A stretch of 64,000 nucleotides of DNA from Rhodoferax sp. GTDB lineage: Bacteria; Pseudomonadota; Gammaproteobacteria; Burkholderiales; Burkholderiaceae_C. The stretch is taken from NCBI RefSeq assembly GCF_010365055.1, contig NZ_JAAFHA010000004.1:72180-136179 (forward strand). The letters run 5' to 3'. The notes under the pieces are model-generated. The model made no database searches, was not told the origin of the DNA, and saw nothing but the letters and a program-made list of their open reading frames with translations. Both the position numbers and the translations under genes were made by a program. Of the stretch, positions 1 through 64,000 are shown one piece after another; positions within the stretch are counted from its first letter, which is position 1; each line of letters opens with the position of its first letter.

Positions 1-34
1 CGCGAGCCGTTACACCACGTTTGACGCGAGGCAT
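1..34 (-). CDS. rplT: 50S ribosomal protein L20, N-terminal fragment
   Basis: Only the first eleven codons lie in the window; they read MPRVKRGVTAR, the usual L20 N-terminus. The ATG is at 32-34 on the minus strand and the gene runs off the left edge. L20 binds 23S rRNA early in large-subunit assembly. It follows rpmI by 25 bases, completing the conserved infC-rpmI-rplT order. Confidence 0.9.
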   Translation of the reverse strand, partial: MPRVKRGVTAR

Positions 35-59
35 GTGAGTACTCCTTGTTCGTCGTTAA

Positions 60-263
60 TTAAATGCCACGGCCGGGCAACATCTGTGACATGCGACCCA
101 TATCGGTCTCATGAACAGCTGTGGATCCGCGCAATTGGCGTTTATTTTTGGTGGTCTTCTTGGTCAGGATGTGACGTTTGAAAGCTTGGCCGCGCTTGAC
201 GGTGCCACCTGGACGGACGCGGAAGCGTTTCTTCGCCGCGCTCTTGGTCTTCATTTTGGGCAT
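60..263 (-). CDS. rpmI: 50S ribosomal protein L35
   Basis: Small, very basic 67-residue protein beginning [16 protein letters not shown], the L35 signature, with the conserved [18 protein letters not shown] segment in its middle. An in-frame start six codons upstream exists, but the MPKMKTKS start matches the family. L35 is a component of the large ribosomal subunit. It sits between infC and rplT, the arrangement known in many bacteria to form one operon, often controlled by L20. A 196-base spacer separates it from infC and holds stem-loops. Confidence 0.95.
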
Positions 264-367
264 GTTCATGCTCCTTTTCATTGTGCTCGTGAGGCGTCTG
301 CAAACGATTCGCAGACTTGTTGGCCCCGAGCCACTTTTGAGTGGTGCGTGTTACTTCACCACTTTTC

Positions 368-391
368 AGCGACGCCATTTCAAGCGTCGCT
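368..391 (-). promoter_or_regulatory. Stem-loop in the infC-rpmI spacer
   Basis: A perfect 8-bp stem (AGCGACGC / GCGTCGCT) with an 8-base loop lies between infC and rpmI. There is no T-run after it on the minus strand, so it does not look like an intrinsic terminator. A second weaker hairpin (TCTGC/GCAGA) is nearer rpmI. A role in RNA processing or in translational control of rpmI-rplT is only inferred from position. Confidence 0.4.
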
Positions 392-459
392 GTCGCGGTG
401 GGAATTACCCCACCCCGTTTCTCAAAGCACCAGTTCAGTCACCCGTGCGCAATTATTTC

Positions 460-1041
460 TTACGATGCCGCCTCGACCACCGGCTTCGTGGCAATTTTCT
501 TCTTGCCTGGCGCGATCATCATGATCATCTGGCGCCCTTCGAGCTTGGGAAACTGCTCAATCAAAATCAAATCGCCCAACTCAGTACGAATACGGTTCAA
601 CAAGGCCATGCCCAAGTCCTGGTGCGTGATCTCGCGGCCCCGGAAACGCAACGTGATCTTGCACTTGTCGCCTTCAGCCAGAAAGCGTTTGATGTTGCGC
701 ATCTTGATGTTGTAGTCGCCATCATCAGTGCCCGGACGGAACTTGATTTCTTTGATTTCGATGACCGTCTGCTTGGCTTTTGCCTCAGCCGCCTTCTTCT
801 GTTCCTGGTACTTGAACTTGCCGTAATCCATCAAACGACAGACCGGCGGAACCGCCGTGGCAGAAATTTCGACCAGATCAACATCGAGATCACCCGCCAT
901 CCGCAGTGCCTCCATCAGGCTAACCACACCGAGCGGCTCGTTTTCTAGCCCTGAGAGTCGGACTTCCGGGGCCATGATTTCCCGGTTCAGGCGATGTTTG
1001 CGTTCTTCGCGGTGACGGCGGTCACGAAATTCAGTAGCGAT
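460..1041 (-). CDS. infC: Translation initiation factor IF-3 (AUC start)
   Basis: IF-3 binds the 30S subunit, prevents subunit joining and checks start-codon/initiator-tRNA pairing. From the first ATG (973-975) the protein would lack its N-terminus. Reading upstream in frame gives [20 protein letters not shown] before MAPEV, which is the conserved IF-3 beginning. The frame closes with a stop at 1045-1047, and the only sensible initiator is ATC at 1039-1041, preceded by an AAGGA ribosome site seven bases away. This gives 193 residues. A rare start codon is a known feature of infC and underlies IF-3 autoregulation (AUU in E. coli). The gene follows thrS by 89 bases. Confidence 0.9.
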
Positions 1042-1130
1042 GGCTTAATCCTTCACAATATTTGCTACGCTAATCGTAGCTACAACCGTATGATGCACGC
1101 GGGCAAACTGTTATTTTGCTTGAATCGAGT

Positions 1131-3056
1131 TCAACCAACAGACTTGTGAGTGATGTCACTGGATATTTTTTGCACGAATGCTTCGAGGGACATCACACCG
1201 AGGTCTAAACCACCCCGGGCGCGCACTGCAACGGTACCTGCTGCCTTCTCTTTGTCACCAACGACCAAGATGTAGGGCAGCTTTTGCATTGAATGCTCGC
1301 GTATTTTAAACGTAATTTTTTCGTTGCGCAGATCCGCAACCGCCCTAAGCCTTTGATCTGGCAAAGCATTCTTCAATTTTTCAACAATTTCACGACAATA
1401 ATCAGCCTGCGCATCGGTGATATTCAGCACCGTGACCTGCACCGGGGCCAGCCAGACCGGCAAGGCGCCGGCACTTTCTTCGATCAAGATGCCGATGAAG
1501 CGTTCCAGGCTGCCGACGATGGCGCGGTGCAACATGACCGGCCGGTGACGGGCACCGTCTTCGCCCACATACTCGGCGTCGAGGCGCTCGGGCATCGAGA
1601 AATCGACCTGAATGGTGCCGCACTGCCACTGGCGACCGATGGCATCTTTGAGCGTGTACTCGATTTTCGGGCCGTAAAACGCCCCCTCACCCGGGGTGAT
1701 TTCATAGTCGCAACCGGAGGCCTGCAAACTCTGCACCAACGCCGCCTCGGCCTTGTCCCAGATTTCGTCGGAGCCAATGCGCTTTTCGGGGCGCGTGGCG
1801 ATCTTGTAGATGATGTTTTTAAAGCCAAAGTCGGCATAGACTTTTTGCAGCAACGCCGTGTAGTCGACGCACTCCTGCAGAATTTGGTCTTCGGTGCAAA
1901 AAATGTGACCATCGTCCTGGGTAAAACCTCGCACGCGCATGATGCCGTGCAAACCGCCTGAAGGTTCATTGCGGTGGCACTGACCGAATTCACCGTAGCG
2001 CAGCGGCAGATCACGGTAACTCTTGATGCCCTGTTTGAAAATCAGGATGTGACCCGGGCAATTCATCGGTTTGAGCGCGTATTCGCGCTTCTCCGACTCC
2101 GTCGTGAACATGTTCTCGCGGTATTTGTCCCAGTGACCGGTCTTCTCCCACAAGGATTTGTCGAGAATCTGCGGCCCTTTGACCTCCTGGTAGCCGTTGT
2201 CGCGATACACCTGGCGCATGTACTGCTCCACGCCCTGCCACAAGGTCCAGCCCTTGGGGTGCCAGAACACCAGACCCGGCGCATGGTCATCAATGTGGAA
2301 CAGATCAAGTTCGCGCCCGAGCTTGCGGTGATCACGCTTCTCGGCTTCTTCGAGCATTGTCAAATGCTGCTGCAATTCATCCTTGGTGGCCCAGGCCGTG
2401 CCGTAGATGCGCTGCAGCATTTCATTGCGATGGTCACCGCGCCAGTAGGCGCCGGCCAACTTCATCAGTTTGAAGAACTTCAGCTTGCCGGTGCTGGGCA
2501 CATGCGGGCCACGGCACAAGTCCTCAAACTGACCTTCACGGTACAGCGACACGTCTTCGCCCGCCGGAATGCTGCCGATGATTTCCGCCTTGTAGTGCTC
2601 ACCCAAGCCTTTGAAGTAAGCCACCGCCTCGTCACGCGGCAACACGCGGCGGGTAATGGGCTCGTCTTTGGCCGCGAGCGCTGTCATCTTCTGCTCAATC
2701 GCGCCCAAGTCTTCCAGCGTGAACGGACGCTTGTAGGAAAAATCGTAGAAAAAGCCGTTTTCGATCACCGGACCAATCGTGACTTGCGCATCCGGGAACA
2801 GTTCTTTGACGGCGTAGGCCAGCAAGTGCGCGGTGGAGTGGCGAATGACCTCCAGCCCCTCGGCATCCTTGGCCGTGATGATGGACACCGGACTGTTCGC
2901 CTCGATCAGATAGCTGGTATCCACCACCTTGCCGTCCACCTTGCCCGCCAGCGCTGCCTTGGCCAACCCGGACCCAATGGAGGCCGCCACCTCGGCCACC
3001 GTGACCGGAGCCGGGTAGTCACGAAGAGAGCCGTCAGGCAGTGTGATTTGAATCAT
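1131..3056 (-). CDS. thrS: Threonyl-tRNA synthetase
   Basis: 641 residues, normal for bacterial ThrRS, which charges tRNA-Thr. Domains in order: TGS-like N-terminus (about 1-62); editing domain with HSTAH at 73-77 and CRGPH near 181-185; class II catalytic core with the zinc cysteine in MNCPGH (Cys333) and motif 2 around [13 protein letters not shown]-terminal anticodon-binding domain. The ATG at 3054-3056 (MIQITLPDG) is chosen over an in-frame TTG two codons upstream because it matches the family start. First gene of the thrS-infC-rpmI-rplT cluster. Confidence 0.97.
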
Positions 3057-3137
3057 GATCAATATGAAAAAAGAATAAACCGAAGCAAAAAGCGCGGAAC
3101 TGGCCGCGCTTCATGTAAATTATTACTATGAATACAG

Positions 3138-3177
3138 TAGCTACTTAAGCACAATAGACGGGGGCTAGAGGCCTAAA
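3138..3177 (+). repeat. Dispersed short repeat, copy A
   Basis: Contains TAGCTACTTAAGCACAATAG followed by the core CGGGGGCTAGAGGCCTAAA. It lies in the spacer between the thrS start and the aceA terminator. Same family as the copies near 7.5, 14.0, 38.2, 39.2 and 48.0 kb. Orientation is given as the strand reading TAGCT...GGCTAGAGGCC. Confidence 0.75.
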
Positions 3178-3268
3178 CCACCCATAAATCGCGCGATGAT
3201 CCTGAACACCGCCATGAGCCGCCAACCGGTCTGATTCGCATGGCGCTGTCAACACAGCTAGTTTAACC

Positions 3269-3308
3269 AAAAAGGGCCTGTGCTCCCCTTGCCGGAGAAC
3301 ACAGGCCC
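3269..3308 (-). terminator. Intrinsic terminator of aceA
   Basis: On the minus strand, 22 bases after the aceA stop codon, there is a GC-rich hairpin (nine pairs GGGCCTGTG/CACAGGCCC plus three more across a small bulge). It is followed immediately by five T residues (A-run at 3269-3273 on the plus strand). This is a standard rho-independent terminator. Confidence 0.8.
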
Positions 3309-3330
3309 TGCAGGGCGTTAGCCGCGCCGC

Positions 3331-4650
3331 TTAATGGAACTGCTCTTCTTCAGTGGAACCGGTCAGCGCCGTCACATTCGACTTGCCGCCCTGAATCACG
3401 GTGGTGACTTCGTCGAAGTAGCCGGTGCCCACTTCTTGCTGGTGCGACACAAAGGTGTAACCGCGCGTGCGTGCGGCGAATTCGGGCTCTTGCACCTTCT
3501 CAACGTACGCCGTCATGCCGCGTTTGACATAGTCTTGCGCCAGGTCGAACATGTTGAACCACATCGAGTGAATACCGGCCAAAGTGATGAACTGGTACTT
3601 GTAGCCCATGGCGCCGAGTTCCTTCTGGAACTTGGCAATGGTGGCGTCGTCGAGGTTCTTCTTCCAGTTGAACGACGGCGAGCAGTTGTAAGCCAGCAAT
3701 TTACCCGGATGCTTGGCGCGCACGGCCTCTGCAAATTTGCGAGCAAATTCAAGGTCAGGCGTGCCGGTTTCGCACCAGACCAGGTCGGCGTAGTCTGCGT
3801 AAGCCACGGCGCGGCTGATGGCTTGGTCCAGGCCCTTACGGGATTTGTAGAAACCTTCGGCGGTGCGCTCACCGGTCAGGAAGGGCTTGTCGTTTTCGTC
3901 GTAATCGCTGGTCAACAGGTCAGCGGCTTCCGCATCGGTGCGGGCAATCACCAGCGTGGGCACGCCGCAGACGTCAGCGGCCATGCGGGCTGCAATCAGC
4001 TTTTGAATCGCTTCATTGGTGGGCACGAGCACCTTGCCGCCCATGTGGCCACATTTCTTGGCCGACGCCAGTTGATCTTCCCAATGCACGCCCGCAGCGC
4101 CGGAACGGATCATGTTCTTCATCAACTCAAAACCGTTGAGCACGCCGCCAAAACCGGCCTCGGCGTCGGCCACGATGGGCGCAAAGTTGTCGATATAACC
4201 GGTGTCACCGGCGTCAATGCCGCGCGAGTGCTGAATTTCGTCGGCGCGGCGGAACGCATTGTTGATGCGTTCGACCATCGTGGGCACCGAGTCGACCGCG
4301 TACAAGGATTGATCCGGGTACATCGACATAGACGTATTGCCGTCAGCGGCGACTTGCCAGCCGGACAGGTAAATCGCCTTCACGCCGGCCTTGACCTGCT
4401 GCATGGCTTGACCACCGGTCAAAGCACCGAGGCAATTGACATAGTCTTCGGTGTGCAGCAAGTTCCAGAGCTTTTCGGCACCGCGGCGCGCCAGGGTGTA
4501 CTCGATCTGGAACGAACCGCGCAGGCGCACGACGTCTGCAGCGCTGTAACCGCGCTTGATACCCTTCCAGCGCGGGTTGGTGGCCCAGTCCTTTTCCAGT
4601 GCGGCGATTTGTTGTTCGCGGCTCAATTGCTCGTTGATGGTCTGTGGCAT
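3331..4650 (-). CDS. aceA: Isocitrate lyase
   Basis: Cleaves isocitrate to glyoxylate and succinate, the first step of the glyoxylate shunt needed for growth on acetate and fatty acids. 439 residues, the proteobacterial length. The catalytic signature KKCGHMGG is intact, with the active-site cysteine at residue 200; substrate and Mg ligands lie in [10 protein letters not shown] and ADAEAGFGG. No malate synthase gene is adjacent. It is monocistronic here, with its own terminator downstream and an upstream region containing two kinds of inverted-repeat operators. Confidence 0.97.
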
Positions 4651-4725
4651 GAGATCACTCCTTAAGTTGAAAAAACTGTTGGCATCGGCGCATTGCAGGG
4701 CCGATCCTTCAAGATTAATTTTATG

Positions 4726-4767
4726 TCTTGTATAAGACTAGGAATTGATCTTATATCTTATAGAAGA
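4726..4767 (-). promoter_or_regulatory. Pair of TCTTNTANAAGA operators upstream of aceA
   Basis: Two 12-base imperfect palindromes, TCTTGTATAAGA (4726-4737) and TCTTATAGAAGA (4756-4767), lie 76-117 bases upstream of the aceA start. They are 30 bases centre to centre, so they face the same side of the helix. A further half-site (TCTTATAT) starts at 4749. The regulator is not identifiable from the window; a GntR-type dimer would fit this shape (inference). Confidence 0.55.
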
Positions 4768-4808
4768 CATTATTTAATCCAAGCAAAATCAATAAGTTAC
4801 ATCCAGCA

Positions 4809-4907
4809 TTTCACCTTGTGGAAATAATTTTTTTGCTATGAGAAAAAATGCTGCGGTGCAATCGCGCGACTTTTCACATAATGGAAAGACTTCTCCGTTA
4901 CGTGAAA
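4809..4907. promoter_or_regulatory. Three TTTCAC-N4-YGGARA sites upstream of aceA
   Basis: Three copies of a 16-base motif: TTTCACCTTGTGGAAA (4809-4824), TTTCACATAATGGAAA (4872-4887), and TTTCACGTAACGGAGA read on the minus strand at 4892-4907. The first continues into TGGAAATAATTT, which resembles the E. coli IclR box half. They sit farther from aceA than the TCTT palindromes. Repetition with conserved arms and variable centre supports real protein-binding sites; the protein is unknown. Confidence 0.55.
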
Positions 4908-5027
4908 AAATGAGTAGCACCGCCCAGAATCCCGGCCAGGCTGCCAATTGCGACGACGCAAATGATGCGGTTTGCGGCGCGTCAGCGCTCAATCGAATTC
5001 AGATCAAACCAGGGAACCTGCCAAAGG

Positions 5028-6272
5028 TCAAACCGGCAAAGCCACTTTCTGATCGACGCTGAACTGATAGTCCTTGAAGATGTGCTCGGCACTCAAGGTC
5101 TGATAACTGCCGTCGGGCAAACGGCGGGTCGTGTCCTTGAGCCGGTAGGTGTAGTGGCCGCAGGTCCAGAGCTTGAAGTTGCGCATGTGGGTGCACAGAC
5201 AGGTTTTGTCCATCACCACGATATTTTTGCCGTCGGGGTGCAAAGCCAGCTCGCGGTTGTAGGCCGTGATGTAGGCGCAGTTGCCGTTGCCGTCCAGCAG
5301 ATAGCCATAGGACTCACAGCCGGGCCGGATGCCCGAGCCAATGGCCGGCGAGCTTTTGAGCATGCGCATCGGGTAGCCGGTCGGCGAGATCGTGTTGACC
5401 ACAATGTCAGCCTCGCTGGCCCTGAAATAATCCTGCTTGACCTCGGCGGGCAAACCACACTCATTGGCCACGGTAAAGCGGGTCGCCACCTGCACCGCAG
5501 CCACACCCTGCTCCAGGAACGACACCGCGTCGCTGCCGGTGAAGATGCCGCCGGCGGCAATCACCGGAATATCGAGCTGTTCGGTTTTCATGAACTGCAC
5601 CACTTCGGCCACGATCGTGGCCAGGTCGTATTGCGCCCAGTCCAGGCCAAAGCCCAGATGGCCGCCGGCCAGCGGGCCTTCGACGATCACATAGTCGGGC
5701 TTGCGATCCAACCGGGCGTTTTTGCGCAGAAACAGTTGCAGGGCGCGCACCGACGACACGATGATGCCCAGTTTGGCATCGCGAAAGCGCGGGTGGTCGG
5801 CAATGAGCCCGAACGAACCCAGGTGCAAACCGGCGCTCAGGGTGATGCCATCGATGCCCGCATCCAACGCGGATGCCATTCGCACCTGCAAGGTCTCGCG
5901 CGGCCCGTTCATGGTCAACTTTTCCATGCAGTTGACAAAGATCAGGCCCTCGCTCCCCTTGGCCTGCATGGTCGCTTCAACGTGGCGCCGGGTGGCCTCG
6001 GCCAGCACGCCCAGATCAAACTTAATGATGGACTTGTCCGCGTTGTCGATGTTGGCCTTGTAGAAACGGGTTTTGTCCTTGACGAAACTGGTGTCAAAAC
6101 GCCGGTCCGACACGTCCGGCACCATCGCGTCGGAGATGTGGCCGATGCCGCCCAGCCGGGCTGTTTCCAGGGCCAGTTCGGCGGTTGAGATATCAACCCC
6201 CATGCCGCCGACCATGATCGGGACATACTCTTTTTTTCCGAATTTCAGGCGGAAATCATCAACACGTTTCAT
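5028..6272 (-). CDS. Nitronate monooxygenase / 2-nitropropane dioxygenase-family flavoprotein
   Basis: 414 residues of the NMO/FabK-like TIM-barrel FMN family. The N-terminal FMN-binding GGMGVDIS is at residues 22-29. The usual glycine-rich phosphate loops follow (VEGPLAGGHLGFG; VIAAGGIFTGSDAVSFLEQG). Members oxidise nitronates or act as NAD(P)H:quinone-type reductases; the exact substrate cannot be told. The C-terminal tail has four cysteines/histidines (CLCTHMRNFKLWTCGH), an extension not typical of the smaller NMOs and possibly metal-binding. Start at 6270-6272 (MKRVDDF) is backed by GAGGA six bases upstream. Monocistronic. Confidence 0.85.
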   Translation of the reverse strand: MKRVDDFRLKFGKKEYVPIMVGGMGVDISTAELALETARLGGIGHISDAMVPDVSDRRFDTSFVKDKTRFYKANIDNADKSIIKFDLGVLAEATRRHVEATMQAKGSEGLIFVNCMEKLTMNGPRETLQVRMASALDAGIDGITLSAGLHLGSFGLIADHPRFRDAKLGIIVSSVRALQLFLRKNARLDRKPDYVIVEGPLAGGHLGFGLDWAQYDLATIVAEVVQFMKTEQLDIPVIAAGGIFTGSDAVSFLEQGVAAVQVATRFTVANECGLPAEVKQDYFRASEADIVVNTISPTGYPMRMLKSSPAIGSGIRPGCESYGYLLDGNGNCAYITAYNRELALHPDGKNIVVMDKTCLCTHMRNFKLWTCGHYTYRLKDTTRRLPDGSYQTLSAEHIFKDYQFSVDQKVALPV

Positions 6273-6585
6273 GAGAATCCTCGGGGGGGACTCCAACATC
6301 TCGGGTACCCGTTTGGGAGGCAGACCCCAAGGGGGCATGGAGAAGCTGAAAGTCGCAAGACAACATAGTCCTGTAAGCGCGGAATTCTACCCGCCTGCCC
6401 TCTCAAATCGGCCGGATTGACAAATCCCCTTTTCAGCCCAAGTGCTTGGCTGCGGCCGTCCGCCTTGACGGGCGACCGGTCGCGCACCCACGCGGCGCGC
6501 GACTCGCCGACCCGCAGACGCTCACGTAAGATGGACGCCAAGATCCCCCTATCAAACTGCAACTCTCAGCAAGGCATTGACCCTC
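6273..6585. other. Divergent intergenic region
   Basis: 313 bases between two divergently transcribed genes; it must hold both promoters. A TTGACA is visible at 6417-6422 on the plus strand but I see no convincing -10 partner. No repeat, RNA gene or supported coding sequence was found here. Confidence 0.5.
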
Positions 6586-7494
6586 ATGGCCACTTCATCC
6601 AGCAAGCCCCTGCGCCCGCTCAAGGGCGTGCGCATTCTCAGTCTCGCACTCAACCTGCCCGGCCCGGCGGCCTTGATGCGCTGCCAGCAAATGGGCGCAA
6701 GCTGCGTCAAGCTCGAACCGCCAGCGCCTGTTGGCGCGCCGCCCGGCGCGTCTGGCGATCCGATGGGTTTGTACAACCGGCCGGCCTACACGGCGCTGCA
6801 CCAGGGTGTGCGCATCAAGGTCGCTGACCTCAAGACGGAGCAGGGGCAAAACGCCTTGCACCGGGAGTTGGCCAAAGCCGATGTGTTGCTGACCTCTTTT
6901 CGGCCGTCGGCCCTGAGCAAATTGGGGCTGGGCTGGAAAATGCTGCACAAGCGTTACCCGGCGCTGTCACAGGTGGCCATTGTCGGCGCCCCCGGCGCGC
7001 GTGCCGAAGTACCCGGACACGATCTCACTTACCTGGCAGAAAACGACCTCATCAGCGCTCTGGAGTTGCCGCCCACCCTGTATGCCGACATGGGCGGCTC
7101 TTTGACAGCCTCGGAAGCGGTGCTCACGGCGGTGCTGATGCAGCAGAAAAAAGGCAAAGGATTGTTAATTGAAGTCGCGCTCTCAGACGCGGCGGGTTAT
7201 CTGGCCTTGCCGCGGCAGTGGGGCCTGACCCAGCCCGGCGCGGCTGTTGGCGGAGGTCACGCCGGTTACCGCGTCTATCCCTGCCAGGACGGCCGGGTGG
7301 CGGTGGCCGCGCTGGAGCCGCACTTTGCCAAGGCCCTGTGCGCGGCCGCCGGCGTACCCTACGCCCATATCCTCACGATGTTGTCGCCAGACACGCATGC
7401 GGCCATTGCCAGCTACCTGCTCGGCATGAGCCGCCAGGGCCTGGATGCACTGGCCAGAGAAAAAGATATCCCTCTGCATACGCTAACTAATTAA
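6586..7494 (+). CDS. CaiB/BaiF-family protein, alpha-methylacyl-CoA racemase-like
   Basis: 302 residues, shorter than typical 360-400-residue members. The AMACR-type active-site pattern is present: GHDLTYLA (His145/Asp146) and LYADMGG (Asp168), matching the His/Asp pair that inverts the alpha-carbon of 2-methylacyl-CoA thioesters in known racemases. About seven residues are missing between these motifs compared with mycobacterial MCR, and the C-terminal third is short. ATG at 6586 is preferred over an in-frame TTG three codons earlier. Substrate unknown. The stop codon lies inside a dispersed repeat. Confidence 0.8.
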   Translation: MATSSSKPLRPLKGVRILSLALNLPGPAALMRCQQMGASCVKLEPPAPVGAPPGASGDPMGLYNRPAYTALHQGVRIKVADLKTEQGQNALHRELAKADVLLTSFRPSALSKLGLGWKMLHKRYPALSQVAIVGAPGARAEVPGHDLTYLAENDLISALELPPTLYADMGGSLTASEAVLTAVLMQQKKGKGLLIEVALSDAAGYLALPRQWGLTQPGAAVGGGHAGYRVYPCQDGRVAVAALEPHFAKALCAAAGVPYAHILTMLSPDTHAAIASYLLGMSRQGLDALAREKDIPLHTLTN

Positions 7495-7535
7495 TAGCAT
7501 ACTAGGCAAGCAGAACGTGGGCTAGAGCCCGTTTT
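7491..7535 (+). repeat. Dispersed short repeat, copy B
   Basis: Begins TTAATAGCATACTAGGCAAG and ends with the core GTGGGCTAGAGCCCGTTTT. Its first bases supply the stop codon (TAA, 7492-7494) of the preceding CaiB-like gene. It ends six bases before the 3' end of the convergent ispDF gene. Confidence 0.7.
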
Positions 7536-7540
7536 CATGT

Positions 7541-8791
7541 TTATTTCAGCAGCAGCACTATGGCGCGCGCCTCCATCGCCTGCCCCAGCCCCACCGGGCC
7601 CATCTTTTCTGCCGTCTTGGCTTTGACGTTGACTTGGTCGACCTCAACCGCCAGCGCCCGCGCAATCTGCGTGCGCATGGCGGCCATGTAGGGCATCAAC
7701 TTGGGCGCCTGCGCGATCACGGTGCTGTCGACATTGCCGATCTCAAAACCCTGCGCGCGTACGCGCCGCGCCGCTTCTGTCAACAAAGCCAGCGAATCAG
7801 CGCCCTTGAAGCGCGCATCGGTGTCCGGGAAGTGCGTGCCAATGTCTCCCAGCGCGGCGGCGCCCAAGAGCGCATCGGTGATGGCGTGCAACAGCACGTC
7901 CGCGTCCGAGTGGCCGAGCAGACCCAGGTGAAAGGGAACCCCGACGCCGCCCAGAATCAACTTGCGACCCTCGACCAGGGCGTGAATGTCCCAGCCTTCA
8001 CCGATTCTGAAATTCATGTCTCTGGCCCTTTTAAATTCGCTTGCCGACTGTTGCAGCGCGGAGTCGCCTGATGAGCGCGTCATCAATACCGCTTCTGCCA
8101 GGGAGAAGTCTTGCGGGTAAGTCACCTTGAAATTCTGGGCGCTGCCGGGCACCAGCTTCGGGCTCAGGCCCATGGCCTCCATGGCGCTGGACTCGTCGGT
8201 GACGGTGATGCTTGCCACTTGCAACGCGTCCAACAGACTGCCCATGCGAAACATCTGGGGGGTTTGCGCCAGCCACTTGTCGGCACGCTCCAGGGTGGCG
8301 GCCACCCGGCCAAGGGATTCACGTTTGAGGGTGTCAGGCAAGGGCAGTGCCAACAAGCCGCCCACCTCGTCTTGCCAGCAAGCATCGATCAACTGATCGA
8401 TCTGGTCGGGGCGAATCAGACAGCGCGCCGCATCGTGCACCAGCACCCAGTCGCGGCGGGCCGCGCCGAGCTCCAGCAAGACATTTAGACCATTCAGTAC
8501 ACTTGCAGCCCTCGTGGAACCTCCGCAAGAAGCTACTAAAACATGAGCAACGTCCACGGCCTGGGTGGCAAAAAAAGTATCCTCTGGCGCCACCACCACC
8601 AGCGTGCGGGCGATGCGTGGCACCGCGGCAAATGCCGCCAGCGTGTGCAGCACCATCGGCTGGCCGGCCAGCACCTGGTACTGCTTGGGACCAGCCGCCG
8701 CGGCGCGTGAGCCCGTGCCGGCGCAGGGAATCAAGGCCCAACAGCGTGGCGCCGGGTCGGATGGGGGAATAAGTGCGGGGGAATCTAGCAT
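7541..8791 (-). CDS. ispDF: Bifunctional IspD-IspF (MEP pathway)
   Basis: A single 416-residue reading frame fuses 2-C-methyl-D-erythritol 4-phosphate cytidylyltransferase (about 1-238; nucleotide loop [18 protein letters not shown], substrate motif TDESSAMEA) to 2-C-methyl-D-erythritol 2,4-cyclodiphosphate synthase (from Met259; [12 protein letters not shown] with the metal Asp268/His270, [19 protein letters not shown], and TTAEKMG-like [10 protein letters not shown] at the end). The linker of about 20 residues contains MNFRIGEG, which looks like an ancestral ispF start. Fused forms are usual in alpha- and epsilonproteobacteria; many betaproteobacteria have separate genes. The 5' region overlaps none of mfd once mfd starts at 8902. 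Confidence 0.93.
8501..8541 (-). repeat. Possible dispersed-repeat segment inside ispD
   Basis: On the minus strand this stretch reads TTTTAGTAGCTTCTTGCGGA then, after a short spacer, CCACGAGGGCTGCAAGTG, similar to the TAGCTGCTTACGCA...CGAGGGCTAGAGGCC repeat. It encodes about residues 84-97 of IspD. Part of it (GGSTRAxSV) is also conserved family sequence, so resemblance may be chance. Confidence 0.3.
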
Positions 8792-8901
8792 GGTGTGGCC
8801 CGCATTCTAGAATCGATACCCATCCACCCTGGCTCACATTGCGCAGGGTGTTGGCGTTTTTGTCACGCATTGGCGCTTTAGCCACCACCGGCCTCGCATT
8901 C

Positions 8902-11900
8902 ATGGAATTACCCAAACTCATCCCCGGCAAGCGCTTCACGCTGCCGCGCCCGGTCGGCTCGGCCGATGCGCTCTTGCTGGCCCAACTGGGCTTGCGCGAA
9001 AAGAGCCAGCACAAGGTCACCGCCATCATCACGGCCGACGCCCTGGACGCGCAGCGCCTCATCGACGAGATGGCGTTCTTTGCGCCGGAACTGCGCTGCG
9101 TTCTGTTCCCCGACTGGGAAACCTTGCCCTATGACACCTTTTCACCGCACCAGGACCTGATCAGCGAACGCCTGGCGACCTTGTGGCGCATCAGCCAGCG
9201 CGACAAGGAAACCGGCGCCGATGTGGTGCTGGTGCCCGCCACCACCGCGCTGTACCGGCTCGCGCCGCGTGCCTTTCTGGCCGGCTACACCTTTCATTTC
9301 AAGGTCAAGCAAAAGCTGGATGAAGCCAAGCTCAAGGCGCAGTTGACGCTGGCCGGCTACAGCCACGTCACGCAAGTGGTGAGTCCGGGCGAATACGCCG
9401 TGCGCGGCGGCCTGATCGACCTGTTTCCGATGGGCAGCGCCGTGCCCTACCGCGTGGATCTGTTTGACGACGAGATCGACAGCATCCGCACCTTTGACCC
9501 CGACAGCCAGCGCAGCCTGTACCCGGTGCCCGAGGTGCGGCTGCTGCCCGGGCGCGAGTTCCCGATGGACGACGAGGCGCGTGCGCGCTTTCGCAACCGC
9601 TGGCGCGAGCTGCTGGACGGCGACCCCACGCGCAGCCGTATTTACAAGGACATCGGTGCCGGCATGGCCACCGCCGGCATCGAGTACTACCTGCCGCTGT
9701 TTTTTGACGACACCGCCACCGTGTTTGACTATCTGGGTGAGGCGGCCACGGTGGTGCTGCACGGCGACCTGGAGCCCGCCTTTGCACACTTCTGGCAAGA
9801 CACGCGCGAACGCTACCGGCTGGTGCAAGGCGACCCGGAACGCCCGGTGTTGCCGCCGGGGTCCCTGTTTTTAAGCACCGAGCAGTTTTACGAGCGGGTC
9901 AATCAGCATGCGCAACTGGCCTTGCGGCCGGCCCTGGACACTGCCAGCGCTTACGCCGAGTTTGAAGCGCTGCCGCCCTTGACCGTGGTGCGTGGCGCCG
10001 AAGATCCGCTCGCCCGCCTGAAAGCCCATATCCAAAGCACCCAGCGACGCACCCTGGTGCTGGCCGAAAGCGAGGGCCGCCGCACCAGCCTGTTGGACTT
10101 CTTGCACAGCAGTCAGTTCGACCCGCCCGCGTTTGACTCCTTGGCGGAATTCGAGCGCAGCGATGAGCCGATCGGCATCGCCACCTCCAGCCTGAGCGCG
10201 GGTTTTGGCTGGCTGGAAGCGGGCATCGATTTTGTGACCGAGACCGAACTCTTTGCCGCAGGGCCGACCACGCGACGGCGCAAAAAACAGGAACAAGTCA
10301 GTGACGTCGAGGCGCTGATCAAAGACCTGAGCGAGCTCAACATCGGCGACCCGGTGGTGCACTCGGCCCACGGCATTGGCCGCTACCACGGCCTGATCAA
10401 CCTGGATCTGGGCAACAAATTGCCCAACGGCGAACCCGAGGTGCAGGAGTTCTTGCATCTGGAATATGCCGACAAGGCCACGCTCTATGTGCCGGTGAGC
10501 CAGTTGCAACTCATCAGCCGCTACACCGGCGTGGCCGCGGACGAAGCGCCGCTGCACAAACTGGGCTCCGGCCAGTGGGACAAGGCCAAGCGCAAAGCGG
10601 CCGAGCAGGTGCGCGACTCGGCCGCCGAGCTGCTCAACATCTATGCCCGGCGCGCCCTGCGCGAAGGCCATGCCTTCAGGTACTCGGCCGGCGACTACGA
10701 GATTTTTGCCAACGACTTCGGCTTTGAAGAAACCGCCGACCAGAGCGCCGCCATTCACGCCGTGATTCAGGACATGATCAGCCCGCGCCCGATGGACCGG
10801 CTGATCTGCGGCGACGTCGGCTTTGGCAAGACCGAGGTCGCCCTGCGCGCCGCCTTCATTGCCATCACCGGCGGCAAGCAGGTGGCTTTTCTGGCACCGA
10901 CCACGCTGCTGGCCGAACAGCACTACCAGACGCTGGTCGACCGCTTCAGCAAATGGCCGGTCAAAGTGGCCGAGATGAGCCGCTTCCGCTCCGCCAAGGA
11001 AATCACCGCCGCCATGAAAGGCATTGCCGACGGCACCATCGACATCGTGGTCGGCACCCACAAGCTGCTGAGCAAAGACACCCATTTCAAAGACCTGGGC
11101 CTGCTCATCATCGACGAGGAGCACCGTTTTGGCGTGCGCCACAAAGAGCAGATGAAAGCGCTGCGCGCCGAGGTCGATGTGCTCACGCTCACCGCCACCC
11201 CGATCCCGCGTACGCTGGGCATGGCGCTGGAAGGTCTGCGCGACCTGAGCGTGATTGCCACCGCGCCGCAACGCCGCCTGGCCATCAAAACTTTTGTGCG
11301 CACGGAAGGTGCCGGCGTGATCCGTGAGGCCGTGCTGCGCGAACTCAAGCGCGGTGGCCAGGTTTACTTCTTGCACAACGAGGTCGAAACGATCGAAAAT
11401 CGCCGCGCAAAATTAGAAGAACTGCTGCCCGAAGCCCGCATTGCCGTGGCCCATGGCCAGATGCCCGAGCGCCAGCTGGAGGCCGTGATGCGCGACTTTG
11501 TGGCCCAGCGCTTCAACCTGCTGCTGTGCTCCACCATCATCGAGACCGGTATTGACGTGCCGACGGCCAACACCATCGTGATGGCGCGCGCCGACAAATT
11601 TGGCCTGGCCCAACTGCACCAGTTGCGCGGCCGCGTCGGCCGCAGCCACCACCAGGCCTACGCCTACCTGATGGTGCCCGACCTGGAGGGCCTGACCAAG
11701 CAGGCGCAGCAACGGCTGGACGCCATCCAGCAAATGGAAGAACTGGGCAGCGGCTTCTACCTGGCCATGCACGATCTGGAGATTCGTGGTGCCGGTGAGG
11801 TGCTGGGTGAAAACCAGAGCGGCAACATGCTGGAAGTCGGCTTTCAGCTCTACAACGAGATGCTGAGTGAAGCGGTGCGCTGCCTCAAGGCCGGTATTGA

Positions 11901-12387
11901 GCCCGATTTGCTCAGCCCGCTCAACGTCAGCACCGACATCAACCTGCACGCCCCGGCGCTCTTGCCCGACGATTTTTGTGGCGACGTGCACCTGCGCCTC
12001 TCGTTTTACAAAAAGCTGGCCACCGCACAAAACGCCAACCAGATTGATGCGCTGCTGGAGGAGCTGGTGGACCGCTTCGGCAAACTGCCGGCCCAGGCGC
12101 AAACGCTGATCGATGTGCACCGTTTGCGCGTTTTGGCCAAACCCTTTGGCGTGGTCAAGGTCGATGCCGCCCCCGGCGTGATCACCATCACCTTCAAGAA
12201 GAACCCGCCGATTGACCCGATGAAGATCATTGCGATGATCCAGAAAAACAAGCACATCAAACTGGCGGGTAATGAGAAGCTGCGCATCGAGCGGGAACTG
12301 CCCTTGCCACAAGACCGGGCGCAGATGGTGCGCGATGTGCTGCGCAATTTGGGGCAGCCGGTGGCGGCGGCTGCGACAGCCGCCTAG
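8902..12387 (+). CDS. mfd: Transcription-repair coupling factor Mfd
   Basis: 1161 residues, the normal size. Mfd is a dsDNA translocase that displaces stalled RNA polymerase and recruits UvrA to the lesion. Order: UvrB-homology region (1 to about 340), RNA-polymerase-interacting CarD-like domain (around GDPVVHSAHGIGRYHG), RecG-like helicase with Walker A GDVGFGKT at 637-644 and Walker B DEEH from about residue 738, helicase motif VI region HQLRGRVGRSHHQAYAYL, and the C-terminal TRCF domain. ATG 8902 (MELPKLIPGKRF) fits the family; longer in-frame extensions toward 8773 are not conserved-looking. Confidence 0.97.
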   Translation: MELPKLIPGKRFTLPRPVGSADALLLAQLGLREKSQHKVTAIITADALDAQRLIDEMAFFAPELRCVLFPDWETLPYDTFSPHQDLISERLATLWRISQRDKETGADVVLVPATTALYRLAPRAFLAGYTFHFKVKQKLDEAKLKAQLTLAGYSHVTQVVSPGEYAVRGGLIDLFPMGSAVPYRVDLFDDEIDSIRTFDPDSQRSLYPVPEVRLLPGREFPMDDEARARFRNRWRELLDGDPTRSRIYKDIGAGMATAGIEYYLPLFFDDTATVFDYLGEAATVVLHGDLEPAFAHFWQDTRERYRLVQGDPERPVLPPGSLFLSTEQFYERVNQHAQLALRPALDTASAYAEFEALPPLTVVRGAEDPLARLKAHIQSTQRRTLVLAESEGRRTSLLDFLHSSQFDPPAFDSLAEFERSDEPIGIATSSLSAGFGWLEAGIDFVTETELFAAGPTTRRRKKQEQVSDVEALIKDLSELNIGDPVVHSAHGIGRYHGLINLDLGNKLPNGEPEVQEFLHLEYADKATLYVPVSQLQLISRYTGVAADEAPLHKLGSGQWDKAKRKAAEQVRDSAAELLNIYARRALREGHAFRYSAGDYEIFANDFGFEETADQSAAIHAVIQDMISPRPMDRLICGDVGFGKTEVALRAAFIAITGGKQVAFLAPTTLLAEQHYQTLVDRFSKWPVKVAEMSRFRSAKEITAAMKGIADGTIDIVVGTHKLLSKDTHFKDLGLLIIDEEHRFGVRHKEQMKALRAEVDVLTLTATPIPRTLGMALEGLRDLSVIATAPQRRLAIKTFVRTEGAGVIREAVLRELKRGGQVYFLHNEVETIENRRAKLEELLPEARIAVAHGQMPERQLEAVMRDFVAQRFNLLLCSTIIETGIDVPTANTIVMARADKFGLAQLHQLRGRVGRSHHQAYAYLMVPDLEGLTKQAQQRLDAIQQMEELGSGFYLAMHDLEIRGAGEVLGENQSGNMLEVGFQLYNEMLSEAVRCLKAGIEPDLLSPLNVSTDINLHAPALLPDDFCGDVHLRLSFYKKLATAQNANQIDALLEELVDRFGKLPAQAQTLIDVHRLRVLAKPFGVVKVDAAPGVITITFKKNPPIDPMKIIAMIQKNKHIKLAGNEKLRIERELPLPQDRAQMVRDVLRNLGQPVAAAATAA

Positions 12388-12445
12388 AAGAACAAGCGCC
12401 ACCTGACAGCCAATCAGCCGCAAACTCACAGGAGCCTCAATACCC

Positions 12446-13213
12446 ATGTGCCTGATCGCCTGGAACTGGCAACCCGCCAGCCACACCCCACTGTTGCTCA
12501 TCGCCAACCGCGACGAGTTCTACGCTCGCCCCACTGCGGCCCTGCACTGCTGGGATGACGATGACATTCTGGCCGGGCGCGATTTGCAGGCGGGTGGCAC
12601 CTGGCTGGGCATCAGCCGCTCGGGACGATTGGCCGCGTTGACCAACCACCGCAATCCAGCGGCCCTGCGCGCGGATGCACCCTCACGCGGCGAACTTGTC
12701 AGCGCTTACTTACAGGCCGATACCAGCGCGATGGACTACCTGACGGAACTGGCCGGGCAAGCCAGTGACTACAACCCGTTTAACCTGCTGGTTTTTGACG
12801 GCACCAGCCTGCTGGGTCTGGAGAGCCGCCACGCCAAGGTGACTGCCATGCACCCGGGGCTGGGCGCCGTGTCCAACGCGGACTTTTTGACACCCTGGCC
12901 CAAGCTGGCCACCATAAAAGGTGGTCTGCAAACCCTGCAGGGGCAAGAGCCGCCCAGCGATGCACAGTTGCTGGCGCTGCTGCAAAACCCAAGCGTTGCC
13001 GCCGATGCCGACTTGCCAGACACCGGCATACCGCTGGAATTCGAGCGCGCACTCTCGGCCGCATTCATCGCCCTGCCGGATTACGGCACCCGTGCCTGCA
13101 GCATCGTGCGATTTGAGGCCGATCACATCACGTTTCTGGAGCAGAGCTTCGATGCCCATGGCGCCACAGGTACCCGCCAACTCACTTGCCGCATGGCGCC
13201 GCGTGGCGAGTGA
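12446..13213 (+). CDS. NRDE-family protein (TANGO2-like)
   Basis: 255 residues. It starts MCLIAWNW with the conserved second-position cysteine and the family-naming NRDE motif at about residues 24-27 (LLIANRDEFYARP), followed by GRDLQAGGTWLGIS and the TNHRNP loop, all typical of the NRDE superfamily related to eukaryotic TANGO2. Proposed roles in the family involve heme or lipid handling, but the biochemical function is not settled. It lies 58 bases after mfd in the same direction, preceded by an AGGAG site. Confidence 0.88.
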   Translation: MCLIAWNWQPASHTPLLLIANRDEFYARPTAALHCWDDDDILAGRDLQAGGTWLGISRSGRLAALTNHRNPAALRADAPSRGELVSAYLQADTSAMDYLTELAGQASDYNPFNLLVFDGTSLLGLESRHAKVTAMHPGLGAVSNADFLTPWPKLATIKGGLQTLQGQEPPSDAQLLALLQNPSVAADADLPDTGIPLEFERALSAAFIALPDYGTRACSIVRFEADHITFLEQSFDAHGATGTRQLTCRMAPRGE

Positions 13214-13286
13214 GCGGCCAAAATGGTCATGACATATGCCACGGCATAGGCTAAACTGACTGTTCGAACTCGCCAGGAGAAACATC

Positions 13287-13595
13287 ATGCCCACCGTCTC
13301 AGAAAAAGCCGCTGACTATTTGGTTGAGCCGCCTGCGCGCCACGTGCGCTTGTTTCGCAATGGAGCCAATCAGGCCGTGCGCATCCCCAAAGAGTTTGAG
13401 TTGCCGGGGCAAGAAGCCACTATGCGCCAGGTGGGCAACACGCTGGTGATTGAACCTGTCACACCCAAATTCGCCAAGGGCAGCAAGGCAGCGCTGCTTG
13501 ATGCACTGAAAAAAATGCAGCAGCTCGGCCCCTGTGAGGACGAGTTTCCCGATGTCGATGAAGGGCTCTTGCCACTGGACGACATCAACTTATGA
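13287..13595 (+). CDS. vapB: VapB-type antitoxin
   Basis: 102 residues with a SpoVT/AbrB-like DNA-binding beta-fold: HVRLFRNGANQAVRIPKEFE followed by a short VGNTLVIEPV strand is the VapB/MazE-like pattern. The acidic C-terminus would wrap the toxin. Start backed by AGGAGA. Its last four bases overlap the start of the toxin gene (ATGA), so the two are translationally coupled; VapB normally neutralises VapC and represses the pair. At about 100 residues it is longer than the common 70-80. Confidence 0.88.
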   Translation: MPTVSEKAADYLVEPPARHVRLFRNGANQAVRIPKEFELPGQEATMRQVGNTLVIEPVTPKFAKGSKAALLDALKKMQQLGPCEDEFPDVDEGLLPLDDINL

Positions 13596-14017
13596 GCGCT
13601 GAGACTTACCTGCTTGACACCAACGTCATCAGCCACTTGATGGCCAAGCCCGAAGGAGTCGTTGCCCAACGCTATGCAGCCAGATTGCTCGCGGATCAGC
13701 CCTGCCAGATGATCACCAGCGTTGTCGTGCAATGTGAATTGCTTTTTGGTCTGACAAAAAAGCCTTCGCCGCGCCTGCAAGCCGCCTATGACATCCAGAT
13801 GGCCAGCATGTCCGTGCTCCCGCTGGATGACACGGTGCCCGCGCACTATGCCACGATCCGCGCCCACCTGGAACGCCAAGGTACCCCTATCGGCCCCAAT
13901 GACACACTCATCGCCGCCCACGCGCTGGCACTGGATGCCACGCTCGTCTCAGGCGATGCAGAGTTTGCCCGCGTGCCGGGTTTGCGAGTGGAGAACTGGC
14001 TGACATTTGCAACCTAA
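13592..14017 (+). CDS. vapC: VapC-type PIN-domain ribonuclease toxin
   Basis: 141-residue PIN domain. The acidic metal-binding residues can be seen: Asp9 in LLDTNV, Glu in VQCELLFG, Asp in GPNDTLIAAHAL and Asp in VSGDAEFA. VapC toxins cut specific tRNAs or rRNA and arrest growth until neutralised by VapB. Overlaps vapB by ATGA. The stop codon is directly followed by a copy of the dispersed repeat. Confidence 0.9.
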   Translation: MSAETYLLDTNVISHLMAKPEGVVAQRYAARLLADQPCQMITSVVVQCELLFGLTKKPSPRLQAAYDIQMASMSVLPLDDTVPAHYATIRAHLERQGTPIGPNDTLIAAHALALDATLVSGDAEFARVPGLRVENWLTFAT

Positions 14018-14064
14018 TAAATAGGCATCTATCCCCCGTCCTGCTTGCATAAGCAGCTATTAAA
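14016..14064 (-). repeat. Dispersed short repeat, copy C
   Basis: On the minus strand it reads TTTTAATAGCTGCTTATGCA, a short spacer, then GACGGGGGATAGATGCCTATTTAT. It starts within the vapC stop codon and fills most of the vapC-serB spacer. Confidence 0.75.
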
Positions 14065-14085
14065 ACAATAGTGAATTTTTCTCTC

Positions 14086-14799
14086 ATGCACCCTATTGCA
14101 ATCGCCCCCGGGCTGATCATTCAAGGCTTTACCCCACCGCTGCGTCTGAGCGACTTCAAGCTGATCGCCTTCGACATGGACTCCACGCTCATCAACATCG
14201 AGTGTGTGGACGAGATCGCTGACGCGGTCGGGCGCAAGCGAGAAGTCGCCGCCATCACCGAAGCGGCGATGCAGGGTGAGATCGCCGACTACAAAGAGAG
14301 CCTGCGCCAGCGCGTGGCGCTGCTCCAGGGGGTTTCTGAGGCGCAGATGAACCAGATTTATCAGGAACGGATGCAGTTCAACCCCGGTGCCTTTGAACTG
14401 GTCGCGGCCTGCAAGGCAGCCGGGCTCAAGGTGCTGCTGGTCTCAGGCGGATTCACCCACTTTACCGACCGCGTGGCGCAGCGCCTGGGCATTGACTACA
14501 CCCGCTCCAACGTGCTGCAGATTGAGAACGGCGTCCTCACCGGCCGCATGGTCGATCAGCCCTGGGGCGACATTTGTGATGGCGATGAAAAGCGCACCAT
14601 GTTGCTCGAAACCTGCGCCCTGCTGGGCATTGCGCCACAGCAATCGATTGCCGTGGGCGATGGGGCCAACGACCTGCCGATGATGCGTGAGGCGGGTTTG
14701 TCAGTGGCGTTTCACGCCAAATCCGCCGTGCGCGAGATCGCCCATGTGTCGATCGAGTCAGGCGGGCTGGACCGGTTGCTTGAGCTGTTCCAGCCCTGA
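14086..14799 (+). CDS. serB: Phosphoserine phosphatase
   Basis: 237 residues from ATG 14086 (a GTG five codons earlier is possible). It hydrolyses O-phosphoserine to serine, the last step of serine synthesis. HAD-family motifs are intact: FDMDSTL with nucleophile Asp30 and acid/base Asp32, SGGFTHF, and GDGANDLPMM. The N-terminal ACT-like domain of longer SerB proteins is absent, as in many proteobacterial short forms. It converges with trpB2, leaving a 16-base gap. Confidence 0.93.
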   Translation: MHPIAIAPGLIIQGFTPPLRLSDFKLIAFDMDSTLINIECVDEIADAVGRKREVAAITEAAMQGEIADYKESLRQRVALLQGVSEAQMNQIYQERMQFNPGAFELVAACKAAGLKVLLVSGGFTHFTDRVAQRLGIDYTRSNVLQIENGVLTGRMVDQPWGDICDGDEKRTMLLETCALLGIAPQQSIAVGDGANDLPMMREAGLSVAFHAKSAVREIAHVSIESGGLDRLLELFQP

Positions 14800-14815
14800 C
14801 CGGGCGCTGTTACTT

Positions 14816-16186
14816 TTACACCGTTTCCGGCACATTCGGCAAATTGGCCAGCGCCAGCGCCAACTCGGTCTCGTCGTAATGCTCGTCGGTCAACTCACCG
14901 GCAAAGTACTTCTGGTAAGACGTCATGTCGAAATGACCGTGCCCACTCAGACAAAACAGAATGGTCTCTGCCTTGCCCTCGCGCTTGCAGCGCAGCGCCT
15001 CTTCAATCGCGCCCTTGATCGCGTGGTTGGACTCGGGCGCAGGCACGATGCCCTCGTTGCGCGCAAACAGCACACCGGCTTCAAAACACGCCACCTGGTC
15101 ATAGGCCACCGCCTCTAACAGCCCCAGCGCCTTGCAGTGCGACACCAACGGCGCCATGCCGTGGTAGCGCAGGCCGCCCGCATGAAAGCCCGGTGGCGTG
15201 AACTGACTGCCCAGCGTGTACATCTTGGTCAAAGGTGTCATGTGCCCGGTGTCGCCAAAGTCGTAGGCGTATTTGCCGCGCGTCAGTGTGGGGCAGGCCG
15301 CCGGTTCAACCGCCACGATGCGCGGTTTCTGGCCACCGCGCAAGCCCTGCCCGATGAAGGGAAAAGCAATGCCCGCCAGATTGGAGCCGCCACCGGCACA
15401 GCCCACCACCACATCGGGCCAGTCATTGGCCATTTGCATCTGCATCATGGCCTCTTGCCCGATGATGGTCTGGTGCAAGAGCACATGGTTGAGGACCGAA
15501 CCGAGCGCGTATTTGGTGTCGTCGCGCTGCACGGCGAGCTCCACCGCTTCCGAGATCGCAATGCCCAGGCTACCGGGGTGGTTCGGGTTCTGGGCCAGCA
15601 CGGAGCGGCCATACACCGTCTCATTGGAGGGTGAGGCGACACAACGCGCACCATAGGTTTCCATCAAGGCGCGCCGATACGGCTTTTGGTCAAAGGACAC
15701 ACGCACCTGGAACACTTCAACTTCCAGGCCGTAGAGCGAGCCGGCAAACGCCAGCGAGGAGCCCCACTGGCCGGCCCCGGTTTCGGTCACCAGCCGCTTG
15801 ACGCCGGCCTCTTTGTTGTAAAACGCCTGCGGCACAGCGGTGTTGGGCTTGTGGCTGCCCGCCGGGCTACCGCCCTCGTATTTGTAATAAATCTTGGCCG
15901 GCGTGCCGAGCGCTTTTTCAAGGCGGTGGGCACGAAACAGCGGCGCTGGCCGCCACAGTCGAAACACATCGCGCACGGGTTCTGGAATCTCGATCTCGCG
16001 CTCCAGGCTGACCTCTTGCATGATCAGCGCCATCGGGAACAAGGGTGCCAGGTCATCGGGCCCGACCGGCTGCATGGTGCCGGGGTGCAGCACGGCGGGC
16101 ATCGGCTTGGGCAAGTCGGCCTGCAGGTTGTACCAAAATTTTGGCATCTGGTCTTCGTTCAAAAGAAACTTGGTCTGCTTGCTCAT
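14816..16186 (-). CDS. trpB2: TrpB2-type tryptophan synthase beta-like protein
   Basis: 456-residue fold-type II PLP enzyme. PLP lysine in GSHKPN (Lys113), phosphate loop GCAGGGSNLAG, and the long N-terminus (WYNLQADLPKPMPAVLHPG) that marks the TrpB2 subfamily rather than TrpB1, which would sit beside trpA. TrpB2 makes tryptophan from indole and serine, possibly salvaging free indole or acting alone; no trpA is in this window. ATG at 16184-16186 has an AGGAG site seven bases upstream. Divergent from metY. Confidence 0.92.
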   Translation of the reverse strand: MSKQTKFLLNEDQMPKFWYNLQADLPKPMPAVLHPGTMQPVGPDDLAPLFPMALIMQEVSLEREIEIPEPVRDVFRLWRPAPLFRAHRLEKALGTPAKIYYKYEGGSPAGSHKPNTAVPQAFYNKEAGVKRLVTETGAGQWGSSLAFAGSLYGLEVEVFQVRVSFDQKPYRRALMETYGARCVASPSNETVYGRSVLAQNPNHPGSLGIAISEAVELAVQRDDTKYALGSVLNHVLLHQTIIGQEAMMQMQMANDWPDVVVGCAGGGSNLAGIAFPFIGQGLRGGQKPRIVAVEPAACPTLTRGKYAYDFGDTGHMTPLTKMYTLGSQFTPPGFHAGGLRYHGMAPLVSHCKALGLLEAVAYDQVACFEAGVLFARNEGIVPAPESNHAIKGAIEEALRCKREGKAETILFCLSGHGHFDMTSYQKYFAGELTDEHYDETELALALANLPNVPETV

Positions 16187-16400
16187 CAATGCTCCTGGAT
16201 CAGTTTGAAATCGACAATGAAGATGGTCGGGTCACCCGGAGTATCCCCGGGTTTGGATTGAAATCGCGGCGCCGAGCAGCTCGGGTTTACCCGCAGCCGA
16301 TATAGCAAAACCAGGCATATCGATATGAGAACTCGGTCTGTGCGCAGCCCGATGCGGGCCTTAAGATGTGTCTTCATTTTTTTGCAATCGAAAGCCCCTC
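16187..16400. promoter_or_regulatory. Divergent trpB2/metY leader region
   Basis: 214 bases with several small hairpins, including a GCCCG/CGGGC stem followed by AAGATGTGTCTT and a run of seven T (about 16347-16383) just upstream of metY. This could be an attenuator-like structure in the metY leader; I could not match it to a known SAM or SAH riboswitch by eye. Confidence 0.35.
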
Positions 16401-17678
16401 ATGAAAATCGAAACCCTGGCCGTCCACGGCGGCTACACGCCCGAGCCCACCACCAAAGCGGTGGCGGTGCCGATTTACCAAACGGTGGCCTTTGCGTTTG
16501 ACGACACCCAGCACGGCGCTGATCTCTTTGACCTGAAAGTAGCGGGCAACATCTACAGCCGCATCATGAACCCGACTTGCGGCGTGTTGGAGGCGCGCGT
16601 GGCGGCCATGGAGGGCGGCATTGGTGCACTGGCGGTGGCCTCCGGCATGGCGGCGATAGCCTACGCGATTCAGACCATCACCGAGACGGGCGACAACATC
16701 GTGTCGGCCTCCACCTTGTACGGCGGCACCTACAACCTGTTTGCCCACACCTTCCCGCAAATGGGCATCGAGGTGCGCTTTGCCGATTACCGCGACCCGG
16801 CCTCCTTTGCCAAGCTGATCGACGCGCGCACCAAGGCGGTGTTTTGCGAAACCATTGGGAACCCGCTGGGCAACATCACCGACCTGGCCGCGCTCGCTCA
16901 AGTGGCCCATGCGCACGGAGTGCCCTTGATTGTGGACAACACGGTGGCCAGCCCGTACCTGTGCCGCCCGTTCGAGCACGGCGCCGACATCGTGGTGCAC
17001 TCGCTCACCAAGTACTTGGGCGGTCACGGCACCACCATTGGCGGCATCATTGTGGATTCAGGCAATTTCCCGTGGGCCGAGCACAAAGAGCGCTTCAAGC
17101 GCCTGAACGAACCCGATGTGAGCTACCACGGCGTGGTCTATACCGAGGCACTGGGCGCTGCTGCCTACATTGGCCGCGCCCGCGTGGTGCCGCTGCGCAA
17201 CATGGGCGCGGCCCTGAGCGCGCTGGCCGCCTTCCAGATTCTGCAGGGCATTGAAACGCTGGCCCTGCGCATGGACCGCATTTGCGACAACACCCTGCGC
17301 ATCGCCCAGCACCTGCAAGCGCACGCCAAAGTAGGCTGGGTCAATTACGCGGGGCTGCCCGGCCATGCGGACCACGCGTTGGTGCAGAAGTACCTGGGCG
17401 GCCGCGCCTCGGGCATCATCACCTTTGGTCTCAAGGCCAGCGACAGCCTGGAAGCCGGCGCCCGCTTTCAGGACGCGCTCAAGCTGTTCACGCGGCTGGT
17501 CAACATTGGCGACGCCAAGTCGCTGGCCTGCCACCCGGCCAGCACCACGCACCGCCAGCTCAACGCCGAGGAACTGGCCAAAGCCGGTGTCAAGCCCGAC
17601 ATGGTGCGTCTGTCAATCGGCATTGAGCACATTGACGACCTGCTGGAAGACCTGGAGCAAGCGCTCGCGGCGGTGTGA
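16401..17678 (+). CDS. metY: O-acetylhomoserine sulfhydrylase / aminocarboxypropyltransferase
   Basis: 425-residue Cys/Met metabolism PLP enzyme. It makes homocysteine directly from O-acetylhomoserine and sulfide. Motifs: YSRIMNPT near residue 52, PLP lysine in [11 protein letters not shown] (Lys204), and the long insertion around [20 protein letters not shown] that separates MetY from MetB/MetC. ATG 16401 ([11 protein letters not shown]) fits the family better than an upstream in-frame start. It stands alone, divergent from trpB2; an accessory island begins about 115 bases after its stop. Confidence 0.93.
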
Positions 17679-17792
17679 CTCTTCAAACCGGCTGAGCCGC
17701 AAGCCCCAACAGCCGTTCGCAGCAACGCAGCGCCAACAAAATCGCCATCGACTGGTGACCGCGTCAGACGCTGAGACTGACTATGTTGGCGT

Positions 17793-17927
17793 GGCGCCTT
17801 CGGCGCGAATGGCTTTTGTTGTTGTTGCAAATTGAAGGCGGCGCCTGATTTATAGATAATCAGGCTGCAGCCCCCGTAGACTGTGCGTGACCAGCTATCA
17901 AATTAGTGAACGACAAGAGGCTGTTTC
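17793..17927 (+). repeat. 135-bp direct repeat, left copy
   Basis: Begins GGCGCCTTCGGCGCGAATGG. It matches the stretch at 20856-20990 without gaps at about 112 of 135 positions by eye, in the same orientation. The first half has GGCGCC at both ends; the second half contains a minus-strand copy of the dispersed short repeat (CTATCAAATTA ... GCAGCCTGATT). It marks the left border of the ATPase/TOPRIM-like island. Confidence 0.8.
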
Positions 17928-18664
17928 TGGTTGACTTTCATGGCCTGGTGACGCCAATCGCGCATGCAGCCTTGTCAAACAGCTCACTGGATCGTTTTGG
18001 CGTGATGAATACCAACCCAAGCGCAGTGGGTGCGGTGCCTTCGATTTCTGGCGCCACTTTCAAGGCCAGGCTCTATAACTTGCGATGATGGCGGCTGAGC
18101 ACCCGCAGTGAATGTCGCACCCCAGAAACGCTCACAAAAAAGTCATGCTGCTGAGACTGAAACTGTGCACCAAAGCCAGTGTTTCTACTACTGCATAAGA
18201 CACACAGCGGTAGTAGTCGTCGGCGATCTGCTTCCCCCAAACCGGGCATTGAAACAGACATATCCCCGGCACGCAGGCCACCGCTGTGGGAGAACTGTGG
18301 TGATGCGCAGATGGATGATGGGGCGCAAATCGAGCCGCACTGGCATCTGGTGGCATAAACCGCACCGGACTACGAGGTAGATCAGCCCATCAGTTGGTGA
18401 CGTAGCGAAGCGGCGTTTCACATGCGCAGCATGAGTAGCTCTGCGCCCGGTATACGCCGCACACCGCAAATCACTCTTTCGTACATATTTCTTAGTGGTG
18501 GACGGAGCAGGTGGGCGGCAAATCGAGCGGTTTCACCCGGATCGCTGGCTGTTTCAAGGTGCGATACTAATTCTCTTGGTGTTGAAATGCCTATCCGTGC
18601 CCATCTGGCCGAGGTGATGGTGGAAAATGTCGCTTAGTCCTCTTTACCGGCCGAAGGCAACACC
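17928..18664. other. Unassigned spacer in the accessory island
   Basis: 737 bases between the left direct repeat and the ATPase gene. Short open frames exist on both strands but none has a recognisable family, good ribosome site or consistent codon use. It could be decayed sequence. The promoter for the ATPase pair should lie in its last 200 bases; no clear -35/-10 pair was identified. Confidence 0.4.
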
Positions 18665-19816
18665 ATGCTCATTAGCAACATCCGACTGAAAAACTGGCGC
18701 AACTTCCAATCGCTGGATTTACCCCTGCGGGACGTTTCCTATGTCCTGGGCCCTAACGCTTCTGGTAAGTCCAATCTGTTGGACGCGTTGCGATTTTTGC
18801 GCGATGTCAGCAAGACCAAGGGCGGCGGGCTACAGGCGGCTATTGCGGAGCGGGGCGGCATCTCCAAGGTGCGTTGTCTACACGCCCGACGAGACCCCGA
18901 GGTGGAGATCGATGTTGAACTCAGCCAGGAACTGGATCAGCCACCGGTGTGGCGATACGTTTTGGCCTTCAAACCAGAGGGCAAGGGGGCGCAGCGTCTG
19001 CTGGTGTCGCGTGAGCAGGTTTGGAAAGAAGGCGAACTGATCTTGAATCGACCAGACTCCAAGGACGATGTAGACGTGCTGCTGCGCACCCAAACGCATC
19101 TGGAGCAAATTCAGACCAATATCGAGTTCCGAGTCGTCGCGGATTTTTTGAGCGATATCACTTACCTGCATCTGGTGCCGCAACTGCTGCGCTTTGGCGA
19201 AAAAATTGGCGGGCATCGGCTTACGGACGATCCTTTTGGCCAAGGTTTTTTGGAACGCTTGTCCAAGACACCAGACAAGACCAGAAACTCGCGCCTGGCC
19301 AAGATTTCAAAAGCACTTTCGCTGGCGGTGCCGCAGTTTGAGGATTTGCGGTTTAGGAAAGACGACATGGGCCACCCACATTTGGAGGCGCGTTATGCCC
19401 ACCATCGCCCCCATGCGGGGTGGCAGTCTGAGGAGCATTTTTCAGACGGGACGTTGCGCTTGTTTGGCCTGCTCTGGGCGTTGCTGGAGGGCAGCTCCAT
19501 GTTGTTGTTGGAGGAGCCTGAAATTTCGCTCAACGATGCCATCGTGAAGGAAATCCCGCTGATAGTGGATCGCCTGCAACGCGATCGAAAAACAAAGCGT
19601 CAAGTGGTTTTGACCACACACAGCGATGCGCTTTTGAGTAACCCCGGCATTGATGAACGGGGTGTTGTGATTTTGGAAACCGGCAAGCAAGGCACCACGG
19701 GGCGTTCTTTGGATGCCAGCGAGCGGCAAGCGCTTGGTGCCGGGCTCAGTGTTGCGGAAGTGGTATTGCCCAAGACCCGCCCCGAGAAGGTATCGCAGCT
19801 GGGCTTGTGGCAATGA
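18665..19816 (+). CDS. AAA-family ATPase (AAA_21/OLD-like), partner of a TOPRIM-like protein
   Basis: 383 residues, an ABC/SMC-like ATPase of the kind found in defence systems. Visible: N-terminal strand with an RNF motif (LKNWRNFQSL), Walker A GPNASGKS at 29-36, signature-like segment FSDGTLRLFGLLW from 259, Walker B MLLLEEPE at 279-286, and a switch histidine in TTHSDALL at about 317-324. There is no fused nuclease domain, unlike OLD proteins; that function is probably supplied by the next gene, whose ATG overlaps this stop codon (ATGA). Start supported by GAAGG. PARIS AriA is a comparable ATPase, but I cannot assign this to PARIS. Confidence 0.85.
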   Translation: MLISNIRLKNWRNFQSLDLPLRDVSYVLGPNASGKSNLLDALRFLRDVSKTKGGGLQAAIAERGGISKVRCLHARRDPEVEIDVELSQELDQPPVWRYVLAFKPEGKGAQRLLVSREQVWKEGELILNRPDSKDDVDVLLRTQTHLEQIQTNIEFRVVADFLSDITYLHLVPQLLRFGEKIGGHRLTDDPFGQGFLERLSKTPDKTRNSRLAKISKALSLAVPQFEDLRFRKDDMGHPHLEARYAHHRPHAGWQSEEHFSDGTLRLFGLLWALLEGSSMLLLEEPEISLNDAIVKEIPLIVDRLQRDRKTKRQVVLTTHSDALLSNPGIDERGVVILETGKQGTTGRSLDASERQALGAGLSVAEVVLPKTRPEKVSQLGLWQ

Positions 19817-20415
19817 CGCCGATTGCCATTGCCACGGAAGACCAACTCAGTGAGGCGATTGCACTGCGCCTGATTTCTGAAGTTCCAACGCCACATTTCA
19901 TTCAACATAAGTTGGGCAAGACGGGGAATGGCTATCTGCGCTCCAGGATGGGTAGCTGGTACCAAATGGCGCAACAGCAGGTGATGCTGGTGCTGACGGA
20001 CTTGGATCGTGCAAATTGCTTGGTTGAGTTTCGCGACCAATGGTTGGCTGGTGCGCCCCCTGCCAATCTGCTTTTTCGGATTGCCGTGCGTGAAGTGGAG
20101 TCTTGGGTGCTAGCTGACCACGTTGCAATGCGGGCGCTGATTGGGGCAAAGGGTGTTTTGCCTGCCGCGCCTGATGAATTGGCAGACCCCAAGCAGTCGT
20201 TGTTAAAACTCGCGAAGAGCGCTCCCAAACAAATCAGAGAGGACTTGTTGAAAACAATCGACGGCAGTTTGGCGCAAGGCTTGGGATACAACGCCCGCCT
20301 GACCGCATGGGTCAACTCCGAATGGAGCCCGCAACGCGCATCAGAACGCTCCCCAAGCCTGGCGCGGACACGATTGCGGTTGAACGAGGTTGTCGGAGCG
20401 TTCGCTTTGCCTTAA
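19813..20415 (+). CDS. TOPRIM-like protein coupled to the ATPase
   Basis: 200 residues, family not firmly recognised. It has the outline of a TOPRIM metal-binding fold: an acidic residue after the first strand (AIATEDQLSEA, Glu9), a glycine turn (GKTGNG), then a hydrophobic strand ending in DxD (LVLTDLDR, Asp63/Asp65). A motif REVESWVLAD at 93-102 is shared in my recollection with DUF4276-like partners of AAA ATPases. The ATG overlaps the ATPase stop, so production is tied to the ATPase. By analogy to AriB or the OLD nuclease domain it may be a nuclease effector (inference). Confidence 0.65.
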   Translation: MTPIAIATEDQLSEAIALRLISEVPTPHFIQHKLGKTGNGYLRSRMGSWYQMAQQQVMLVLTDLDRANCLVEFRDQWLAGAPPANLLFRIAVREVESWVLADHVAMRALIGAKGVLPAAPDELADPKQSLLKLAKSAPKQIREDLLKTIDGSLAQGLGYNARLTAWVNSEWSPQRASERSPSLARTRLRLNEVVGAFALP

Positions 20416-20500
20416 TCTGGGTAATGGTGTGCTTTCCGCCACTCGCCGAGCAATCCCGCATTGTCACTAGCGCATGTGTGCCGGCGCTGGGTAATCTGCG

Positions 20501-20659
20501 CCATTATCTGCCCACTGCGCCGGTGCGGCGAATGTGGGCAACGCAGCCCTGCACATTGGCGCGGTGGCTTTCATCAACCGATTCGACTCCAGCCTGAACG
20601 GGCGTATTCACTTCCAAGTCTGCGTGGTCGATGGGGTATTTGCGGAGGTGGCGGGCAAG
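20501..20659 (+). pseudogene. IS91/ISCR-type transposase remnant
   Basis: In one frame about 50 residues are recognisable: AGAANVGNAALHIGAVAFIN then RFDSSLNGRIHFQVCVVDGV, the conserved segment of Y2-type IS91-family transposases (usually ...IGAVAFIHRFGSSLN.HVHFHVCVVDGVF). Neither the upstream zinc-binding half nor the downstream catalytic tyrosines are present, so it is a fragment. It indicates past IS91-type activity at this island, 85 bases after the TOPRIM-like gene. Confidence 0.75.
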
Positions 20660-20855
20660 CACTGGACTTCCAGGAACTTGCCATTCATGGTCGTCATGTA
20701 TCGCTGCACAGCCGAAGTAAATCCGTCTCTGAAGCAGTCACTGAGTCTGTTGGTCAAATTTGTTCGGGAAGTACGACAGACTGTTGGCATTCGACGCCAA
20801 TGGCGTCCATCACCGATTGTGAAAATCAGTCCATCAAATTTTCCGACCACTCTCA
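20660..20855. other. Unassigned sequence between IS91 remnant and right direct repeat
   Basis: About 196 bases with no recognisable coding content on either strand. Frames run through it but carry no family signature. It probably belongs to the decayed part of the island. Confidence 0.4.
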
Positions 20856-20990
20856 GGCGCCTTCGGCACGAGTGGCTTTGGTTGCTGTTGCAAGTTAAAG
20901 GCGGCGCCATATTTATAACAAATCAGGCTGCAGCCCGCGTGGGTATTGCGTGACAAGCTATCAAATTAATGAACAGCAGGAAGCTGTTTC
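20856..20990 (+). repeat. 135-bp direct repeat, right copy
   Basis: Begins GGCGCCTTCGGCACGAGTGG and ends AAGCTGTTTC, aligned end to end with 17793-17927 at roughly 83% identity by eye. It contains another minus-strand copy of the dispersed short repeat (TTTGATAGCTTGTCACGCAA then GCGGGCTGCAGCC). It ends 45 bases before the 3' end of phoD and closes the island. Confidence 0.8.
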
Positions 20991-21035
20991 ACGGCAACCT
21001 TTGTTGCTGGCGGTGCGTGACGCTGCCGTGCCAGC

Positions 21036-22649
21036 TCAAGCCCGCTCCAGCACCGGCCGCCCGACCTGCACGACAAAGCGGGCCAGGGTCTCAATTTTGG
21101 TATCTTGCCGCGTCACGTCGTCGACCACGCGCAAGCTGGTGGTAAGTTGCTGGGGCGTGAACTCCGCCACGCCGTAGCCTTGGCGCTGCGCGTCGGCAAA
21201 GACAAAGTGCGGGTTCTCGACCAGGAGTTGTGCGGTTTTGGCGTTGCCGCCGGCGTGCGAGCTGATGCTGGTGCCACAAAATTCCACCCCGACGCTGGCA
21301 CTGCCCGGGTCGGCGTAGTCGGCCTTGACGTGGCCGACCCAGTTTTCATGCACATCGCCGCCCAGAATCACCGGGTTGGCCACGGCGTGCTGGCGCAAGG
21401 CATCGGTCAAGCGCGTGCGCGCTGCGGGGTAGCCGTCCCAGCCGTCGTTCCAAAGGGTCTGACCGGGGCCCACTTTCAAATCACGCTGCCCAAACAGCGT
21501 GGGCTGGCCCAGCACGTTCCAACCGGACTCCTGCGCGGTGGCCTTGGCAAATTCGCCGTACAGCCAGCGCTCCTGTGTCTGGCCCAAGAGCGAACGGGCC
21601 GGATCATGCCACTGCGGGCAAGTCTCCGGCTTCACTTTGCCTGATCCCCGGCCCCCGCCGCTGGTGCAAGCCTGCGGGTCCTTGTACTGGCGACCATCGA
21701 GCAGGTAGAGCGAAGCGAGCTGGCCATAGGGCAAGCGGCTGTAAATGCGCAGCTCGGCGCCGCTCGCCAGACCGGCCAAGCCCCGCGTCAAGGCAGACGC
21801 GCGCACCGGCATGTGTTCGTACCAGGCTTGGTAGGCCGCCGCGCGCCGCGCCAAAAAGTGCTCTGGATTTGAGGGATCCAGCGCGCTGCTGTAGCCGGCT
21901 TGCGCGCCCGCGTAATCGTTTTGCAGCTCGTGGTCGTCCCAGGTCAGCAACCAGGGGCAAGCCGCATGCATCGCCTGCAAATCGGCCTCGCCCTTGTACA
22001 GCGCGTAGCGTTGGCGATAGTCGTCCAGACTCAAGACCCAGCCACCGGTGGGCACGCGCACTTTGCTGGTGAGCGCTGGGTATTCATAGATGTAGTCGCC
22101 CAGAAACAGCACCAAGTCCAGGTTTTCTTCGCACATGTGGCGCCAGGCGCTGAAATAACCGTCCTCCCATTTCTGGCACGAGGCATAGGCCAGCCGCAGC
22201 CGGGCCACGACCGGATCGGGCTTGGGCAGCGTGCGCGTACGCCCCACCGGACTGACAAAATCGCCGGCCATGAAACGGTAGAAATACCAGCGATCCGCCT
22301 CCAGACCCGCCACCTCGACGTGAACCGAATGCGCCAATTCGGGCCCAGCCATCGACTGCCCACTTTGCACGATACGGCTGAACTGCTCGTCGTGCGCCAG
22401 CTCCCAGCGCACCGGGACCACAGTCTGGCCCAACTCGCCACCGCCCCATAACGACGACTTGTCGTTATGCAAGCGCGTCCACAACACCACGCCATCGGGC
22501 GTCGGCGAGCCACTGGCAACGCCCAGCGTGAACGGATTGCGAGTCCACCGCGACTGGCTCCAGGCACTGCGCGGCAAACTCAAGTTCACGGCACTGGCGA
22601 AGAGCAGCTGGAGCAGACGGCGGCGATGGTTCACATCAAAGGATTTCAT
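21036..22649 (-). CDS. phoD: Alkaline phosphatase D (PhoD), exported
   Basis: 537 residues. PhoD is a secreted phosphodiesterase/alkaline phosphatase that releases phosphate from organic esters. The N-terminus NHRRRLLQLLFASAV has the arginine run and hydrophobic stretch of a Tat-type signal, with cleavage expected near residue 32 (SAWSQ). Metal-binding motifs: LFLGDYIYEYP, WDDHELQNDY, and GGDVHENWVGHV. ATG 22647-22649 (MKSFDVNHRRR) follows the family better than one six codons upstream. Monocistronic; divergent from a small membrane protein gene 50 bases away. Confidence 0.92.
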   Translation of the reverse strand: MKSFDVNHRRRLLQLLFASAVNLSLPRSAWSQSRWTRNPFTLGVASGSPTPDGVVLWTRLHNDKSSLWGGGELGQTVVPVRWELAHDEQFSRIVQSGQSMAGPELAHSVHVEVAGLEADRWYFYRFMAGDFVSPVGRTRTLPKPDPVVARLRLAYASCQKWEDGYFSAWRHMCEENLDLVLFLGDYIYEYPALTSKVRVPTGGWVLSLDDYRQRYALYKGEADLQAMHAACPWLLTWDDHELQNDYAGAQAGYSSALDPSNPEHFLARRAAAYQAWYEHMPVRASALTRGLAGLASGAELRIYSRLPYGQLASLYLLDGRQYKDPQACTSGGGRGSGKVKPETCPQWHDPARSLLGQTQERWLYGEFAKATAQESGWNVLGQPTLFGQRDLKVGPGQTLWNDGWDGYPAARTRLTDALRQHAVANPVILGGDVHENWVGHVKADYADPGSASVGVEFCGTSISSHAGGNAKTAQLLVENPHFVFADAQRQGYGVAEFTPQQLTTSLRVVDDVTRQDTKIETLARFVVQVGRPVLERA

Positions 22650-22699
22650 GGACTGGTTTGAACGCATTATGGCCAGTCCCTCCCGCCCCGGCCTTGTCC

Positions 22700-22948
22700 A
22701 TGAATGAATTAAAGGCCCTCGAATCCCTCGGTTTCAGCCTGCCCAGCCCGCTCTACATTTTGGGCGCCCTGGTGTTTGGCATCGCGGGTATTGCGGCTTA
22801 CCGCTACGGCAAGAAAGCCTCGTTGCCCGTGCCCAAATGGATCGGCGTCGCACTCATGCTTTACCCCTATGCCATCTCGAGCACCTGGCTGCTGTATGCC
22901 GTGGGTGCAGCCTTGTGCCTGGGCCTGTATATCTACCGGCAGCCCTGA
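22700..22948 (+). CDS. Small inner-membrane protein, unknown function
   Basis: 82 residues from ATG 22700 (MNELKALESLG). Two hydrophobic segments: about 16-34 (YILGALVFGIAGIAAYRYG) and about 48-75 (VALMLYPYAISSTWLLYAVG...). Basic residues between them suggest a hairpin in the membrane. I do not recognise a functional family; similar small proteins are often annotated simply as conserved membrane proteins in Burkholderiales. It converges with polA, with a four-base gap. Confidence 0.7.
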   Translation: MNELKALESLGFSLPSPLYILGALVFGIAGIAAYRYGKKASLPVPKWIGVALMLYPYAISSTWLLYAVGAALCLGLYIYRQP

Positions 22949-22952
22949 TTAC

Positions 22953-25913
22953 TCAGTGCGCCTGATCCCAGTTCGGCCCGATGCCCACCTCGGCCAGCAG
23001 CGGCACCTTCAGGTGCGCCACTCCTGCCATCAGCCTGGGCACCTCATGGCGCACCCAATCGATTTCTGACTCGGGCACCTCAAACACCAGTTCGTCATGC
23101 ACCTGCATGATCATCTTGGTGGCGAGTTTTTGCTCATCAATCTCTTGCTGGACTTTCACCATGCTGAGCTTAATCAGATCAGCGGCCGTGCCCTGCATCG
23201 GTGCGTTGATCGCGGCGCGCTCGGCACCACTGCGGCGCGGGCCGTTGGGGGAGTTGATCTCGGGCAGATACAAGCGCCGGCCAAACACGGTTTCGACATA
23301 GCCCTGGCGCTTGGCGAGCGCGCGGGTGTGGTCCATGTAATTTTTGACGCCGGGGTAACGGTCAAAGTAACGCTCGATGTAGTTCTTGGCCGCCGTGTTG
23401 TCGATGCTCAAGGCTTTGGCTAGGCCGTAGGCACTCATGCCGTAAATCAGGCCGAAGTTGATGACTTTGGCGTAACGGCGCTGCTCGCTGGTGACCTGGC
23501 CGGTATCAACCCCAAATATCTCGGCGGCGGTTGCGCGGTGCACATCCATGCCGTCGCGAAACGCCAGCAGCAGGGCGGCGTCGCCGCTGATGTGCGCCAT
23601 GATACGCAGCTCGATCTGGCTGTAGTCGGCGCTGGCAATGACACAACCCGCCGGCGCGACAAAGGCCTCGCGCACGCGCCGCCCTTCGGGCGTTCGCACG
23701 GGAATGTTTTGCAAATTCGGGTCGTTGCTGCTGAGCCGCCCGGTGACGGCCACGGCTTGCGCGTAATGGGTGTGGACGCGACCGGTGCGCGGATGCGCCA
23801 GTTGCGCCAGCTTGTCGGTGTAGGTGCCCTTGAGTTTGGACAGGCCACGGTGCTCCAGAATCTTGGCGGGCAGCGGGTAGTCCTCGGCGAGTTTTTGCAG
23901 CACTTCGTCGTCAGTGCTGGGCGAGCCCGTGGGGGTTTTCTTTACAACTGGCAGACCGAGCTTGGTGAAGAAAATCTCGGCAATCTGCTTCGGGCTGCTC
24001 AGGTTGAACGGTTGCCCGGCCAGCTCATGCGCTTCCTTTTCAAGCTGCAAAATGCGCGATCCCAGTTCGTGGCTTTGGGTGGCCAAGGTGGGCGCGTCAA
24101 TCAGCACGCCGTTGCGCTCGATGCGATACAAGGCCTCGCTGCTGGCGATTTCCAGCTCGTAGATCCCAAGCAGGCTGGGCAGGTGGTAAGGCTCGGACAA
24201 ACCCGGCGCATGGCCCGATTCCCCCTGCACATCGGCGCTGGCGCTCTGCAGTGCGGCGCCAGCGCTGGCCTGCAACAGCGGCCACAGCACACGGTGCACC
24301 GCCAGCGTCATGTCCGAGTCTTCACAAGAATATTGGCTTGCTTTGGCAATGTCGACCTGGTCAAAACAGATTTGATTGACCCCTTTGCCGCACAAGTCCT
24401 CAAAGCTGATGCCGGTGCGCCCGAGGTGCCGCTCGGCCAGACTGGCCAGCCCATGGGGTTTGTTGACTTCGAGCACATAGCTTTGCAGCATGGTGTCGTG
24501 CACGTAGCCTTGCACCTCGATGCCGTGGTTGGCAAACACATGGCGGTCGTACTTGACGTGCTGGCCCAGCTTGGGCCTCGCCGGGTTTTCCAGCCAGGGT
24601 TTGAGTTTGGCCAGCACGTCGTTGAGTGGCAATTGCTTTGGTGCGTCGGGGTAGGCGTGCGCCAACGGGATATACGCCGCCTCGTCCGGCGTCACGCTGA
24701 AACTGATGCCGACTATTTTGGCGCGCATCTCGTCGAGCGAAGTGGTTTCGGTGTCCAGCGCCACCAGGTCTGCGGCTTGCACTTTGGCCAGCCAGTGGTC
24801 GAAGGCGTCCCAGGTCAGGATGGTGTCGTAGTGCAGGTCGGTCATACGGGACGGGGCGGGGGGATCAATGTCGTCGAACAAACCGGGTTCAGCTGTTGAC
24901 CCGGAATTGGGGTCTGAGCCGGCGTCGCTTCGCTCCTTGGATCCGACCCCAAATCCTGAGCTCGCCTTGCTTGCCACGCTGGAAGACCCGCCACCCAAGG
25001 TGCGCGCCAAGCCCTTGAACCCGTATTTTTCATAAAATAGGGCCAGAGCCACCGTATTCATTGTGCCAGTAGCTATCGAATCAAGAGCGGGCAAGTCCGG
25101 CATCCAGCCGTCCAGATCGCAGTCCGTCTTGATGGTCAGCAGTTGGCGGCCCAGCGGCAGCCAGTCCAGTGATTTTTTGAGGTTCTCGCCCACCACGCCT
25201 TTGATCTTGTCGGCGTTGGCGACCACGGCATCGAGCGAACCGTATTCCTGCAGCCACTTGGCAGCCGTCTTGGGCCCGACCTTGGGCACGCCCGGCACGT
25301 TGTCAATGGCGTCGCCCACCAGCGTCTGAAAATCCACCATCAACTGCGGCGGCACGCCAAATTCAGCCTCGACACCCGCCACATCGCGGCGCCGGCCATT
25401 CATGGTGTCGATGATGGTGATGTGCGAATTGACCAGCTGCGCCAGGTCCTTGTCGCCGCTGCTCACAATCACCTCAATGCCCTGGCGCGCCGCCGTCACG
25501 GCGAGTGTGCCGATCACGTCATCGGCTTCGACGCCGGGGACGGCCAGCACCCTCCAACCCATCAGGCGCACCACTTCATGAATCGGCTCGATCTGGGTCC
25601 GCAAATCATCGGGCATGGGCGAGCGGTGCCCCTTGTACTCGGGGTACAACGCGTCCCGAAAGGTGGGGCCTTTGTCGTCAAAAATACAGGCGGCGTAATC
25701 TGCCGGCACCTCTTTGCGCAGGCTTTGCAGCATGTTGATCATGCCGCGGATGGCCCCGGTGGGCGCGCTGCTGGGGTCGCCGGGCACGGCGCGCAGGTCC
25801 GGCATGGCGTGAAAGGCGCGGTACAGGTAGCTGGAGCCGTCCACCAGCAGCAGGATTTTTGGCTTGCTTGGGGTGTCAGTCACACCGTCAGTCAGAGAGT
25901 CATTCATATTCAT
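22953..25913 (-). CDS. polA: DNA polymerase I
   Basis: 986 residues, longer than E. coli Pol I (928). It fills gaps in repair and removes Okazaki primers. 5' nuclease domain about 1-290. The 3'-5' exonuclease domain has intact proofreading acids (ALDTETTSLD, HVKYDRHVF, QYSCEDSDM). Polymerase motifs A (SADYSQIELRI), B (RRYAKVINFGLIYGMSAYG) and C (QVHDELVFE) are all present. The extra length is largely in the linker between the two nuclease domains, where residues about 277-294 and 320-336 are encoded by repeat-like DNA (separate entries). Two adjacent ATGs (MNMND) could serve as start; the first is given. Divergent from DUF2782/thrB. Confidence 0.97.
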   Translation of the reverse strand: MNMNDSLTDGVTDTPSKPKILLLVDGSSYLYRAFHAMPDLRAVPGDPSSAPTGAIRGMINMLQSLRKEVPADYAACIFDDKGPTFRDALYPEYKGHRSPMPDDLRTQIEPIHEVVRLMGWRVLAVPGVEADDVIGTLAVTAARQGIEVIVSSGDKDLAQLVNSHITIIDTMNGRRRDVAGVEAEFGVPPQLMVDFQTLVGDAIDNVPGVPKVGPKTAAKWLQEYGSLDAVVANADKIKGVVGENLKKSLDWLPLGRQLLTIKTDCDLDGWMPDLPALDSIATGTMNTVALALFYEKYGFKGLARTLGGGSSSVASKASSGFGVGSKERSDAGSDPNSGSTAEPGLFDDIDPPAPSRMTDLHYDTILTWDAFDHWLAKVQAADLVALDTETTSLDEMRAKIVGISFSVTPDEAAYIPLAHAYPDAPKQLPLNDVLAKLKPWLENPARPKLGQHVKYDRHVFANHGIEVQGYVHDTMLQSYVLEVNKPHGLASLAERHLGRTGISFEDLCGKGVNQICFDQVDIAKASQYSCEDSDMTLAVHRVLWPLLQASAGAALQSASADVQGESGHAPGLSEPYHLPSLLGIYELEIASSEALYRIERNGVLIDAPTLATQSHELGSRILQLEKEAHELAGQPFNLSSPKQIAEIFFTKLGLPVVKKTPTGSPSTDDEVLQKLAEDYPLPAKILEHRGLSKLKGTYTDKLAQLAHPRTGRVHTHYAQAVAVTGRLSSNDPNLQNIPVRTPEGRRVREAFVAPAGCVIASADYSQIELRIMAHISGDAALLLAFRDGMDVHRATAAEIFGVDTGQVTSEQRRYAKVINFGLIYGMSAYGLAKALSIDNTAAKNYIERYFDRYPGVKNYMDHTRALAKRQGYVETVFGRRLYLPEINSPNGPRRSGAERAAINAPMQGTAADLIKLSMVKVQQEIDEQKLATKMIMQVHDELVFEVPESEIDWVRHEVPRLMAGVAHLKVPLLAEVGIGPNWDQAH
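24905..24953. repeat. Palindromic element inside polA
   Basis: Imperfect inverted repeat with arms ATTGGGGTCTGAGCC and GGATCCGACCCCAAAT around a short GC-rich centre (CGTCGCTTCGCT). It is read in frame as polA residues about 320-336 (SKERSDAGSDPNSGS), a low-complexity linker. GGGGTC...GACCCC palindromes of this shape are, as I recall, intergenic repeats in Comamonadaceae; that should be checked. Confidence 0.6.
25031..25085 (-). repeat. Dispersed short repeat, copy H, inside polA
   Basis: On the minus strand it reads GATTCGATAGCTACTGGCAC, AATGAATACGGTGGCTCTGG, CCCTATTTTATG, matching TAGCTGCTTACGCAATGAATACGAGGGCTAGAGGCC in length and order. It is translated in frame as polA residues about 277-294 (DSIATGTMNTVALALF). 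Confidence 0.6.
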
Positions 25914-25967
25914 GCGCGCATTTTGCCTGCGAGTGCTGCTGCGCTCTGCCCACTCTACAATGGTTCG

Positions 25968-26264
25968 ATGAAAATCGCCCTGTTTCTTGCCCTGTCCATG
26001 TCATGCTGCGGCCTCGCGCTCGCACAATCTGCTGCACCCGCCCAAGCCACGGCCGCGCAGCCACGCGCTGCGGCGTCCGCTGCACCCGGCGTGATTGAAA
26101 AGCGCACCGAGCGCATTCAAATCGAAGACTCGGGCGCCCGCATTGATGAGCTGCGCATCGGCGGCGAAACCAAGACCATCACGGTTCAGCCCAAGGGGCG
26201 CCTGCCCGCCTACCAGGTTGAACCCGCCAGCGGCGAACGCAGCTGGAAAATTCTAGGTTTCTGA
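25968..26264 (+). CDS. DUF2782-family exported protein
   Basis: 98 residues. The signal peptide is MKIALFLALSMSCCGLALAQ (cleavage about 20), followed by an Ala/Pro-rich spacer and the compact DUF2782 domain (RIDELRIGGETKTITVQPKG then LPAYQV). Function unknown. The family is regularly found between polA and thrB in beta- and gammaproteobacteria, as here. The true ATG is 25968; a longer open frame extends upstream over the polA start but is not conserved-looking. thrB follows after three bases, so they are probably cotranscribed. Confidence 0.85.
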   Translation: MKIALFLALSMSCCGLALAQSAAPAQATAAQPRAAASAAPGVIEKRTERIQIEDSGARIDELRIGGETKTITVQPKGRLPAYQVEPASGERSWKILGF

Positions 26265-26267
26265 TTC

Positions 26268-27263
26268 ATGGCGGTTTACACAGAAGTCTCTACCCGAGAG
26301 GCGCGCGCCCTGCTGCGACAACTGAAACTGGGTGAACTCACCACCCTGCAAGGCTGCGCCCGGGGCATTGAAAACACCAATTACTTTGTCAGCACCGAGC
26401 GCGACGGTGAAGTTTTCGATTACGTGCTGACCTTGTTCGAGCGACTCACGTTCGAGGCCTTGCCGTTCTATCTGCGTTTGATGAAGCACTTGGCCGAGCG
26501 CGGCATCCCGGTGCCCGAGCCGAGCGCCAACGCGCGCGGTGATCTGGTTTTTGAGCTCAAGGGCAAGCCAGCTGCAGTTGTGACCAGACTGCGCGGCAGC
26601 AGCGAGCTTTCCCCCACGCCCGCCCACTGCGCGGCCGTCGGTAGCCTGCTGGCCAAAATGCACTTGGCCGGACGCGACTTTGAGCTGGTGCAACCCCATT
26701 TGCGCGGCTTGGTCTGGTGGAATGAGACGGTGCCGCTGCTGCTGCCGCACCTCAACCCGACGCAAGCGGCGCTGCTGCAAAGCGAACTGGCCTACCAAAA
26801 CCACATCGCCGCCTCATCGACCTATGCCGCCCTGCCCCGCGGCCCGATCCACGCCGACCTGTTTCGCGACAACGCGCTGTTTGACGGCGCGCAAGGCCAG
26901 CCGGAGCTCACCGGCGTTTTTGACTTCTATTTTGCCGGCGTCGACAGTTGGCTGTTTGACATGGCGGTTTGCCTGAACGACTGGTGCATTGATCTCGATA
27001 CCGGCACGCATGACGTGGAGCGCTTCCAGAGCTTCCTGCGCGCCTACAGCGCGGTGCGCCCACTGGAGAGCGCCGAGCGGGCGCTGCTGCCCGCCCTGCT
27101 GCGCGGCGCAGCCCTGCGTTTCTGGATTTCGCGCTTGTGGGACTACTACCTGCCGCGCCCGGCCAGCCTGCTCCAACCCCACGACCCGGCCCATTTTGAG
27201 CGGGTGCTGCAGCAACGGGTCATGCACCCGGATGTCGCCAACCTGCTGGAGATGCAGCCATGA
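26268..27263 (+). CDS. thrB: Homoserine kinase (APH-type ThrB)
   Basis: 331 residues of the aminoglycoside-phosphotransferase-like ThrB family. Phosphorylates homoserine for threonine synthesis. Start MAVYTEVS and GIENTNYFV are family hallmarks. The catalytic loop is HADLFRDNALFDG and the metal aspartate is in GVFDFYFAGVDSWLFDMA. Follows DUF2782 by three bases and overlaps the next gene by ATGA, giving a three-gene operon. Confidence 0.95.
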   Translation: MAVYTEVSTREARALLRQLKLGELTTLQGCARGIENTNYFVSTERDGEVFDYVLTLFERLTFEALPFYLRLMKHLAERGIPVPEPSANARGDLVFELKGKPAAVVTRLRGSSELSPTPAHCAAVGSLLAKMHLAGRDFELVQPHLRGLVWWNETVPLLLPHLNPTQAALLQSELAYQNHIAASSTYAALPRGPIHADLFRDNALFDGAQGQPELTGVFDFYFAGVDSWLFDMAVCLNDWCIDLDTGTHDVERFQSFLRAYSAVRPLESAERALLPALLRGAALRFWISRLWDYYLPRPASLLQPHDPAHFERVLQQRVMHPDVANLLEMQP

Positions 27264-28039
27264 AGCTCAATATCGTTTCAGCCCGCACCGGTACGCTCTG
27301 GGTCAAGCTGGGTATGCAAACATTTTTCAAACAGCCCCTGGCGCTGGCCGGTCTGTTTTTCATGTTCATGGCGGTGATGACCGTCGTGAGCCAGGTGCCT
27401 TTCATCGGTATCGCCCTGGCCATGACCCTGCTGCCCGCCGCCACGCTGGGGATGATGGCGGCAACGCGGGAAGCCATCGAAGGCCGCTTCCCCATGCCCA
27501 AGGTGCTGCTGACCGCCTTTCGCGCTGGCCCTCAGCAAACCCGCGCCATGCTGCTGCTGGGCGGCCTGTATGCGCTGGGTTTTTTGCTGGCCATGGGGGT
27601 GTCCTGGCTGGTCGACGACGGCGCCTTTGCCCGCGTCTACCTGGGCGGCGCCAGCCCCACGCGCGAGATGATGATGGAGCCCGATTTTCAGGCGGCCATG
27701 TGGGTCTTTATCGGCCTGCACCTGCCGCTGTCCTTGATGTTCTGGCATGCGCCGGCGCTGGTGCACTGGCACGGCCTGTCGCCCGTCAAAAGCCTGTTCT
27801 TCAGCATCGTGGCCTGCGGGCGCAACTTCTGGGCCTACGTGCTGTTTGGCTTGATGTGGCTGGCCGTGCTGATCATGCTGGTGGTGGGAGTGACCACCAT
27901 CGCATCTCTGATGGGCAATCCGGGTTTGGCCGGCGACCTGCTGTTTCCCGCCCTGCTGCTGATGGCGTCGATGTTTTTTACCTCGCTTTACTTCACGTTC
28001 CGCGACAGTTTTGACGCGCCACCAGAGCCACTCCCGTGA
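27260..28039 (+). CDS. BPSS1780-family integral membrane protein
   Basis: 259 residues with about six hydrophobic segments: PLALAGLFFMFMAVMTVVSQ, GIALAMTLLPAATLGMMAA, a third around TRAMLLLGGLYALGFLLA, another near MWVFIGLHLPLSLMFWHAPA, and two C-terminal ones (FWAYVLFGLMWLAVLIML; LLFPALLLMASMFFTSLY). This matches the BPSS1780 family of Burkholderiales; function unknown. It is translationally coupled to thrB (ATGA) and probably the last gene of that operon. Confidence 0.8.
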   Translation: MKLNIVSARTGTLWVKLGMQTFFKQPLALAGLFFMFMAVMTVVSQVPFIGIALAMTLLPAATLGMMAATREAIEGRFPMPKVLLTAFRAGPQQTRAMLLLGGLYALGFLLAMGVSWLVDDGAFARVYLGGASPTREMMMEPDFQAAMWVFIGLHLPLSLMFWHAPALVHWHGLSPVKSLFFSIVACGRNFWAYVLFGLMWLAVLIMLVVGVTTIASLMGNPGLAGDLLFPALLLMASMFFTSLYFTFRDSFDAPPEPLP

Positions 28040-28138
28040 CACAGCACGCCATGGAGTTGACATCGGGCGGGCCTGCCGCGGCTGCGTTGCGCTGTACCGC
28101 TACGTGGCGCCGCTTGACACTCCAATGACCTCAATTGC

Positions 28139-29863
28139 TCACGGGCTCCAACGGTAGCCTCTGGCCTCATGCAGCGTCCAACTGCCGTTGCCGGGCAACT
28201 CCAGCACCCAACGGTGGTGCTTCACAATGGCCTGGTGATGACTGACACTGATCGGTGTGATGGACAGGACGGCTAGCTGGCCGTACAGGCGCTCCTCATT
28301 GCCAGCATCCAGCGCGCTGGTGGCCTCATCGAGCAGCAGGTAGCGGGGCTTGGCGAGCAAGGCCCGGGCAAAGACCAGCCGTTGCTGCTCGCCGACGGAC
28401 AGCACCCTGGACCAATCCAGTTCTGCGCCCAGGCCGCCGAAGCGCTCCGCCAGCGTCGGCAAATTCACCTGCGCAAGCCACTGCAGCAGTTCTTCGTCCG
28501 AGATGTCGCGCTCGGTTTGCGGATAGGTCAGCTGGCAGCGCAGGTCGCCCAGCGGCAAGTAGGGCTGTTGGGGCAAGAACAACATGTCCGATCCGGCCGG
28601 GCGGGTTACTTCGCCCGAGCCTGTGTTCCACAGCCCGGCAATGACCCGCAGTATCGAACTTTTGCCCGTACCGCTGGGCCCGACAACCAGCAGTCCTTCG
28701 CCCGGGTTGACGGCCAGCGTGAGTTCTTCAACCAGCAGATGCTCGCGGTTGGGCGTGAGCACTGTCAGATGCTCAAGGGCAAGATCAAAGCCGTGCACAG
28801 TGTGAATATGCCGGGCGACGGCGGGGTCGATGGCGGGTTCGTCCGCCTGGACACCCAACGCCTCGGAGAAGGCGTGCAGCCGGTCAACACCGGCGGAAAA
28901 GCGACTCAGACCCTCGAAGTGATTGACGATCACCGTCAGCGCGCTCAGGATGGCCGCGAAGGCGCCGGCGGCCTGGATCGCCCGTCCGACCTCCAGCGCC
29001 CCGGAGAGGACATCGTTGGCAATGATCACGGTCGGCAGCACGATGGTCAGGAAACTATGGGCGTACTGGAACAGGTTGAGTTTGAACTGCCAGCGCAGCA
29101 CTTGCTGGTAGTTGGCGTAAGCCGCCGCGAAGACACGCTGCAGCGCCGACATCTCGCGCGCCTCGCCGTCGTGGAAGGCAATCGGCTCCGCGTGTTCGCG
29201 CACCCGCACCAGGCTGAAGCGAAAGTTGGCTTCACGCTGCAGTTGGCGAAAGTTCAAGCCGATGAGCCGTTTGCCGAATACCGCGCCCGTGAATACGGTG
29301 CTGAAGATCGCATAGCCGAGCAGGAAATAGACCAGCCCCTGCGAGATGGTCCACAGCACGGTGGAAAAGGCGACCAGGTCGATGACCGAGCCCAGCACGA
29401 TCATCGAGAAGTAAAGCGACTGCTGGGTGAAGCTGTTGATGTCTTCGGCGATGCGCTGGTCGGGGTTGTCGATGCCGCTGGTGTTGAGCCGGTAATAGGC
29501 GCGCTGATGAAAATAGCGCGCCAGAAAGCTGTCCGTCAGCCAGCGGCGCCAGCGCAGACCGAGGGTGTCGCGTACATAGTAGTACAGGGCATAAATGGGC
29601 ACCGCTGCCACAAGGATGGCCGTGTAGCGCCAGATCGAGGCCCAGAAGCGATCGGTGTCGCGCGCGGCCAAGGCCGAGGTGAATTCGCCCGACTCGTGGT
29701 TGAACAGCACACTGAAGGCGGTCTGCCCCAGCAGCAGCAGGATCAGCAGGGCCAACAGGCCCCTGGCACGCCAGCGTTCATCCGACAGCCAGTACGGACG
29801 CGCGATGGTGACAAAGCGTCGCCACAAGCGGGCGTTGAATCCGGGTGTTTGTTCGCTCGTCAT
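28139..29863 (-). CDS. ABC exporter, fused permease-ATPase of the SbmA/YddA (ABCD-like) type
   Basis: 574 residues. The N-terminal permease (about 1-330) has the ABC_membrane_2 features RDTLGLRWRRWLTDSFLARY and NPDQRIAEDINSF, as in YddA, vitamin-B12/long-chain acyl-CoA transporters and SbmA/BacA relatives. The C-terminal ATPase has Walker A GPSGTGKSS, signature LSVGEQQRLVFARAL and Walker B YLLLDEATSALD. The substrate is not deducible. ATG 29861-29863 is chosen over an in-frame TTG. Monocistronic, convergent with the thrB operon. Confidence 0.88.
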   Translation of the reverse strand: MTSEQTPGFNARLWRRFVTIARPYWLSDERWRARGLLALLILLLLGQTAFSVLFNHESGEFTSALAARDTDRFWASIWRYTAILVAAVPIYALYYYVRDTLGLRWRRWLTDSFLARYFHQRAYYRLNTSGIDNPDQRIAEDINSFTQQSLYFSMIVLGSVIDLVAFSTVLWTISQGLVYFLLGYAIFSTVFTGAVFGKRLIGLNFRQLQREANFRFSLVRVREHAEPIAFHDGEAREMSALQRVFAAAYANYQQVLRWQFKLNLFQYAHSFLTIVLPTVIIANDVLSGALEVGRAIQAAGAFAAILSALTVIVNHFEGLSRFSAGVDRLHAFSEALGVQADEPAIDPAVARHIHTVHGFDLALEHLTVLTPNREHLLVEELTLAVNPGEGLLVVGPSGTGKSSILRVIAGLWNTGSGEVTRPAGSDMLFLPQQPYLPLGDLRCQLTYPQTERDISDEELLQWLAQVNLPTLAERFGGLGAELDWSRVLSVGEQQRLVFARALLAKPRYLLLDEATSALDAGNEERLYGQLAVLSITPISVSHHQAIVKHHRWVLELPGNGSWTLHEARGYRWSP

Positions 29864-30473
29864 GGCCAATTGAACTTCAGGTGCTTGCTGCCTGGTGGGA
29901 TTGATCAGGTACTGGAGCCGCCAGCACGCTGACCTTCAACGACGATCACTTCGGGCTCAATCCGCAGCAGCGCTTCGTCTGGCGCTGAGGCTGGTTCTCG
30001 TAACGCGGAGCGGTGATGTTTCCAATTCGTCATTGGGCTTGACCAGAGGGCGATGTTGAGGCCGTGTGGGTGTTGGGTTGGGGTGGGGCTTATGGTGGAC
30101 GCCTGTGATTGAAATTTACTCTAGCACAGGGTCCGTGGCAGTGCGTTGACAAGCATCGCGCCACAAGCGAGCTCTGAAATTGAAGTGAGTCCGTTAAGCA
30201 GCTTCTCAGGCGGGAAGGCCCGCTCCCGCTGCACTGCCGAATTACATCCCGCTCCATTGAAGCCGCTCAATTTCCCAAGTCAACTCCCGGCAAGCGCCAC
30301 CGCCAGCCAACCCAATACGCATCCACTGAGTGCCGATTTGAACCAGACGCGTTTTCACGACGTTGCACATAACTCCCTGTTCCGCCATGTCGTGTCGGCC
30401 CTACCACTGCCGTTGACGGTATTCTGGATCTGGTTTTCAGTGGACGGGGTCGACTGAACTCCCTGCAGTGCGG
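29864..30473. other. Intergenic region with no supported gene
   Basis: 610 bases. At 29930-29988 one plus-strand frame reads LTFNDDHFGLNPQQRFVWR followed by a stop, which looks like the C-terminus of a lost gene, but I could not place the family. An open frame at 30146-30457 has no ribosome site or family signature. The upstream signals of the ABC exporter (minus) should lie at the left end. Confidence 0.4.
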
Positions 30474-30812
30474 TCAAGCCAGGGGCGATGATTCGATCCG
30501 CGCGAGGGCTCTGCGGATCGCGCCCGCGTCGCCAGTTCGAACCAGGCGCTCGGTTTCCCGGCCATTACTGAGAAATACCAACGTAGGCCAAAGCTTCACT
30601 TTGAATGAACGCCCCAGAGGTCGACCGCTACCATCAGCGATTTTGATGTGACGCACGTTCGGGTGATCGGCAAAAGCGGAGGCCAGCAGCGGTTGGGCCG
30701 CGCGACAGTATCCGCATGAGGGGCTGCCAAACTCAAGCATGGTGGGCCCTTCGAGCATGTCGATTTCCGCGCGCGCCGGTTCGATCGCGGCATACACTTC
30801 GTTCATTGTCAT
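30474..30812 (-). CDS. Thioredoxin-family protein
   Basis: 112 residues with a thioredoxin fold: redox motif SPSCGYCRAAQPLL (CxxC), then KLWPTLVFLSNGRE with the cis-proline. The family acts in dithiol-disulfide exchange; CGYC instead of CGPC suggests a specialised role. There is no signal peptide, so it is likely cytoplasmic. Either of two close ATGs (MTMNEVY) may start it. The left end of the RIT element begins about 135 bases upstream of its start. Confidence 0.85.
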   Translation of the reverse strand: MTMNEVYAAIEPARAEIDMLEGPTMLEFGSPSCGYCRAAQPLLASAFADHPNVRHIKIADGSGRPLGRSFKVKLWPTLVFLSNGRETERLVRTGDAGAIRRALARIESSPLA

Positions 30813-30947
30813 AAGACTGCGAGCTGCCTACGAATGTCTAAAGAGTTGAATTGTCAATCACTATAACCCCGTCAACATCAGAGTGTCTTAAAGAGTCACT
30901 GGCCTGGGTGTTGGGCAGTTTTCCGGGTGGCCGACTGTTTAAGACAC

Positions 30948-30979
30948 TTATGCACATTTCCCAGTTATGAACAGTTTTG
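30948..30979 (+). repeat. RIT left terminal inverted repeat
   Basis: Starts TTATGCACATTTC and ends CCAGTTATGAACAGTTTTG. It matches the reverse complement of 34379-34410 except for a four-base block at positions 10-13. An AGTGTCTTAAA/TTTAAGACACT inverted pair just outside (about 30881-30948) may be part of the end. Confidence 0.85.
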
Positions 30980-31033
30980 GTTCAGCAGTGGCTGTCTTCC
31001 TCCCTGAACAGCCGAGCTTGACGGGTTGATGAG

Positions 31034-31045
31034 CTTTACATAATT
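31034..31045 (+). repeat. RIT inner inverted repeat, left
   Basis: CTTTACATAATT, 45 bases before the first recombinase ATG; exact reverse complement of 34313-34324. Possibly a recombinase-binding subsite. Confidence 0.65.
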
Positions 31046-31089
31046 TCCGGACAGGCGCATGGGTGGTGGCTTCACAACTGGAGACCACC

Positions 31090-32343
31090 ATGGATTCGAT
31101 CAACTCGTTACCCCCTTTGGCCAAGACCTGGCTACTTGACGGCCCGCTTGCCGCGCATGTTGAGGCCTACACGGCAAATCTTGAGCAAGGAAGTTACTCC
31201 CGGCAATCATCGCGTAGTCACATTGACGCACTGGCGCATTTCGCTCACTGGATGGCCCGCTGCACCCTGGTGGCCAGTCAACTCGACCAGGATTGCGTTA
31301 ATCAATTTCTCAATTTCCATTTGCCACGCTGTGATTGCCATTCCATGGCGTTGAGAAGCCATGATCAGTTGCGCGCTGGGCTCGGGCTGCTGCTGGAGGT
31401 GCTTCGCGAGGAGCGTGTGATCGCCGAAGTGCTGCCTCCCGCCGGACCAATAGCCGATGAACTGCGCCGGTACGACGCACATATGCGCAATGCACGTGGT
31501 CTTGCCGTGGGGACGCGCAAAGACCGGCTGTACCGGGTGGGGCAATTTCTGCGCTGGAAGTTTGCCGACAGGGCCTTCACAGGCAAAGACATGCTGGTGG
31601 AAGACCTGCGTGCCTTCATCACCAAAGAGCTGGAGCGGGTCAACTCGACATCGCATGCGCAATCTTTGGCGGCGTCCTTTCGGGCCTATTTCCGCTATCG
31701 GCTCACTTGCGGCGATGAGGTACGCGGGCTGCTGGGCGCAATTTCAACACCAGCCCAATGGACACTGGCGTCATTGCCCCGTGCCCTTACGGCTGGGGAG
31801 GTGCAACGATTGATGACGCATTGTGAACAGACCGTGTCATCACGGTGGCGTCTACTGAGCATGGTTCGGTTGGCTTTGGATCTCGGGTTGCGCAGCGGGG
31901 AGATCGCCAAGCTCGAACTCAGTGACATCGATTGGCGCAATGGCACCGTGAAACTCAGGCAGACGAAGTCGATGCGCCAAGATATCCTGCCGTTGCCAAC
32001 GGCCACGGGGGAGGCTCTGGCCGAGTACCTGCGTCACGAGCGACCGACCACCACCATCAAGACCATTTTTTTTCGGCTAAAAGCGCCCCATGATCAGCCC
32101 ATCGGGGTTGACGCTATACGCGCTTTTATCGGCAGGGCATTGCGTTGCGCCGGTATTGTGCACGGTCGCAGCCATTCCTTGCGCCACACCTTGGCGTGCC
32201 GGATTGTCAATGGCGGGGGCTCCATCAAAGATGTAGCCGACATGCTCCGGCACCGTTCCTTGAACACCTCGGTGATCTACGCCAAACTCGATCAACACAG
32301 TTTGGTCGAAGTGGCATTGCCCTGGCCTGGGAGTGCTGCATGA
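31090..32343 (+). CDS. ritA: Tyrosine recombinase A of the RIT element
   Basis: 417 residues, the longest of the trio. N-terminal SAM-like core-binding region (about 1-220), then the catalytic domain with Arg268 (LGLRSGEIAKL), His362 and Arg365 (SHSLRHT), His388 (MLRHRS) and nucleophile Tyr397 (SVIYAKLD). Performs DNA strand exchange, presumably with RitB and RitC at the element ends. ATG 31090 gives the family-like start; an in-frame GTG lies nine codons earlier. Its stop overlaps the next ATG (ATGA). Confidence 0.9.
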   Translation: MDSINSLPPLAKTWLLDGPLAAHVEAYTANLEQGSYSRQSSRSHIDALAHFAHWMARCTLVASQLDQDCVNQFLNFHLPRCDCHSMALRSHDQLRAGLGLLLEVLREERVIAEVLPPAGPIADELRRYDAHMRNARGLAVGTRKDRLYRVGQFLRWKFADRAFTGKDMLVEDLRAFITKELERVNSTSHAQSLAASFRAYFRYRLTCGDEVRGLLGAISTPAQWTLASLPRALTAGEVQRLMTHCEQTVSSRWRLLSMVRLALDLGLRSGEIAKLELSDIDWRNGTVKLRQTKSMRQDILPLPTATGEALAEYLRHERPTTTIKTIFFRLKAPHDQPIGVDAIRAFIGRALRCAGIVHGRSHSLRHTLACRIVNGGGSIKDVADMLRHRSLNTSVIYAKLDQHSLVEVALPWPGSAA

Positions 32344-33314
32344 ACGCCGCCGTTGGTCTTCGCACGAGAGTGCAGGAATTCCTGCGTGAGCAGCGCAATC
32401 TGGGCTATCGCCTCATTTCATGCGGTCGGGAATTGCTGAACTTTGCCAGCTTTGTTGAGGATTCAAAGCACCTTGGAGCGGTTACTGTTGAATTGACTTC
32501 GCAGTGGGCACGCGAGGCGCATGGAGGCAACGTCAGTCCTGAAACGTCGGCCAGACGGCTGGTGAACTTGCGACCATTTTTACGGTGGTTACAGCAGTTT
32601 GAAGCGGCCACCGAAGTGCCAGACGACTCAATATTTGGATCCCTTCCGGGAAGAAAGACACCGCACATCTACCGTGCAGATGAGGTATTGGCGCTCATGC
32701 AAGAAGCGGGCAAACTCGGTCCCTCCGACGGTCTGCGTGCAGCCACTTATGCGACGCTGTTTGGCCTGATTTCCGCGACAGGGTTGCGCATAGGCGAGGC
32801 CCTTGGGCTGGCTGATATTGATGTGGACTTGGTGGCGGGCGTACTGACGGTGCGCGGTGCCAAGTTTGGCAAGTCCCGATTGGTGCCAGTGCATCCAAGT
32901 GTGATCGCGCCTCTAGCTACATACCGCGCGACACGTATGAAGCAAGTGCCTGATGCGGCGCAGTCACTGTTTTTTGTGGGCTCGCGGGGGGCCCATCTTG
33001 GCAAGCCGCTGGGAGACAGGCAAGTTCATCGCATCTTCACGCAGTTGCGTACACAGCTTGGCTGGATTGATCGTGGCAGTCATGGGCAGCCACGCATCCA
33101 TGATTTACGCCACAGTTTTGCGGTGAAACGATTGACGTTGTGGCATGAGCAAGACGTGGATCTAAACCAACGGATGTTGGCTTTGTCGACCTACATGGGG
33201 CATGTCAGGATTTCACACACTTACTGGTATCTCACCGGTGTGCCTGAGTTGATGGCTTTGGCCGGTGCAAGGTTTGAATGCTTTGCATGTGCCGGGGAGT
33301 TTGATCATGAATGA
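32340..33314 (+). CDS. ritB: Tyrosine recombinase B of the RIT element
   Basis: 324 residues. Catalytic set visible: Arg150 (TGLRIGEALGL), His254 and Arg257 (HDLRHSF), His288 (YMGHVRIS) and Tyr297 (TYWYLT). The WYL context of the nucleophile is typical of the middle recombinase in RIT and Tn554-like groups. It overlaps ritA by ATGA, which fixes the start although the frame stays open upstream, and overlaps ritC by eight bases. Requires the other two recombinases according to what is proposed for RIT elements. Confidence 0.9.
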   Translation: MNAAVGLRTRVQEFLREQRNLGYRLISCGRELLNFASFVEDSKHLGAVTVELTSQWAREAHGGNVSPETSARRLVNLRPFLRWLQQFEAATEVPDDSIFGSLPGRKTPHIYRADEVLALMQEAGKLGPSDGLRAATYATLFGLISATGLRIGEALGLADIDVDLVAGVLTVRGAKFGKSRLVPVHPSVIAPLATYRATRMKQVPDAAQSLFFVGSRGAHLGKPLGDRQVHRIFTQLRTQLGWIDRGSHGQPRIHDLRHSFAVKRLTLWHEQDVDLNQRMLALSTYMGHVRISHTYWYLTGVPELMALAGARFECFACAGEFDHE

Positions 33315-34314
33315 CACCACCGTTTCACCCAGTTTCCCGTCACTGGTGCAATCGTTCTTTACCGAACACCTGACGAAACAACGCGCCTTGAGTTCGCGTA
33401 CCGTGGCCGCCTATCGAGATGCCTTTGTTTTGTTTTTGGACTTCGCGCAAAAGCGACTGCAAAAGCCCCCCACGATGTTTTTGCTCGCCGACATTACGCC
33501 TGCACTCATTCTGGCCTATCTTGACCATCTTGAAGTTGACCGCCACAACGCAGTGCGCAGTCGCAATGCAAGATTGGCTGCACTGCGCTCATTTCTGAAG
33601 TTCGCTGGGCGCAGGGATGTCGCCGGGTTGCATGTCGTTGAGCAGGCGCTGGGGGTTCCGATGAAGCGATTTGAGCGGCCGATGCTCGGATTTCTCTCCC
33701 GCGACGAGATGCTTGCCGTGATCGGCCGCCCTGGCCTGAGTTGGACCAGCCAACGTGACTGCTTGCTGATGGCGTTGATGTACAACACAGGTGCCAGAGT
33801 ATCGGAGGTGATTGGCGTCCAGGTGTCTGATGTCGTGCTGGATGCCTCAGCTTGCGTGCACTTGCATGGCAAAGGTCGCAAGGATCGTTCTGTCCCTCTC
33901 TGGCGATCGACGGTCAAGTCAGTTCGTCAGTGGCTAAAACTCAATCCTGATTTAGGGCCAACCTCGGCCTTGTTGCCCAATCGCAGTGGTCAAGCGATGA
34001 CACGCTCCAACGTAACCCAGCGTATGGCATTGGCCGTGCAAGCTGCCGTCAAAACGATTCCGAGTCTGGCGAAGCGTGCGATTTCTCCCCACACCATCAG
34101 ACACACCACGGCCATGCATTTGCTGCAGTCGGGCGTGGAAATCAGTGTCATCGCGTTGTGGCTGGGACATGAAAGCCCGACAACAACCCATCAATACGTC
34201 GAAGCCGATTTGGCCATGAAGGAGAAGGCGTTGGCTCGCCTACAAGAGCCTGAGATCCCCGCACGGCGTTTCAAGGCGACCGAATCATTGCTGGAATTCT
34301 TGAAGAACCTGTAA
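33307..34314 (+). CDS. ritC: Tyrosine recombinase C of the RIT element
   Basis: 335 residues with the XerC/D-like arrangement: N-terminal SAM-like domain (about 10-105) and catalytic residues Arg164 (TGARVSEVIG), His262 and Arg265 (SPHTIRHTTAMH), His288 (LGHESPTTTHQY) and Tyr297. Start ATG 33307 lies within the end of ritB. The stop codon overlaps the right inner inverted repeat (AATTATGTAAAG), so the coding block ends exactly where the end structure of the element begins. Confidence 0.9.
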   Translation: MNDTTVSPSFPSLVQSFFTEHLTKQRALSSRTVAAYRDAFVLFLDFAQKRLQKPPTMFLLADITPALILAYLDHLEVDRHNAVRSRNARLAALRSFLKFAGRRDVAGLHVVEQALGVPMKRFERPMLGFLSRDEMLAVIGRPGLSWTSQRDCLLMALMYNTGARVSEVIGVQVSDVVLDASACVHLHGKGRKDRSVPLWRSTVKSVRQWLKLNPDLGPTSALLPNRSGQAMTRSNVTQRMALAVQAAVKTIPSLAKRAISPHTIRHTTAMHLLQSGVEISVIALWLGHESPTTTHQYVEADLAMKEKALARLQEPEIPARRFKATESLLEFLKNL

Positions 34315-34324
34315 TTATGTAAAG
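34313..34324 (-). repeat. RIT inner inverted repeat, right
   Basis: AATTATGTAAAG, exact reverse complement of 31034-31045; includes the last two bases of the ritC stop codon. Confidence 0.65.
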
Positions 34325-34350
34325 GGCAAAGCCATTGTGTTTTGCCCTTT
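34321..34350 (+). terminator. Stem-loop after ritC
   Basis: Perfect 10-bp stem AAAGGGCAAA / TTTGCCCTTT with a 10-base loop, six bases after the ritC stop. The A-rich start and T-ended arm fit an intrinsic terminator of weak type, or a structural part of the element's end; no separate T-run follows. Confidence 0.5.
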
Positions 34351-34378
34351 ACAGAAGAGACTGCCAACCCAACGAATA

Positions 34379-34410
34379 CAAAACTGTTCATAACTGGACT
34401 CTGTGCATAA
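34379..34410 (-). repeat. RIT right terminal inverted repeat
   Basis: Reverse complement begins TTATGCACAGAGT and ends CCAGTTATGAACAGTTTTG, 28 of 32 identical to the left end. A neighbouring TTATGCAGAG (34418-34427) and AAAGACACAAAACTG (34436-34450) echo parts of the end. Confidence 0.85.
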
Positions 34411-34506
34411 GGGCCCTTATGCAGAGATGTACATAAAGACACAAAACTGCTGTAGAGCTTTCCAATCTGCTCGCTCCATAGCGGGCATTACGTCCAAAAT
34501 CACCGG

Positions 34507-34530
34507 CCTCGCGCGGCTTTTCGCGCGAGG
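34507..34530 (-). terminator. Stem-loop downstream of the DUF4238 gene
   Basis: Perfect 9-bp GC stem CCTCGCGCG / CGCGCGAGG with loop GCTTTT, 18 bases after the stop of the minus-strand DUF4238 gene. No T-run follows on that strand, so termination is possible but not certain. Confidence 0.4.
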
Positions 34531-34548
34531 TCCATGTGCATTGCAGGG

Positions 34549-35469
34549 TTAGCCCTCACAGCGGACCTCCCGGATGCTGCCCCTATGCCAAACGGCGAAG
34601 CTTTCGACTGCGGAGTACACCTGACGCTCGGCACTATTCACCAAGCGCTGGTTCATGATTGCCACGTTTAAGGGTCGGCAAGTCACAACTGGCTTTAGCG
34701 GGGTCTCATATACACCGTAGAAGCCAACTCGCCTTCCAAGGGGGAAGAAGACTTCCGTTTCGCGCAGCCCGTAGCCGACGTGCCCTTCGCGATCACCTTT
34801 CCAAACCAACGTAACCGGGTGATCCGCGCAAATGAACTCCGGACCCTCTGGCGGCGCAACAAGCACCGACCAAATTCTCTGACCCAGAATCGGCAAAATC
34901 TTGTCTAGCGCGTTGAATTCCGTGCGTAAGTTGCCTTCGGGGTGAAACACAAAGTTGTAGTTTCCTCGCTCCACAAAGGACTTGAACTCCTGGAACGACA
35001 CATTAGGATACTGCTCGCCCGCGTCTTTGGCCTTTTGCATGTGCCTGTCCCACAGCTTCTTGTCCGAGGCGAGCAAGTCGGCGATGATTCGGAAGGTTTG
35101 CTCCCGTGATCGATTGAACGACCCGCGAAGTCGCGGATTGCGAACTGCAAGTAGGGCCAGCAAGTTCAGGATGAGATTCCAGTCACTGTCGCTCGGGAAG
35201 CTTTGAGTTTCAACGACCCGACGAATTGCATCGATCGCATTTCCTTCAAAGGGTGCGAGTCCGTTCTCAACTGCATCGGGCGAGTGACCTTCAATGTCCA
35301 CGCGGTTGAAGTCCCGCTCGGCCGCAACATTTCCCGGCGAGGTACGAAATGCACGGCTACTCTCCACATCCAGGACAAAGAATTGACCGTCTTTCCTGCC
35401 TGTTGTAGTGAATGCGGCGAGATAGGCCTGCGGAACGTAATGGTGCTTGCGCGCAACGGACTTGGCCAT
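34549..35469 (-). CDS. DUF4238-family protein
   Basis: 306 residues. The N-terminus KHHYVPQAYLAAFT is the DUF4238 hallmark (HYVPxxYLxxF), followed by a predicted substrate/active-site region and ICADHPVTL near residue 205. The biochemical role is unknown; the family is scattered in accessory regions. ATG 35467-35469 (MAKSVARKHHYVP) is chosen over an upstream frame. It lies about 100 bases downstream of the HNH-type gene in the same direction, so they may be expressed together. Base composition is less GC-rich than the core genes, consistent with acquisition. Confidence 0.85.
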   Translation of the reverse strand: MAKSVARKHHYVPQAYLAAFTTTGRKDGQFFVLDVESSRAFRTSPGNVAAERDFNRVDIEGHSPDAVENGLAPFEGNAIDAIRRVVETQSFPSDSDWNLILNLLALLAVRNPRLRGSFNRSREQTFRIIADLLASDKKLWDRHMQKAKDAGEQYPNVSFQEFKSFVERGNYNFVFHPEGNLRTEFNALDKILPILGQRIWSVLVAPPEGPEFICADHPVTLVWKGDREGHVGYGLRETEVFFPLGRRVGFYGVYETPLKPVVTCRPLNVAIMNQRLVNSAERQVYSAVESFAVWHRGSIREVRCEG

Positions 35470-35569
35470 GAGGTCTAAAGTTGGACTTGACCGGCGCACA
35501 GGAGACGCGTGCGCGCCTCGCGAGGAAGGACGTATTTGTCCGCGTCGAAGTATTTGATATATGGTGTCG

Positions 35570-36208
35570 TCACTCCGTGCTCCCTGTTGTTACCAAAGCC
35601 CAGTGCGCCTTGTGAAACTCATAGATCCAAAGGCTGCTGTTCACGTCCTCGGCCGCTACCCCGTAACGATAGACACAAGCTCCTTTCCCAATAGCTTCGA
35701 CGTTCAGCATTCGAATTTCGTCGGTGTCCAGATTAGGGGTACCGGCAAGCATAGTCGCTGAGACCGGAATCGCGGCGGGAAGAATGAGCCCAGTGTGAAA
35801 GAAGTACAGGCCGCGTGTTGTTCGTTCGAAGACACGCTGATACGTGCCAAACGGGACATGAAAAGACAGCCGGTTCGTCGTACTCCCATCTTCTTCACAA
35901 ACTTGGATTTCGCGTGTGTTGGCAAGAAAGGACTTGCGCAGCTTGAGCTTTCTGGTGATCGTGCGATAGGCGCCACCGTCCCAGAGCGCAGCCGACGCGG
36001 GATTCTGTTTGCCAATTTGGGCGCTGATGTAGAAACGAACGTCCTCGTCATCAGAGGACGCACCGTTGTTGCAGATGCTGCACGCCGGAACTGTGCGCAA
36101 CTGCGCGTCTTCCACACCTTTGAAGAAACACTTGGGCGGAACGTGATCAACCGTCTCTGCGGGCCTGACTCCACAGATCACGCAAACGCAGCTCTTCGGT
36201 GGCTGCAT
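35570..36208 (-). CDS. HNH-endonuclease-like zinc-knuckle protein
   Basis: 212 residues. The N-terminus has a treble-clef arrangement: CVIC (Cys9, Cys12), DHVPPK (Asp21-His22), then CSIC followed by NN (Cys43, Cys46), matching HNH nucleases in which the DH pair and following Asn residues form the active site. The remaining 150 residues resemble no family I know. A DNA- or RNA-cutting role in defence or element maintenance is inference. Same direction as the DUF4238 gene; the spacer is about 100 bases. Confidence 0.7.
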   Translation of the reverse strand: MQPPKSCVCVICGVRPAETVDHVPPKCFFKGVEDAQLRTVPACSICNNGASSDDEDVRFYISAQIGKQNPASAALWDGGAYRTITRKLKLRKSFLANTREIQVCEEDGSTTNRLSFHVPFGTYQRVFERTTRGLYFFHTGLILPAAIPVSATMLAGTPNLDTDEIRMLNVEAIGKGACVYRYGVAAEDVNSSLWIYEFHKAHWALVTTGSTE

Positions 36209-36341
36209 GACGCGCTATCCGATCATTTTGAACGACTTGGTGATATGGCCTGGGAGTGCCATAAAACCGTCTTTTGGTGCCATGATTTTGCGAAGCACGA
36301 GAGCTGATTGAGTCCTGATAGCAATTGGCACTGCCGTAAGA

Positions 36342-36701
36342 TTAGCTTTTTTGGCGATTCTCTATTACAACGTCTGGGGTCTTTTCGTAGCGTTGTCTTT
36401 TGAATTCCGGATCGTCAGCCCGTAAGCATCGGAATGTTAGTTCTGTTTTTGCCATTCCGTCTGAGAACGTAGTTCCGGCACTCCGCTCGTTGAGTACAAA
36501 AACCTCCGTGCCACGCTTTGAACACTCGTCTCCGGCTTCTTGATACGCAATTTTCTTAGTGGCTGGAATGCCCCCCTTGCCAAACGATGCTTCCGTGGAG
36601 ATCGAAAACGTATCTGGACCCATCTTCAGCACGCCCGAAGAATTGGAGCAAGCAGTGATGGCAAGAGTGCCAAAACAAATGACTGACAACTTTATATTCA
36701 T
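36342..36701 (-). CDS. Small putative lipoprotein
   Basis: 119 residues beginning MNIKLSVICFGTLAITACSN: charged start, hydrophobic core and lipobox ending at Cys18, so probably exported and lipid-anchored. The mature part contains a conserved-looking KKIAYQEAGDECSKRGTEVF segment (helix plus cysteine) followed by FRCLR, suggesting one disulfide. No function recognised. Noticeably AT-richer than the flanking core genes. Located at the right part of the second accessory region. Confidence 0.7.
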   Translation of the reverse strand: MNIKLSVICFGTLAITACSNSSGVLKMGPDTFSISTEASFGKGGIPATKKIAYQEAGDECSKRGTEVFVLNERSAGTTFSDGMAKTELTFRCLRADDPEFKRQRYEKTPDVVIENRQKS

Positions 36702-37034
36702 CTGGTTCCCTGGAGTTGTAGGTTGTCAAGTTTATCTTGATCAAAATGTAGACAGAACGCGGAACCGGAATCACTTGACGCGTCAGACAGAAAACTCAAC
36801 TTTCTAAGTGAGAAAACGCAAAATAAGTTCGTTGAATTTGACTTCCACCAACCTGCCGTTCGTGGTGGTCGGCTCCCGCTGCAGACCTGTCCTTCGCGGG
36901 CATCAAAAACTTGCTTCGTTAACCAAGGAAGTCGCCCGCAGAGATTGGGGTATGTGTCTCCGCCGATTTCTGGGCGTTTGACAGCGTGAGGCCGGGGCCC
37001 ATGCCCCAATCTCTGGCCTCGCGGACAGCGCCGA
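36702..37034. other. Intergenic region with a long inverted repeat
   Basis: 333 bases between the lipoprotein start and the nadA stop. Composition changes from AT-rich to GC-rich near 36830. Arms AGAGATTGGGGTATG (36940-36954) and CATGCCCCAATCTCT (37000-37014) pair at 14 of 15 positions with 45 bases between. It could be a termination structure for nadA (minus strand) or the trace of a mobile-element boundary. No gene supported. Confidence 0.5.
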
Positions 37035-38171
37035 CTACGCCGCCCCAATCAGCGGCACCAGACTCCCAGCATCTCGCCCGCCTTTGAGCGCCGCCGTAAA
37101 CGCCAACATCCGGTCAATCGGGATGCGAGCCCGCAGGCCCAATGCGGGGTCGACGTGAACCTCATTGGCGCCGGTCTCCAGCACGCGGGCCACATCAAAC
37201 AGGCTGTTCATCGCCATCCAGGGGCAATGGGCGCAGCTCTTGCAGGTGGCGCTGTTGCCGGCGGTGGGCGCTTCCAGAAACAGCTTGCCTGGATTGAGCG
37301 TGCGCAGCTTGTGCATCATGCCGCTGTCGGTGGCGACGATGAATTCCTGGGCCTCCATCTCATGCGCCGCTCTGAGGATGGCCGATGTGGAACCCACCGC
37401 GTCGGCCAGCGCCACCACATCCGCCGGTGACTCGGGGTGCACCAGCACGCGGGCAGCCGGGTGCTCCTTCATCAGTGCCTTGAGCTCAAAGGCCTTGAAC
37501 TCGTCATGCACGATGCACGAGCCGCCCCACATCAGCATGTCGGCGCCGGTTTCACGCTGGATGTAGCCCCCCAGATGGCGGTCGGGCGCCCACAGGATTT
37601 TGTGGCCCTTGTCTTTGAGCGCACTCACAATCTCCAGCGCGCAGCTCGACGTGACCAGCCAGTCGGAGCGCGCCTTGACGGCGGCGCTGGTGTTGGCATA
37701 GACCACCACCGTGCGGTCCGGATGCGCGTCGCAAAAGGCGCTGAATTCATCCACCGGGCAACCGAGGTCAAGCGAGCAGGTGGCGTCCAGGTCGGGCATC
37801 AAGACCCGCTTTTCGGGCGACAGGATTTTGGCCGTCTCACCCATGAAGCGCACGCCCGACACCACCAGCGTCTGCGCCGTGTGGTCGCGGCCAAAACGGG
37901 CCATCTCCAACGAGTCGCTGACCAAGCCGCCGGTTTCTTCGGCCAGGTCCTGCAAATCAGGATGCACGTAATAGTGCGACACCATCACGGCGTTCCTTTC
38001 CTTAAGCAGGCGGCGGATTTTGCTTTTCAGCGCGGCGCGCTCGACCGGACCGGGTTCAAGCGGCACCCGTGCCCAGGCGTGTTTGGTGGCACATACCGCG
38101 GCTCCAGCTGCGGCATCCCGCTGCGGCTGCTCGTAGTCAACTTCTTTGACCGTGTCCGTGGCGTTCGTCAT
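37035..38171 (-). CDS. nadA: Quinolinate synthase
   Basis: 378 residues. Condenses iminoaspartate with dihydroxyacetone phosphate to quinolinate in de novo NAD synthesis. Cysteines for the 4Fe-4S cluster are seen in [18 protein letters not shown] and the C-terminal [11 protein letters not shown]. Substrate motif [18 protein letters not shown]. The first 45 residues are a variable extension common in Burkholderiales. It is followed in NAD synthesis by NadC, encoded immediately upstream (nadC then nadA on the minus strand); no nadB is in the window. Confidence 0.96.
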
Positions 38172-38190
38172 GGCAACTCCTGTTTATCAA

Positions 38191-38235
38191 AATTAATAGC
38201 ACCCTACGCAGACTCAGAGAGGGCTAGAAGCAAAA
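38191..38235 (+). repeat. Dispersed short repeat, copy D, at the 3' end of nadC
   Basis: AATTAATAGCACCCTACGCA then a short spacer and GAGAGGGCTAGAAGCAAAA. It overlaps the end of nadC: the last residues (ASSPL) and the stop codon are read from the repeat on the opposite strand. Confidence 0.7.
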
Positions 38236-39092
38236 CGCATTGAAAAATCAATGGCCTTGACGTCCTTGGTCAAGGCGCCGATGGAAATACGGTCCACCCC
38301 GGTGGATGCAATGGCGCGCACGGTCGACATAGTCACGCCACCCGAGACCTCCAGCACGGCCCGCCCGGCGTTGAGCTGCACCGCGTCCTGCAACTGCGCC
38401 AGGCTCATGTTGTCGAGCAGCACCATACCGGCGCCAGCGTCGAGCGCCTCTTTGAGTTGCGCCAGGGTCTCCACCTCAATCTCGACAAACTTGGCCTCGG
38501 GCGCCAAGACGGCAGCGCGGCGCAGCACCTTGGCGACACCGCCGGCGGCGGCAATGTGGTTCTCCTTGATCAGCAAGGCGTCATACAAACCCAGCCGATG
38601 GTTGGTGCCGCCACCGACGCGCACCGCATACTTCTGCGCCAGCCGCAAGCCCGGCAGGGTCTTGCGCGTGTCCACAATCTGCGCCCGGCTACCGGGCACA
38701 CTCTGCACCGCGGCCACATACTCTGCGGTCTTGCTCGCCACGGCGCTGAGCAACTGCAAAAAATTGAGCGCGGTACGCTCGGCCGTGAGCAGCGCACGGG
38801 CCGACCCTTCAATTTCCAGCACCACCTGGTCGGCCACGCAGGCTTGCCCCTCCTGCACGCGCCAATCAAGACGCACCGTCGGGTCAAGTTGCTGCAGCGC
38901 CGCTTGCGCCCACGCCGCGCCACACAGCACAGCCGCTTCACGCGCCAGGATGTGCGCCCGGGCGCGCCGGCTGGAGTCGATCAGACCGGCGGTCAGATCG
39001 CCCGCGCCGACATCTTCCTGCAACGCTCGGGCGACATCGGCGCGGGCCAGTTCGGCCACGGCCGGGTCAGAAAAATCAAAATAGGGGGTCAT
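38214..39092 (-). CDS. nadC: Nicotinate-nucleotide pyrophosphorylase (carboxylating)
   Basis: 292 residues. Converts quinolinate and PRPP to nicotinate mononucleotide. Family motifs: TAERTALNFLQ, DTRKTLPGLR, GGGTNHRLGLYD, LIKENHI, and the C-terminal EVSGGV and GVDRISIGALTKDV. The final ASSPL residues come from the dispersed repeat. It precedes nadA by 42 bases, so the two form an operon for NAD synthesis. Confidence 0.96.
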   Translation of the reverse strand: MTPYFDFSDPAVAELARADVARALQEDVGAGDLTAGLIDSSRRARAHILAREAAVLCGAAWAQAALQQLDPTVRLDWRVQEGQACVADQVVLEIEGSARALLTAERTALNFLQLLSAVASKTAEYVAAVQSVPGSRAQIVDTRKTLPGLRLAQKYAVRVGGGTNHRLGLYDALLIKENHIAAAGGVAKVLRRAAVLAPEAKFVEIEVETLAQLKEALDAGAGMVLLDNMSLAQLQDAVQLNAGRAVLEVSGGVTMSTVRAIASTGVDRISIGALTKDVKAIDFSMRFASSPL

Positions 39093-39174
39093 AGCAGAAA
39101 GCCCAGCAGCATCAATCCACGGAGATCATTCAGGGTCAAGGCGGGCTCCTTCAACATTAAAAACATATTATTAA

Positions 39175-39218
39175 ATTAATAGCTACTCACCCATATAACA
39201 CGGGGGCTAGAAGCCAAT
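39175..39218 (+). repeat. Dispersed short repeat, copy E
   Basis: TAATAGCTACTCACCCATAT then AACACGGGGGCTAGAAGCCA, between the nadC start and the 3' end of the DUF1854 gene, whose stop codon follows within a few bases. Confidence 0.75.
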
Positions 39219-39221
39219 ATC

Positions 39222-39710
39222 TTATAAAAAACGGTCCAAAATCTTCTGACTGTCCTTGGTCAGGTTGGCGCGGTCACGGATCAAAAACTGGATGCCGTGC
39301 GAGTCGGTCACCAACAAAATGGTGGGACCGACGCGGCGTATATCCTCATCGCCACGCAGCACAAAGCGCGTGTCGCCGCGGTCGGTCTGGACCTGCCAGG
39401 TGCATGGCGTGGAAAAGCTGGTGACACTGTCAATGTTTAAGATTTCCGGCATGAATTCGCGCGTTGCCAGCTCTTCGCGGATCAGGCTCTGCGCCGGCTC
39501 GGGCAGCTTCGCCAGGCGCTCAATCCACGCCACCTCATGGCCATCGGTGTGCACCAGGGCAATGCCGTCGTCGGGCGACTGGATCGGGAATGCCCGCACC
39601 GGCACCACGTTTTCAAACACCTCACCCGCGGCGGTCGTCAGAACAAGCCGTCCGAACGCATTGCGGCTCAGCTGAAAACTCAGGCTGGTCACGGTTGGGG
39701 TGTCGTTCAT
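39222..39710 (-). CDS. DUF1854-family protein, cyanophycin-associated
   Basis: 162 residues. It has the DUF1854 core (FGRLVLTTAAGEVFENVVPV, then AFPIQSPDDGIALVH), known from betaproteobacterial cyanophycin loci where it always follows an ABC transporter gene; function unknown. Its ATG overlaps the transporter stop codon (ATGA), so it is translationally coupled and may act as an accessory subunit. Its own stop lies next to a dispersed repeat. Confidence 0.85.
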   Translation of the reverse strand: MNDTPTVTSLSFQLSRNAFGRLVLTTAAGEVFENVVPVRAFPIQSPDDGIALVHTDGHEVAWIERLAKLPEPAQSLIREELATREFMPEILNIDSVTSFSTPCTWQVQTDRGDTRFVLRGDEDIRRVGPTILLVTDSHGIQFLIRDRANLTKDSQKILDRFL

Positions 39711-42007
39711 TTGTCGTCTTTCACGTTATCGACCCTGACATTGCGTCTTCTATCATCGTCCATGTCCACATCCATGTTGCGCGCCTGCGCTTGATACAGG
39801 TTGAAATACGCCCCTTCGCGCGCCATCAGGTCGTCGTGCGTGCCCACTTCCACGATTTCGCCCCGGTCCAGCACCACCAGCCGGTTGGCGCGGTGCAGGG
39901 TCGACAGGCGGTGGGCAATGGCGATGGTGGTGCGCCCTTGCACCAGATTCTCCAGCGCCTTCTGGATTTCTTTCTCGGTCTCGGAGTCGACCGACGAGGT
40001 CGCTTCGTCCAGGATCAGGATGCGCGGGTCAATCAACAGGGCACGCGCAATCGAGATGCGCTGGCGCTCGCCGCCGGACAAGCCCTGGCCGCGTTCCCCC
40101 ACCATCGAATCGTAGCCCTGCGGCAGGCGCAATATGAATTCATGCGCGTGCGCGGCACGCGCCGCTGCAATGATCTCGGCCTGCGTGGCGTGCGGCTTGC
40201 CATAGGCAATGTTGTCGGCAATGGTGCCGAAAAAGAGAAACGGCTCCTGCAGCACCAGTCCGATATTGCGGCGAAAGTCGGCGATGGGAAAGGAGCGGAC
40301 ATCAACACCATCGACCCGGATCGAGCCTTCCGACACATCGTAAAAGCGGCAGATCAGGTTCACCAGCGTGCTCTTACCGGAGCCGCTGTGACCGACCAGG
40401 CCGATCATCTCGCCCGGCTCAATGACCAGATTGATGCCCTTGTTGACTTCGCGGTTGCCATAGCGAAAACTCACGTCGCGCAACTCGATGCGCCCTTCAA
40501 CGCGCTCCAGCTTCACGGGCTGGGTCGGCTCGGGCACGCTGGAAACGTGGTCCAGAATATCAAAAATCCGCTTGGCCGCCGACGCTGATTTTTCGGTCAC
40601 CGACACGATGCGGCTCATCGAATCGAGCCGGCCATAGAAGCGGCTGATGTAGGCAATGAAAGCCATCAGCACACCGACCGTGATGTCACCCTTGGACACC
40701 AGCCAGATGCCAAACGCCCACACCACCAGCAGCCCCCACTCGGTCAGCAAGGAGACACTGGGCGAAAACAGGGACCATATCTTGTTGATGCGGTCATTCA
40801 CCGCCAGGTTGTGCTTGTTGGCTTCGCGAAAGCGCGCCGCCTCGCGGTCTTCCTGGGCAAAGGCTTTCACCACGCGCACGCCGGGAATGGTGTCAGCCAG
40901 CACACTGGTGACTTCGGACCAGACCCGATCAATCTTCTCGAAGCCGGTTTGCAGCCGAAAACGCACCGAGCGGATCATCCAGACGATGAACGGCAGCGGC
41001 ACCAGCGTGACCAGTGCCAGCCAGGGGTTGATGGAGATCAGGATCACTGCCGTCATGATCAGCATCAGGATGTCGGAAGCAAAGTCGAGCAGGTGCAGCG
41101 ACAAAAAGACGCAAATGCGGTCGCTCTCGCTGCCGATGCGCGACATCAAATCACCGGTGCGCTTGCCGCCGAAATACTCCAGCGACATGCGCAGCAGGTG
41201 CTCATAGGTGGTGGTGCGCAGGTCGGCCCCGATGCGCTCGGACACCAGCGCCAGGATGTAGGACTTGGCCCAGGACAGCCCCCAGGCCAGCAGCGCCGAG
41301 CCGAACAGCCCGGACAGGTAGAGCGCCACCAGCATGGGGTCGATGTGCTGGCCGTTTTGAAACGGAATCAGCACCTCGTCCATCAAGGGCATGGCCAAGT
41401 AAGGCGGCACCAGGCTGGCCGCGGTGCCCAAGAGCGTCAATACAAAACCGGCGAACAGCTGACCGCGATACGGCCTGGCAAAGCGCCAGAGCCGAAACAG
41501 CGTGCGGGTCGACGGCGGCGTGTGGATGACTTTGGTGCAGATCGGGCATTGGTCCTGATCGGGCGCCAGCGGCGCCTTGCAGCTGGGGCAACGACGCCCC
41601 TCAAGCAGCGCTGGCGGCAGCCCGGTCACGGCACTCTGGGCATTGATCTGAAATTGATCCAGCAAACGGATCGCCTGCAGGTTGTGCCCCAGCGTGAAAG
41701 ACCAGGCAGCCAGGCGGCCCTGTGCGTCATTCAGGGCCAGATGGCCGACACCTGCGTGGTCATGGTGCGTGAGCAGCAGCCCAGGCCGGTACACCCAAAC
41801 CTGCCAGCTGCCATCCGGCGCGCGACTCAGAATGCGCTGGTTGGTGACCAGCACCAGACCATCAACAAAAGAAAGTTTGTGGTCCAGGTCCACCTGCAGC
41901 AGGGCTGAAACGTTCTCACCAGCTTGGAGTTGCGTTTTAACCTGTGCCCGCCAATCCTCCGAGAGGTCGTTCAGCAAGGTTTCAGAGGCGGGGATTTGTT
42001 TTGTCAT
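39707..42007 (-). CDS. Cyanophycin-associated ABC transporter (permease-ATPase)
   Basis: 766 residues. The unusual N-terminal domain (about 1-165) ends in a zinc-ribbon pattern CPSCKAPLAPDQDQCPIC. An MsbA-type six-helix permease follows (about 185-480), then an ATPase with Walker A GHSGSGKST, signature LSGGERQRISIARAL and Walker B LILDEATSSVD. It stands divergent to cphA'/cphA and coupled to DUF1854. Linkage to cyanophycin synthesis suggests transport of a precursor or dipeptide product, but the substrate is inference. ATG 42005-42007 preferred; a GTG lies three codons upstream. Confidence 0.88.
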   Translation of the reverse strand: MTKQIPASETLLNDLSEDWRAQVKTQLQAGENVSALLQVDLDHKLSFVDGLVLVTNQRILSRAPDGSWQVWVYRPGLLLTHHDHAGVGHLALNDAQGRLAAWSFTLGHNLQAIRLLDQFQINAQSAVTGLPPALLEGRRCPSCKAPLAPDQDQCPICTKVIHTPPSTRTLFRLWRFARPYRGQLFAGFVLTLLGTAASLVPPYLAMPLMDEVLIPFQNGQHIDPMLVALYLSGLFGSALLAWGLSWAKSYILALVSERIGADLRTTTYEHLLRMSLEYFGGKRTGDLMSRIGSESDRICVFLSLHLLDFASDILMLIMTAVILISINPWLALVTLVPLPFIVWMIRSVRFRLQTGFEKIDRVWSEVTSVLADTIPGVRVVKAFAQEDREAARFREANKHNLAVNDRINKIWSLFSPSVSLLTEWGLLVVWAFGIWLVSKGDITVGVLMAFIAYISRFYGRLDSMSRIVSVTEKSASAAKRIFDILDHVSSVPEPTQPVKLERVEGRIELRDVSFRYGNREVNKGINLVIEPGEMIGLVGHSGSGKSTLVNLICRFYDVSEGSIRVDGVDVRSFPIADFRRNIGLVLQEPFLFFGTIADNIAYGKPHATQAEIIAAARAAHAHEFILRLPQGYDSMVGERGQGLSGGERQRISIARALLIDPRILILDEATSSVDSETEKEIQKALENLVQGRTTIAIAHRLSTLHRANRLVVLDRGEIVEVGTHDDLMAREGAYFNLYQAQARNMDVDMDDDRRRNVRVDNVKDDK

Positions 42008-42154
42008 TGGGGCCACAGGATTCTGCAGGTTAACGGGCGGCTTGCCGGTCCGGTTGACAGCCCCATGGCGAAGCGGTGCCAGGATTGAATTGCAATAGAC
42101 TCGAGGACATCAAGGTTGATACCGACTACGGGCTTACCCAAAGTATTTAGATTC

Positions 42155-44320
42155 ATGACGAAGAACATTCAATTGCTGCGGGTAACTCATCTGCGCGGCC
42201 CCAATATCTGGACTTACCGTCCGGTCATCGAAGCCTGGGTCGATATCGGCGTACTCGAAGACTATCCCTCCAACACCATCCCCGGATTTTATGAGCGTTT
42301 GACCGCCATGCTGCCCGGCCTCGCAGTGCATCGCTGCGGCATCGGTGCGCCAGGCGGATTTTTGGAGCGCTTGCGCGAGGGCACCTGGGTCGCCCATATT
42401 CTGGAGCATGTGGTACTCGAGCTCCAGAATCTGGCCGGCATGCGCACCGGCTTCGGCAAGACCCGGCAGACGTCGGTGCGGGGCGTGTACAAGATGGCTT
42501 TCCGCACGCGCCAGGAACAGGTCGGCCGTGCGGCGCTCGAGGCGGGCCGCGATCTCGTCATGGCCGCCATCGACGGCCAGCCCTATGACATGGCGGCGGC
42601 CGTGGCCAGGCTGCATGAGCTGGTTGATTCGCTGTGCTTAGGGCCCAGCACCGCGCACATCGTGGAGGCGGCCACCGAGCGCGGCATTCCCCACCTGCGC
42701 CTGTCGGACGGCAATCTGGTGCAACTCGGTCATGGCGCGGGCCAGCGCCGCATCTGGACGGCAGAGACCGACCAGACCAGTGCCATCGCCGAAGAAATTG
42801 CCAGTGACAAGGATTTGACCAAGTCCCTGCTGCAGTCATGTGGCGTGCCGGTGCCGCAAGGGCAGGTGGTCAACAGCGCCGAAGAGGCGTGGGAGGCCGC
42901 GCAGGACATCGGGCTGCCGGTCGCCCTCAAACCCTATGACGGCAACCACGGGCGCGGCGTGTCGCTGGACCTGAACAACCAGAAAGACATCGAAGCGGCC
43001 TTTCTGCTGGCGCAGCGCAAAGGCGGCGGCAGCGTGATCGTCGAGCAATTTATTTCGGGCAACGAGCATCGCCTGCTCGTGGTTGGCAAGCGCGTGGTGG
43101 CGGCGGCCCGTGGCGAAACCGCCTGGGTCACGGGCGATGGACGGTCCAACATCATTGAACTGGTCGACCGCCAGATCAATACCGACCCCCGGCGCGGCAC
43201 CGGCGAAGACGACCCGCTCAACGCGCTGGCGCCACAGGACGGCGCCGAGATCATTCTGGAGCTCGAACGCCAGGGCTTCACCGCGTACTCGGTGCCTGCC
43301 GCGGGTGACAAAGTCCTGATTCAGCGCAATGGCAACGTCGCCTTCGATGTCACCGACGACGTCCATCCGAGCGTGGCCGCTACCGCCACTCTGGCGGCAC
43401 GGGTGGTGGGGTTGGATGTGGCGGGTGTGGACCTGGTCCTTGAAGACGTCTCCCGCCCCATGACCGAACAGCGTGGTGCCGTGATCGAGGTCAATGCCAG
43501 CCCGGGTTTGCTGGCCCACCTGAAACCTGCCAGCGGGCAGCCACGCCCGGTCGGCAAGGCCATCGTCGAACACCTGTTTGGCGTTGACAAGAACGGCCGC
43601 ATTCCCGTGGTGGGCGTGACTGGCAGTCAAAACACCACGCGCATTGCGCGCCTGATCGCCTGGCTGCTCCATATCAACGGCAACAAAGTGGCACTGGCCT
43701 GCCGGGATGGCTTTTATCTGGGTGCGCGCCAGGTTGAAGCCCATGACAGCACCCACTGGGAGGACGCGCAGCGCCTGCTCATCAACCGTGCGGTGGAGGT
43801 GGCCGTTTTCGAGAACGACAGCCGCATGATCCTGAGCGAGGGCCTGGCCTATGACAAGTGCTCGGTCGGTGTGGTGACCGATGTCAATGGCTTTGAGACT
43901 TTGACCGAGTTCTACATTGATGACCTGGACAAGCTCTCCAACGTGGTGCGCACCCAGGTCGACGTGATCCTGCCGCACGGCACGGCTGTCCTGAATGCGG
44001 CCGACGCCCGCGTGGTGGCGATGGCTGAGCTGTGTGATGGGGAAGTCATTTTTTACGGAGTCGATCCACAACTCGACGCCATCGGCCGACATCGGGCTGA
44101 TGGCAAGCGGGTGGTCTTTGTGCAGAACCGGCAGATTGTTCTGGCCCAGGGCATGGAACAGGTGGCGCTCGTGTCCATGGCCGCCATGAAACCGACCAAG
44201 ACGGAGAAACCCGACATGCTGATGGCGGCGGTGGCCGCGGCCTGGGCCGCAGGCGTCGCCCCCGAACTGATCGAAGCAGGCCTGCGCGCCTATGAATCTG
44301 ACCCAAAAAAGAAGCACTGA
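42155..44320 (+). CDS. Cyanophycin synthetase-like protein CphA', degenerate Mur domain
   Basis: 721 residues. Same layout as cyanophycin synthetase: N domain with RVTHLRGPNIWTYRP, ATP-grasp domain (LGPSTAHIVEA; ALKPYDGNHGRGVSLD; VIEVNASPGLLAHL), then a Mur-ligase-like domain. The Mur P-loop reads GVTGSQNTTR (487-496) where active CphA has GTNGKTT, so the ATP-binding lysine is missing, and the C-terminal Mur ligase domain is truncated (721 versus 858 residues in the neighbour). Only one of the two ligase activities could be intact. Four bases upstream of cphA, so cotranscribed. ATG 42155 fits the conserved start. Confidence 0.88.
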   Translation: MTKNIQLLRVTHLRGPNIWTYRPVIEAWVDIGVLEDYPSNTIPGFYERLTAMLPGLAVHRCGIGAPGGFLERLREGTWVAHILEHVVLELQNLAGMRTGFGKTRQTSVRGVYKMAFRTRQEQVGRAALEAGRDLVMAAIDGQPYDMAAAVARLHELVDSLCLGPSTAHIVEAATERGIPHLRLSDGNLVQLGHGAGQRRIWTAETDQTSAIAEEIASDKDLTKSLLQSCGVPVPQGQVVNSAEEAWEAAQDIGLPVALKPYDGNHGRGVSLDLNNQKDIEAAFLLAQRKGGGSVIVEQFISGNEHRLLVVGKRVVAAARGETAWVTGDGRSNIIELVDRQINTDPRRGTGEDDPLNALAPQDGAEIILELERQGFTAYSVPAAGDKVLIQRNGNVAFDVTDDVHPSVAATATLAARVVGLDVAGVDLVLEDVSRPMTEQRGAVIEVNASPGLLAHLKPASGQPRPVGKAIVEHLFGVDKNGRIPVVGVTGSQNTTRIARLIAWLLHINGNKVALACRDGFYLGARQVEAHDSTHWEDAQRLLINRAVEVAVFENDSRMILSEGLAYDKCSVGVVTDVNGFETLTEFYIDDLDKLSNVVRTQVDVILPHGTAVLNAADARVVAMAELCDGEVIFYGVDPQLDAIGRHRADGKRVVFVQNRQIVLAQGMEQVALVSMAAMKPTKTEKPDMLMAAVAAAWAAGVAPELIEAGLRAYESDPKKKH

Positions 44321-44324
44321 TTTT

Positions 44325-46901
44325 ATGGACGTCTCACGCATCCGCGCCCTGCGCGGCCCCAATCTCTGGAGCAGCCACACCGCCATCGAGGCGGTGGTGA
44401 CCTGCACGCCGGCCGAGTGCGACATCGGCAACTGCGACGGTTTTGAGAGGCGCCTGCGGGCACGCTTTCCAGATCTCAGCACCTTGCAGCCGACGGGGCA
44501 CAAGGTCGCCGTGCCGATGGCCCATGCGCTCGAAGTGGCCGCGCTGGATCTGCAGGCCCTGGCTGGCTGCCCCGTGACATTCGGCCGCACCACGGCCACC
44601 ACCGAGCCCGGCGTCTACCAGATTGTGGTGGAGTATTCAGAAGAAGCCGTGGGTCGGCTGGCCTTGGAGCTGGCGCAAGCCCTGTGCCAGGCCGCGCAGG
44701 ACGACCGCCCGTTTGACCTGCCACAAGCGCTGCAGCAACTGCGCGAGCTCGACGAAGATGTCCGCCTGGGGCCCAGCACGGGCGCCATCGTCCAGGCGGC
44801 GCTGGCCCGCAACATCCCCTACCGGCGCATGACGACCGGCAGCATGATCAGTTTTGGCTGGGGCAGCAAGCAGCGCCGCATCCAGGCCGCTGAAATGGAC
44901 AGCACCGGTGCCATTGCGGAGGCAATCGCCCAGGACAAACAACTGACCAAAAAAATACTCGCCGCCGCCGGTGTGCCGGTCCCCCAGGGGCGCGAGGTCG
45001 ATACACCGGAGGATGCCTGGGCGGCCGCCTGTGACATCGGTCTGCCGGTGGTCCTCAAGCCCAAGAGCGGCAACCAGGGCAAAGGGGTGAGCGTCAACAT
45101 CAGCTCGCGCGAACAGCTGCTGGCAGCCTACACAGCGGCCGCCGAGTTCGACGATGACATCCTGGTCGAGCGCTACCTGCCGGGTAACGACTTTCGCCTG
45201 CTGGTGGTGGGCAACAAGCTGGTGGCGGCCGCGCATCGCGACCCCGCCAACGTGGTGGGCGATGGTCAGCACAGCATTGAGGAACTGGTGGCAAAGGTCA
45301 ACCAGGACCCGCGCCGCGGCACCGGCCATGCCACCGCACTGACCAAGATCCGCTTTGACGATATTGCGTTGGCGTGCCTGGCCGGCCAGGGTTTAGGGGC
45401 CGAATCGGTGCCGCCCAAGGGCCAGCGCGTCCCGCTGCGCCACAACGCCAACCTCTCCACCGGCGGCTCCGCCACCGACGTCACCGACAGCGTCCACCCG
45501 GAAGTGGCCGCGCGCGCCGTCGCTGCGGCGCAGATGGTGGGCCTGGACATCTGCGGCGTGGACGTGGTCTGCAGCAGCATCCTGCACCCGCTCGAAGAAC
45601 AGGGCGGTGGCGTGGTCGAGGTCAATGCCGCGCCCGGTCTGCGCATGCACCTGTCGCCGTCCTACGGCAAGGGCCGCCCCGTGGGCGAGGCCATCATCGA
45701 CTGCATGTTTGGCGCGCAGGAGAACGGTCGTATTCCCCTGGTGGCCGTCACCGGCACCAACGGCAAGACCACCACCGTGCGAGTGATCTCCCACCTGCTG
45801 ACGCAGAACGGCCTGCGCGTCGGGATGACCAACACCGACGGCGTCTACGTCGCCGGTCAGCGCATCGACACCGGTGACTGCAGCGGCCCCAAAAGTGCGC
45901 GCAACGTGTTGCAGCACCCTGACGTGGATGCGGCCGTGCTGGAGACGGCCCGCGGCGGCATGTTGCGCGAAGGGCTGGCCTTTGACCGCTGCGATGTGGC
46001 GGTCGTCACCAATGTCGGCAGCGGTGACCACTTGGGCCTGAACTACATCACCACGGTTGAAGATCTGGCCGTGCTCAAGCGCGTGATCGTGCAAAACATT
46101 GCCCCCAACGGCGTGGCGGTGCTCAATGCCGCCGACCCCGTCGTGGTGGCCATGGCTAGGTACTGCCGCGGTTCCGTGACCTTCTTTGCCATGGACCGGC
46201 ATCAGCCGGTCATGGCCACGCACCTGGCACAGGGGCGGCGCGCCATCTACGTGGACGGTGACCGCCTGGTGGCGGCCGAGGGCAAGGTTCAGCACCAGAT
46301 GGCGCTGTCAGACATTCCCATCACCCATCGGGGCAGCATCGGGTTCCAGGTCGAGAACGTCATGGCGGCGGTCGCGGCGGTATGGGCGCTTGGGGTGACG
46401 TGGGACGCGATCAAACAAGGCTTGGCCAGTTTCGTCAACGACAGCGACAACGCCCTGGGCCGCTTCAATCTGTTCAGCTACCGCGGCGCGACGGTCATTG
46501 CCGACTATGGCCACAATCCGGACGCCATTGCTGCGCTCGTTCAGGCGGTCGAAAGCATGCCGGCCAAACGCCGCACGGTCGTGATCAGCGGCGCCGGCGA
46601 CCGCCGTGACGAAGACATCCGCCAGCAAACAGAAATTCTTGGTAGTGCATTTGACAACGTGGTGCTGTACCAGGACCAGTGTCAGCGCGGGCGCGCCGAT
46701 GGCGAGGTGCTGGCACTGCTGCGGGCGGGCCTGGCGCAGGCGACGCGCACCCAAGACATCGCGGAGATTCAAGGGGAGTTTCGCGCCATCGATGCCGCGA
46801 TGGACACCTTGCGCGAGGGCGATCTGTGTTTGATTCTGGTGGATCAGGTCGAGCAGGCGCTGGCGCATATTGCCGCGCGCATCAACCAAGACGAGCGTTG
46901 A
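44325..46901 (+). CDS. cphA: Cyanophycin synthetase
   Basis: 858 residues. Builds multi-L-arginyl-poly-L-aspartate, a nitrogen and carbon storage polymer, by adding Asp (ATP-grasp domain) and Arg (Mur-ligase domain). N-terminal RIRALRGPNLWSSHTAIEA; ATP-grasp region with LGPSTGAIVQ, VLKPKSGNQGKGVSVN and VVEVNAAPGLRMHL; Mur P-loop GTNGKTTTVR with Lys481; and the C-terminal Mur domain ending in YGHNPDAIAALV and SGAGDRRDEDI. All motifs intact. ATG 44325 matches the family start better than an in-frame ATG at 44292 inside cphA'. No cyanophycinase gene is in the window. Confidence 0.95.
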   Translation: MDVSRIRALRGPNLWSSHTAIEAVVTCTPAECDIGNCDGFERRLRARFPDLSTLQPTGHKVAVPMAHALEVAALDLQALAGCPVTFGRTTATTEPGVYQIVVEYSEEAVGRLALELAQALCQAAQDDRPFDLPQALQQLRELDEDVRLGPSTGAIVQAALARNIPYRRMTTGSMISFGWGSKQRRIQAAEMDSTGAIAEAIAQDKQLTKKILAAAGVPVPQGREVDTPEDAWAAACDIGLPVVLKPKSGNQGKGVSVNISSREQLLAAYTAAAEFDDDILVERYLPGNDFRLLVVGNKLVAAAHRDPANVVGDGQHSIEELVAKVNQDPRRGTGHATALTKIRFDDIALACLAGQGLGAESVPPKGQRVPLRHNANLSTGGSATDVTDSVHPEVAARAVAAAQMVGLDICGVDVVCSSILHPLEEQGGGVVEVNAAPGLRMHLSPSYGKGRPVGEAIIDCMFGAQENGRIPLVAVTGTNGKTTTVRVISHLLTQNGLRVGMTNTDGVYVAGQRIDTGDCSGPKSARNVLQHPDVDAAVLETARGGMLREGLAFDRCDVAVVTNVGSGDHLGLNYITTVEDLAVLKRVIVQNIAPNGVAVLNAADPVVVAMARYCRGSVTFFAMDRHQPVMATHLAQGRRAIYVDGDRLVAAEGKVQHQMALSDIPITHRGSIGFQVENVMAAVAAVWALGVTWDAIKQGLASFVNDSDNALGRFNLFSYRGATVIADYGHNPDAIAALVQAVESMPAKRRTVVISGAGDRRDEDIRQQTEILGSAFDNVVLYQDQCQRGRADGEVLALLRAGLAQATRTQDIAEIQGEFRAIDAAMDTLREGDLCLILVDQVEQALAHIAARINQDER

Positions 46902-46910
46902 CCGGAAGGT

Positions 46911-46933
46911 GGCGTCAGCGTTGAGTTGACGCC
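46911..46933. terminator. Stem-loop between convergent cphA and gpsA
   Basis: GGCGTCA / TGACGCC, a perfect 7-bp stem with a 9-base loop, in the 39-base gap between the two stop codons. There is no T-run on either strand, so a bidirectional terminator is plausible but unproven. Confidence 0.4.
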
Positions 46934-46940
46934 AGGTCCA

Positions 46941-48008
46941 TCAACACCAGGCTTGTTCGCTGGCCGGATCACGGCCCATGAGGGCGGCCACAGCCTGCAC
47001 CGGCTTGACCTGCCCGTCGAGCAGAGCCAACACCGCCTGCGCAATCGGCATCTCCACGCCCAGACCGGCCGCGCGTTGCACCACGGTTCGGGCGGAATAG
47101 ACGCCTTCGGCCACATGGCCCAGCGACGCCACCGCCTGCGACAAAGACTGGCCTTGCGCCAGCGCCAGACCGACCTGCCGGTTGCGTGACAGATCGCCGG
47201 TGGCCGTCAGCACCAGATCGCCCAGACCGGTGAGGCCCATGAAGGTTTCGACCTGCGCGCCCAAGGCCACCCCCAGACGCGTCATCTCGGCCAGGCCACG
47301 GGTAATCAGGGCGGCCCGGGCATTCAAGCCCAGACTCAAGCCATCGCACAGGCCAACCGCAATGGCCAGCACGTTCTTCACCGCCCCGCCCACTTCGACG
47401 CCCACGATGTCGTCATTGGCGTAGACCCGCAGCGTCGGGCTGTGAAAAGCCGCCACCAAGGTGTCGCGCACCACGGCATGCGCACTGGCGGCCACTAGCG
47501 CGGTCGGCTGGCCACGCGCCACTTCCAGCGCGAAGCTCGGGCCGCTTAAGCCTCCGGCTACTAAATCAGGAGCTACTTGCGCTTGTATCTCGTGGGCTAG
47601 CAGCCCAAAAGTCCCTGAAGACTGCGCAGCCTCAAAGCCTTTGCAGAGCCAGGCCACCGGCACACGGCGGTGGCGCAGCTGCGTCAACATGGTGCGCAAA
47701 CCGGCCATTGGCGTGGCCAGGACGACCAAATCAGCGTCGTTGACCAATGCGCCAAACGAGTCCGGGGCCGCGGGATCGAGGGCCGCCAAGTGGGAGGCGT
47801 CAGGCAAACGCGCTGAGCTGATGCCCAGCGCCGCTGGCAAGCTGATGCCCGGCAAGTAGCGCACATTCTCCCGGCGGGCCCGCATGACGTCGGCTTGCGC
47901 CGAGTCGCGCGCCCAAAGTGTGACGGTGTGCTGGGCCGCCGCGTTGCCGCAGGCATTGAGCGCCAACGCCGTGCCCCAGGCACCGGCGCCAAGAACTACT
48001 ATTTTCAT
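46941..48008 (-). CDS. gpsA: Glycerol-3-phosphate dehydrogenase [NAD(P)+]
   Basis: 355 residues, about 15-20 more than E. coli GpsA. Reduces dihydroxyacetone phosphate to sn-glycerol-3-phosphate for phospholipid synthesis. N-terminal Rossmann motif [11 protein letters not shown]; catalytic lysine in [43 protein letters not shown]. The segment [18 protein letters not shown] before SGPSF is encoded by a copy of the dispersed repeat. The ATG (48006-48008) directly abuts another copy, so no normal leader with a Shine-Dalgarno site is seen. Confidence 0.95.
47558..47613 (+). repeat. Dispersed short repeat, copy G, inside gpsA
   Basis: GGAGCTACTTGCGCTTGTAT then CTCGTGGGCTAGCAGCCCAAAA, preceded by CTACTAAATCA. 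It is read in frame on the opposite strand as GpsA residues just before SGPSF ([17 protein letters not shown]). Confidence 0.7.
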
Positions 48009-48050
48009 AGCTGCTTACGCAATGAATACGAGGGCTAGAGGCCTAAAACC
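48006..48050 (+). repeat. Dispersed short repeat, copy F, at the gpsA start
   Basis: CATAGCTGCTTACGCAATGA then ATACGAGGGCTAGAGGCCTA, the best match to the family consensus in the window. It occupies nearly all of the spacer between the secB stop (48060) and the gpsA ATG, and its first bases contain the gpsA start codon. Confidence 0.8.
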
Positions 48051-48059
48051 TATATATTT

Positions 48060-48530
48060 TTACTGGATGACGGTAGGGGTCTCAACCTCAGCGGCGGCGG
48101 CCACCTGTTGTTGCTGTTGCTGCTCGAACATGGCCTGGAAGTTGATTTCAGACAGGTGCACCGGCGGAAAGCCACCGCGCTGGATCAGGTCGGCCACGTT
48201 GCCGCGCAGATAGGGGTAAACGATTTGCGGGCAGGCAATGCCCATGATCTGGCTCATCTGCTCTTGCGGCAAGTTGCGAATTTCAAAAATACCGGCTTGT
48301 GTGGCTTCCACCAGAAACACGGTCTTGTCCTTGATCTTGGTTTGCACCGTGGCCGTGACGGTGACCTCATACACGCCGTCCGCCACGGGCCCGGCGTTGA
48401 CGCCGAGCTGAATGTCAACCGTGGGCGACTCCTGCTCCAGCAGAATGCCGGGCGAATTGGGTTGTTCCAGCGACGCTTCCTTGAGGTAAACGCGCTGGAT
48501 CTGGAAAACGGGAGCTTGCTGGTCGGTCAT
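48060..48530 (-). CDS. secB: Protein-export chaperone SecB
   Basis: 156 residues. SecB keeps precursor proteins unfolded and delivers them to SecA. Typical SecB core: [19 protein letters not shown], the [11 protein letters not shown] strand, FEIRNLP, and the C-terminal [32 protein letters not shown], followed by a Gln/Ala-rich tail. In the usual Burkholderiales order rhodanese-grxC-secB-gpsA. A terminator-like hairpin separates it from grxC, so it may have its own promoter in the 181-base spacer. Confidence 0.96.
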
Positions 48531-48613
48531 GGGAATTCCTTACTTGATGGTTGGTGGTGGACAGCGCTGGCCCGGCGACCGCCGGGTGACGGTCTGTTGC
48601 GCAAGATTTCAGT

Positions 48614-48649
48614 TAAAACAAAGCCCGCTGCCTGACGGATTGAGCGGGC
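48614..48649 (-). terminator. Intrinsic terminator after grxC
   Basis: On the minus strand a 7-bp stem GCCCGCT / AGCGGGC (arms 48643-48649 and 48623-48629) is followed by TTTGTTTT. It lies about 60 bases past the grxC stop and upstream of secB. Confidence 0.65.
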
Positions 48650-48711
48650 CAACGAAGGGGAACGGCAGCCATTATCTCAGGTGAAGATCAGGGCACCGGC
48701 TGCACAAAACG

Positions 48712-48972
48712 TCAGGCAGCATTGAGCAAGGGCAGCAAGCCACCCTGCGCGTCCAGCGCCATCAGATCATCGCACCCCCCCACATGGGTCTGACCGATAA
48801 ATATCTGCGGCACGGTGCGCCGGCCGGTGCTTTCCATCATCTGGGCGCGCGCCTGTGGATCGGTGTCGATGCGGATTTCTTCAATTTGGGCCACCCCTTT
48901 GGCTTTGAGAATCTGCTTGGCACGCGTGCAGTAAGGGCAGACGGCGGTGGTGTACATCTTGACGGTTTGCAT
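48712..48972 (-). CDS. grxC: Glutaredoxin 3
   Basis: 86 residues from MQTVKMYTTAVCPYC; a start three codons earlier (MSPM) is also possible. The dithiol motif CPYC is followed by the glutaredoxin TVPQIFIG cis-proline loop and GGCDDL. It reduces disulfides with glutathione. An AAGAAG site lies upstream. It follows the rhodanese gene by 40 bases, probably cotranscribed, and is closed by a terminator. Confidence 0.92.
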   Translation of the reverse strand: MQTVKMYTTAVCPYCTRAKQILKAKGVAQIEEIRIDTDPQARAQMMESTGRRTVPQIFIGQTHVGGCDDLMALDAQGGLLPLLNAA

Positions 48973-49012
48973 GGGACTCATCTTCTTTAAATCAGGTTCA
49001 CGTTCTGGTTGA

Positions 49013-49420
49013 TCAGGATTTTTCAAGTGGCAAATTGGCGGCGCGCCAGCCACTCAGACCGCCCGCCAAGGACTGCGCCTGCGCATAGCCCAGCTTGTGG
49101 GCGATCGCCACGGCGCGCTTGGAACGCGCGCCCGACTGACACACCAGAATCAAGGGCAGCGCCTTGTTCTTCACCGCAGCGGGCAATTTTTCTTCCAGCT
49201 GGCCCAAGGGAATATGCTTGGCGCCAACGATATGCGCCGCGGCAAACTCATTGCCCTCGCAGACATCAATGACCACCGCCTTTTCGCGATTGATCAGTTG
49301 CACGGCACCCGTCGCAGTCAAAGAGCCGCCGCTGGCGCCCTTGAGCACCGGCCAAAACAGCATGGCGCCCGAGGCCAGCGCGACCGACATAATCATCCAG
49401 TTATCGAGAATAAACTTCAC
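49013..49420 (-). CDS. Membrane-anchored rhodanese-like protein
   Basis: 135 residues. One N-terminal membrane helix (IMSVALASGAMLFWPVL, about 10-26), then a single rhodanese domain with active-site loop CQSGARSKRA (catalytic Cys). It transfers sulfane sulfur or acts as a redox relay; the acceptor is unknown. Start is GTG at 49418-49420, supported by AAGGA three bases into the leader; this start keeps the conserved MKFILDNW. Divergent from gpmA and upstream of grxC. Confidence 0.88.
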   Translation of the reverse strand: MKFILDNWMIMSVALASGAMLFWPVLKGASGGSLTATGAVQLINREKAVVIDVCEGNEFAAAHIVGAKHIPLGQLEEKLPAAVKNKALPLILVCQSGARSKRAVAIAHKLGYAQAQSLAGGLSGWRAANLPLEKS

Positions 49421-49524
49421 TTTAATCCTTGTAGAGAGCCGTGGGTAAAGGCGGCATTTTAGAATGACGGGGCGCGCAAGGTATTTGCCCTGCGTTTTGC
49501 CCTTGTCTGAGCCCCAACCACACC

Positions 49525-50268
49525 ATGTACAAACTCGTTCTCATCCGCCACGGCGAATCCACCTGGAATCTTGACAACCGCTTCACCGGCTGGACCGACG
49601 TTGATTTAACCACCACTGGCATCGAGCAGGCCAAGAACGCCGGACGGCTGCTCAAGGCCGAAGGCTATGAGTTTGACATTGCCTACACCAGCGTCCTCAA
49701 ACGCTCTACCCGCACCCTGTGGCATGTGCTCGACGAGATGGACCGCACCTGGATCCCGGTGGTCAACAGCTGGCGACTCAACGAGCGTCACTACGGCGCC
49801 TTGCAGGGGCTCAACAAGGCGGAAACCGCCAAACAATATGGCGACGCCCAGGTCCTGGCATGGCGGCGCAGCTACGACACCCCGCCACCTGCACTGGAAC
49901 CGACCGACCCGCGCAGCGAGCGCGCAGACCCGCGTTACGCCCGGCTGCCGCAGGACCAGGTGCCCCTGACCGAGTGCCTGAAAGACACCGTGGCGCGGGT
50001 CCTGCCGTTCTGGCACGAGGCGCTGGCGCCCGCCATCAAAGCGGGCAAGCGCGTCGTGGTGGCGGCGCACGGCAACTCGATCCGGGCGCTGGTGAAGTAC
50101 CTGGACAACATCTCCGACGACGACATCGTGGGCCTGAACATTCCGAACGGCATTCCGCTGGTGTATGAACTCGACGAGAACCTCAAACCGATTCGCCACT
50201 ACTATCTGGGCGACGCCGAGGCTGCGGCCAAAGCCGCTGCCGCCGTGGCCTCGCAGGGTAAAGCTTGA
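49525..50268 (+). CDS. gpmA: 2,3-bisphosphoglycerate-dependent phosphoglycerate mutase
   Basis: 247 residues. Interconverts 3- and 2-phosphoglycerate in glycolysis and gluconeogenesis. The phosphohistidine motif [10 protein letters not shown] lies at the N-terminus, then FTGWTDVDL, the [17 protein letters not shown] segment with the second catalytic residues, and the second histidine in [12 protein letters not shown]. The C-terminal Ala-rich tail is variable. Divergent from the rhodanese gene; ctpA follows after 128 bases. Confidence 0.97.
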
Positions 50269-50396
50269 GTAAACGGGGAACCTCACACTGTGAGATTCGT
50301 CAAAGCGTGTACATTGGGAAATTTTGAAATTTTTGCGGCACTGACTGCGGTCACGCGGGGCGAGCAAGCTCTATCCCGAACTGAATTGAGGAATAT

Positions 50397-51869
50397 ATGG
50401 GTCAAAAACTGAAAATCACCGGTTGGATTTCAATTGGTGTCATGGCGGGCGCATTGACCACCGTGTCGTTGCAGACGGTGGCGCGTGGCGCGCTCACTCC
50501 CTTGCCGCTGGAGGAGCTGCAGCAATTGGCGGCCGTTTTTGGCATGGTGAAGAGCAATTACGTCGAACCCGTGGACGACAAGAAGCTCATCACCGATGCC
50601 ATCGCCGGTATGGTGGCAGGGCTGGACCCGCACTCGGTCTATCTCGACAAAAAGGCGCTGAAGGACTTCAACGAAGGCACGACCGGCAAGTTTGTCGGCG
50701 TCGGCATCGAAATCTCGCAAGAAGATGGCGTGATCAAGGTGGTGTCGCCAATTGAAGGCTCGCCCGCGTTTCGGGCGGGCATCAAACCCAACGACTTGAT
50801 CATCAAGATCAACGACACCCTGGTCAAGGGCCTCTCGCTGAGCGAAGGCGTCAAGCGCATGCGCGGCGAGCCCAATACCAAAGTGCTATTGACGATTTTG
50901 CGCAAGTCTGAAAATCGAACGTTCACGGTCCCGATCACGCGCGAGGAAATTCGTACCCAGTCGGTGCGCAGCAAGGTGATTGAGCCGGGTTACGCCTGGA
51001 TTCGCCTGAGCCAGTTCCAGGAGCGCACCGTGGCCGACTTCGCGCGCAAGGTGGAAGAAATTTACAAGCAGGAACCCCATCTCAAGGGCTTGGTGCTGGA
51101 CTTGCGCAATGATCCAGGCGGCTATCTGGACGCCGCGGTGGCCATTTCGGCGGCATTCTTACCCGCCAATGTGACGGTGGTATCGGCCAACGGCCAGTTG
51201 GCCGAGAGCAAGTTCACCTACAAGGCGGCGCCCGAGTATTACCAGCGCCGTGGTGGTGCTGATCCGCTCAAGCGACTGGCTGACGTAACCAAGGGCGCAC
51301 TAAAAAGCGTGCCGCTGGTGGTGCTGGTCAATGAAGGCTCGGCCTCAGCCAGTGAAATCGTCGCCGGGGCGCTTCAAGATCACAAGCGAGCCAAGCTGAT
51401 GGGCAATCAAACGTTCGGCAAAGGCTCGGTGCAAACCGCAGTCTGCCTGGACTCCGGATTTCGCATGGACAACTGCCCATCGGCTGCCCTGAAGCTCACC
51501 ACCAGTCGTTACTACACGCCCAGCGGCAGCTCGATTCAAGCCAAGGGGATCGTGCCCGACGTCATGCTCGATGAAACCGAGGAAGGCAATCTGTTTGCTG
51601 CGCTGCGCACGCGCGAGGCGGATCTGGAAAAACACCTGAGCAACGGCCAGAGCGACGAACAGAAAACTGCCTTCAGCGAGAAGGAGCGGGAAGAGGCGGT
51701 TAAAAAACTGGAAGAGGAGCTCAAGAAACCGCTGGCCGAGCGCAAGTTGCCGGAGTACGGGACCGACAAGGATTTCCAACTGCTGCAGGCCATCAACCAG
51801 CTCAAAGGTCAGCCGGTGCTGGTCAGCAAGACCTTGGTCGAGCGCCCGGAAGAAAAGAAAGAAGAATGA
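50397..51869 (+). CDS. ctpA: C-terminal processing peptidase (S41, CtpA-type)
   Basis: 490 residues. N-terminal membrane or signal helix (ISIGVMAGALTTVSLQTVA), PDZ domain about 95-170 (GVGIEISQEDGVIKVVSPIE), then the protease core with the Ser-Lys dyad Ser317 (NEGSASASEIV) and Lys342 (TFGKGSVQ), the same 25-residue spacing as E. coli Prc. It degrades misprocessed periplasmic or envelope proteins from their C-termini. The highly charged tail (about 400-490) is probably a coiled or flexible segment. The moeB-like gene starts 10 bases later, suggesting cotranscription. Confidence 0.94.
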   Translation: MGQKLKITGWISIGVMAGALTTVSLQTVARGALTPLPLEELQQLAAVFGMVKSNYVEPVDDKKLITDAIAGMVAGLDPHSVYLDKKALKDFNEGTTGKFVGVGIEISQEDGVIKVVSPIEGSPAFRAGIKPNDLIIKINDTLVKGLSLSEGVKRMRGEPNTKVLLTILRKSENRTFTVPITREEIRTQSVRSKVIEPGYAWIRLSQFQERTVADFARKVEEIYKQEPHLKGLVLDLRNDPGGYLDAAVAISAAFLPANVTVVSANGQLAESKFTYKAAPEYYQRRGGADPLKRLADVTKGALKSVPLVVLVNEGSASASEIVAGALQDHKRAKLMGNQTFGKGSVQTAVCLDSGFRMDNCPSAALKLTTSRYYTPSGSSIQAKGIVPDVMLDETEEGNLFAALRTREADLEKHLSNGQSDEQKTAFSEKEREEAVKKLEEELKKPLAERKLPEYGTDKDFQLLQAINQLKGQPVLVSKTLVERPEEKKEE

Positions 51870-51879
51870 AAATCGGCGC

Positions 51880-52632
51880 ATGACGGACGAGCAACTGCTG
51901 CGCTACTCGCGCCACATCCTGCTGAACGAAATCGGGATTGAGGGCCAGGCGCAGATTATGGCCAGTCGTGCCCTGATCGTGGGTGCGGGTGGTCTGGGCT
52001 CACCGGTTGCCCTCTACCTGGGGTCAGCGGGCGTCGGCCACATCACGGTGGTTGACCACGACAACGTGGACATGACCAATTTGCAGCGGCAAATCGCGCA
52101 TACCCTGGCGCGTGTCGGCCAGCCCAAGGTGCTGTCCATTCAGGCCGCCATCGCAGCCATCAATCCTGACGTGCAGGTGACGCCGGTCGTGGCACGCGCC
52201 GATGCCGAACTGCTGGACACCCTGGTGGCGCAGGCCGATGTCGTACTGGACTGTTCAGACAACTTTGCCACGCGCCACGCCATCAATGCGGCTTGCGTGA
52301 AACACCGCAGACCGCTGGCATCGGGTGCGGCCATCCGCTTTGACGGCCAGGTCTGTGTCTATGACCCGCGCGACGTGAATTCCCCCTGCTATGCCTGCGT
52401 CTTTCCCCCGGACAACAGCTTGGAAGAAACGCGCTGCGCGACGATGGGCGTTTTTGCCCCGCTGGTGGGCATCATTGGCTCCTTGCAGGCGGCTGAAGCG
52501 CTCAAATTACTCAGCGGTGCCGGGCGCCCCCTCACCGGGCGTCTGTTGATGCTCGATGGCCGCTCCATGGAGTTCACGGAAGTCCGTGTGGCACGCCAGG
52601 CCAGCTGCGCCGTTTGCGGCGGTATGCGCTGA
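51880..52632 (+). CDS. MoeB/ThiF-family adenylyltransferase
   Basis: 250 residues, E1-like. Activates the C-terminal glycine of a sulfur carrier (MoaD or ThiS). ATP-binding GAGGLGSPVALYLGSAGVG, the NLQRQ adenylation arginine, the zinc cysteines CYAC and CAVC, and the catalytic-loop cysteine in ETRCATMG. Without moaD or thiS next door I cannot tell which pathway it serves; many Burkholderiales have one copy serving both. It lies directly behind ctpA, a recurrent order. Confidence 0.92.
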   Translation: MTDEQLLRYSRHILLNEIGIEGQAQIMASRALIVGAGGLGSPVALYLGSAGVGHITVVDHDNVDMTNLQRQIAHTLARVGQPKVLSIQAAIAAINPDVQVTPVVARADAELLDTLVAQADVVLDCSDNFATRHAINAACVKHRRPLASGAAIRFDGQVCVYDPRDVNSPCYACVFPPDNSLEETRCATMGVFAPLVGIIGSLQAAEALKLLSGAGRPLTGRLLMLDGRSMEFTEVRVARQASCAVCGGMR

Positions 52633-52642
52633 CACGCTGGGG

Positions 52643-53173
52643 TTAGCGCGACGCCGCATGACAAGAACCGTGGCGCCGGCGGAAATCACGCGGCAATTCG
52701 GCGGCGTCCGCGGCAAACAGTCCCAAGCGCGATTGCCTTGCAAGGGCCTCTTCAGCGGCGTAGGGCCCCAGGTCGCGGCGCCAGCGATAGGACCAGGCCT
52801 GGCCGGCCTGCACCATCTGCCGACCCAAGTCATGCTCATCAATTTGAATGCGCGCCAGGCCTCGCCCGTAGTCATCATGGCGCCGAATCGTTACCTCGAC
52901 GTGCCGGTGCAGCACCCGCTGCGCCAGCACTTCGCGCGCGACCTGTCCACCGGTTTGGCAGATCTCAGGCGCGTCGATGCCGTCAATGCGCAGCTTGCGT
53001 GGCGGGCCCCCTGCGCCCGGGCGAACCCAGAGCGTGTCACCGTCCGAGACATGGGAGACTCTGCCAGCAAAGACTGATTTCGCCTGGGCGCTACTGGCTG
53101 CAAGAAAAATCGCCACCAGCAAAAAAAAATGGAAAGGCCTTGTCAGTCCCTGGCGCAAGAATGTTCGATGCAT
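52643..53173 (-). CDS. Exported thermonuclease-like protein (SNase fold)
   Basis: 176 residues from ATG 53171-53173. Signal peptide FHFFLLVAIFLAASSAQA (cleavage about residue 31). The staphylococcal-nuclease OB-fold motifs are VSDGDTLWVR, LRIDGIDAPE and DDYGRGLARI, with the catalytic Arg and Asp/Glu positions recognisable. Likely a periplasmic or secreted nuclease. The C-terminus (FRRRHGSCHAASR) is an unusual basic tail. Convergent with the moeB-like gene (10-base gap). Confidence 0.88.
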   Translation of the reverse strand: MHRTFLRQGLTRPFHFFLLVAIFLAASSAQAKSVFAGRVSHVSDGDTLWVRPGAGGPPRKLRIDGIDAPEICQTGGQVAREVLAQRVLHRHVEVTIRRHDDYGRGLARIQIDEHDLGRQMVQAGQAWSYRWRRDLGPYAAEEALARQSRLGLFAADAAELPRDFRRRHGSCHAASR

Positions 53174-53353
53174 TCGGTCGATTGTCAAGGCAACAGGTTC
53201 AAAGGCCGCGACCAGGCCCTGCCGCCACCAAAGAAGCCCCGCTATTGGCCAGTAAAGACTGTGAACTTTTGGTCATTGGTTGAAAAATGTTCCTGTTAGA
53301 CTGGTTTGCTATCACATTCATATTGTTCCGTGACTTCTGAAACTGTATCCGCC

Positions 53354-54124
53354 ATGATCGATCTGCATGACTTGCGTCTGGATGATGCACGCGCCCTGCT
53401 GGCGCACGATGCGTCGGACAGTCTGCCCGAGCCAGATGAATCCCGCACCCAGTATTTGCAGAGGGTCATCGACAAGTTGTGCGAACTGTCCCTGAAGGAC
53501 CCGCTGACTGGATTGGCGAACCGACGTCATTTCCGCAATGTGCTGGCCCGCGAAATTGACGCCGTGGCCCGTTCAGGAGAATCTGCCTTGCTGTTGATGA
53601 TGGACATTGATCATTTCAAGAACGTCAACGACACCTATGGCCATTTGGCGGGCGACCGGGTGCTGCAGGCCGTTGCCAAAGCCCTGGCGTCCTGCGTGCG
53701 ACCGATGGACACCGTGGCGCGTTACGGCGGCGAGGAGTTCGCCGCGATTCTGCCCAACTGCCCACCGTCGTTTGGGAAAATCGTGGCGGAACGAATCCGG
53801 GCAACTGTCGGTTCCCTCAATGTGTTGGTGGCGCCACTGATAAGTCTGCAGGTCACGATCAGCATCGGGGGCGCCTATGCACCCGAATGGGTTCGCTCCA
53901 CCACCGCCTTGTGGACCGATCGGGCTGACATCCAGCTCTATCGAGCCAAATCGGAGGGGCGCGACCGCGTTTATATTGACCAGCAGCCGGAGATCGCCGT
54001 GAGTGCGGAAGAGAAAAATATGTTGTTTGGCCACCTTTCCATTGGAAACCCGGCCTGGCTGCAGAGTGTTTCGAATGACGCGTCGGTTGGTGCAGCAGAC
54101 AGCGCAATGAAGAGGTTGAACTGA
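53354..54124 (+). CDS. Diguanylate cyclase (GGDEF), no sensor domain
   Basis: 256 residues. A short helical N-terminus (1-45) leads into a GGDEF domain with DPLTGLANRRHF, DIDHFKNVNDTYGH, active site RYGGEEF and an RxxD inhibitory site (RPMD) five residues before it, so it should make cyclic di-GMP and be product-inhibited. The last 50 residues are not conserved. ATG 53354 (MIDLHDLRLD) is preferred over a TTG. Its stop overlaps the next gene's start (TGATG), tying it to a MinD-like ATPase. Confidence 0.9.
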   Translation: MIDLHDLRLDDARALLAHDASDSLPEPDESRTQYLQRVIDKLCELSLKDPLTGLANRRHFRNVLAREIDAVARSGESALLLMMDIDHFKNVNDTYGHLAGDRVLQAVAKALASCVRPMDTVARYGGEEFAAILPNCPPSFGKIVAERIRATVGSLNVLVAPLISLQVTISIGGAYAPEWVRSTTALWTDRADIQLYRAKSEGRDRVYIDQQPEIAVSAEEKNMLFGHLSIGNPAWLQSVSNDASVGAADSAMKRLN

Positions 54125-54963
54125 TGATGAGCGACGTCCTGAATCCTCCACAAGACAATGTGGCCGCGCCCACCGTGCCGCTGAAGCCCCTGGGCAAGGT
54201 GCTGGCGGTGACCAGCGGCAAAGGCGGCGTTGGCAAGACCTTTGTTTCGGCCAATCTCGCCGCAGCGCTGGCCAAGCGCGGCCACCGGGTGCTGGTACTC
54301 GACGCTGACCTGGGTCTGGCCAATCTGGATGTGGTGCTGAACCTGTACCCCAAAGTCACCCTGCACGATGTGTTTACCGGCAAGGCCAAGCTCGAAGACG
54401 CCATCGTGCGGGCGCCGGGCGGTTTTTCGGTCTTGCTGGCAGGCTCCGGCATGGTGGAGTACTCACGCCTGACCCCAGAAGTGCGCGACGACTTCCTGCG
54501 CATCATGAGCGGGCTGATACCGCATTACGACATCGTGCTGCTCGATACCGGTGCTGGCATCTCTGATGTCGTGCTGTTTGCCGTCTCCCTGGCCTCCGAG
54601 GTGCTGGTGGTGGCCACACCCGAGCCGACCTCGCTGACCGACGCCTATGCCACCATCAAGGTGCTTGTTGGGCAACAAAAACGCCAGACCATTCGCATGG
54701 TCATCAACCAGACGGCGCGTCTGGGTGACGGGCGTGCCATCACGACCCAATTGCAGCAGGTGTTGGACCGATTTGTGGTGACCGAACCAGGGCGTCCGAT
54801 TCGCCTGATTCATCTCGGCGACATACCGTCCGACCCCTCGGTGCGCCAAGCGGTGATGCGTCGCCAATTGCTGATGCAATCGACGCCTGGCTGCCCCGCT
54901 GCCATGGCAATTTCCCAGCTGGCCACCAAGCTGGAAGACACCATCATCAAGCAGCAGGCATAG
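54124..54963 (+). CDS. MinD/ParA (FlhG-like) ATPase
   Basis: 279 residues. Deviant Walker A SGKGGVGKTFVSANLAAAL with the signature lysine, then VLVLDADLGLANLDVVL (switch) and VLLDTGAGISD. FlhG/MinD-type proteins position polar organelles or gate flagellar synthesis. There is no amphipathic C-terminal helix as clear as in MinD. It is coupled to the upstream GGDEF gene, so a c-di-GMP-linked localisation role can be guessed. It overlaps the convergent DUF429 gene by 17 bases at the 3' end. Confidence 0.88.
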   Translation: MMSDVLNPPQDNVAAPTVPLKPLGKVLAVTSGKGGVGKTFVSANLAAALAKRGHRVLVLDADLGLANLDVVLNLYPKVTLHDVFTGKAKLEDAIVRAPGGFSVLLAGSGMVEYSRLTPEVRDDFLRIMSGLIPHYDIVLLDTGAGISDVVLFAVSLASEVLVVATPEPTSLTDAYATIKVLVGQQKRQTIRMVINQTARLGDGRAITTQLQQVLDRFVVTEPGRPIRLIHLGDIPSDPSVRQAVMRRQLLMQSTPGCPAAMAISQLATKLEDTIIKQQA

Positions 54964-55828
54964 CACCGTCACGACTGACGGTGACGATCCACCCCTCCAG
55001 CGGGTCCAGATCAGCCGGCAAGCCGTAGCCGGCGTCACCTTGGGCATGTCGCGCCTGCGCCCAAGCCGCCTGCGTCAGGCACAGCACCGCATCCAGCGTA
55101 TCTCCACTGGCATCATCCACCAGCGCGTCGCGCTGGGCGTGGGTCAGTTTGAGTCGCAATCCGAGTCGGGTCTGGCCATGCTCCAGCGCCGTGATCAGGT
55201 CTTTGCGGGCAATCAGGCGCTCTGGCGTTTGCCGGGCCTTGTCGTCGCTCTTGTAGCTGCGCCGGCCGACAACCTCGCGCGCCAGCAAACCCGGATAGGC
55301 TTCCAACGCCACCCGGCGCGCTTGGCCATGCGCGTCGACATCGTTGGGGTCGCCCGCGTGCAGTCCCGGCAGCTGGACGCCAGCCGCGAGGAATAGCGGG
55401 ACCCCGGCATGCAGCATGTAGGCCACTGGCGGGTTGACCCATTTCATGGAGGGACTGGAGCCGGCCGGAAGGTCGGTCGCCCGGTGGGCAAATTTGCCAC
55501 CTGCGGGGCGGGCAGCGCAGAACGCAGCAAATGTGTCGCGGATTTGCCCTCGACTCAAGGTCGCGTAGTGGCGCATACACGCTTCCCACTGCGTCGGCCA
55601 GGCTAGGGTCTGGACCAGCTCACGCGGCAGACCAAAGGGCAGGTCAAACGCACCGACCCAACTCAGGGGTTGCTGCAACCAGCAGGCGAACGCATCCAGC
55701 GATTCCAGTCGCTCTAGTTTCAATAGCTGAACGCGCCCGGATTGCAGGGCCCCAAAGGCCAGAATGATTGGTTTTTTACGAGAGGGACGGCTTGAAAAGT
55801 CGCACCCTAACAGCACCGTTCCCGTCAC
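54947..55828 (-). CDS. DUF429-family protein
   Basis: 293 residues. The RNase H-like N-terminus LLGCDFSSRPSRKKPI has the acidic first-strand residue, followed by VGAFDLPFGLPR and the conserved EAYPGLLAREVVG segment typical of DUF429 (predicted nuclease fold). Function not established. Start is GTG (55826-55828); no better ATG lies upstream in the family-consistent region. Convergent with the MinD-like gene, overlapping by 17 bases. Confidence 0.82.
   Translation of the reverse strand: MTGTVLLGCDFSSRPSRKKPIILAFGALQSGRVQLLKLERLESLDAFACWLQQPLSWVGAFDLPFGLPRELVQTLAWPTQWEACMRHYATLSRGQIRDTFAAFCAARPAGGKFAHRATDLPAGSSPSMKWVNPPVAYMLHAGVPLFLAAGVQLPGLHAGDPNDVDAHGQARRVALEAYPGLLAREVVGRRSYKSDDKARQTPERLIARKDLITALEHGQTRLGLRLKLTHAQRDALVDDASGDTLDAVLCLTQAAWAQARHAQGDAGYGLPADLDPLEGWIVTVSRDGAMPAA
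55718..55760 (+). repeat. Possible dispersed-repeat segment inside the DUF429 gene
   Basis: TTTCAATAGCTGAACGCGCC then CGGATTGCAGGGCCCCAAAG resembles the repeat family start and end. It would encode residues about 23-37 on the opposite strand. The match is partial and may be chance. Confidence 0.3.
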
Positions 55829-55877
55829 AAAACAGCCAAGTTACGCGTTGCGCGCAACCAAGGACTCGTCAAAAAAC

Positions 55878-56300
55878 TCAAGCACGCCCGATGATGCAGG
55901 CGGTGGCCATTAATTCTTCCAACAGTGCCAGCGACACCGTGCCCGACACTGAATACGGATTCAACTCCGGCTTTTCAGCATACTTCAACAAAATGGAGGC
56001 GTTGATCTTGGACATGTTGACCTGCCCCATGGTCCAGCCGCCAAAGCGGCGCTCGGGTATTTCTTCGTAGTGCAGCAGAACCACATCGTGATGTCGGGTG
56101 TCTTTCTGAATGTGGCCATACAGCTCGCTCACGGCCATGCGCCCACCTTCAATCGCCTGCAGAAAGATGCCGCCGCCGTAGCAAAGGATGCCGGTGATGC
56201 CGCACTCCGGGTTGTGCTGGCGCGATTTCAGCAGAATGGCCTCAATGGCATCCGGACTGGTGTCAACGGCGCGGCTGGCGTAAAGCAAACGAACCAACAT
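55878..56300 (-). CDS. BLUF-domain blue-light photoreceptor
   Basis: 140 residues, a single BLUF domain with no effector. Photochemical residues by comparison with AppA: Tyr7 (RLLYASR), Asn30, Gln48 (GIFLQAIEG), Trp89 and Met91 (GGWTMG), all at the expected spacing, so FAD binding and light response are likely. The short C-terminal extension (about 92-140) is helical. It starts two bases after the folE stop, which implies one transcript and perhaps a joint response. Partner protein unknown. Confidence 0.92.
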   Translation of the reverse strand: MLVRLLYASRAVDTSPDAIEAILLKSRQHNPECGITGILCYGGGIFLQAIEGGRMAVSELYGHIQKDTRHHDVVLLHYEEIPERRFGGWTMGQVNMSKINASILLKYAEKPELNPYSVSGTVSLALLEELMATACIIGRA

Positions 56301-56302
56301 GA

Positions 56303-57025
56303 TCAGCCTTCTTTCTTGGGAATAAGCGACAGGAATTCACGGCGCAGATTGGGATCCTTGAGAAAGCTGCCGCGCATGACTGAATTGATCATCTTGCTGT
56401 CCATGTCCTTGACGCCACGCCAGCCCATGCAGAAGTGGCTGGCCTCCATCACGATAGCCAGACCGTCAGGCTGGGTTTTTTGCTGAATCAGGTCGGCCAA
56501 CTGGACCACTGCTTCCTCCTGAATCTGCGGTCGGCCCATGACCCACTCGGCCAGGCGCGCGTACTTGGACAAGCCAATCACATTGGTATGTTCATTCGGC
56601 AGTACGCCAATCCAGATCTGGCCGATGATCGGACACAAGTGGTGACTGCAGGCACTGCGCACCGTGATCGGGCCCACAATCATCAACTCGTTGAGGTGCT
56701 CGGCGTTGGGAAACTCGGTGATGGTGGGCGCGCTGACGTAGCGTCCATTGAACACCTCTTTCAGATACATCTTGGCGACCCGACGCGCCGTCTTGTCAGT
56801 GTTGTGATCATGCTCCGTGTCAATCACCAGGCTGCTCAGCACGCCTTTCATCTTGTCTTCTACCTCGTCGAGCAACTGCTCCATCTCACCGGGCTCGATG
56901 AAATCGGCAATGTTGTCGTTGGCATGGAAGCGCTTGCGCGCCGCCAGCAGTCGTTCCCGAATTTTGACGGAGACGGGCGTACCCTCATCGACATCGCTTG
57001 GATTCATGGTGATTTGGCTTTTCAT
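56303..57025 (-). CDS. folE: GTP cyclohydrolase I
   Basis: About 240 residues. Makes 7,8-dihydroneopterin triphosphate, the first step to folate and other pterins. Zinc and active-site motif SACSHHLCPIIGQIWIGVLP and the IGLSKYARL segment are present. There are three closely spaced ATGs (57031, 57025, 57007) with no clear Shine-Dalgarno site; the middle one is given. Directly upstream of the BLUF gene (2-base gap). The product of NudB, encoded 2 kb away, follows in the same pathway. Confidence 0.93.
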   Translation of the reverse strand: MKSQITMNPSDVDEGTPVSVKIRERLLAARKRFHANDNIADFIEPGEMEQLLDEVEDKMKGVLSSLVIDTEHDHNTDKTARRVAKMYLKEVFNGRYVSAPTITEFPNAEHLNELMIVGPITVRSACSHHLCPIIGQIWIGVLPNEHTNVIGLSKYARLAEWVMGRPQIQEEAVVQLADLIQQKTQPDGLAIVMEASHFCMGWRGVKDMDSKMINSVMRGSFLKDPNLRREFLSLIPKKEG

Positions 57026-57109
57026 TAACATGGAAGAATGGTAGCAGCGTTTTACTTAGAGAGTTTTTGGCCGGTAGACCTCATCCACTCAGCGTAACAT
57101 GCTATTTTT

Positions 57110-58345
57110 TTAATAGCGTTTCCCATTCAGGAACAGCAGGATGCGCATGATGCCCAATGCCACGCGGTCCAGAAAGCGCTGGCGCCACGGCCGGTTGGCA
57201 TAGGCGCCAGGGTCCACGCGTACGCCATCCTGGACCATGGCATGCTCAAGCCGCGCGCGCAAATCCTGCGCGAAGGGCACATCGTCTACGACCACGTTGG
57301 CCTCACGCGCCAGCAGCAAACTCAAGGGGTCCAGGTTGGAAGAGCCGACCGTGGCCCAGTGAGAATCAATGACCGCCACCTTGGCGTGGAGAAAACTGAC
57401 CGAATACTCATGGATTTCAACACCCGCCGCCAACAGCGCACCGTAGACCGAGCGCGCCGCGTGGTATTGCATGAAGTACTCGTAACGCCCTTGCAGCAAC
57501 AGCCGCACCCGCACCCCGCGTTGCGCAGCATGCACCAGTGCCTTGCGCAGTTTGCGGCCCGGAACAAAGTAGGCATTGGCAATGATGATTTCAGTGCGGG
57601 CGGCACCAATGGCTCTTCGGTAGGCCCGCTCAATCCGGGAACGGTTTCGCACATTGTCACGCAGCACCAAGTCGGCGTTGGTGCTGTAACCCACCTCACC
57701 CCTGGTCCAGGCACCCGCGTCGTTGGATGCGTCAGAATCCGGATCGGACTTCAACTTCAGCTTCACCGCTGTCTGTAGCGCCACCCAGGCGGCGGAGAAA
57801 TCGCTTTGGCGCATGGTACTGGCGACCTGAGAGCGCCACCAGAACTGCACGCACGCCTCATGGACCGCCTGTACCAACGGACCCGTCACCTGCACGGCAA
57901 AATCAAAACGGGGCGCCCTCAAAGTGCCATGGTTGGGGTCATACCAATCATCAAGCACGTTGATGCCACCGCAGAAGGCCACCGTGCCATCGACCACACA
58001 CAGTTTGCGATGCAGGCGCCGCCAGCGACTCGGAATCAGCAGACCGAACCGCCCCAGCGGCGAGAAAATGCGCCAATTGACCCCCGCAGCATTGAAGCGG
58101 GACACCCATTGCGCCGGAATGCGCGGCGTACCGACGCCGTCCATCGCCAGGTACACCGCCACGCCGCGCCGGGCGGCGCGCTCCAGCGCCATGGCCACAC
58201 TTTCACCGCTGGCCTCAACACTGAAGATGTAAGTCTCCATGCGAACTTCATGGGCGCTGCGCTCAATCGCCCGAACCATCGCCGGAAAAAACGCCTGCGC
58301 ACCCTGCAGCAGAACAATCTGGTGACCGGGTCGGGGTTGTGGCAT
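57110..58345 (-). CDS. clsB: Cardiolipin synthase-like phospholipase D protein (ClsB-type)
   Basis: 411 residues with two HKD half-sites: HRKLCVVDGTVAFCGGIN near residue 112 and HAKVAVIDSHWATVGSSNLD near 326. ClsB makes cardiolipin from phosphatidylglycerol (or with other headgroups). No N-terminal membrane helices, as in ClsB; a hydrophobic C-terminus (ALGIMRILLFL) may touch the membrane. It follows the EEP-family nuclease gene by 17 bases, a conserved pair. Downstream, GCTATT/AATAGC around a T-run could terminate the transcript. Confidence 0.9.
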   Translation of the reverse strand: MPQPRPGHQIVLLQGAQAFFPAMVRAIERSAHEVRMETYIFSVEASGESVAMALERAARRGVAVYLAMDGVGTPRIPAQWVSRFNAAGVNWRIFSPLGRFGLLIPSRWRRLHRKLCVVDGTVAFCGGINVLDDWYDPNHGTLRAPRFDFAVQVTGPLVQAVHEACVQFWWRSQVASTMRQSDFSAAWVALQTAVKLKLKSDPDSDASNDAGAWTRGEVGYSTNADLVLRDNVRNRSRIERAYRRAIGAARTEIIIANAYFVPGRKLRKALVHAAQRGVRVRLLLQGRYEYFMQYHAARSVYGALLAAGVEIHEYSVSFLHAKVAVIDSHWATVGSSNLDPLSLLLAREANVVVDDVPFAQDLRARLEHAMVQDGVRVDPGAYANRPWRQRFLDRVALGIMRILLFLNGKRY

Positions 58346-58362
58346 GGCTTTCGGAGATGCCG

Positions 58363-59121
58363 CTACGAGCGGCCCCGCAAGGGTTCAGTTTCCGGCAAAC
58401 CGAACTCGGCAATCAAGGGCAAATGGTCGGACATGCGCGACCATATGCGACCACGGGGCACCTGCACCCCCAGCGGCACCAAACCCCTGGCGTAGACATA
58501 ATCCAACTGCGCCAGCGGCAGCCGGGCCGGAAAAGTCGGCTGACGCGGGCCGGTGAAGGCTTTCAAATCTGTCGCATCAAGCGCCCGCTGCACCAGGTTT
58601 CCCCAGCAATTGAAATCTCCGGCCACCAACAGCGGCGCTGCAGGAGGTACTTCGCGCTCAATAAAGCGCTGCAACTGCGCAATCTGACGTGTGCGACTGG
58701 CCTTGATCAGCCCCAGATGCACCACCACAACATGCACGGCGTGGCCATGCACCAGCACCTCGGCATGCAGCAAACCGCGCTGTTCGAAACGGTGATCGGA
58801 AATATCTTCCTGCTGATGTCTTGCCACCGGCCAGCGCGACAACATGGCGTTGCCGTGCTCGCCATGCCGGGTAAACGCATTGGTGTGATACACCGCCTCG
58901 TAGCCTTCCGGTGCCAAAAAATCTGCCTGCGACAGCGCGGGCCAGCGCTCGAAATGCTGCGCCTCGCGCCGGTTCAAGAGCCGGACCTCCTGCAAGCAAA
59001 CAATGTCCGAATCCAACTGCTCGACCGCATGACCGAGGTTGTGAATTTCCAGCCGACGTTGCGGGCCAATGCCCTGCACGCCCTTATGAATGTTGTAGGT
59101 GGCGACGCGCAAAATATTCAT
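58363..59121 (-). CDS. Endonuclease/exonuclease/phosphatase-family protein
   Basis: 252 residues from MNILRVATYNIHKG. EEP-fold motifs: ATYNIHKGV, the metal Glu in VCLQEVR, HLGLIKASR, GDFNCWGN, and the catalytic SDHLPL at the end. The substrate could be DNA or a phospholipid-related phosphate; pairing with clsB has led to proposals of a role in phospholipid metabolism. Start overlaps the nudB stop (ATGA), so it is translationally coupled to it. Confidence 0.9.
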   Translation of the reverse strand: MNILRVATYNIHKGVQGIGPQRRLEIHNLGHAVEQLDSDIVCLQEVRLLNRREAQHFERWPALSQADFLAPEGYEAVYHTNAFTRHGEHGNAMLSRWPVARHQQEDISDHRFEQRGLLHAEVLVHGHAVHVVVVHLGLIKASRTRQIAQLQRFIEREVPPAAPLLVAGDFNCWGNLVQRALDATDLKAFTGPRQPTFPARLPLAQLDYVYARGLVPLGVQVPRGRIWSRMSDHLPLIAEFGLPETEPLRGRS

Positions 59122-59597
59122 GCCAAAGCCTTTGTATCTGCCAAGCTGGACAGCAGCAAGCAAGCTTCTGCGTTAGAAGGTGAAAAGCAAGTGGCCGCCG
59201 CTTGCCGGTAGGGCAGCCACTGGTAGGCCGTATGCTCGCGCGGGCTCAGCCGCACCGGGGTGGCGTGCGGCACCTGCAAGCCAAACAAATGCTCGGTGTT
59301 GCGCGTGACGCCGCTCGCGTAACGATGCTGCCAACGGGGATAGATGTCATAGACGTTTTCCAGTCGCCAGTCATGCAGATGAGCGGCCAGCGGCGTACCC
59401 GGGCCGCAGTCAATGCCGGTTTCCTCCAGCACTTCACGCACCGCGGTTTGCTCAAAGGTCTCACCTGGCGCGTCTTTGCTGCCGGTCACCGATTGCCAAA
59501 AATCAGGCGCGTCGGCTCTTTTGATCAGCAGCACATCGAGCGCCGGGGTGTAAATCACCACGAGAACGGATTCAGGGATTTTGTAGGTTGATGGCAT
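59118..59597 (-). CDS. nudB: Dihydroneopterin triphosphate diphosphatase
   Basis: 159 residues, Nudix. Removes pyrophosphate from dihydroneopterin triphosphate in folate synthesis, acting right after FolE. Family start YKIPESVLVVIY, DFWQSVTGS, and a Nudix box with REVLEETG; one extra residue (GSKDAPGE) is present in the box's first spacer compared with E. coli. The start codon directly follows eight T's of the aspS terminator, with no Shine-Dalgarno site. First gene of a nudB-EEP-clsB operon. Confidence 0.9.
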   Translation of the reverse strand: MPSTYKIPESVLVVIYTPALDVLLIKRADAPDFWQSVTGSKDAPGETFEQTAVREVLEETGIDCGPGTPLAAHLHDWRLENVYDIYPRWQHRYASGVTRNTEHLFGLQVPHATPVRLSPREHTAYQWLPYRQAAATCFSPSNAEACLLLSSLADTKALA

Positions 59598-59625
59598 AAA
59601 AAAAAGGATGCTTGATCAAGCACCC
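59598..59625 (-). terminator. Intrinsic terminator of aspS, abutting the nudB start
   Basis: On the minus strand, after the aspS stop, a palindromic stem TGCTTGATCAAGCA (with two more G-C pairs outside) is followed by eight T's. The last T is the base before the nudB ATG. Confidence 0.85.
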
Positions 59626-59661
59626 TTTGATTTTGCCTGAAGCCCGCTTGAGCGAACTTGA

Positions 59662-61476
59662 TCAAACCGTTTTTGTCAGCTCAGGGGTACGCAGCCGGAT
59701 GTGCAGTTCACGCAATTGCTTTTCGTCCACCGTGGACGGCGCTTGCGTCAGCAGGCACTGGGCGCGCTGGGTCTTGGGGAAGGCGATGACATCACGGATC
59801 GACTCGGCACCGGTCATCAGGGTAATGATGCGGTCCAGACCAAAGGCCAGGCCGCCATGCGGTGGCGCACCGTATTGCAGCGCATCGAGCAGGAAGCCGA
59901 ATTTTTCCTGCGCTTCCTCGGGGGTGATCTTCAAGGCGTCAAACACTTTTTGCTGCACATCGGCGCGGTGGATACGCACCGAGCCACCGCCCATTTCCCA
60001 GCCATTGAGCACCATGTCATAGCCCTGCGAAATGCACTTCTCAGGGTCGGTCACCATCAAGTCTTCATGCCCTTCCTTGGGCGCCGTGAACGGATGGTGC
60101 ACGGCGCTGTAGCGCTGGTTTTCCTCGTCGTACTCGAACATCGGGAAGTCCACCACCCACATCGGGCGCCAGCCCTTTTCGAACAAGGCGTTCTTCTTGC
60201 CAAACTCACTGTGGCCCACCTTGAGGCGCAAGGCGCCCATGGCGTCGTTGACGATCTTGGCTTTGTCCGCACCAAAGAAAATCAGGTCTCCATCTTGCGC
60301 GCCGGTGCGGGCCAGCACGTCGGCAAGCGCCTTGTCGTGAATATTCTTGACGATGGGCGACTGCAGACCCTCGCGCCCTTTGCTCAGGTCATTGACCTTG
60401 ATGTACGCCAGCCCCTTGGCGCCGTAGATTTTGACGAACTCGGCGTAAGCGTCAATCTCACCCCGGGTCAAGCCGCCGGTCTCGCGTGCGCCGCCCGGAA
60501 TACGCAGGCCCGCCACGCGGCCACCCTTCATGGTCGCGGCGCCCGAGAACACCTTGAAGTCCACGTCCGTCATCACGTCCGTCAACTCGGTGAATTCGAG
60601 CTTGACACGCAGATCAGGCTTGTCGGAACCATAGCGATGCATCGCCTCGGAATAGGCCATCACGGGGAATTCGCCCAGGTCAACATTCAAGGTGGTCTTG
60701 AAGACGGTCGTGATCATGCCCTGGAACATGTCGCGAATCTCTTGCTCACTCAGGAACGAGGTCTCAATGTCAATCTGCGTGAATTCGGGCTGACGGTCAG
60801 CGCGCAGGTCTTCGTCACGGAAGCACTTGGTGATCTGGTAATAGCGGTCAAAGCCGGCCACCATCAACAACTGTTTGAACAGCTGCGGGCTTTGCGGCAA
60901 GGCAAAGAAGTGACCGTCATGGACGCGGCTCGGCACCAGATAGTCGCGCGCGCCCTCGGGGGTGGACTTGCCCAGCATCGGGGTCTCGATGTCAATGAAG
61001 CCATTGGCATCGAGGAACTTGCGCACCTCCATGGCCACGCGGTAACGCAGCATCAAATTGTTTTGCATGTAGGGGCGGCGCAAGTCCAGCACCCGGTGCG
61101 TCAGGCGCGTGGTCTCGCTCAGGTTGTCATCGTCAAGCTGGAACGGGGGTGTGACCGAGGGATTGAGCACGGTCAACTCATGGCACAGCACCTCGATCTT
61201 GCCGCTCTTGAGGCCTTCGTTGACAGTGCCTTCGGGGCGAGCGCGCACCAGACCCTTGACCTGAATGCAGAACTCGTTGCGCAGACCCTCAGCCACTTTG
61301 AACATGTCAGCACGGTCCGGATCGCACACCACCTGCACGTAACCTTCACGGTCGCGAATATCAACAAAGATCACGCCGCCATGGTCGCGCCGACGATTGA
61401 CCCAGCCGCACAGGGTCACGGTTTGACCCAACAGGGCGTCGGTCACAAGACCGCAATAATGAGAGCGCATGGCCAT
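59662..61476 (-). CDS. aspS: Aspartyl-tRNA synthetase
   Basis: 604 residues, bacterial-type AspRS. OB-fold anticodon domain ([20 protein letters not shown]), class II motif 1, motif 2 ([20 protein letters not shown]), the bacterial GAD insertion (about 290-425), and motif 3 GLAFGLDRI. In betaproteobacteria AspRS is often non-discriminating and works with GatCAB on tRNA-Asn; that cannot be told here. ATG 61474-61476 chosen (MAMRSHYCG); two codons later is also possible. Ends with an intrinsic terminator. Confidence 0.97.
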
Positions 61477-61525
61477 AAACAACTTTCAAAGCCCGCCTCA
61501 CAAGGCGGTACAGGTTATCGAGAAA

Positions 61526-62179
61526 TTAAAGAGGAACTTGCTTGGGTGCCAGCCGAATCGCGGCCGTTGGCGCCACCGAGCCCATGGAAATCACATAGGT
61601 CAGCGCTTCGTCGACACTCATCTGCAATTCAATCACTTCAGCGCGTGGCAGCAGCAGGAAAAAACCACTGGTCGGGTTCGGCGTCGTCGGCACATAGACA
61701 CTCACAAAATCAGCCCCAAGGTGCTCAGCCACCTCGCCGCCGGGCGTGCCGGTCTGGAACGCAATCGTCCAGACCCCGGCGCGCGGATACTGGACCAGCA
61801 TGGCCTTGCGAAACGCATTGCCATTGCTTGAAAAAAGTGTATCCGACACTTTCTTGACGCTGTTGTAAATGGTCTTGAAAACCGGAATATGGGCAAACAG
61901 CCGGTCCCATTGCGCCAGCCACCAGCGACCTGCCACATTGGAGACCAGCGCACCGGTGAGCAGCAAGGCGCTAAAGACCAGCACGACACCCAGGCCGGGA
62001 ATGCGACGCAGCGGCTCGATCAGGGTGCCGGCAGCGTTGGGGGTCAGGGCCACCAGGCCCGTCAAGACACCGCCAAAAATCGCGTCGAGCAGACCGACCA
62101 GCCACAGCAGCACCCAAATGGTGATGGCCAATGGCAACCAGACCAGTAAGCCAGTGAGCAGGTACTTTTTGATTGGCAC
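61526..62179 (-). CDS. DUF502-family membrane protein
   Basis: 217 residues. Two membrane helices near the N-terminus (YLLTGLLVWLPLAITIWVL; LGVVLVFSALLLTGALVSNV), then the conserved HIPVFKTIYNSVKKVSDTLF segment and VYVPTTPNPTSGFFLLLP that define the family. Function unknown. Start is GTG (62177-62179), giving the conserved MPIKKYLLTG. Lies 30 bases behind the FmdB-type gene and 49 bases ahead of aspS: the order fmdB-DUF502-aspS is conserved in Burkholderiales. Confidence 0.88.
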   Translation of the reverse strand: MPIKKYLLTGLLVWLPLAITIWVLLWLVGLLDAIFGGVLTGLVALTPNAAGTLIEPLRRIPGLGVVLVFSALLLTGALVSNVAGRWWLAQWDRLFAHIPVFKTIYNSVKKVSDTLFSSNGNAFRKAMLVQYPRAGVWTIAFQTGTPGGEVAEHLGADFVSVYVPTTPNPTSGFFLLLPRAEVIELQMSVDEALTYVISMGSVAPTAAIRLAPKQVPL

Positions 62180-62209
62180 GAGAATTCCAGCGTTTCTGGT
62201 TGGCGAGCG

Positions 62210-62566
62210 TTAATGGCAGGCGCAACCGCCGGCGCAACCACCGGTGGCTGCGGCTGCCGGTGCGGCTACTGATTTTGCGGTGGCGCTCTCGCTGGGCTGG
62301 GTAACCTGCGGCGTGGCCGCCGTGCTGGGGCTGCTGTCTGTGGCCGCGGGAGCGGCGGTTTCGGTGGCAGCGGTCGCGGGTGCACCGCCCTTGAAATCGG
62401 TGGCGTACCAGCCAGAACCTTTGAGCTGGAAGCCCGCCGAGGTCAGTTGCTTCTTGAAGCTAGAGGCACCGCAGGACGGACACTCGGTGAGCAAGGCATC
62501 CGACATCCTTTGCAGCACGTCCTTGGCAAACCCGCAGGACTCACATTTATAGGCATAAATTGGCAT
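62210..62566 (-). CDS. FmdB-family zinc-ribbon protein
   Basis: 118 residues. The N-terminal zinc ribbon is MPIYAYKCESCGFAKDVLQ then CPSCGASSFKK (two CxxC pairs), the FmdB putative regulatory protein signature. A long Ala/Thr/Pro/Ser-rich middle (about 60-105) leads to a C-terminal cysteine cluster GGCAGGCACH, which may bind metal. First gene of fmdB-DUF502-aspS. Confidence 0.88.
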   Translation of the reverse strand: MPIYAYKCESCGFAKDVLQRMSDALLTECPSCGASSFKKQLTSAGFQLKGSGWYATDFKGGAPATAATETAAPAATDSSPSTAATPQVTQPSESATAKSVAAPAAAATGGCAGGCACH

Positions 62567-62635
62567 GGCATTACGACTCGGGTTTCAGGTAGCAAAGCCC
62601 GGCATTATAAAGCGCCACCCAGCCAAGCGCGCTGA

Positions 62636-64000
62636 CTAGAAAACCCGCACCCGCACAATCACCTGCATGACGACCAGGCCTAGCGCAAATCCGGCCGCCC
62701 CATACAGGAATGCCTGCAACAAACGGTTGGTGCGTTTTTGCTCGGCCAGCAGCGCGGCGAGTTCTCCGCCCTGCCCGGACTTGCTGTGTTTCAGAAAGTC
62801 AACCAGCAGCCGCGGCAACTCGGGGATCAGTTTGGCATAGAGCGGGGCCTCGTTGCGCAACTGATCGACCAGCATTTTCGGCCCCAGTTGGTCAATCATC
62901 CACTTCTCCAGAAACGGTTTGGCCGTGCTCCACAGGTCCAGGTCCGGGTCGAGTTGGCGACCCAGGCCTTCGATGTTGAGCAGCGTCTTTTGCAGCAGCA
63001 CCAGCTGCGGTTGAATTTCGACATGGAAGCGCCGCGAGGTCTGGAACAGCCGCATCAAGACAATGCCGAGCGAGAAATCTTTCAGCGGCCGGTCAAAGTA
63101 GGGTTCGCACACCGAGCGGATGGCCGACTCCAGCTCATCGACCCGGGTCGCCGGCGGCACCCAGCCCGACTCGATGTGCAACTCGGCGACCCGCTTGTAG
63201 TCGCGCCGGAAAAACGCCGTGAAGTTTTGCGCCAGGTACTCTTTGTCCGACCCCGTCAGCGTCCCCACAATGCCAAAATCGAGTGAGATGTAGCGGCCAA
63301 AGGTCGCAGGGTCAATGCTGACCTGGATGTTGCCGGGGTGCATGTCGGCATGAAAAAAGCCATCACGAAACACCTGTGTGAAGAAAATCGTGACGCCATC
63401 GCGTGCCAGCTTGGGGATGTCAACGCCGGCGGCCTTGAGGCGCTCCACCTGACTGACGGGCACCCCGTGCATGCGCTCCATCACGATGACTTCGGTCGTG
63501 CAATAGTCCCAGAACATCTCCGGGATCAGCACCAGATTGAGCCCCGCCATGTTGCGGCGCAACTGCGCAGCGCTGGACGCTTCACGGATCAAGTCAAGCT
63601 CGTCGTGCAGGTACTTGTCAAACTCGGCCACCACTTCACGCGGTTTCAGGCGCTTGCCGCCGTTGGAGAGGCTATCGACCCAGCCCGCCATCATGCGCAT
63701 CAGGCTCAGGTCTTTTTCAATGGCCAGCATCATGCCGGGGCGCAACACCTTGACCGCCACCTCGCGCTCGCGACCGTCCCGGTCTTTCAACACCGCGAAG
63801 TGGACCTGGGCAATCGAGGCACTGGCCACCGGCACCCGTTCAAACGAGACAAAAATGTCGCCCACTTTTTTATTGAATGCCCGTTCAATGGAGGCGATGG
63901 CCACATCACTGTCAAACGGCGGCACCCGATCCTGCAGGCGGGCCAGCTCATCGGCAATATCGAGCGGCAGCAAGTCGCGTCGGGTCGACAGCACTTGGCC
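62636..64000 (-). CDS. ubiB: Ubiquinone biosynthesis protein UbiB, C-terminal part
   Basis: The gene continues past the right edge; about 454 of an expected 520 residues are in the window (reading begins [12 protein letters not shown], where the family's KxGQ motif ends). Atypical ADCK/UbiB kinase-like ATPase needed for ubiquinone synthesis. Seen: [10 protein letters not shown] (the Ala-rich loop), AVKVLRPG with the lysine, [15 protein letters not shown] catalytic loop, LDFGIVG, and two C-terminal hydrophobic segments ([20 protein letters not shown]). Followed by fmdB-DUF502-aspS at 69 bases. Confidence 0.95.

Follow-up and report, generated by a model that had tools for sequence, protein, structure and literature searches.

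The window analysed here (the whole stretch of 64,000 nucleotides from Rhodoferax sp.) contains two genes joined by an ATGA overlap; the second gene could also start at a GTG at 19807 (Table 1). The pair sits alone on an island between direct repeats, and its immediate flanks are metabolic-type genes (metY-like and phoD-like), not a defence island. The IS91-type remnant on the island is real but short; the Y2_Tnp match in the frame 20534–20953 has an E-value of 8.6e-4 and 19.8 bits, just below the curated 20.9. The overlapping genes, the isolated position, the repeats and the IS91 debris had all been described in the original prediction, which was made from the letters of the DNA alone, and all were recovered. 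A promoter and terminator scan of the locus gave no clear excess over shuffled sequences (1 versus 1.3, and 6 versus 4.6 with an s.d. of 2.6). Elsewhere in the window, a PIN-domain protein encoded at 13592–14017 (Pfam PIN, 76.5 bits) is a candidate VapC-like toxin; it has no match in PADLOC at E ≤ 1e-5.

Table 1. Coordinates of the gene pair and of the surrounding features in the window.
Feature	Position	Strand	Basis or remark
HEC-01A: ABC/OLD-type ATPase, 383 aa	18665..19816	+	Pfam AAA_21, PADLOC PDLC04180
HEC-01B: DUF4276-like, putative TOPRIM protein, 200 aa, proposed nuclease effector	19813..20415	+	PADLOC PDLC04194/PDLC04193
metY-like gene	16368–17678	+	left border of island
phoD-like gene	21036–22667	-	right border of island
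Island between metY-like and phoD-like genes	17679..21035		both genes adjoin in six congeners (0–329 bp)
Left direct repeat, 135 bp, begins 115 bp past metY-like stop	17793..17927	+	
Right direct repeat, sharing 83% identity with the left repeat	20856..20990	+	
IS91-type Y2 transposase remnant	20558..20743	+	Pfam Y2_Tnp, residues 9–70 of frame starting 20534
Near-identical block, 2 mismatches in 2594 bp versus sister species	18123..20716		sequence comparison

The first gene encodes a complete ABC-type ATPase. Pfam AAA_21 covers residues 27–325 with 136.5 bits, and the protein contains the stretches GPNASGKSN, FSDGTLR, LLLLEEPE and THS, which we take to be the Walker A motif, the signature, the Walker B motif and the H-loop, respectively. 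No nuclease family was found in it by Pfam, nor among the best 25 of 110 and the best 25 of 42 families in two further searches, and the listed matches to OLD, GajA and AriAB models fall on their ATPase parts, in agreement with the earlier view of an ABC-like ATPase lacking a nuclease of its own. An AlphaFold model of the ATPase (pLDDT 89.7) found its best PDB fold matches in PtuA of retron Ec78/Eco7 and of Septu; SMC and Rad50 heads are also among the first 50. By sequence, residues 2–54 match GajA (E = 2.7e-6). An AbiLi profile matches with 75.8 bits (E = 7.6e-22) and the PARIS AriA-type model PDLC02980 with 116 bits (E = 6.4e-34), both below the 504 bits of the HEC-01A model described next, AbiLi far below. 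The PDLC02980 match may be unspecific, since this model has 304 positions, as does Pfam AAA_21, and may be a general one.

Both proteins match models in PADLOC-DB 2.0.0 (2023) over nearly their full length. PDLC04180 (HEC-01A) aligns its positions 1–380 of 382 with residues 1–381 of the ATPase (E = 7.1e-152, 504 bits), and the partner is matched by PDLC04194 (HEC-01B; E = 4.6e-52, model positions 5–197 of 204) and by PDLC04193 (HEC-01B; E = 3.7e-48, positions 3–192 of 195). Judged by these matches, the pair belongs to HEC-01, a candidate defence system already in the catalogue, and is a new example and not a new system. The original prediction had presented it as an undescribed two-gene system, a claim to be given up if some named defence system proved closely similar; HEC-01 does, and the claim of novelty therefore falls.

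The name HEC-01 reportedly comes from a 2024 preprint by Payne et al. The abbreviation stands for Hma-embedded candidate, and a 2024 preprint is cited as its source in PMC12988326, where several HECs, HEC-06 included, are stated to have had antiviral activity. HECs are described elsewhere as genes between Hma genes with confirmed phage resistance, HEC-04 being an ATPase fused to a TOPRIM domain and active against T4 and T5 (PMC12111858). A 2025 paper names HEC-01 as one of the defence systems in strains of Desulfovibrio piger (PMC12724379). Literature searches for DUF4276, and for HEC-01 together with PADLOC, found no paper in the collection searched, and a word search of the main texts of PMC12629846 and PMC13092281 did not find HEC.

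The partner protein is DUF4276-like, one of the comparisons proposed earlier; its score against Pfam DUF4276 (PF14103) is 20.1 bits, under the curated cut-off of 30.2 for membership. The acidic/DxD pattern that had been noted in it consists of E9 and D63-L-D65. An AlphaFold model built with a 14-row alignment has strands at residues 2–8, 28–34, 57–63 and 86–91 that alternate with helices in the TOPRIM strand order. E9 follows strand 1 and D63 and D65 end strand 3, the positions expected for a TOPRIM fold. The model has an overall pLDDT of 86.8 and is least confident at residues 61–80, the site of D63 and D65 (mean 63 at residues 61–70 and 58 at 71–80). In a Foldseek search of the PDB the top match is the OLD TOPRIM domain 6nk8_B (probability 0.94, E = 0.015), with other OLD chains at probabilities of 0.54–0.66. 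MogA-type (molybdenum-cofactor) and EIIA folds rank 2–4, directly behind OLD, and topoisomerase I, topoisomerase VI A and a PARIS chain (8ux9) follow at 0.12–0.25; none of the 760 PDB matches at E ≤ 10 reaches an E-value of 0.001. The best match among viral models is an RloB-like protein (probability 0.97, E = 0.011). At the sequence level, a PDB search with the partner profile gave nothing beyond a single match at E = 1.7, and neither RloB nor AbiLii matches the partner in Pfam or, among the matches listed, in PADLOC. The TOPRIM fold of the original prediction is supported in strand order, in the placement of the E and DxD residues and in the OLD domain as top match, and is less secure in the E-value of only 0.015 and in the uncertainty of the model at D63–D65. 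Overall, the model moderately supports a TOPRIM-like fold for HEC-01B.

Profile comparisons suggest a similar assignment. HEC-01B against 13 OLD TOPRIM domains gave 44%, over only 27 columns around the DxD strand, where reversed controls gave 0.15–0.16%; across the comparisons such controls ranged from 0.15 to 0.23%. A second, more distant HEC-01B/DUF4276 group of six proteins, itself found with a HEC-01B model, gave 99.2% against the HEC-01B family and 85% against OLD TOPRIM; two ATPases of this group match a HEC-01A model as well (E = 1.4e-173 and 8.8e-165). The profile link of HEC-01B to OLD TOPRIM is weak. The comparison with two DUF4435 proteins (0.17%) is uninformative because DUF4435 against OLD, which served as positive control, failed as well (0.6%).

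To describe conservation, the best 80 of 335 relatives were used, which together with two viral loci give 82 homologous loci. The alignments have 79 rows, the window included, and omit L042 (a 100% protein copy) and L048, L075 and L084 (cut). In HEC-01B, E9, D10, D63, D65, K127, Y159 and N160 are invariant in all 79 rows. None of these residues belongs to the pattern with which the relatives were found; the two viral loci were retrieved with two patterns, one of which includes E9. E96, W98, A101 and D102 are likewise unvarying, partly by construction, since they are part of the relatives' search pattern. Among the 14 rows collected by profile, the invariant residues are E9, G38, D63, E96, D102 and S182, and D65 is replaced by Glu in one row. 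The invariant E9, D63 and D65 are residues to mutate for testing the mechanism. In the ATPase, G29, N31, A32, G34, K35, S36, N37, S260, D261 and G262 are invariant in the 79 rows, as are E283, E284, P285 and H319. The ATPase is the better conserved protein (mean pairwise identity of 57% versus 42% for HEC-01B), and the pairwise identities of the two proteins correlate with r = 0.76, the pairs not being independent.

The PADLOC rule for HEC-01 presumably asks for adjacent genes, A then B. This is the order in the window, and the ATPase lies directly upstream of HEC-01B in 80 of the 82 loci; the spacing between the genes ranges from -14 to +5 bases for the start codons picked by the script. In the two exceptions (L048 and L075) no more than about 115 bases of contig precede the gene, and what lies upstream is hidden. 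With every locus that can be read showing this arrangement, the pairing of the ATPase with HEC-01B is beyond chance.

The relatives in the tree span 14 phylum groups, one archaeon (Methanophagales) among them, and 7 of the 79 rows are without a group. Phylum labels change 17 times on the tree, versus a minimum of 13 and 27.4 in shuffles; the tree as a whole clusters by phylum, and some phyla intermingle, such as Thermodesulfobacteriota and Pseudomonadota. Closer to the window, the HEC-01B model matches at E ≤ 1e-6 in 21 of 349 genomes of the order (own genome included), 8 of them below 1e-40, and in 0 of 14 control genomes. Within the genus, 8 of 89 genomes have a match (own included); identity is at least 63% in only 3 of them and 31–35% in the other 5. 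With the single protein as tblastn query, no homologue was found on plasmids (E ≤ 1e-5) or in phages (E ≤ 0.01); among viral contigs, one protein as query found none and the alignment found two. A genome of the same family carries a two-gene ATPase and DUF4435 pair that is PARIS-like (L144:11–2304).

A neighbourhood survey, as proposed with the original prediction, found the homologues in variable places and not mainly as core genes. Among the neighbours of the relatives are genes for restriction and for methylases, mad3 (3 of 101 and 2 of 144 neighbouring ORFs) and Hma genes (HmaA 1 and HmaB 2 of 144; none in the other 101 ORFs among the best 25 of 101 families listed), and many neighbours are ordinary core-type genes or enzymes. 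At E ≤ 1e-15, PADLOC gave 101 families for 101 near ORFs and 144 families for 144 (245 of 248 near ORFs tested, three over 1500 aa having been dropped), versus 88 families for 145 of 225 far ORFs. Families with more than one matching member, among the best 25 each, number 11 and 19 for the two near sets and 0 for the far set. Enrichment of defence genes around the pair would be weak at most, because related models repeat, the ORFs were called mechanically and the near ORFs are longer than the far ones (mean 403 versus 328 aa).

The pair is patchy and mobile. A close phoD (at least 64% identity) is present in 11 of 35 congeners. In six of these (L125–L129 and L131) the metY-like gene lies beside phoD with gaps of 0, 0, 9, 9, 43 and 329 bp, versus 3357 bp in the window, and neither 135-bp repeat was found at these six empty sites; one of the six congeners (G376) has a divergent HEC-01B elsewhere. 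In L130, L132 and L133 metY was not found within the fetched stretch, and L134 and L136 are cut. In a sister species (G403; L042 and L170) the island is present at the same place. The two mismatches in the block shared with this species are both silent and both in the ATPase gene, leaving the proteins 100% identical, and each end of the block lies no more than about 200 bp away from a 135-bp repeat. The flanks differ by 4–23% per bin of 200–300 bp (identities of 92–96% in metY, 77–95% on the phoD/polA side and 79–91% on the trpB side). Since silent sites in the pair are nearly unchanged, the comparison points to recent exchange between the species rather than selection, unless two metagenome bins were collapsed. 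The near-identical block, if it is not such an assembly collapse, would show clearly that a candidate two-gene defence unit has moved recently.

In the sister species both contigs break at window positions 18504–18509. Each ends in 139 bases that do not belong to the island, and the two overlap by 6 bases, a pattern expected from an insertion element about 155–160 bp upstream of the ATPase start. The full 135-bp repeat occurs in the own genome only at the two places flanking the pair. Its core (window 17848–17907, about positions 56–115, some 45–60 bp) recurs at 16 or more other places at E ≤ 0.01, with 40 of 56 candidates scored. The stretches between the repeats and the genes do not recur in the genome at E ≤ 0.001, except that 73 bp of the right-hand stretch do so at 79%. 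The repeat may be an ordinary intergenic repeat. Beyond the catalogue entry, the analysis adds a TOPRIM assignment with its limits, target residues, a strict pairing, an empty site and a likely recent exchange.

AAA ATPases paired with toxic TOPRIM_OLD partners were described from neutralisation assays in E. coli as 'AAA-neutralised pairs', and RloB as related to OLD_TOPRIM (PMC10440598). In PARIS, AriA is reported to hold AriB, a TOPRIM tRNase, until a phage protein is sensed, and an AriB E26A mutant gives no ribosome stalling (PMC12409363). Since HEC-01 has the parts of PARIS and of the AAA:TOPRIM_OLD pairs, we propose that it likewise combines a sensor and holder with a toxic nuclease. Most likely, HEC-01A forms a multimeric sensor that would bind HEC-01B and hold it inactive. 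A phage product or a phage-caused change would alter the ATPase, and HEC-01B would then be released or activated as a metal-dependent nuclease and stop the infected cell, probably by cutting host RNA or DNA. We give this reading a probability of about 0.58. The ATPase fold, nearest to PtuA and then to SMC and Rad50 heads, fits a multimeric holder. We infer the nuclease activity, the holding by the ATPase, the trigger and the abortive outcome, and likewise the defence function of the pair.

The same ATPase fold could also be read differently. The model resembles DNA-handling SMC and Rad50 heads besides PtuA, and the TOPRIM domain nearest in fold to HEC-01B is that of OLD, OLD proteins being reported to cut DNA (PMC10568477); HEC-01 could thus restrict plasmid or phage DNA in the manner of Gabija or Wadjet, the ATPase recognising foreign DNA and the TOPRIM protein cutting it directly with no killing of the cell. 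We consider this unlikely, given that neither a helicase nor another third gene is common to the loci of the pair (36 of 248 neighbouring ORFs share a homologue with the neighbours at another locus, and the largest cluster covers 5 of 77 loci) and that split ATPase/TOPRIM systems such as PARIS and the AbiL-like pairs are reported to act as toxin and holder. It is quite improbable that the pair is a plain toxin–antitoxin or addiction module that keeps a mobile block, with phage defence secondary or absent. The small mobile block and the overlapping two-gene operon would suit such a module, and the neutralisation assays of AAA ATPase and TOPRIM_OLD toxin pairs, together with an AAA-neutralised pair of another toxin type that gave no hit in a phage screen, are in its favour (PMC10440598). 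Against it, HECs are described as lying between Hma defence genes (PMC12111858), a few Hma genes lie near the relatives, and the ATPase-first order and the large, sensor-like ATPase would fit a triggered system.

A further alternative is that HEC-01B is no nuclease but another alpha/beta protein with an E/DxD pattern. In its favour are the weakness of the fold matches, with MogA-type and EIIA folds close to OLD in score, and the low certainty of the model around D63–D65. The placement of E9, D63 and D65 at the TOPRIM positions of the model, their invariance in the 79 rows and a profile link to OLD TOPRIM that exceeds the reversed controls argue otherwise, and we leave this alternative only a slight chance. 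A more far-reaching form of the sensor-and-nuclease proposal is doubtful in our view: HEC-01B/DUF4276 might be a TOPRIM lineage of its own, a toxic tRNA-cutting RNase held by its ATPase in a split architecture that evolved separately beside PARIS and AbiL, with the block of about 2.6 kb as a self-contained cassette that crosses species by recombination near short flanking repeats.

Among known systems, the OLD nucleases and Gabija GajA share with the pair the type of ATPase (residues 2–54) and the TOPRIM-like fold predicted for the partner, but in OLD proteins (classes 1–3) and GajA the ATPase and TOPRIM parts are on one polypeptide, whereas here they are encoded by two genes. OLD ATPases linked to TOPRIM, with their gene neighbourhoods, are said to have been collected and described earlier than PARIS and Gabija (PMC12839542). 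AbiL (AbiLi/AbiLii, RloB-type) and the AAA:TOPRIM_OLD pairs of PMC10440598 resemble HEC-01 in having an ATPase with a separate TOPRIM effector. The AbiLi profile matches the ATPase, and among viral models HEC-01B is closest in fold to an RloB-like protein; AbiLi nonetheless scores far less than HEC-01A, and the partner has no RloB or AbiLii match among those listed.

PARIS, too, encodes an ABC ATPase and a TOPRIM protein in adjacent separate genes. AriB of PARIS is of the DUF4435 type, whereas HEC-01B is DUF4276-like and of 200 residues. Membership in PARIS is rejected because the partner has no DUF4435 match at E ≤ 1 in Pfam, nor an AriB match among those listed in PADLOC, which agrees with the earlier remark that the partner is not a DUF4435 AriB. 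The closest counterpart is HEC-01 itself, with near full-length model matches for both proteins and the same two-gene order as in the relatives; the copy in the window differs in standing alone between metabolic-type genes, outside any Hma locus from which the name derives. The profile link between DUF4276 and OLD TOPRIM would place HEC-01 with the split ATPase/TOPRIM systems, such as PARIS and AbiL.
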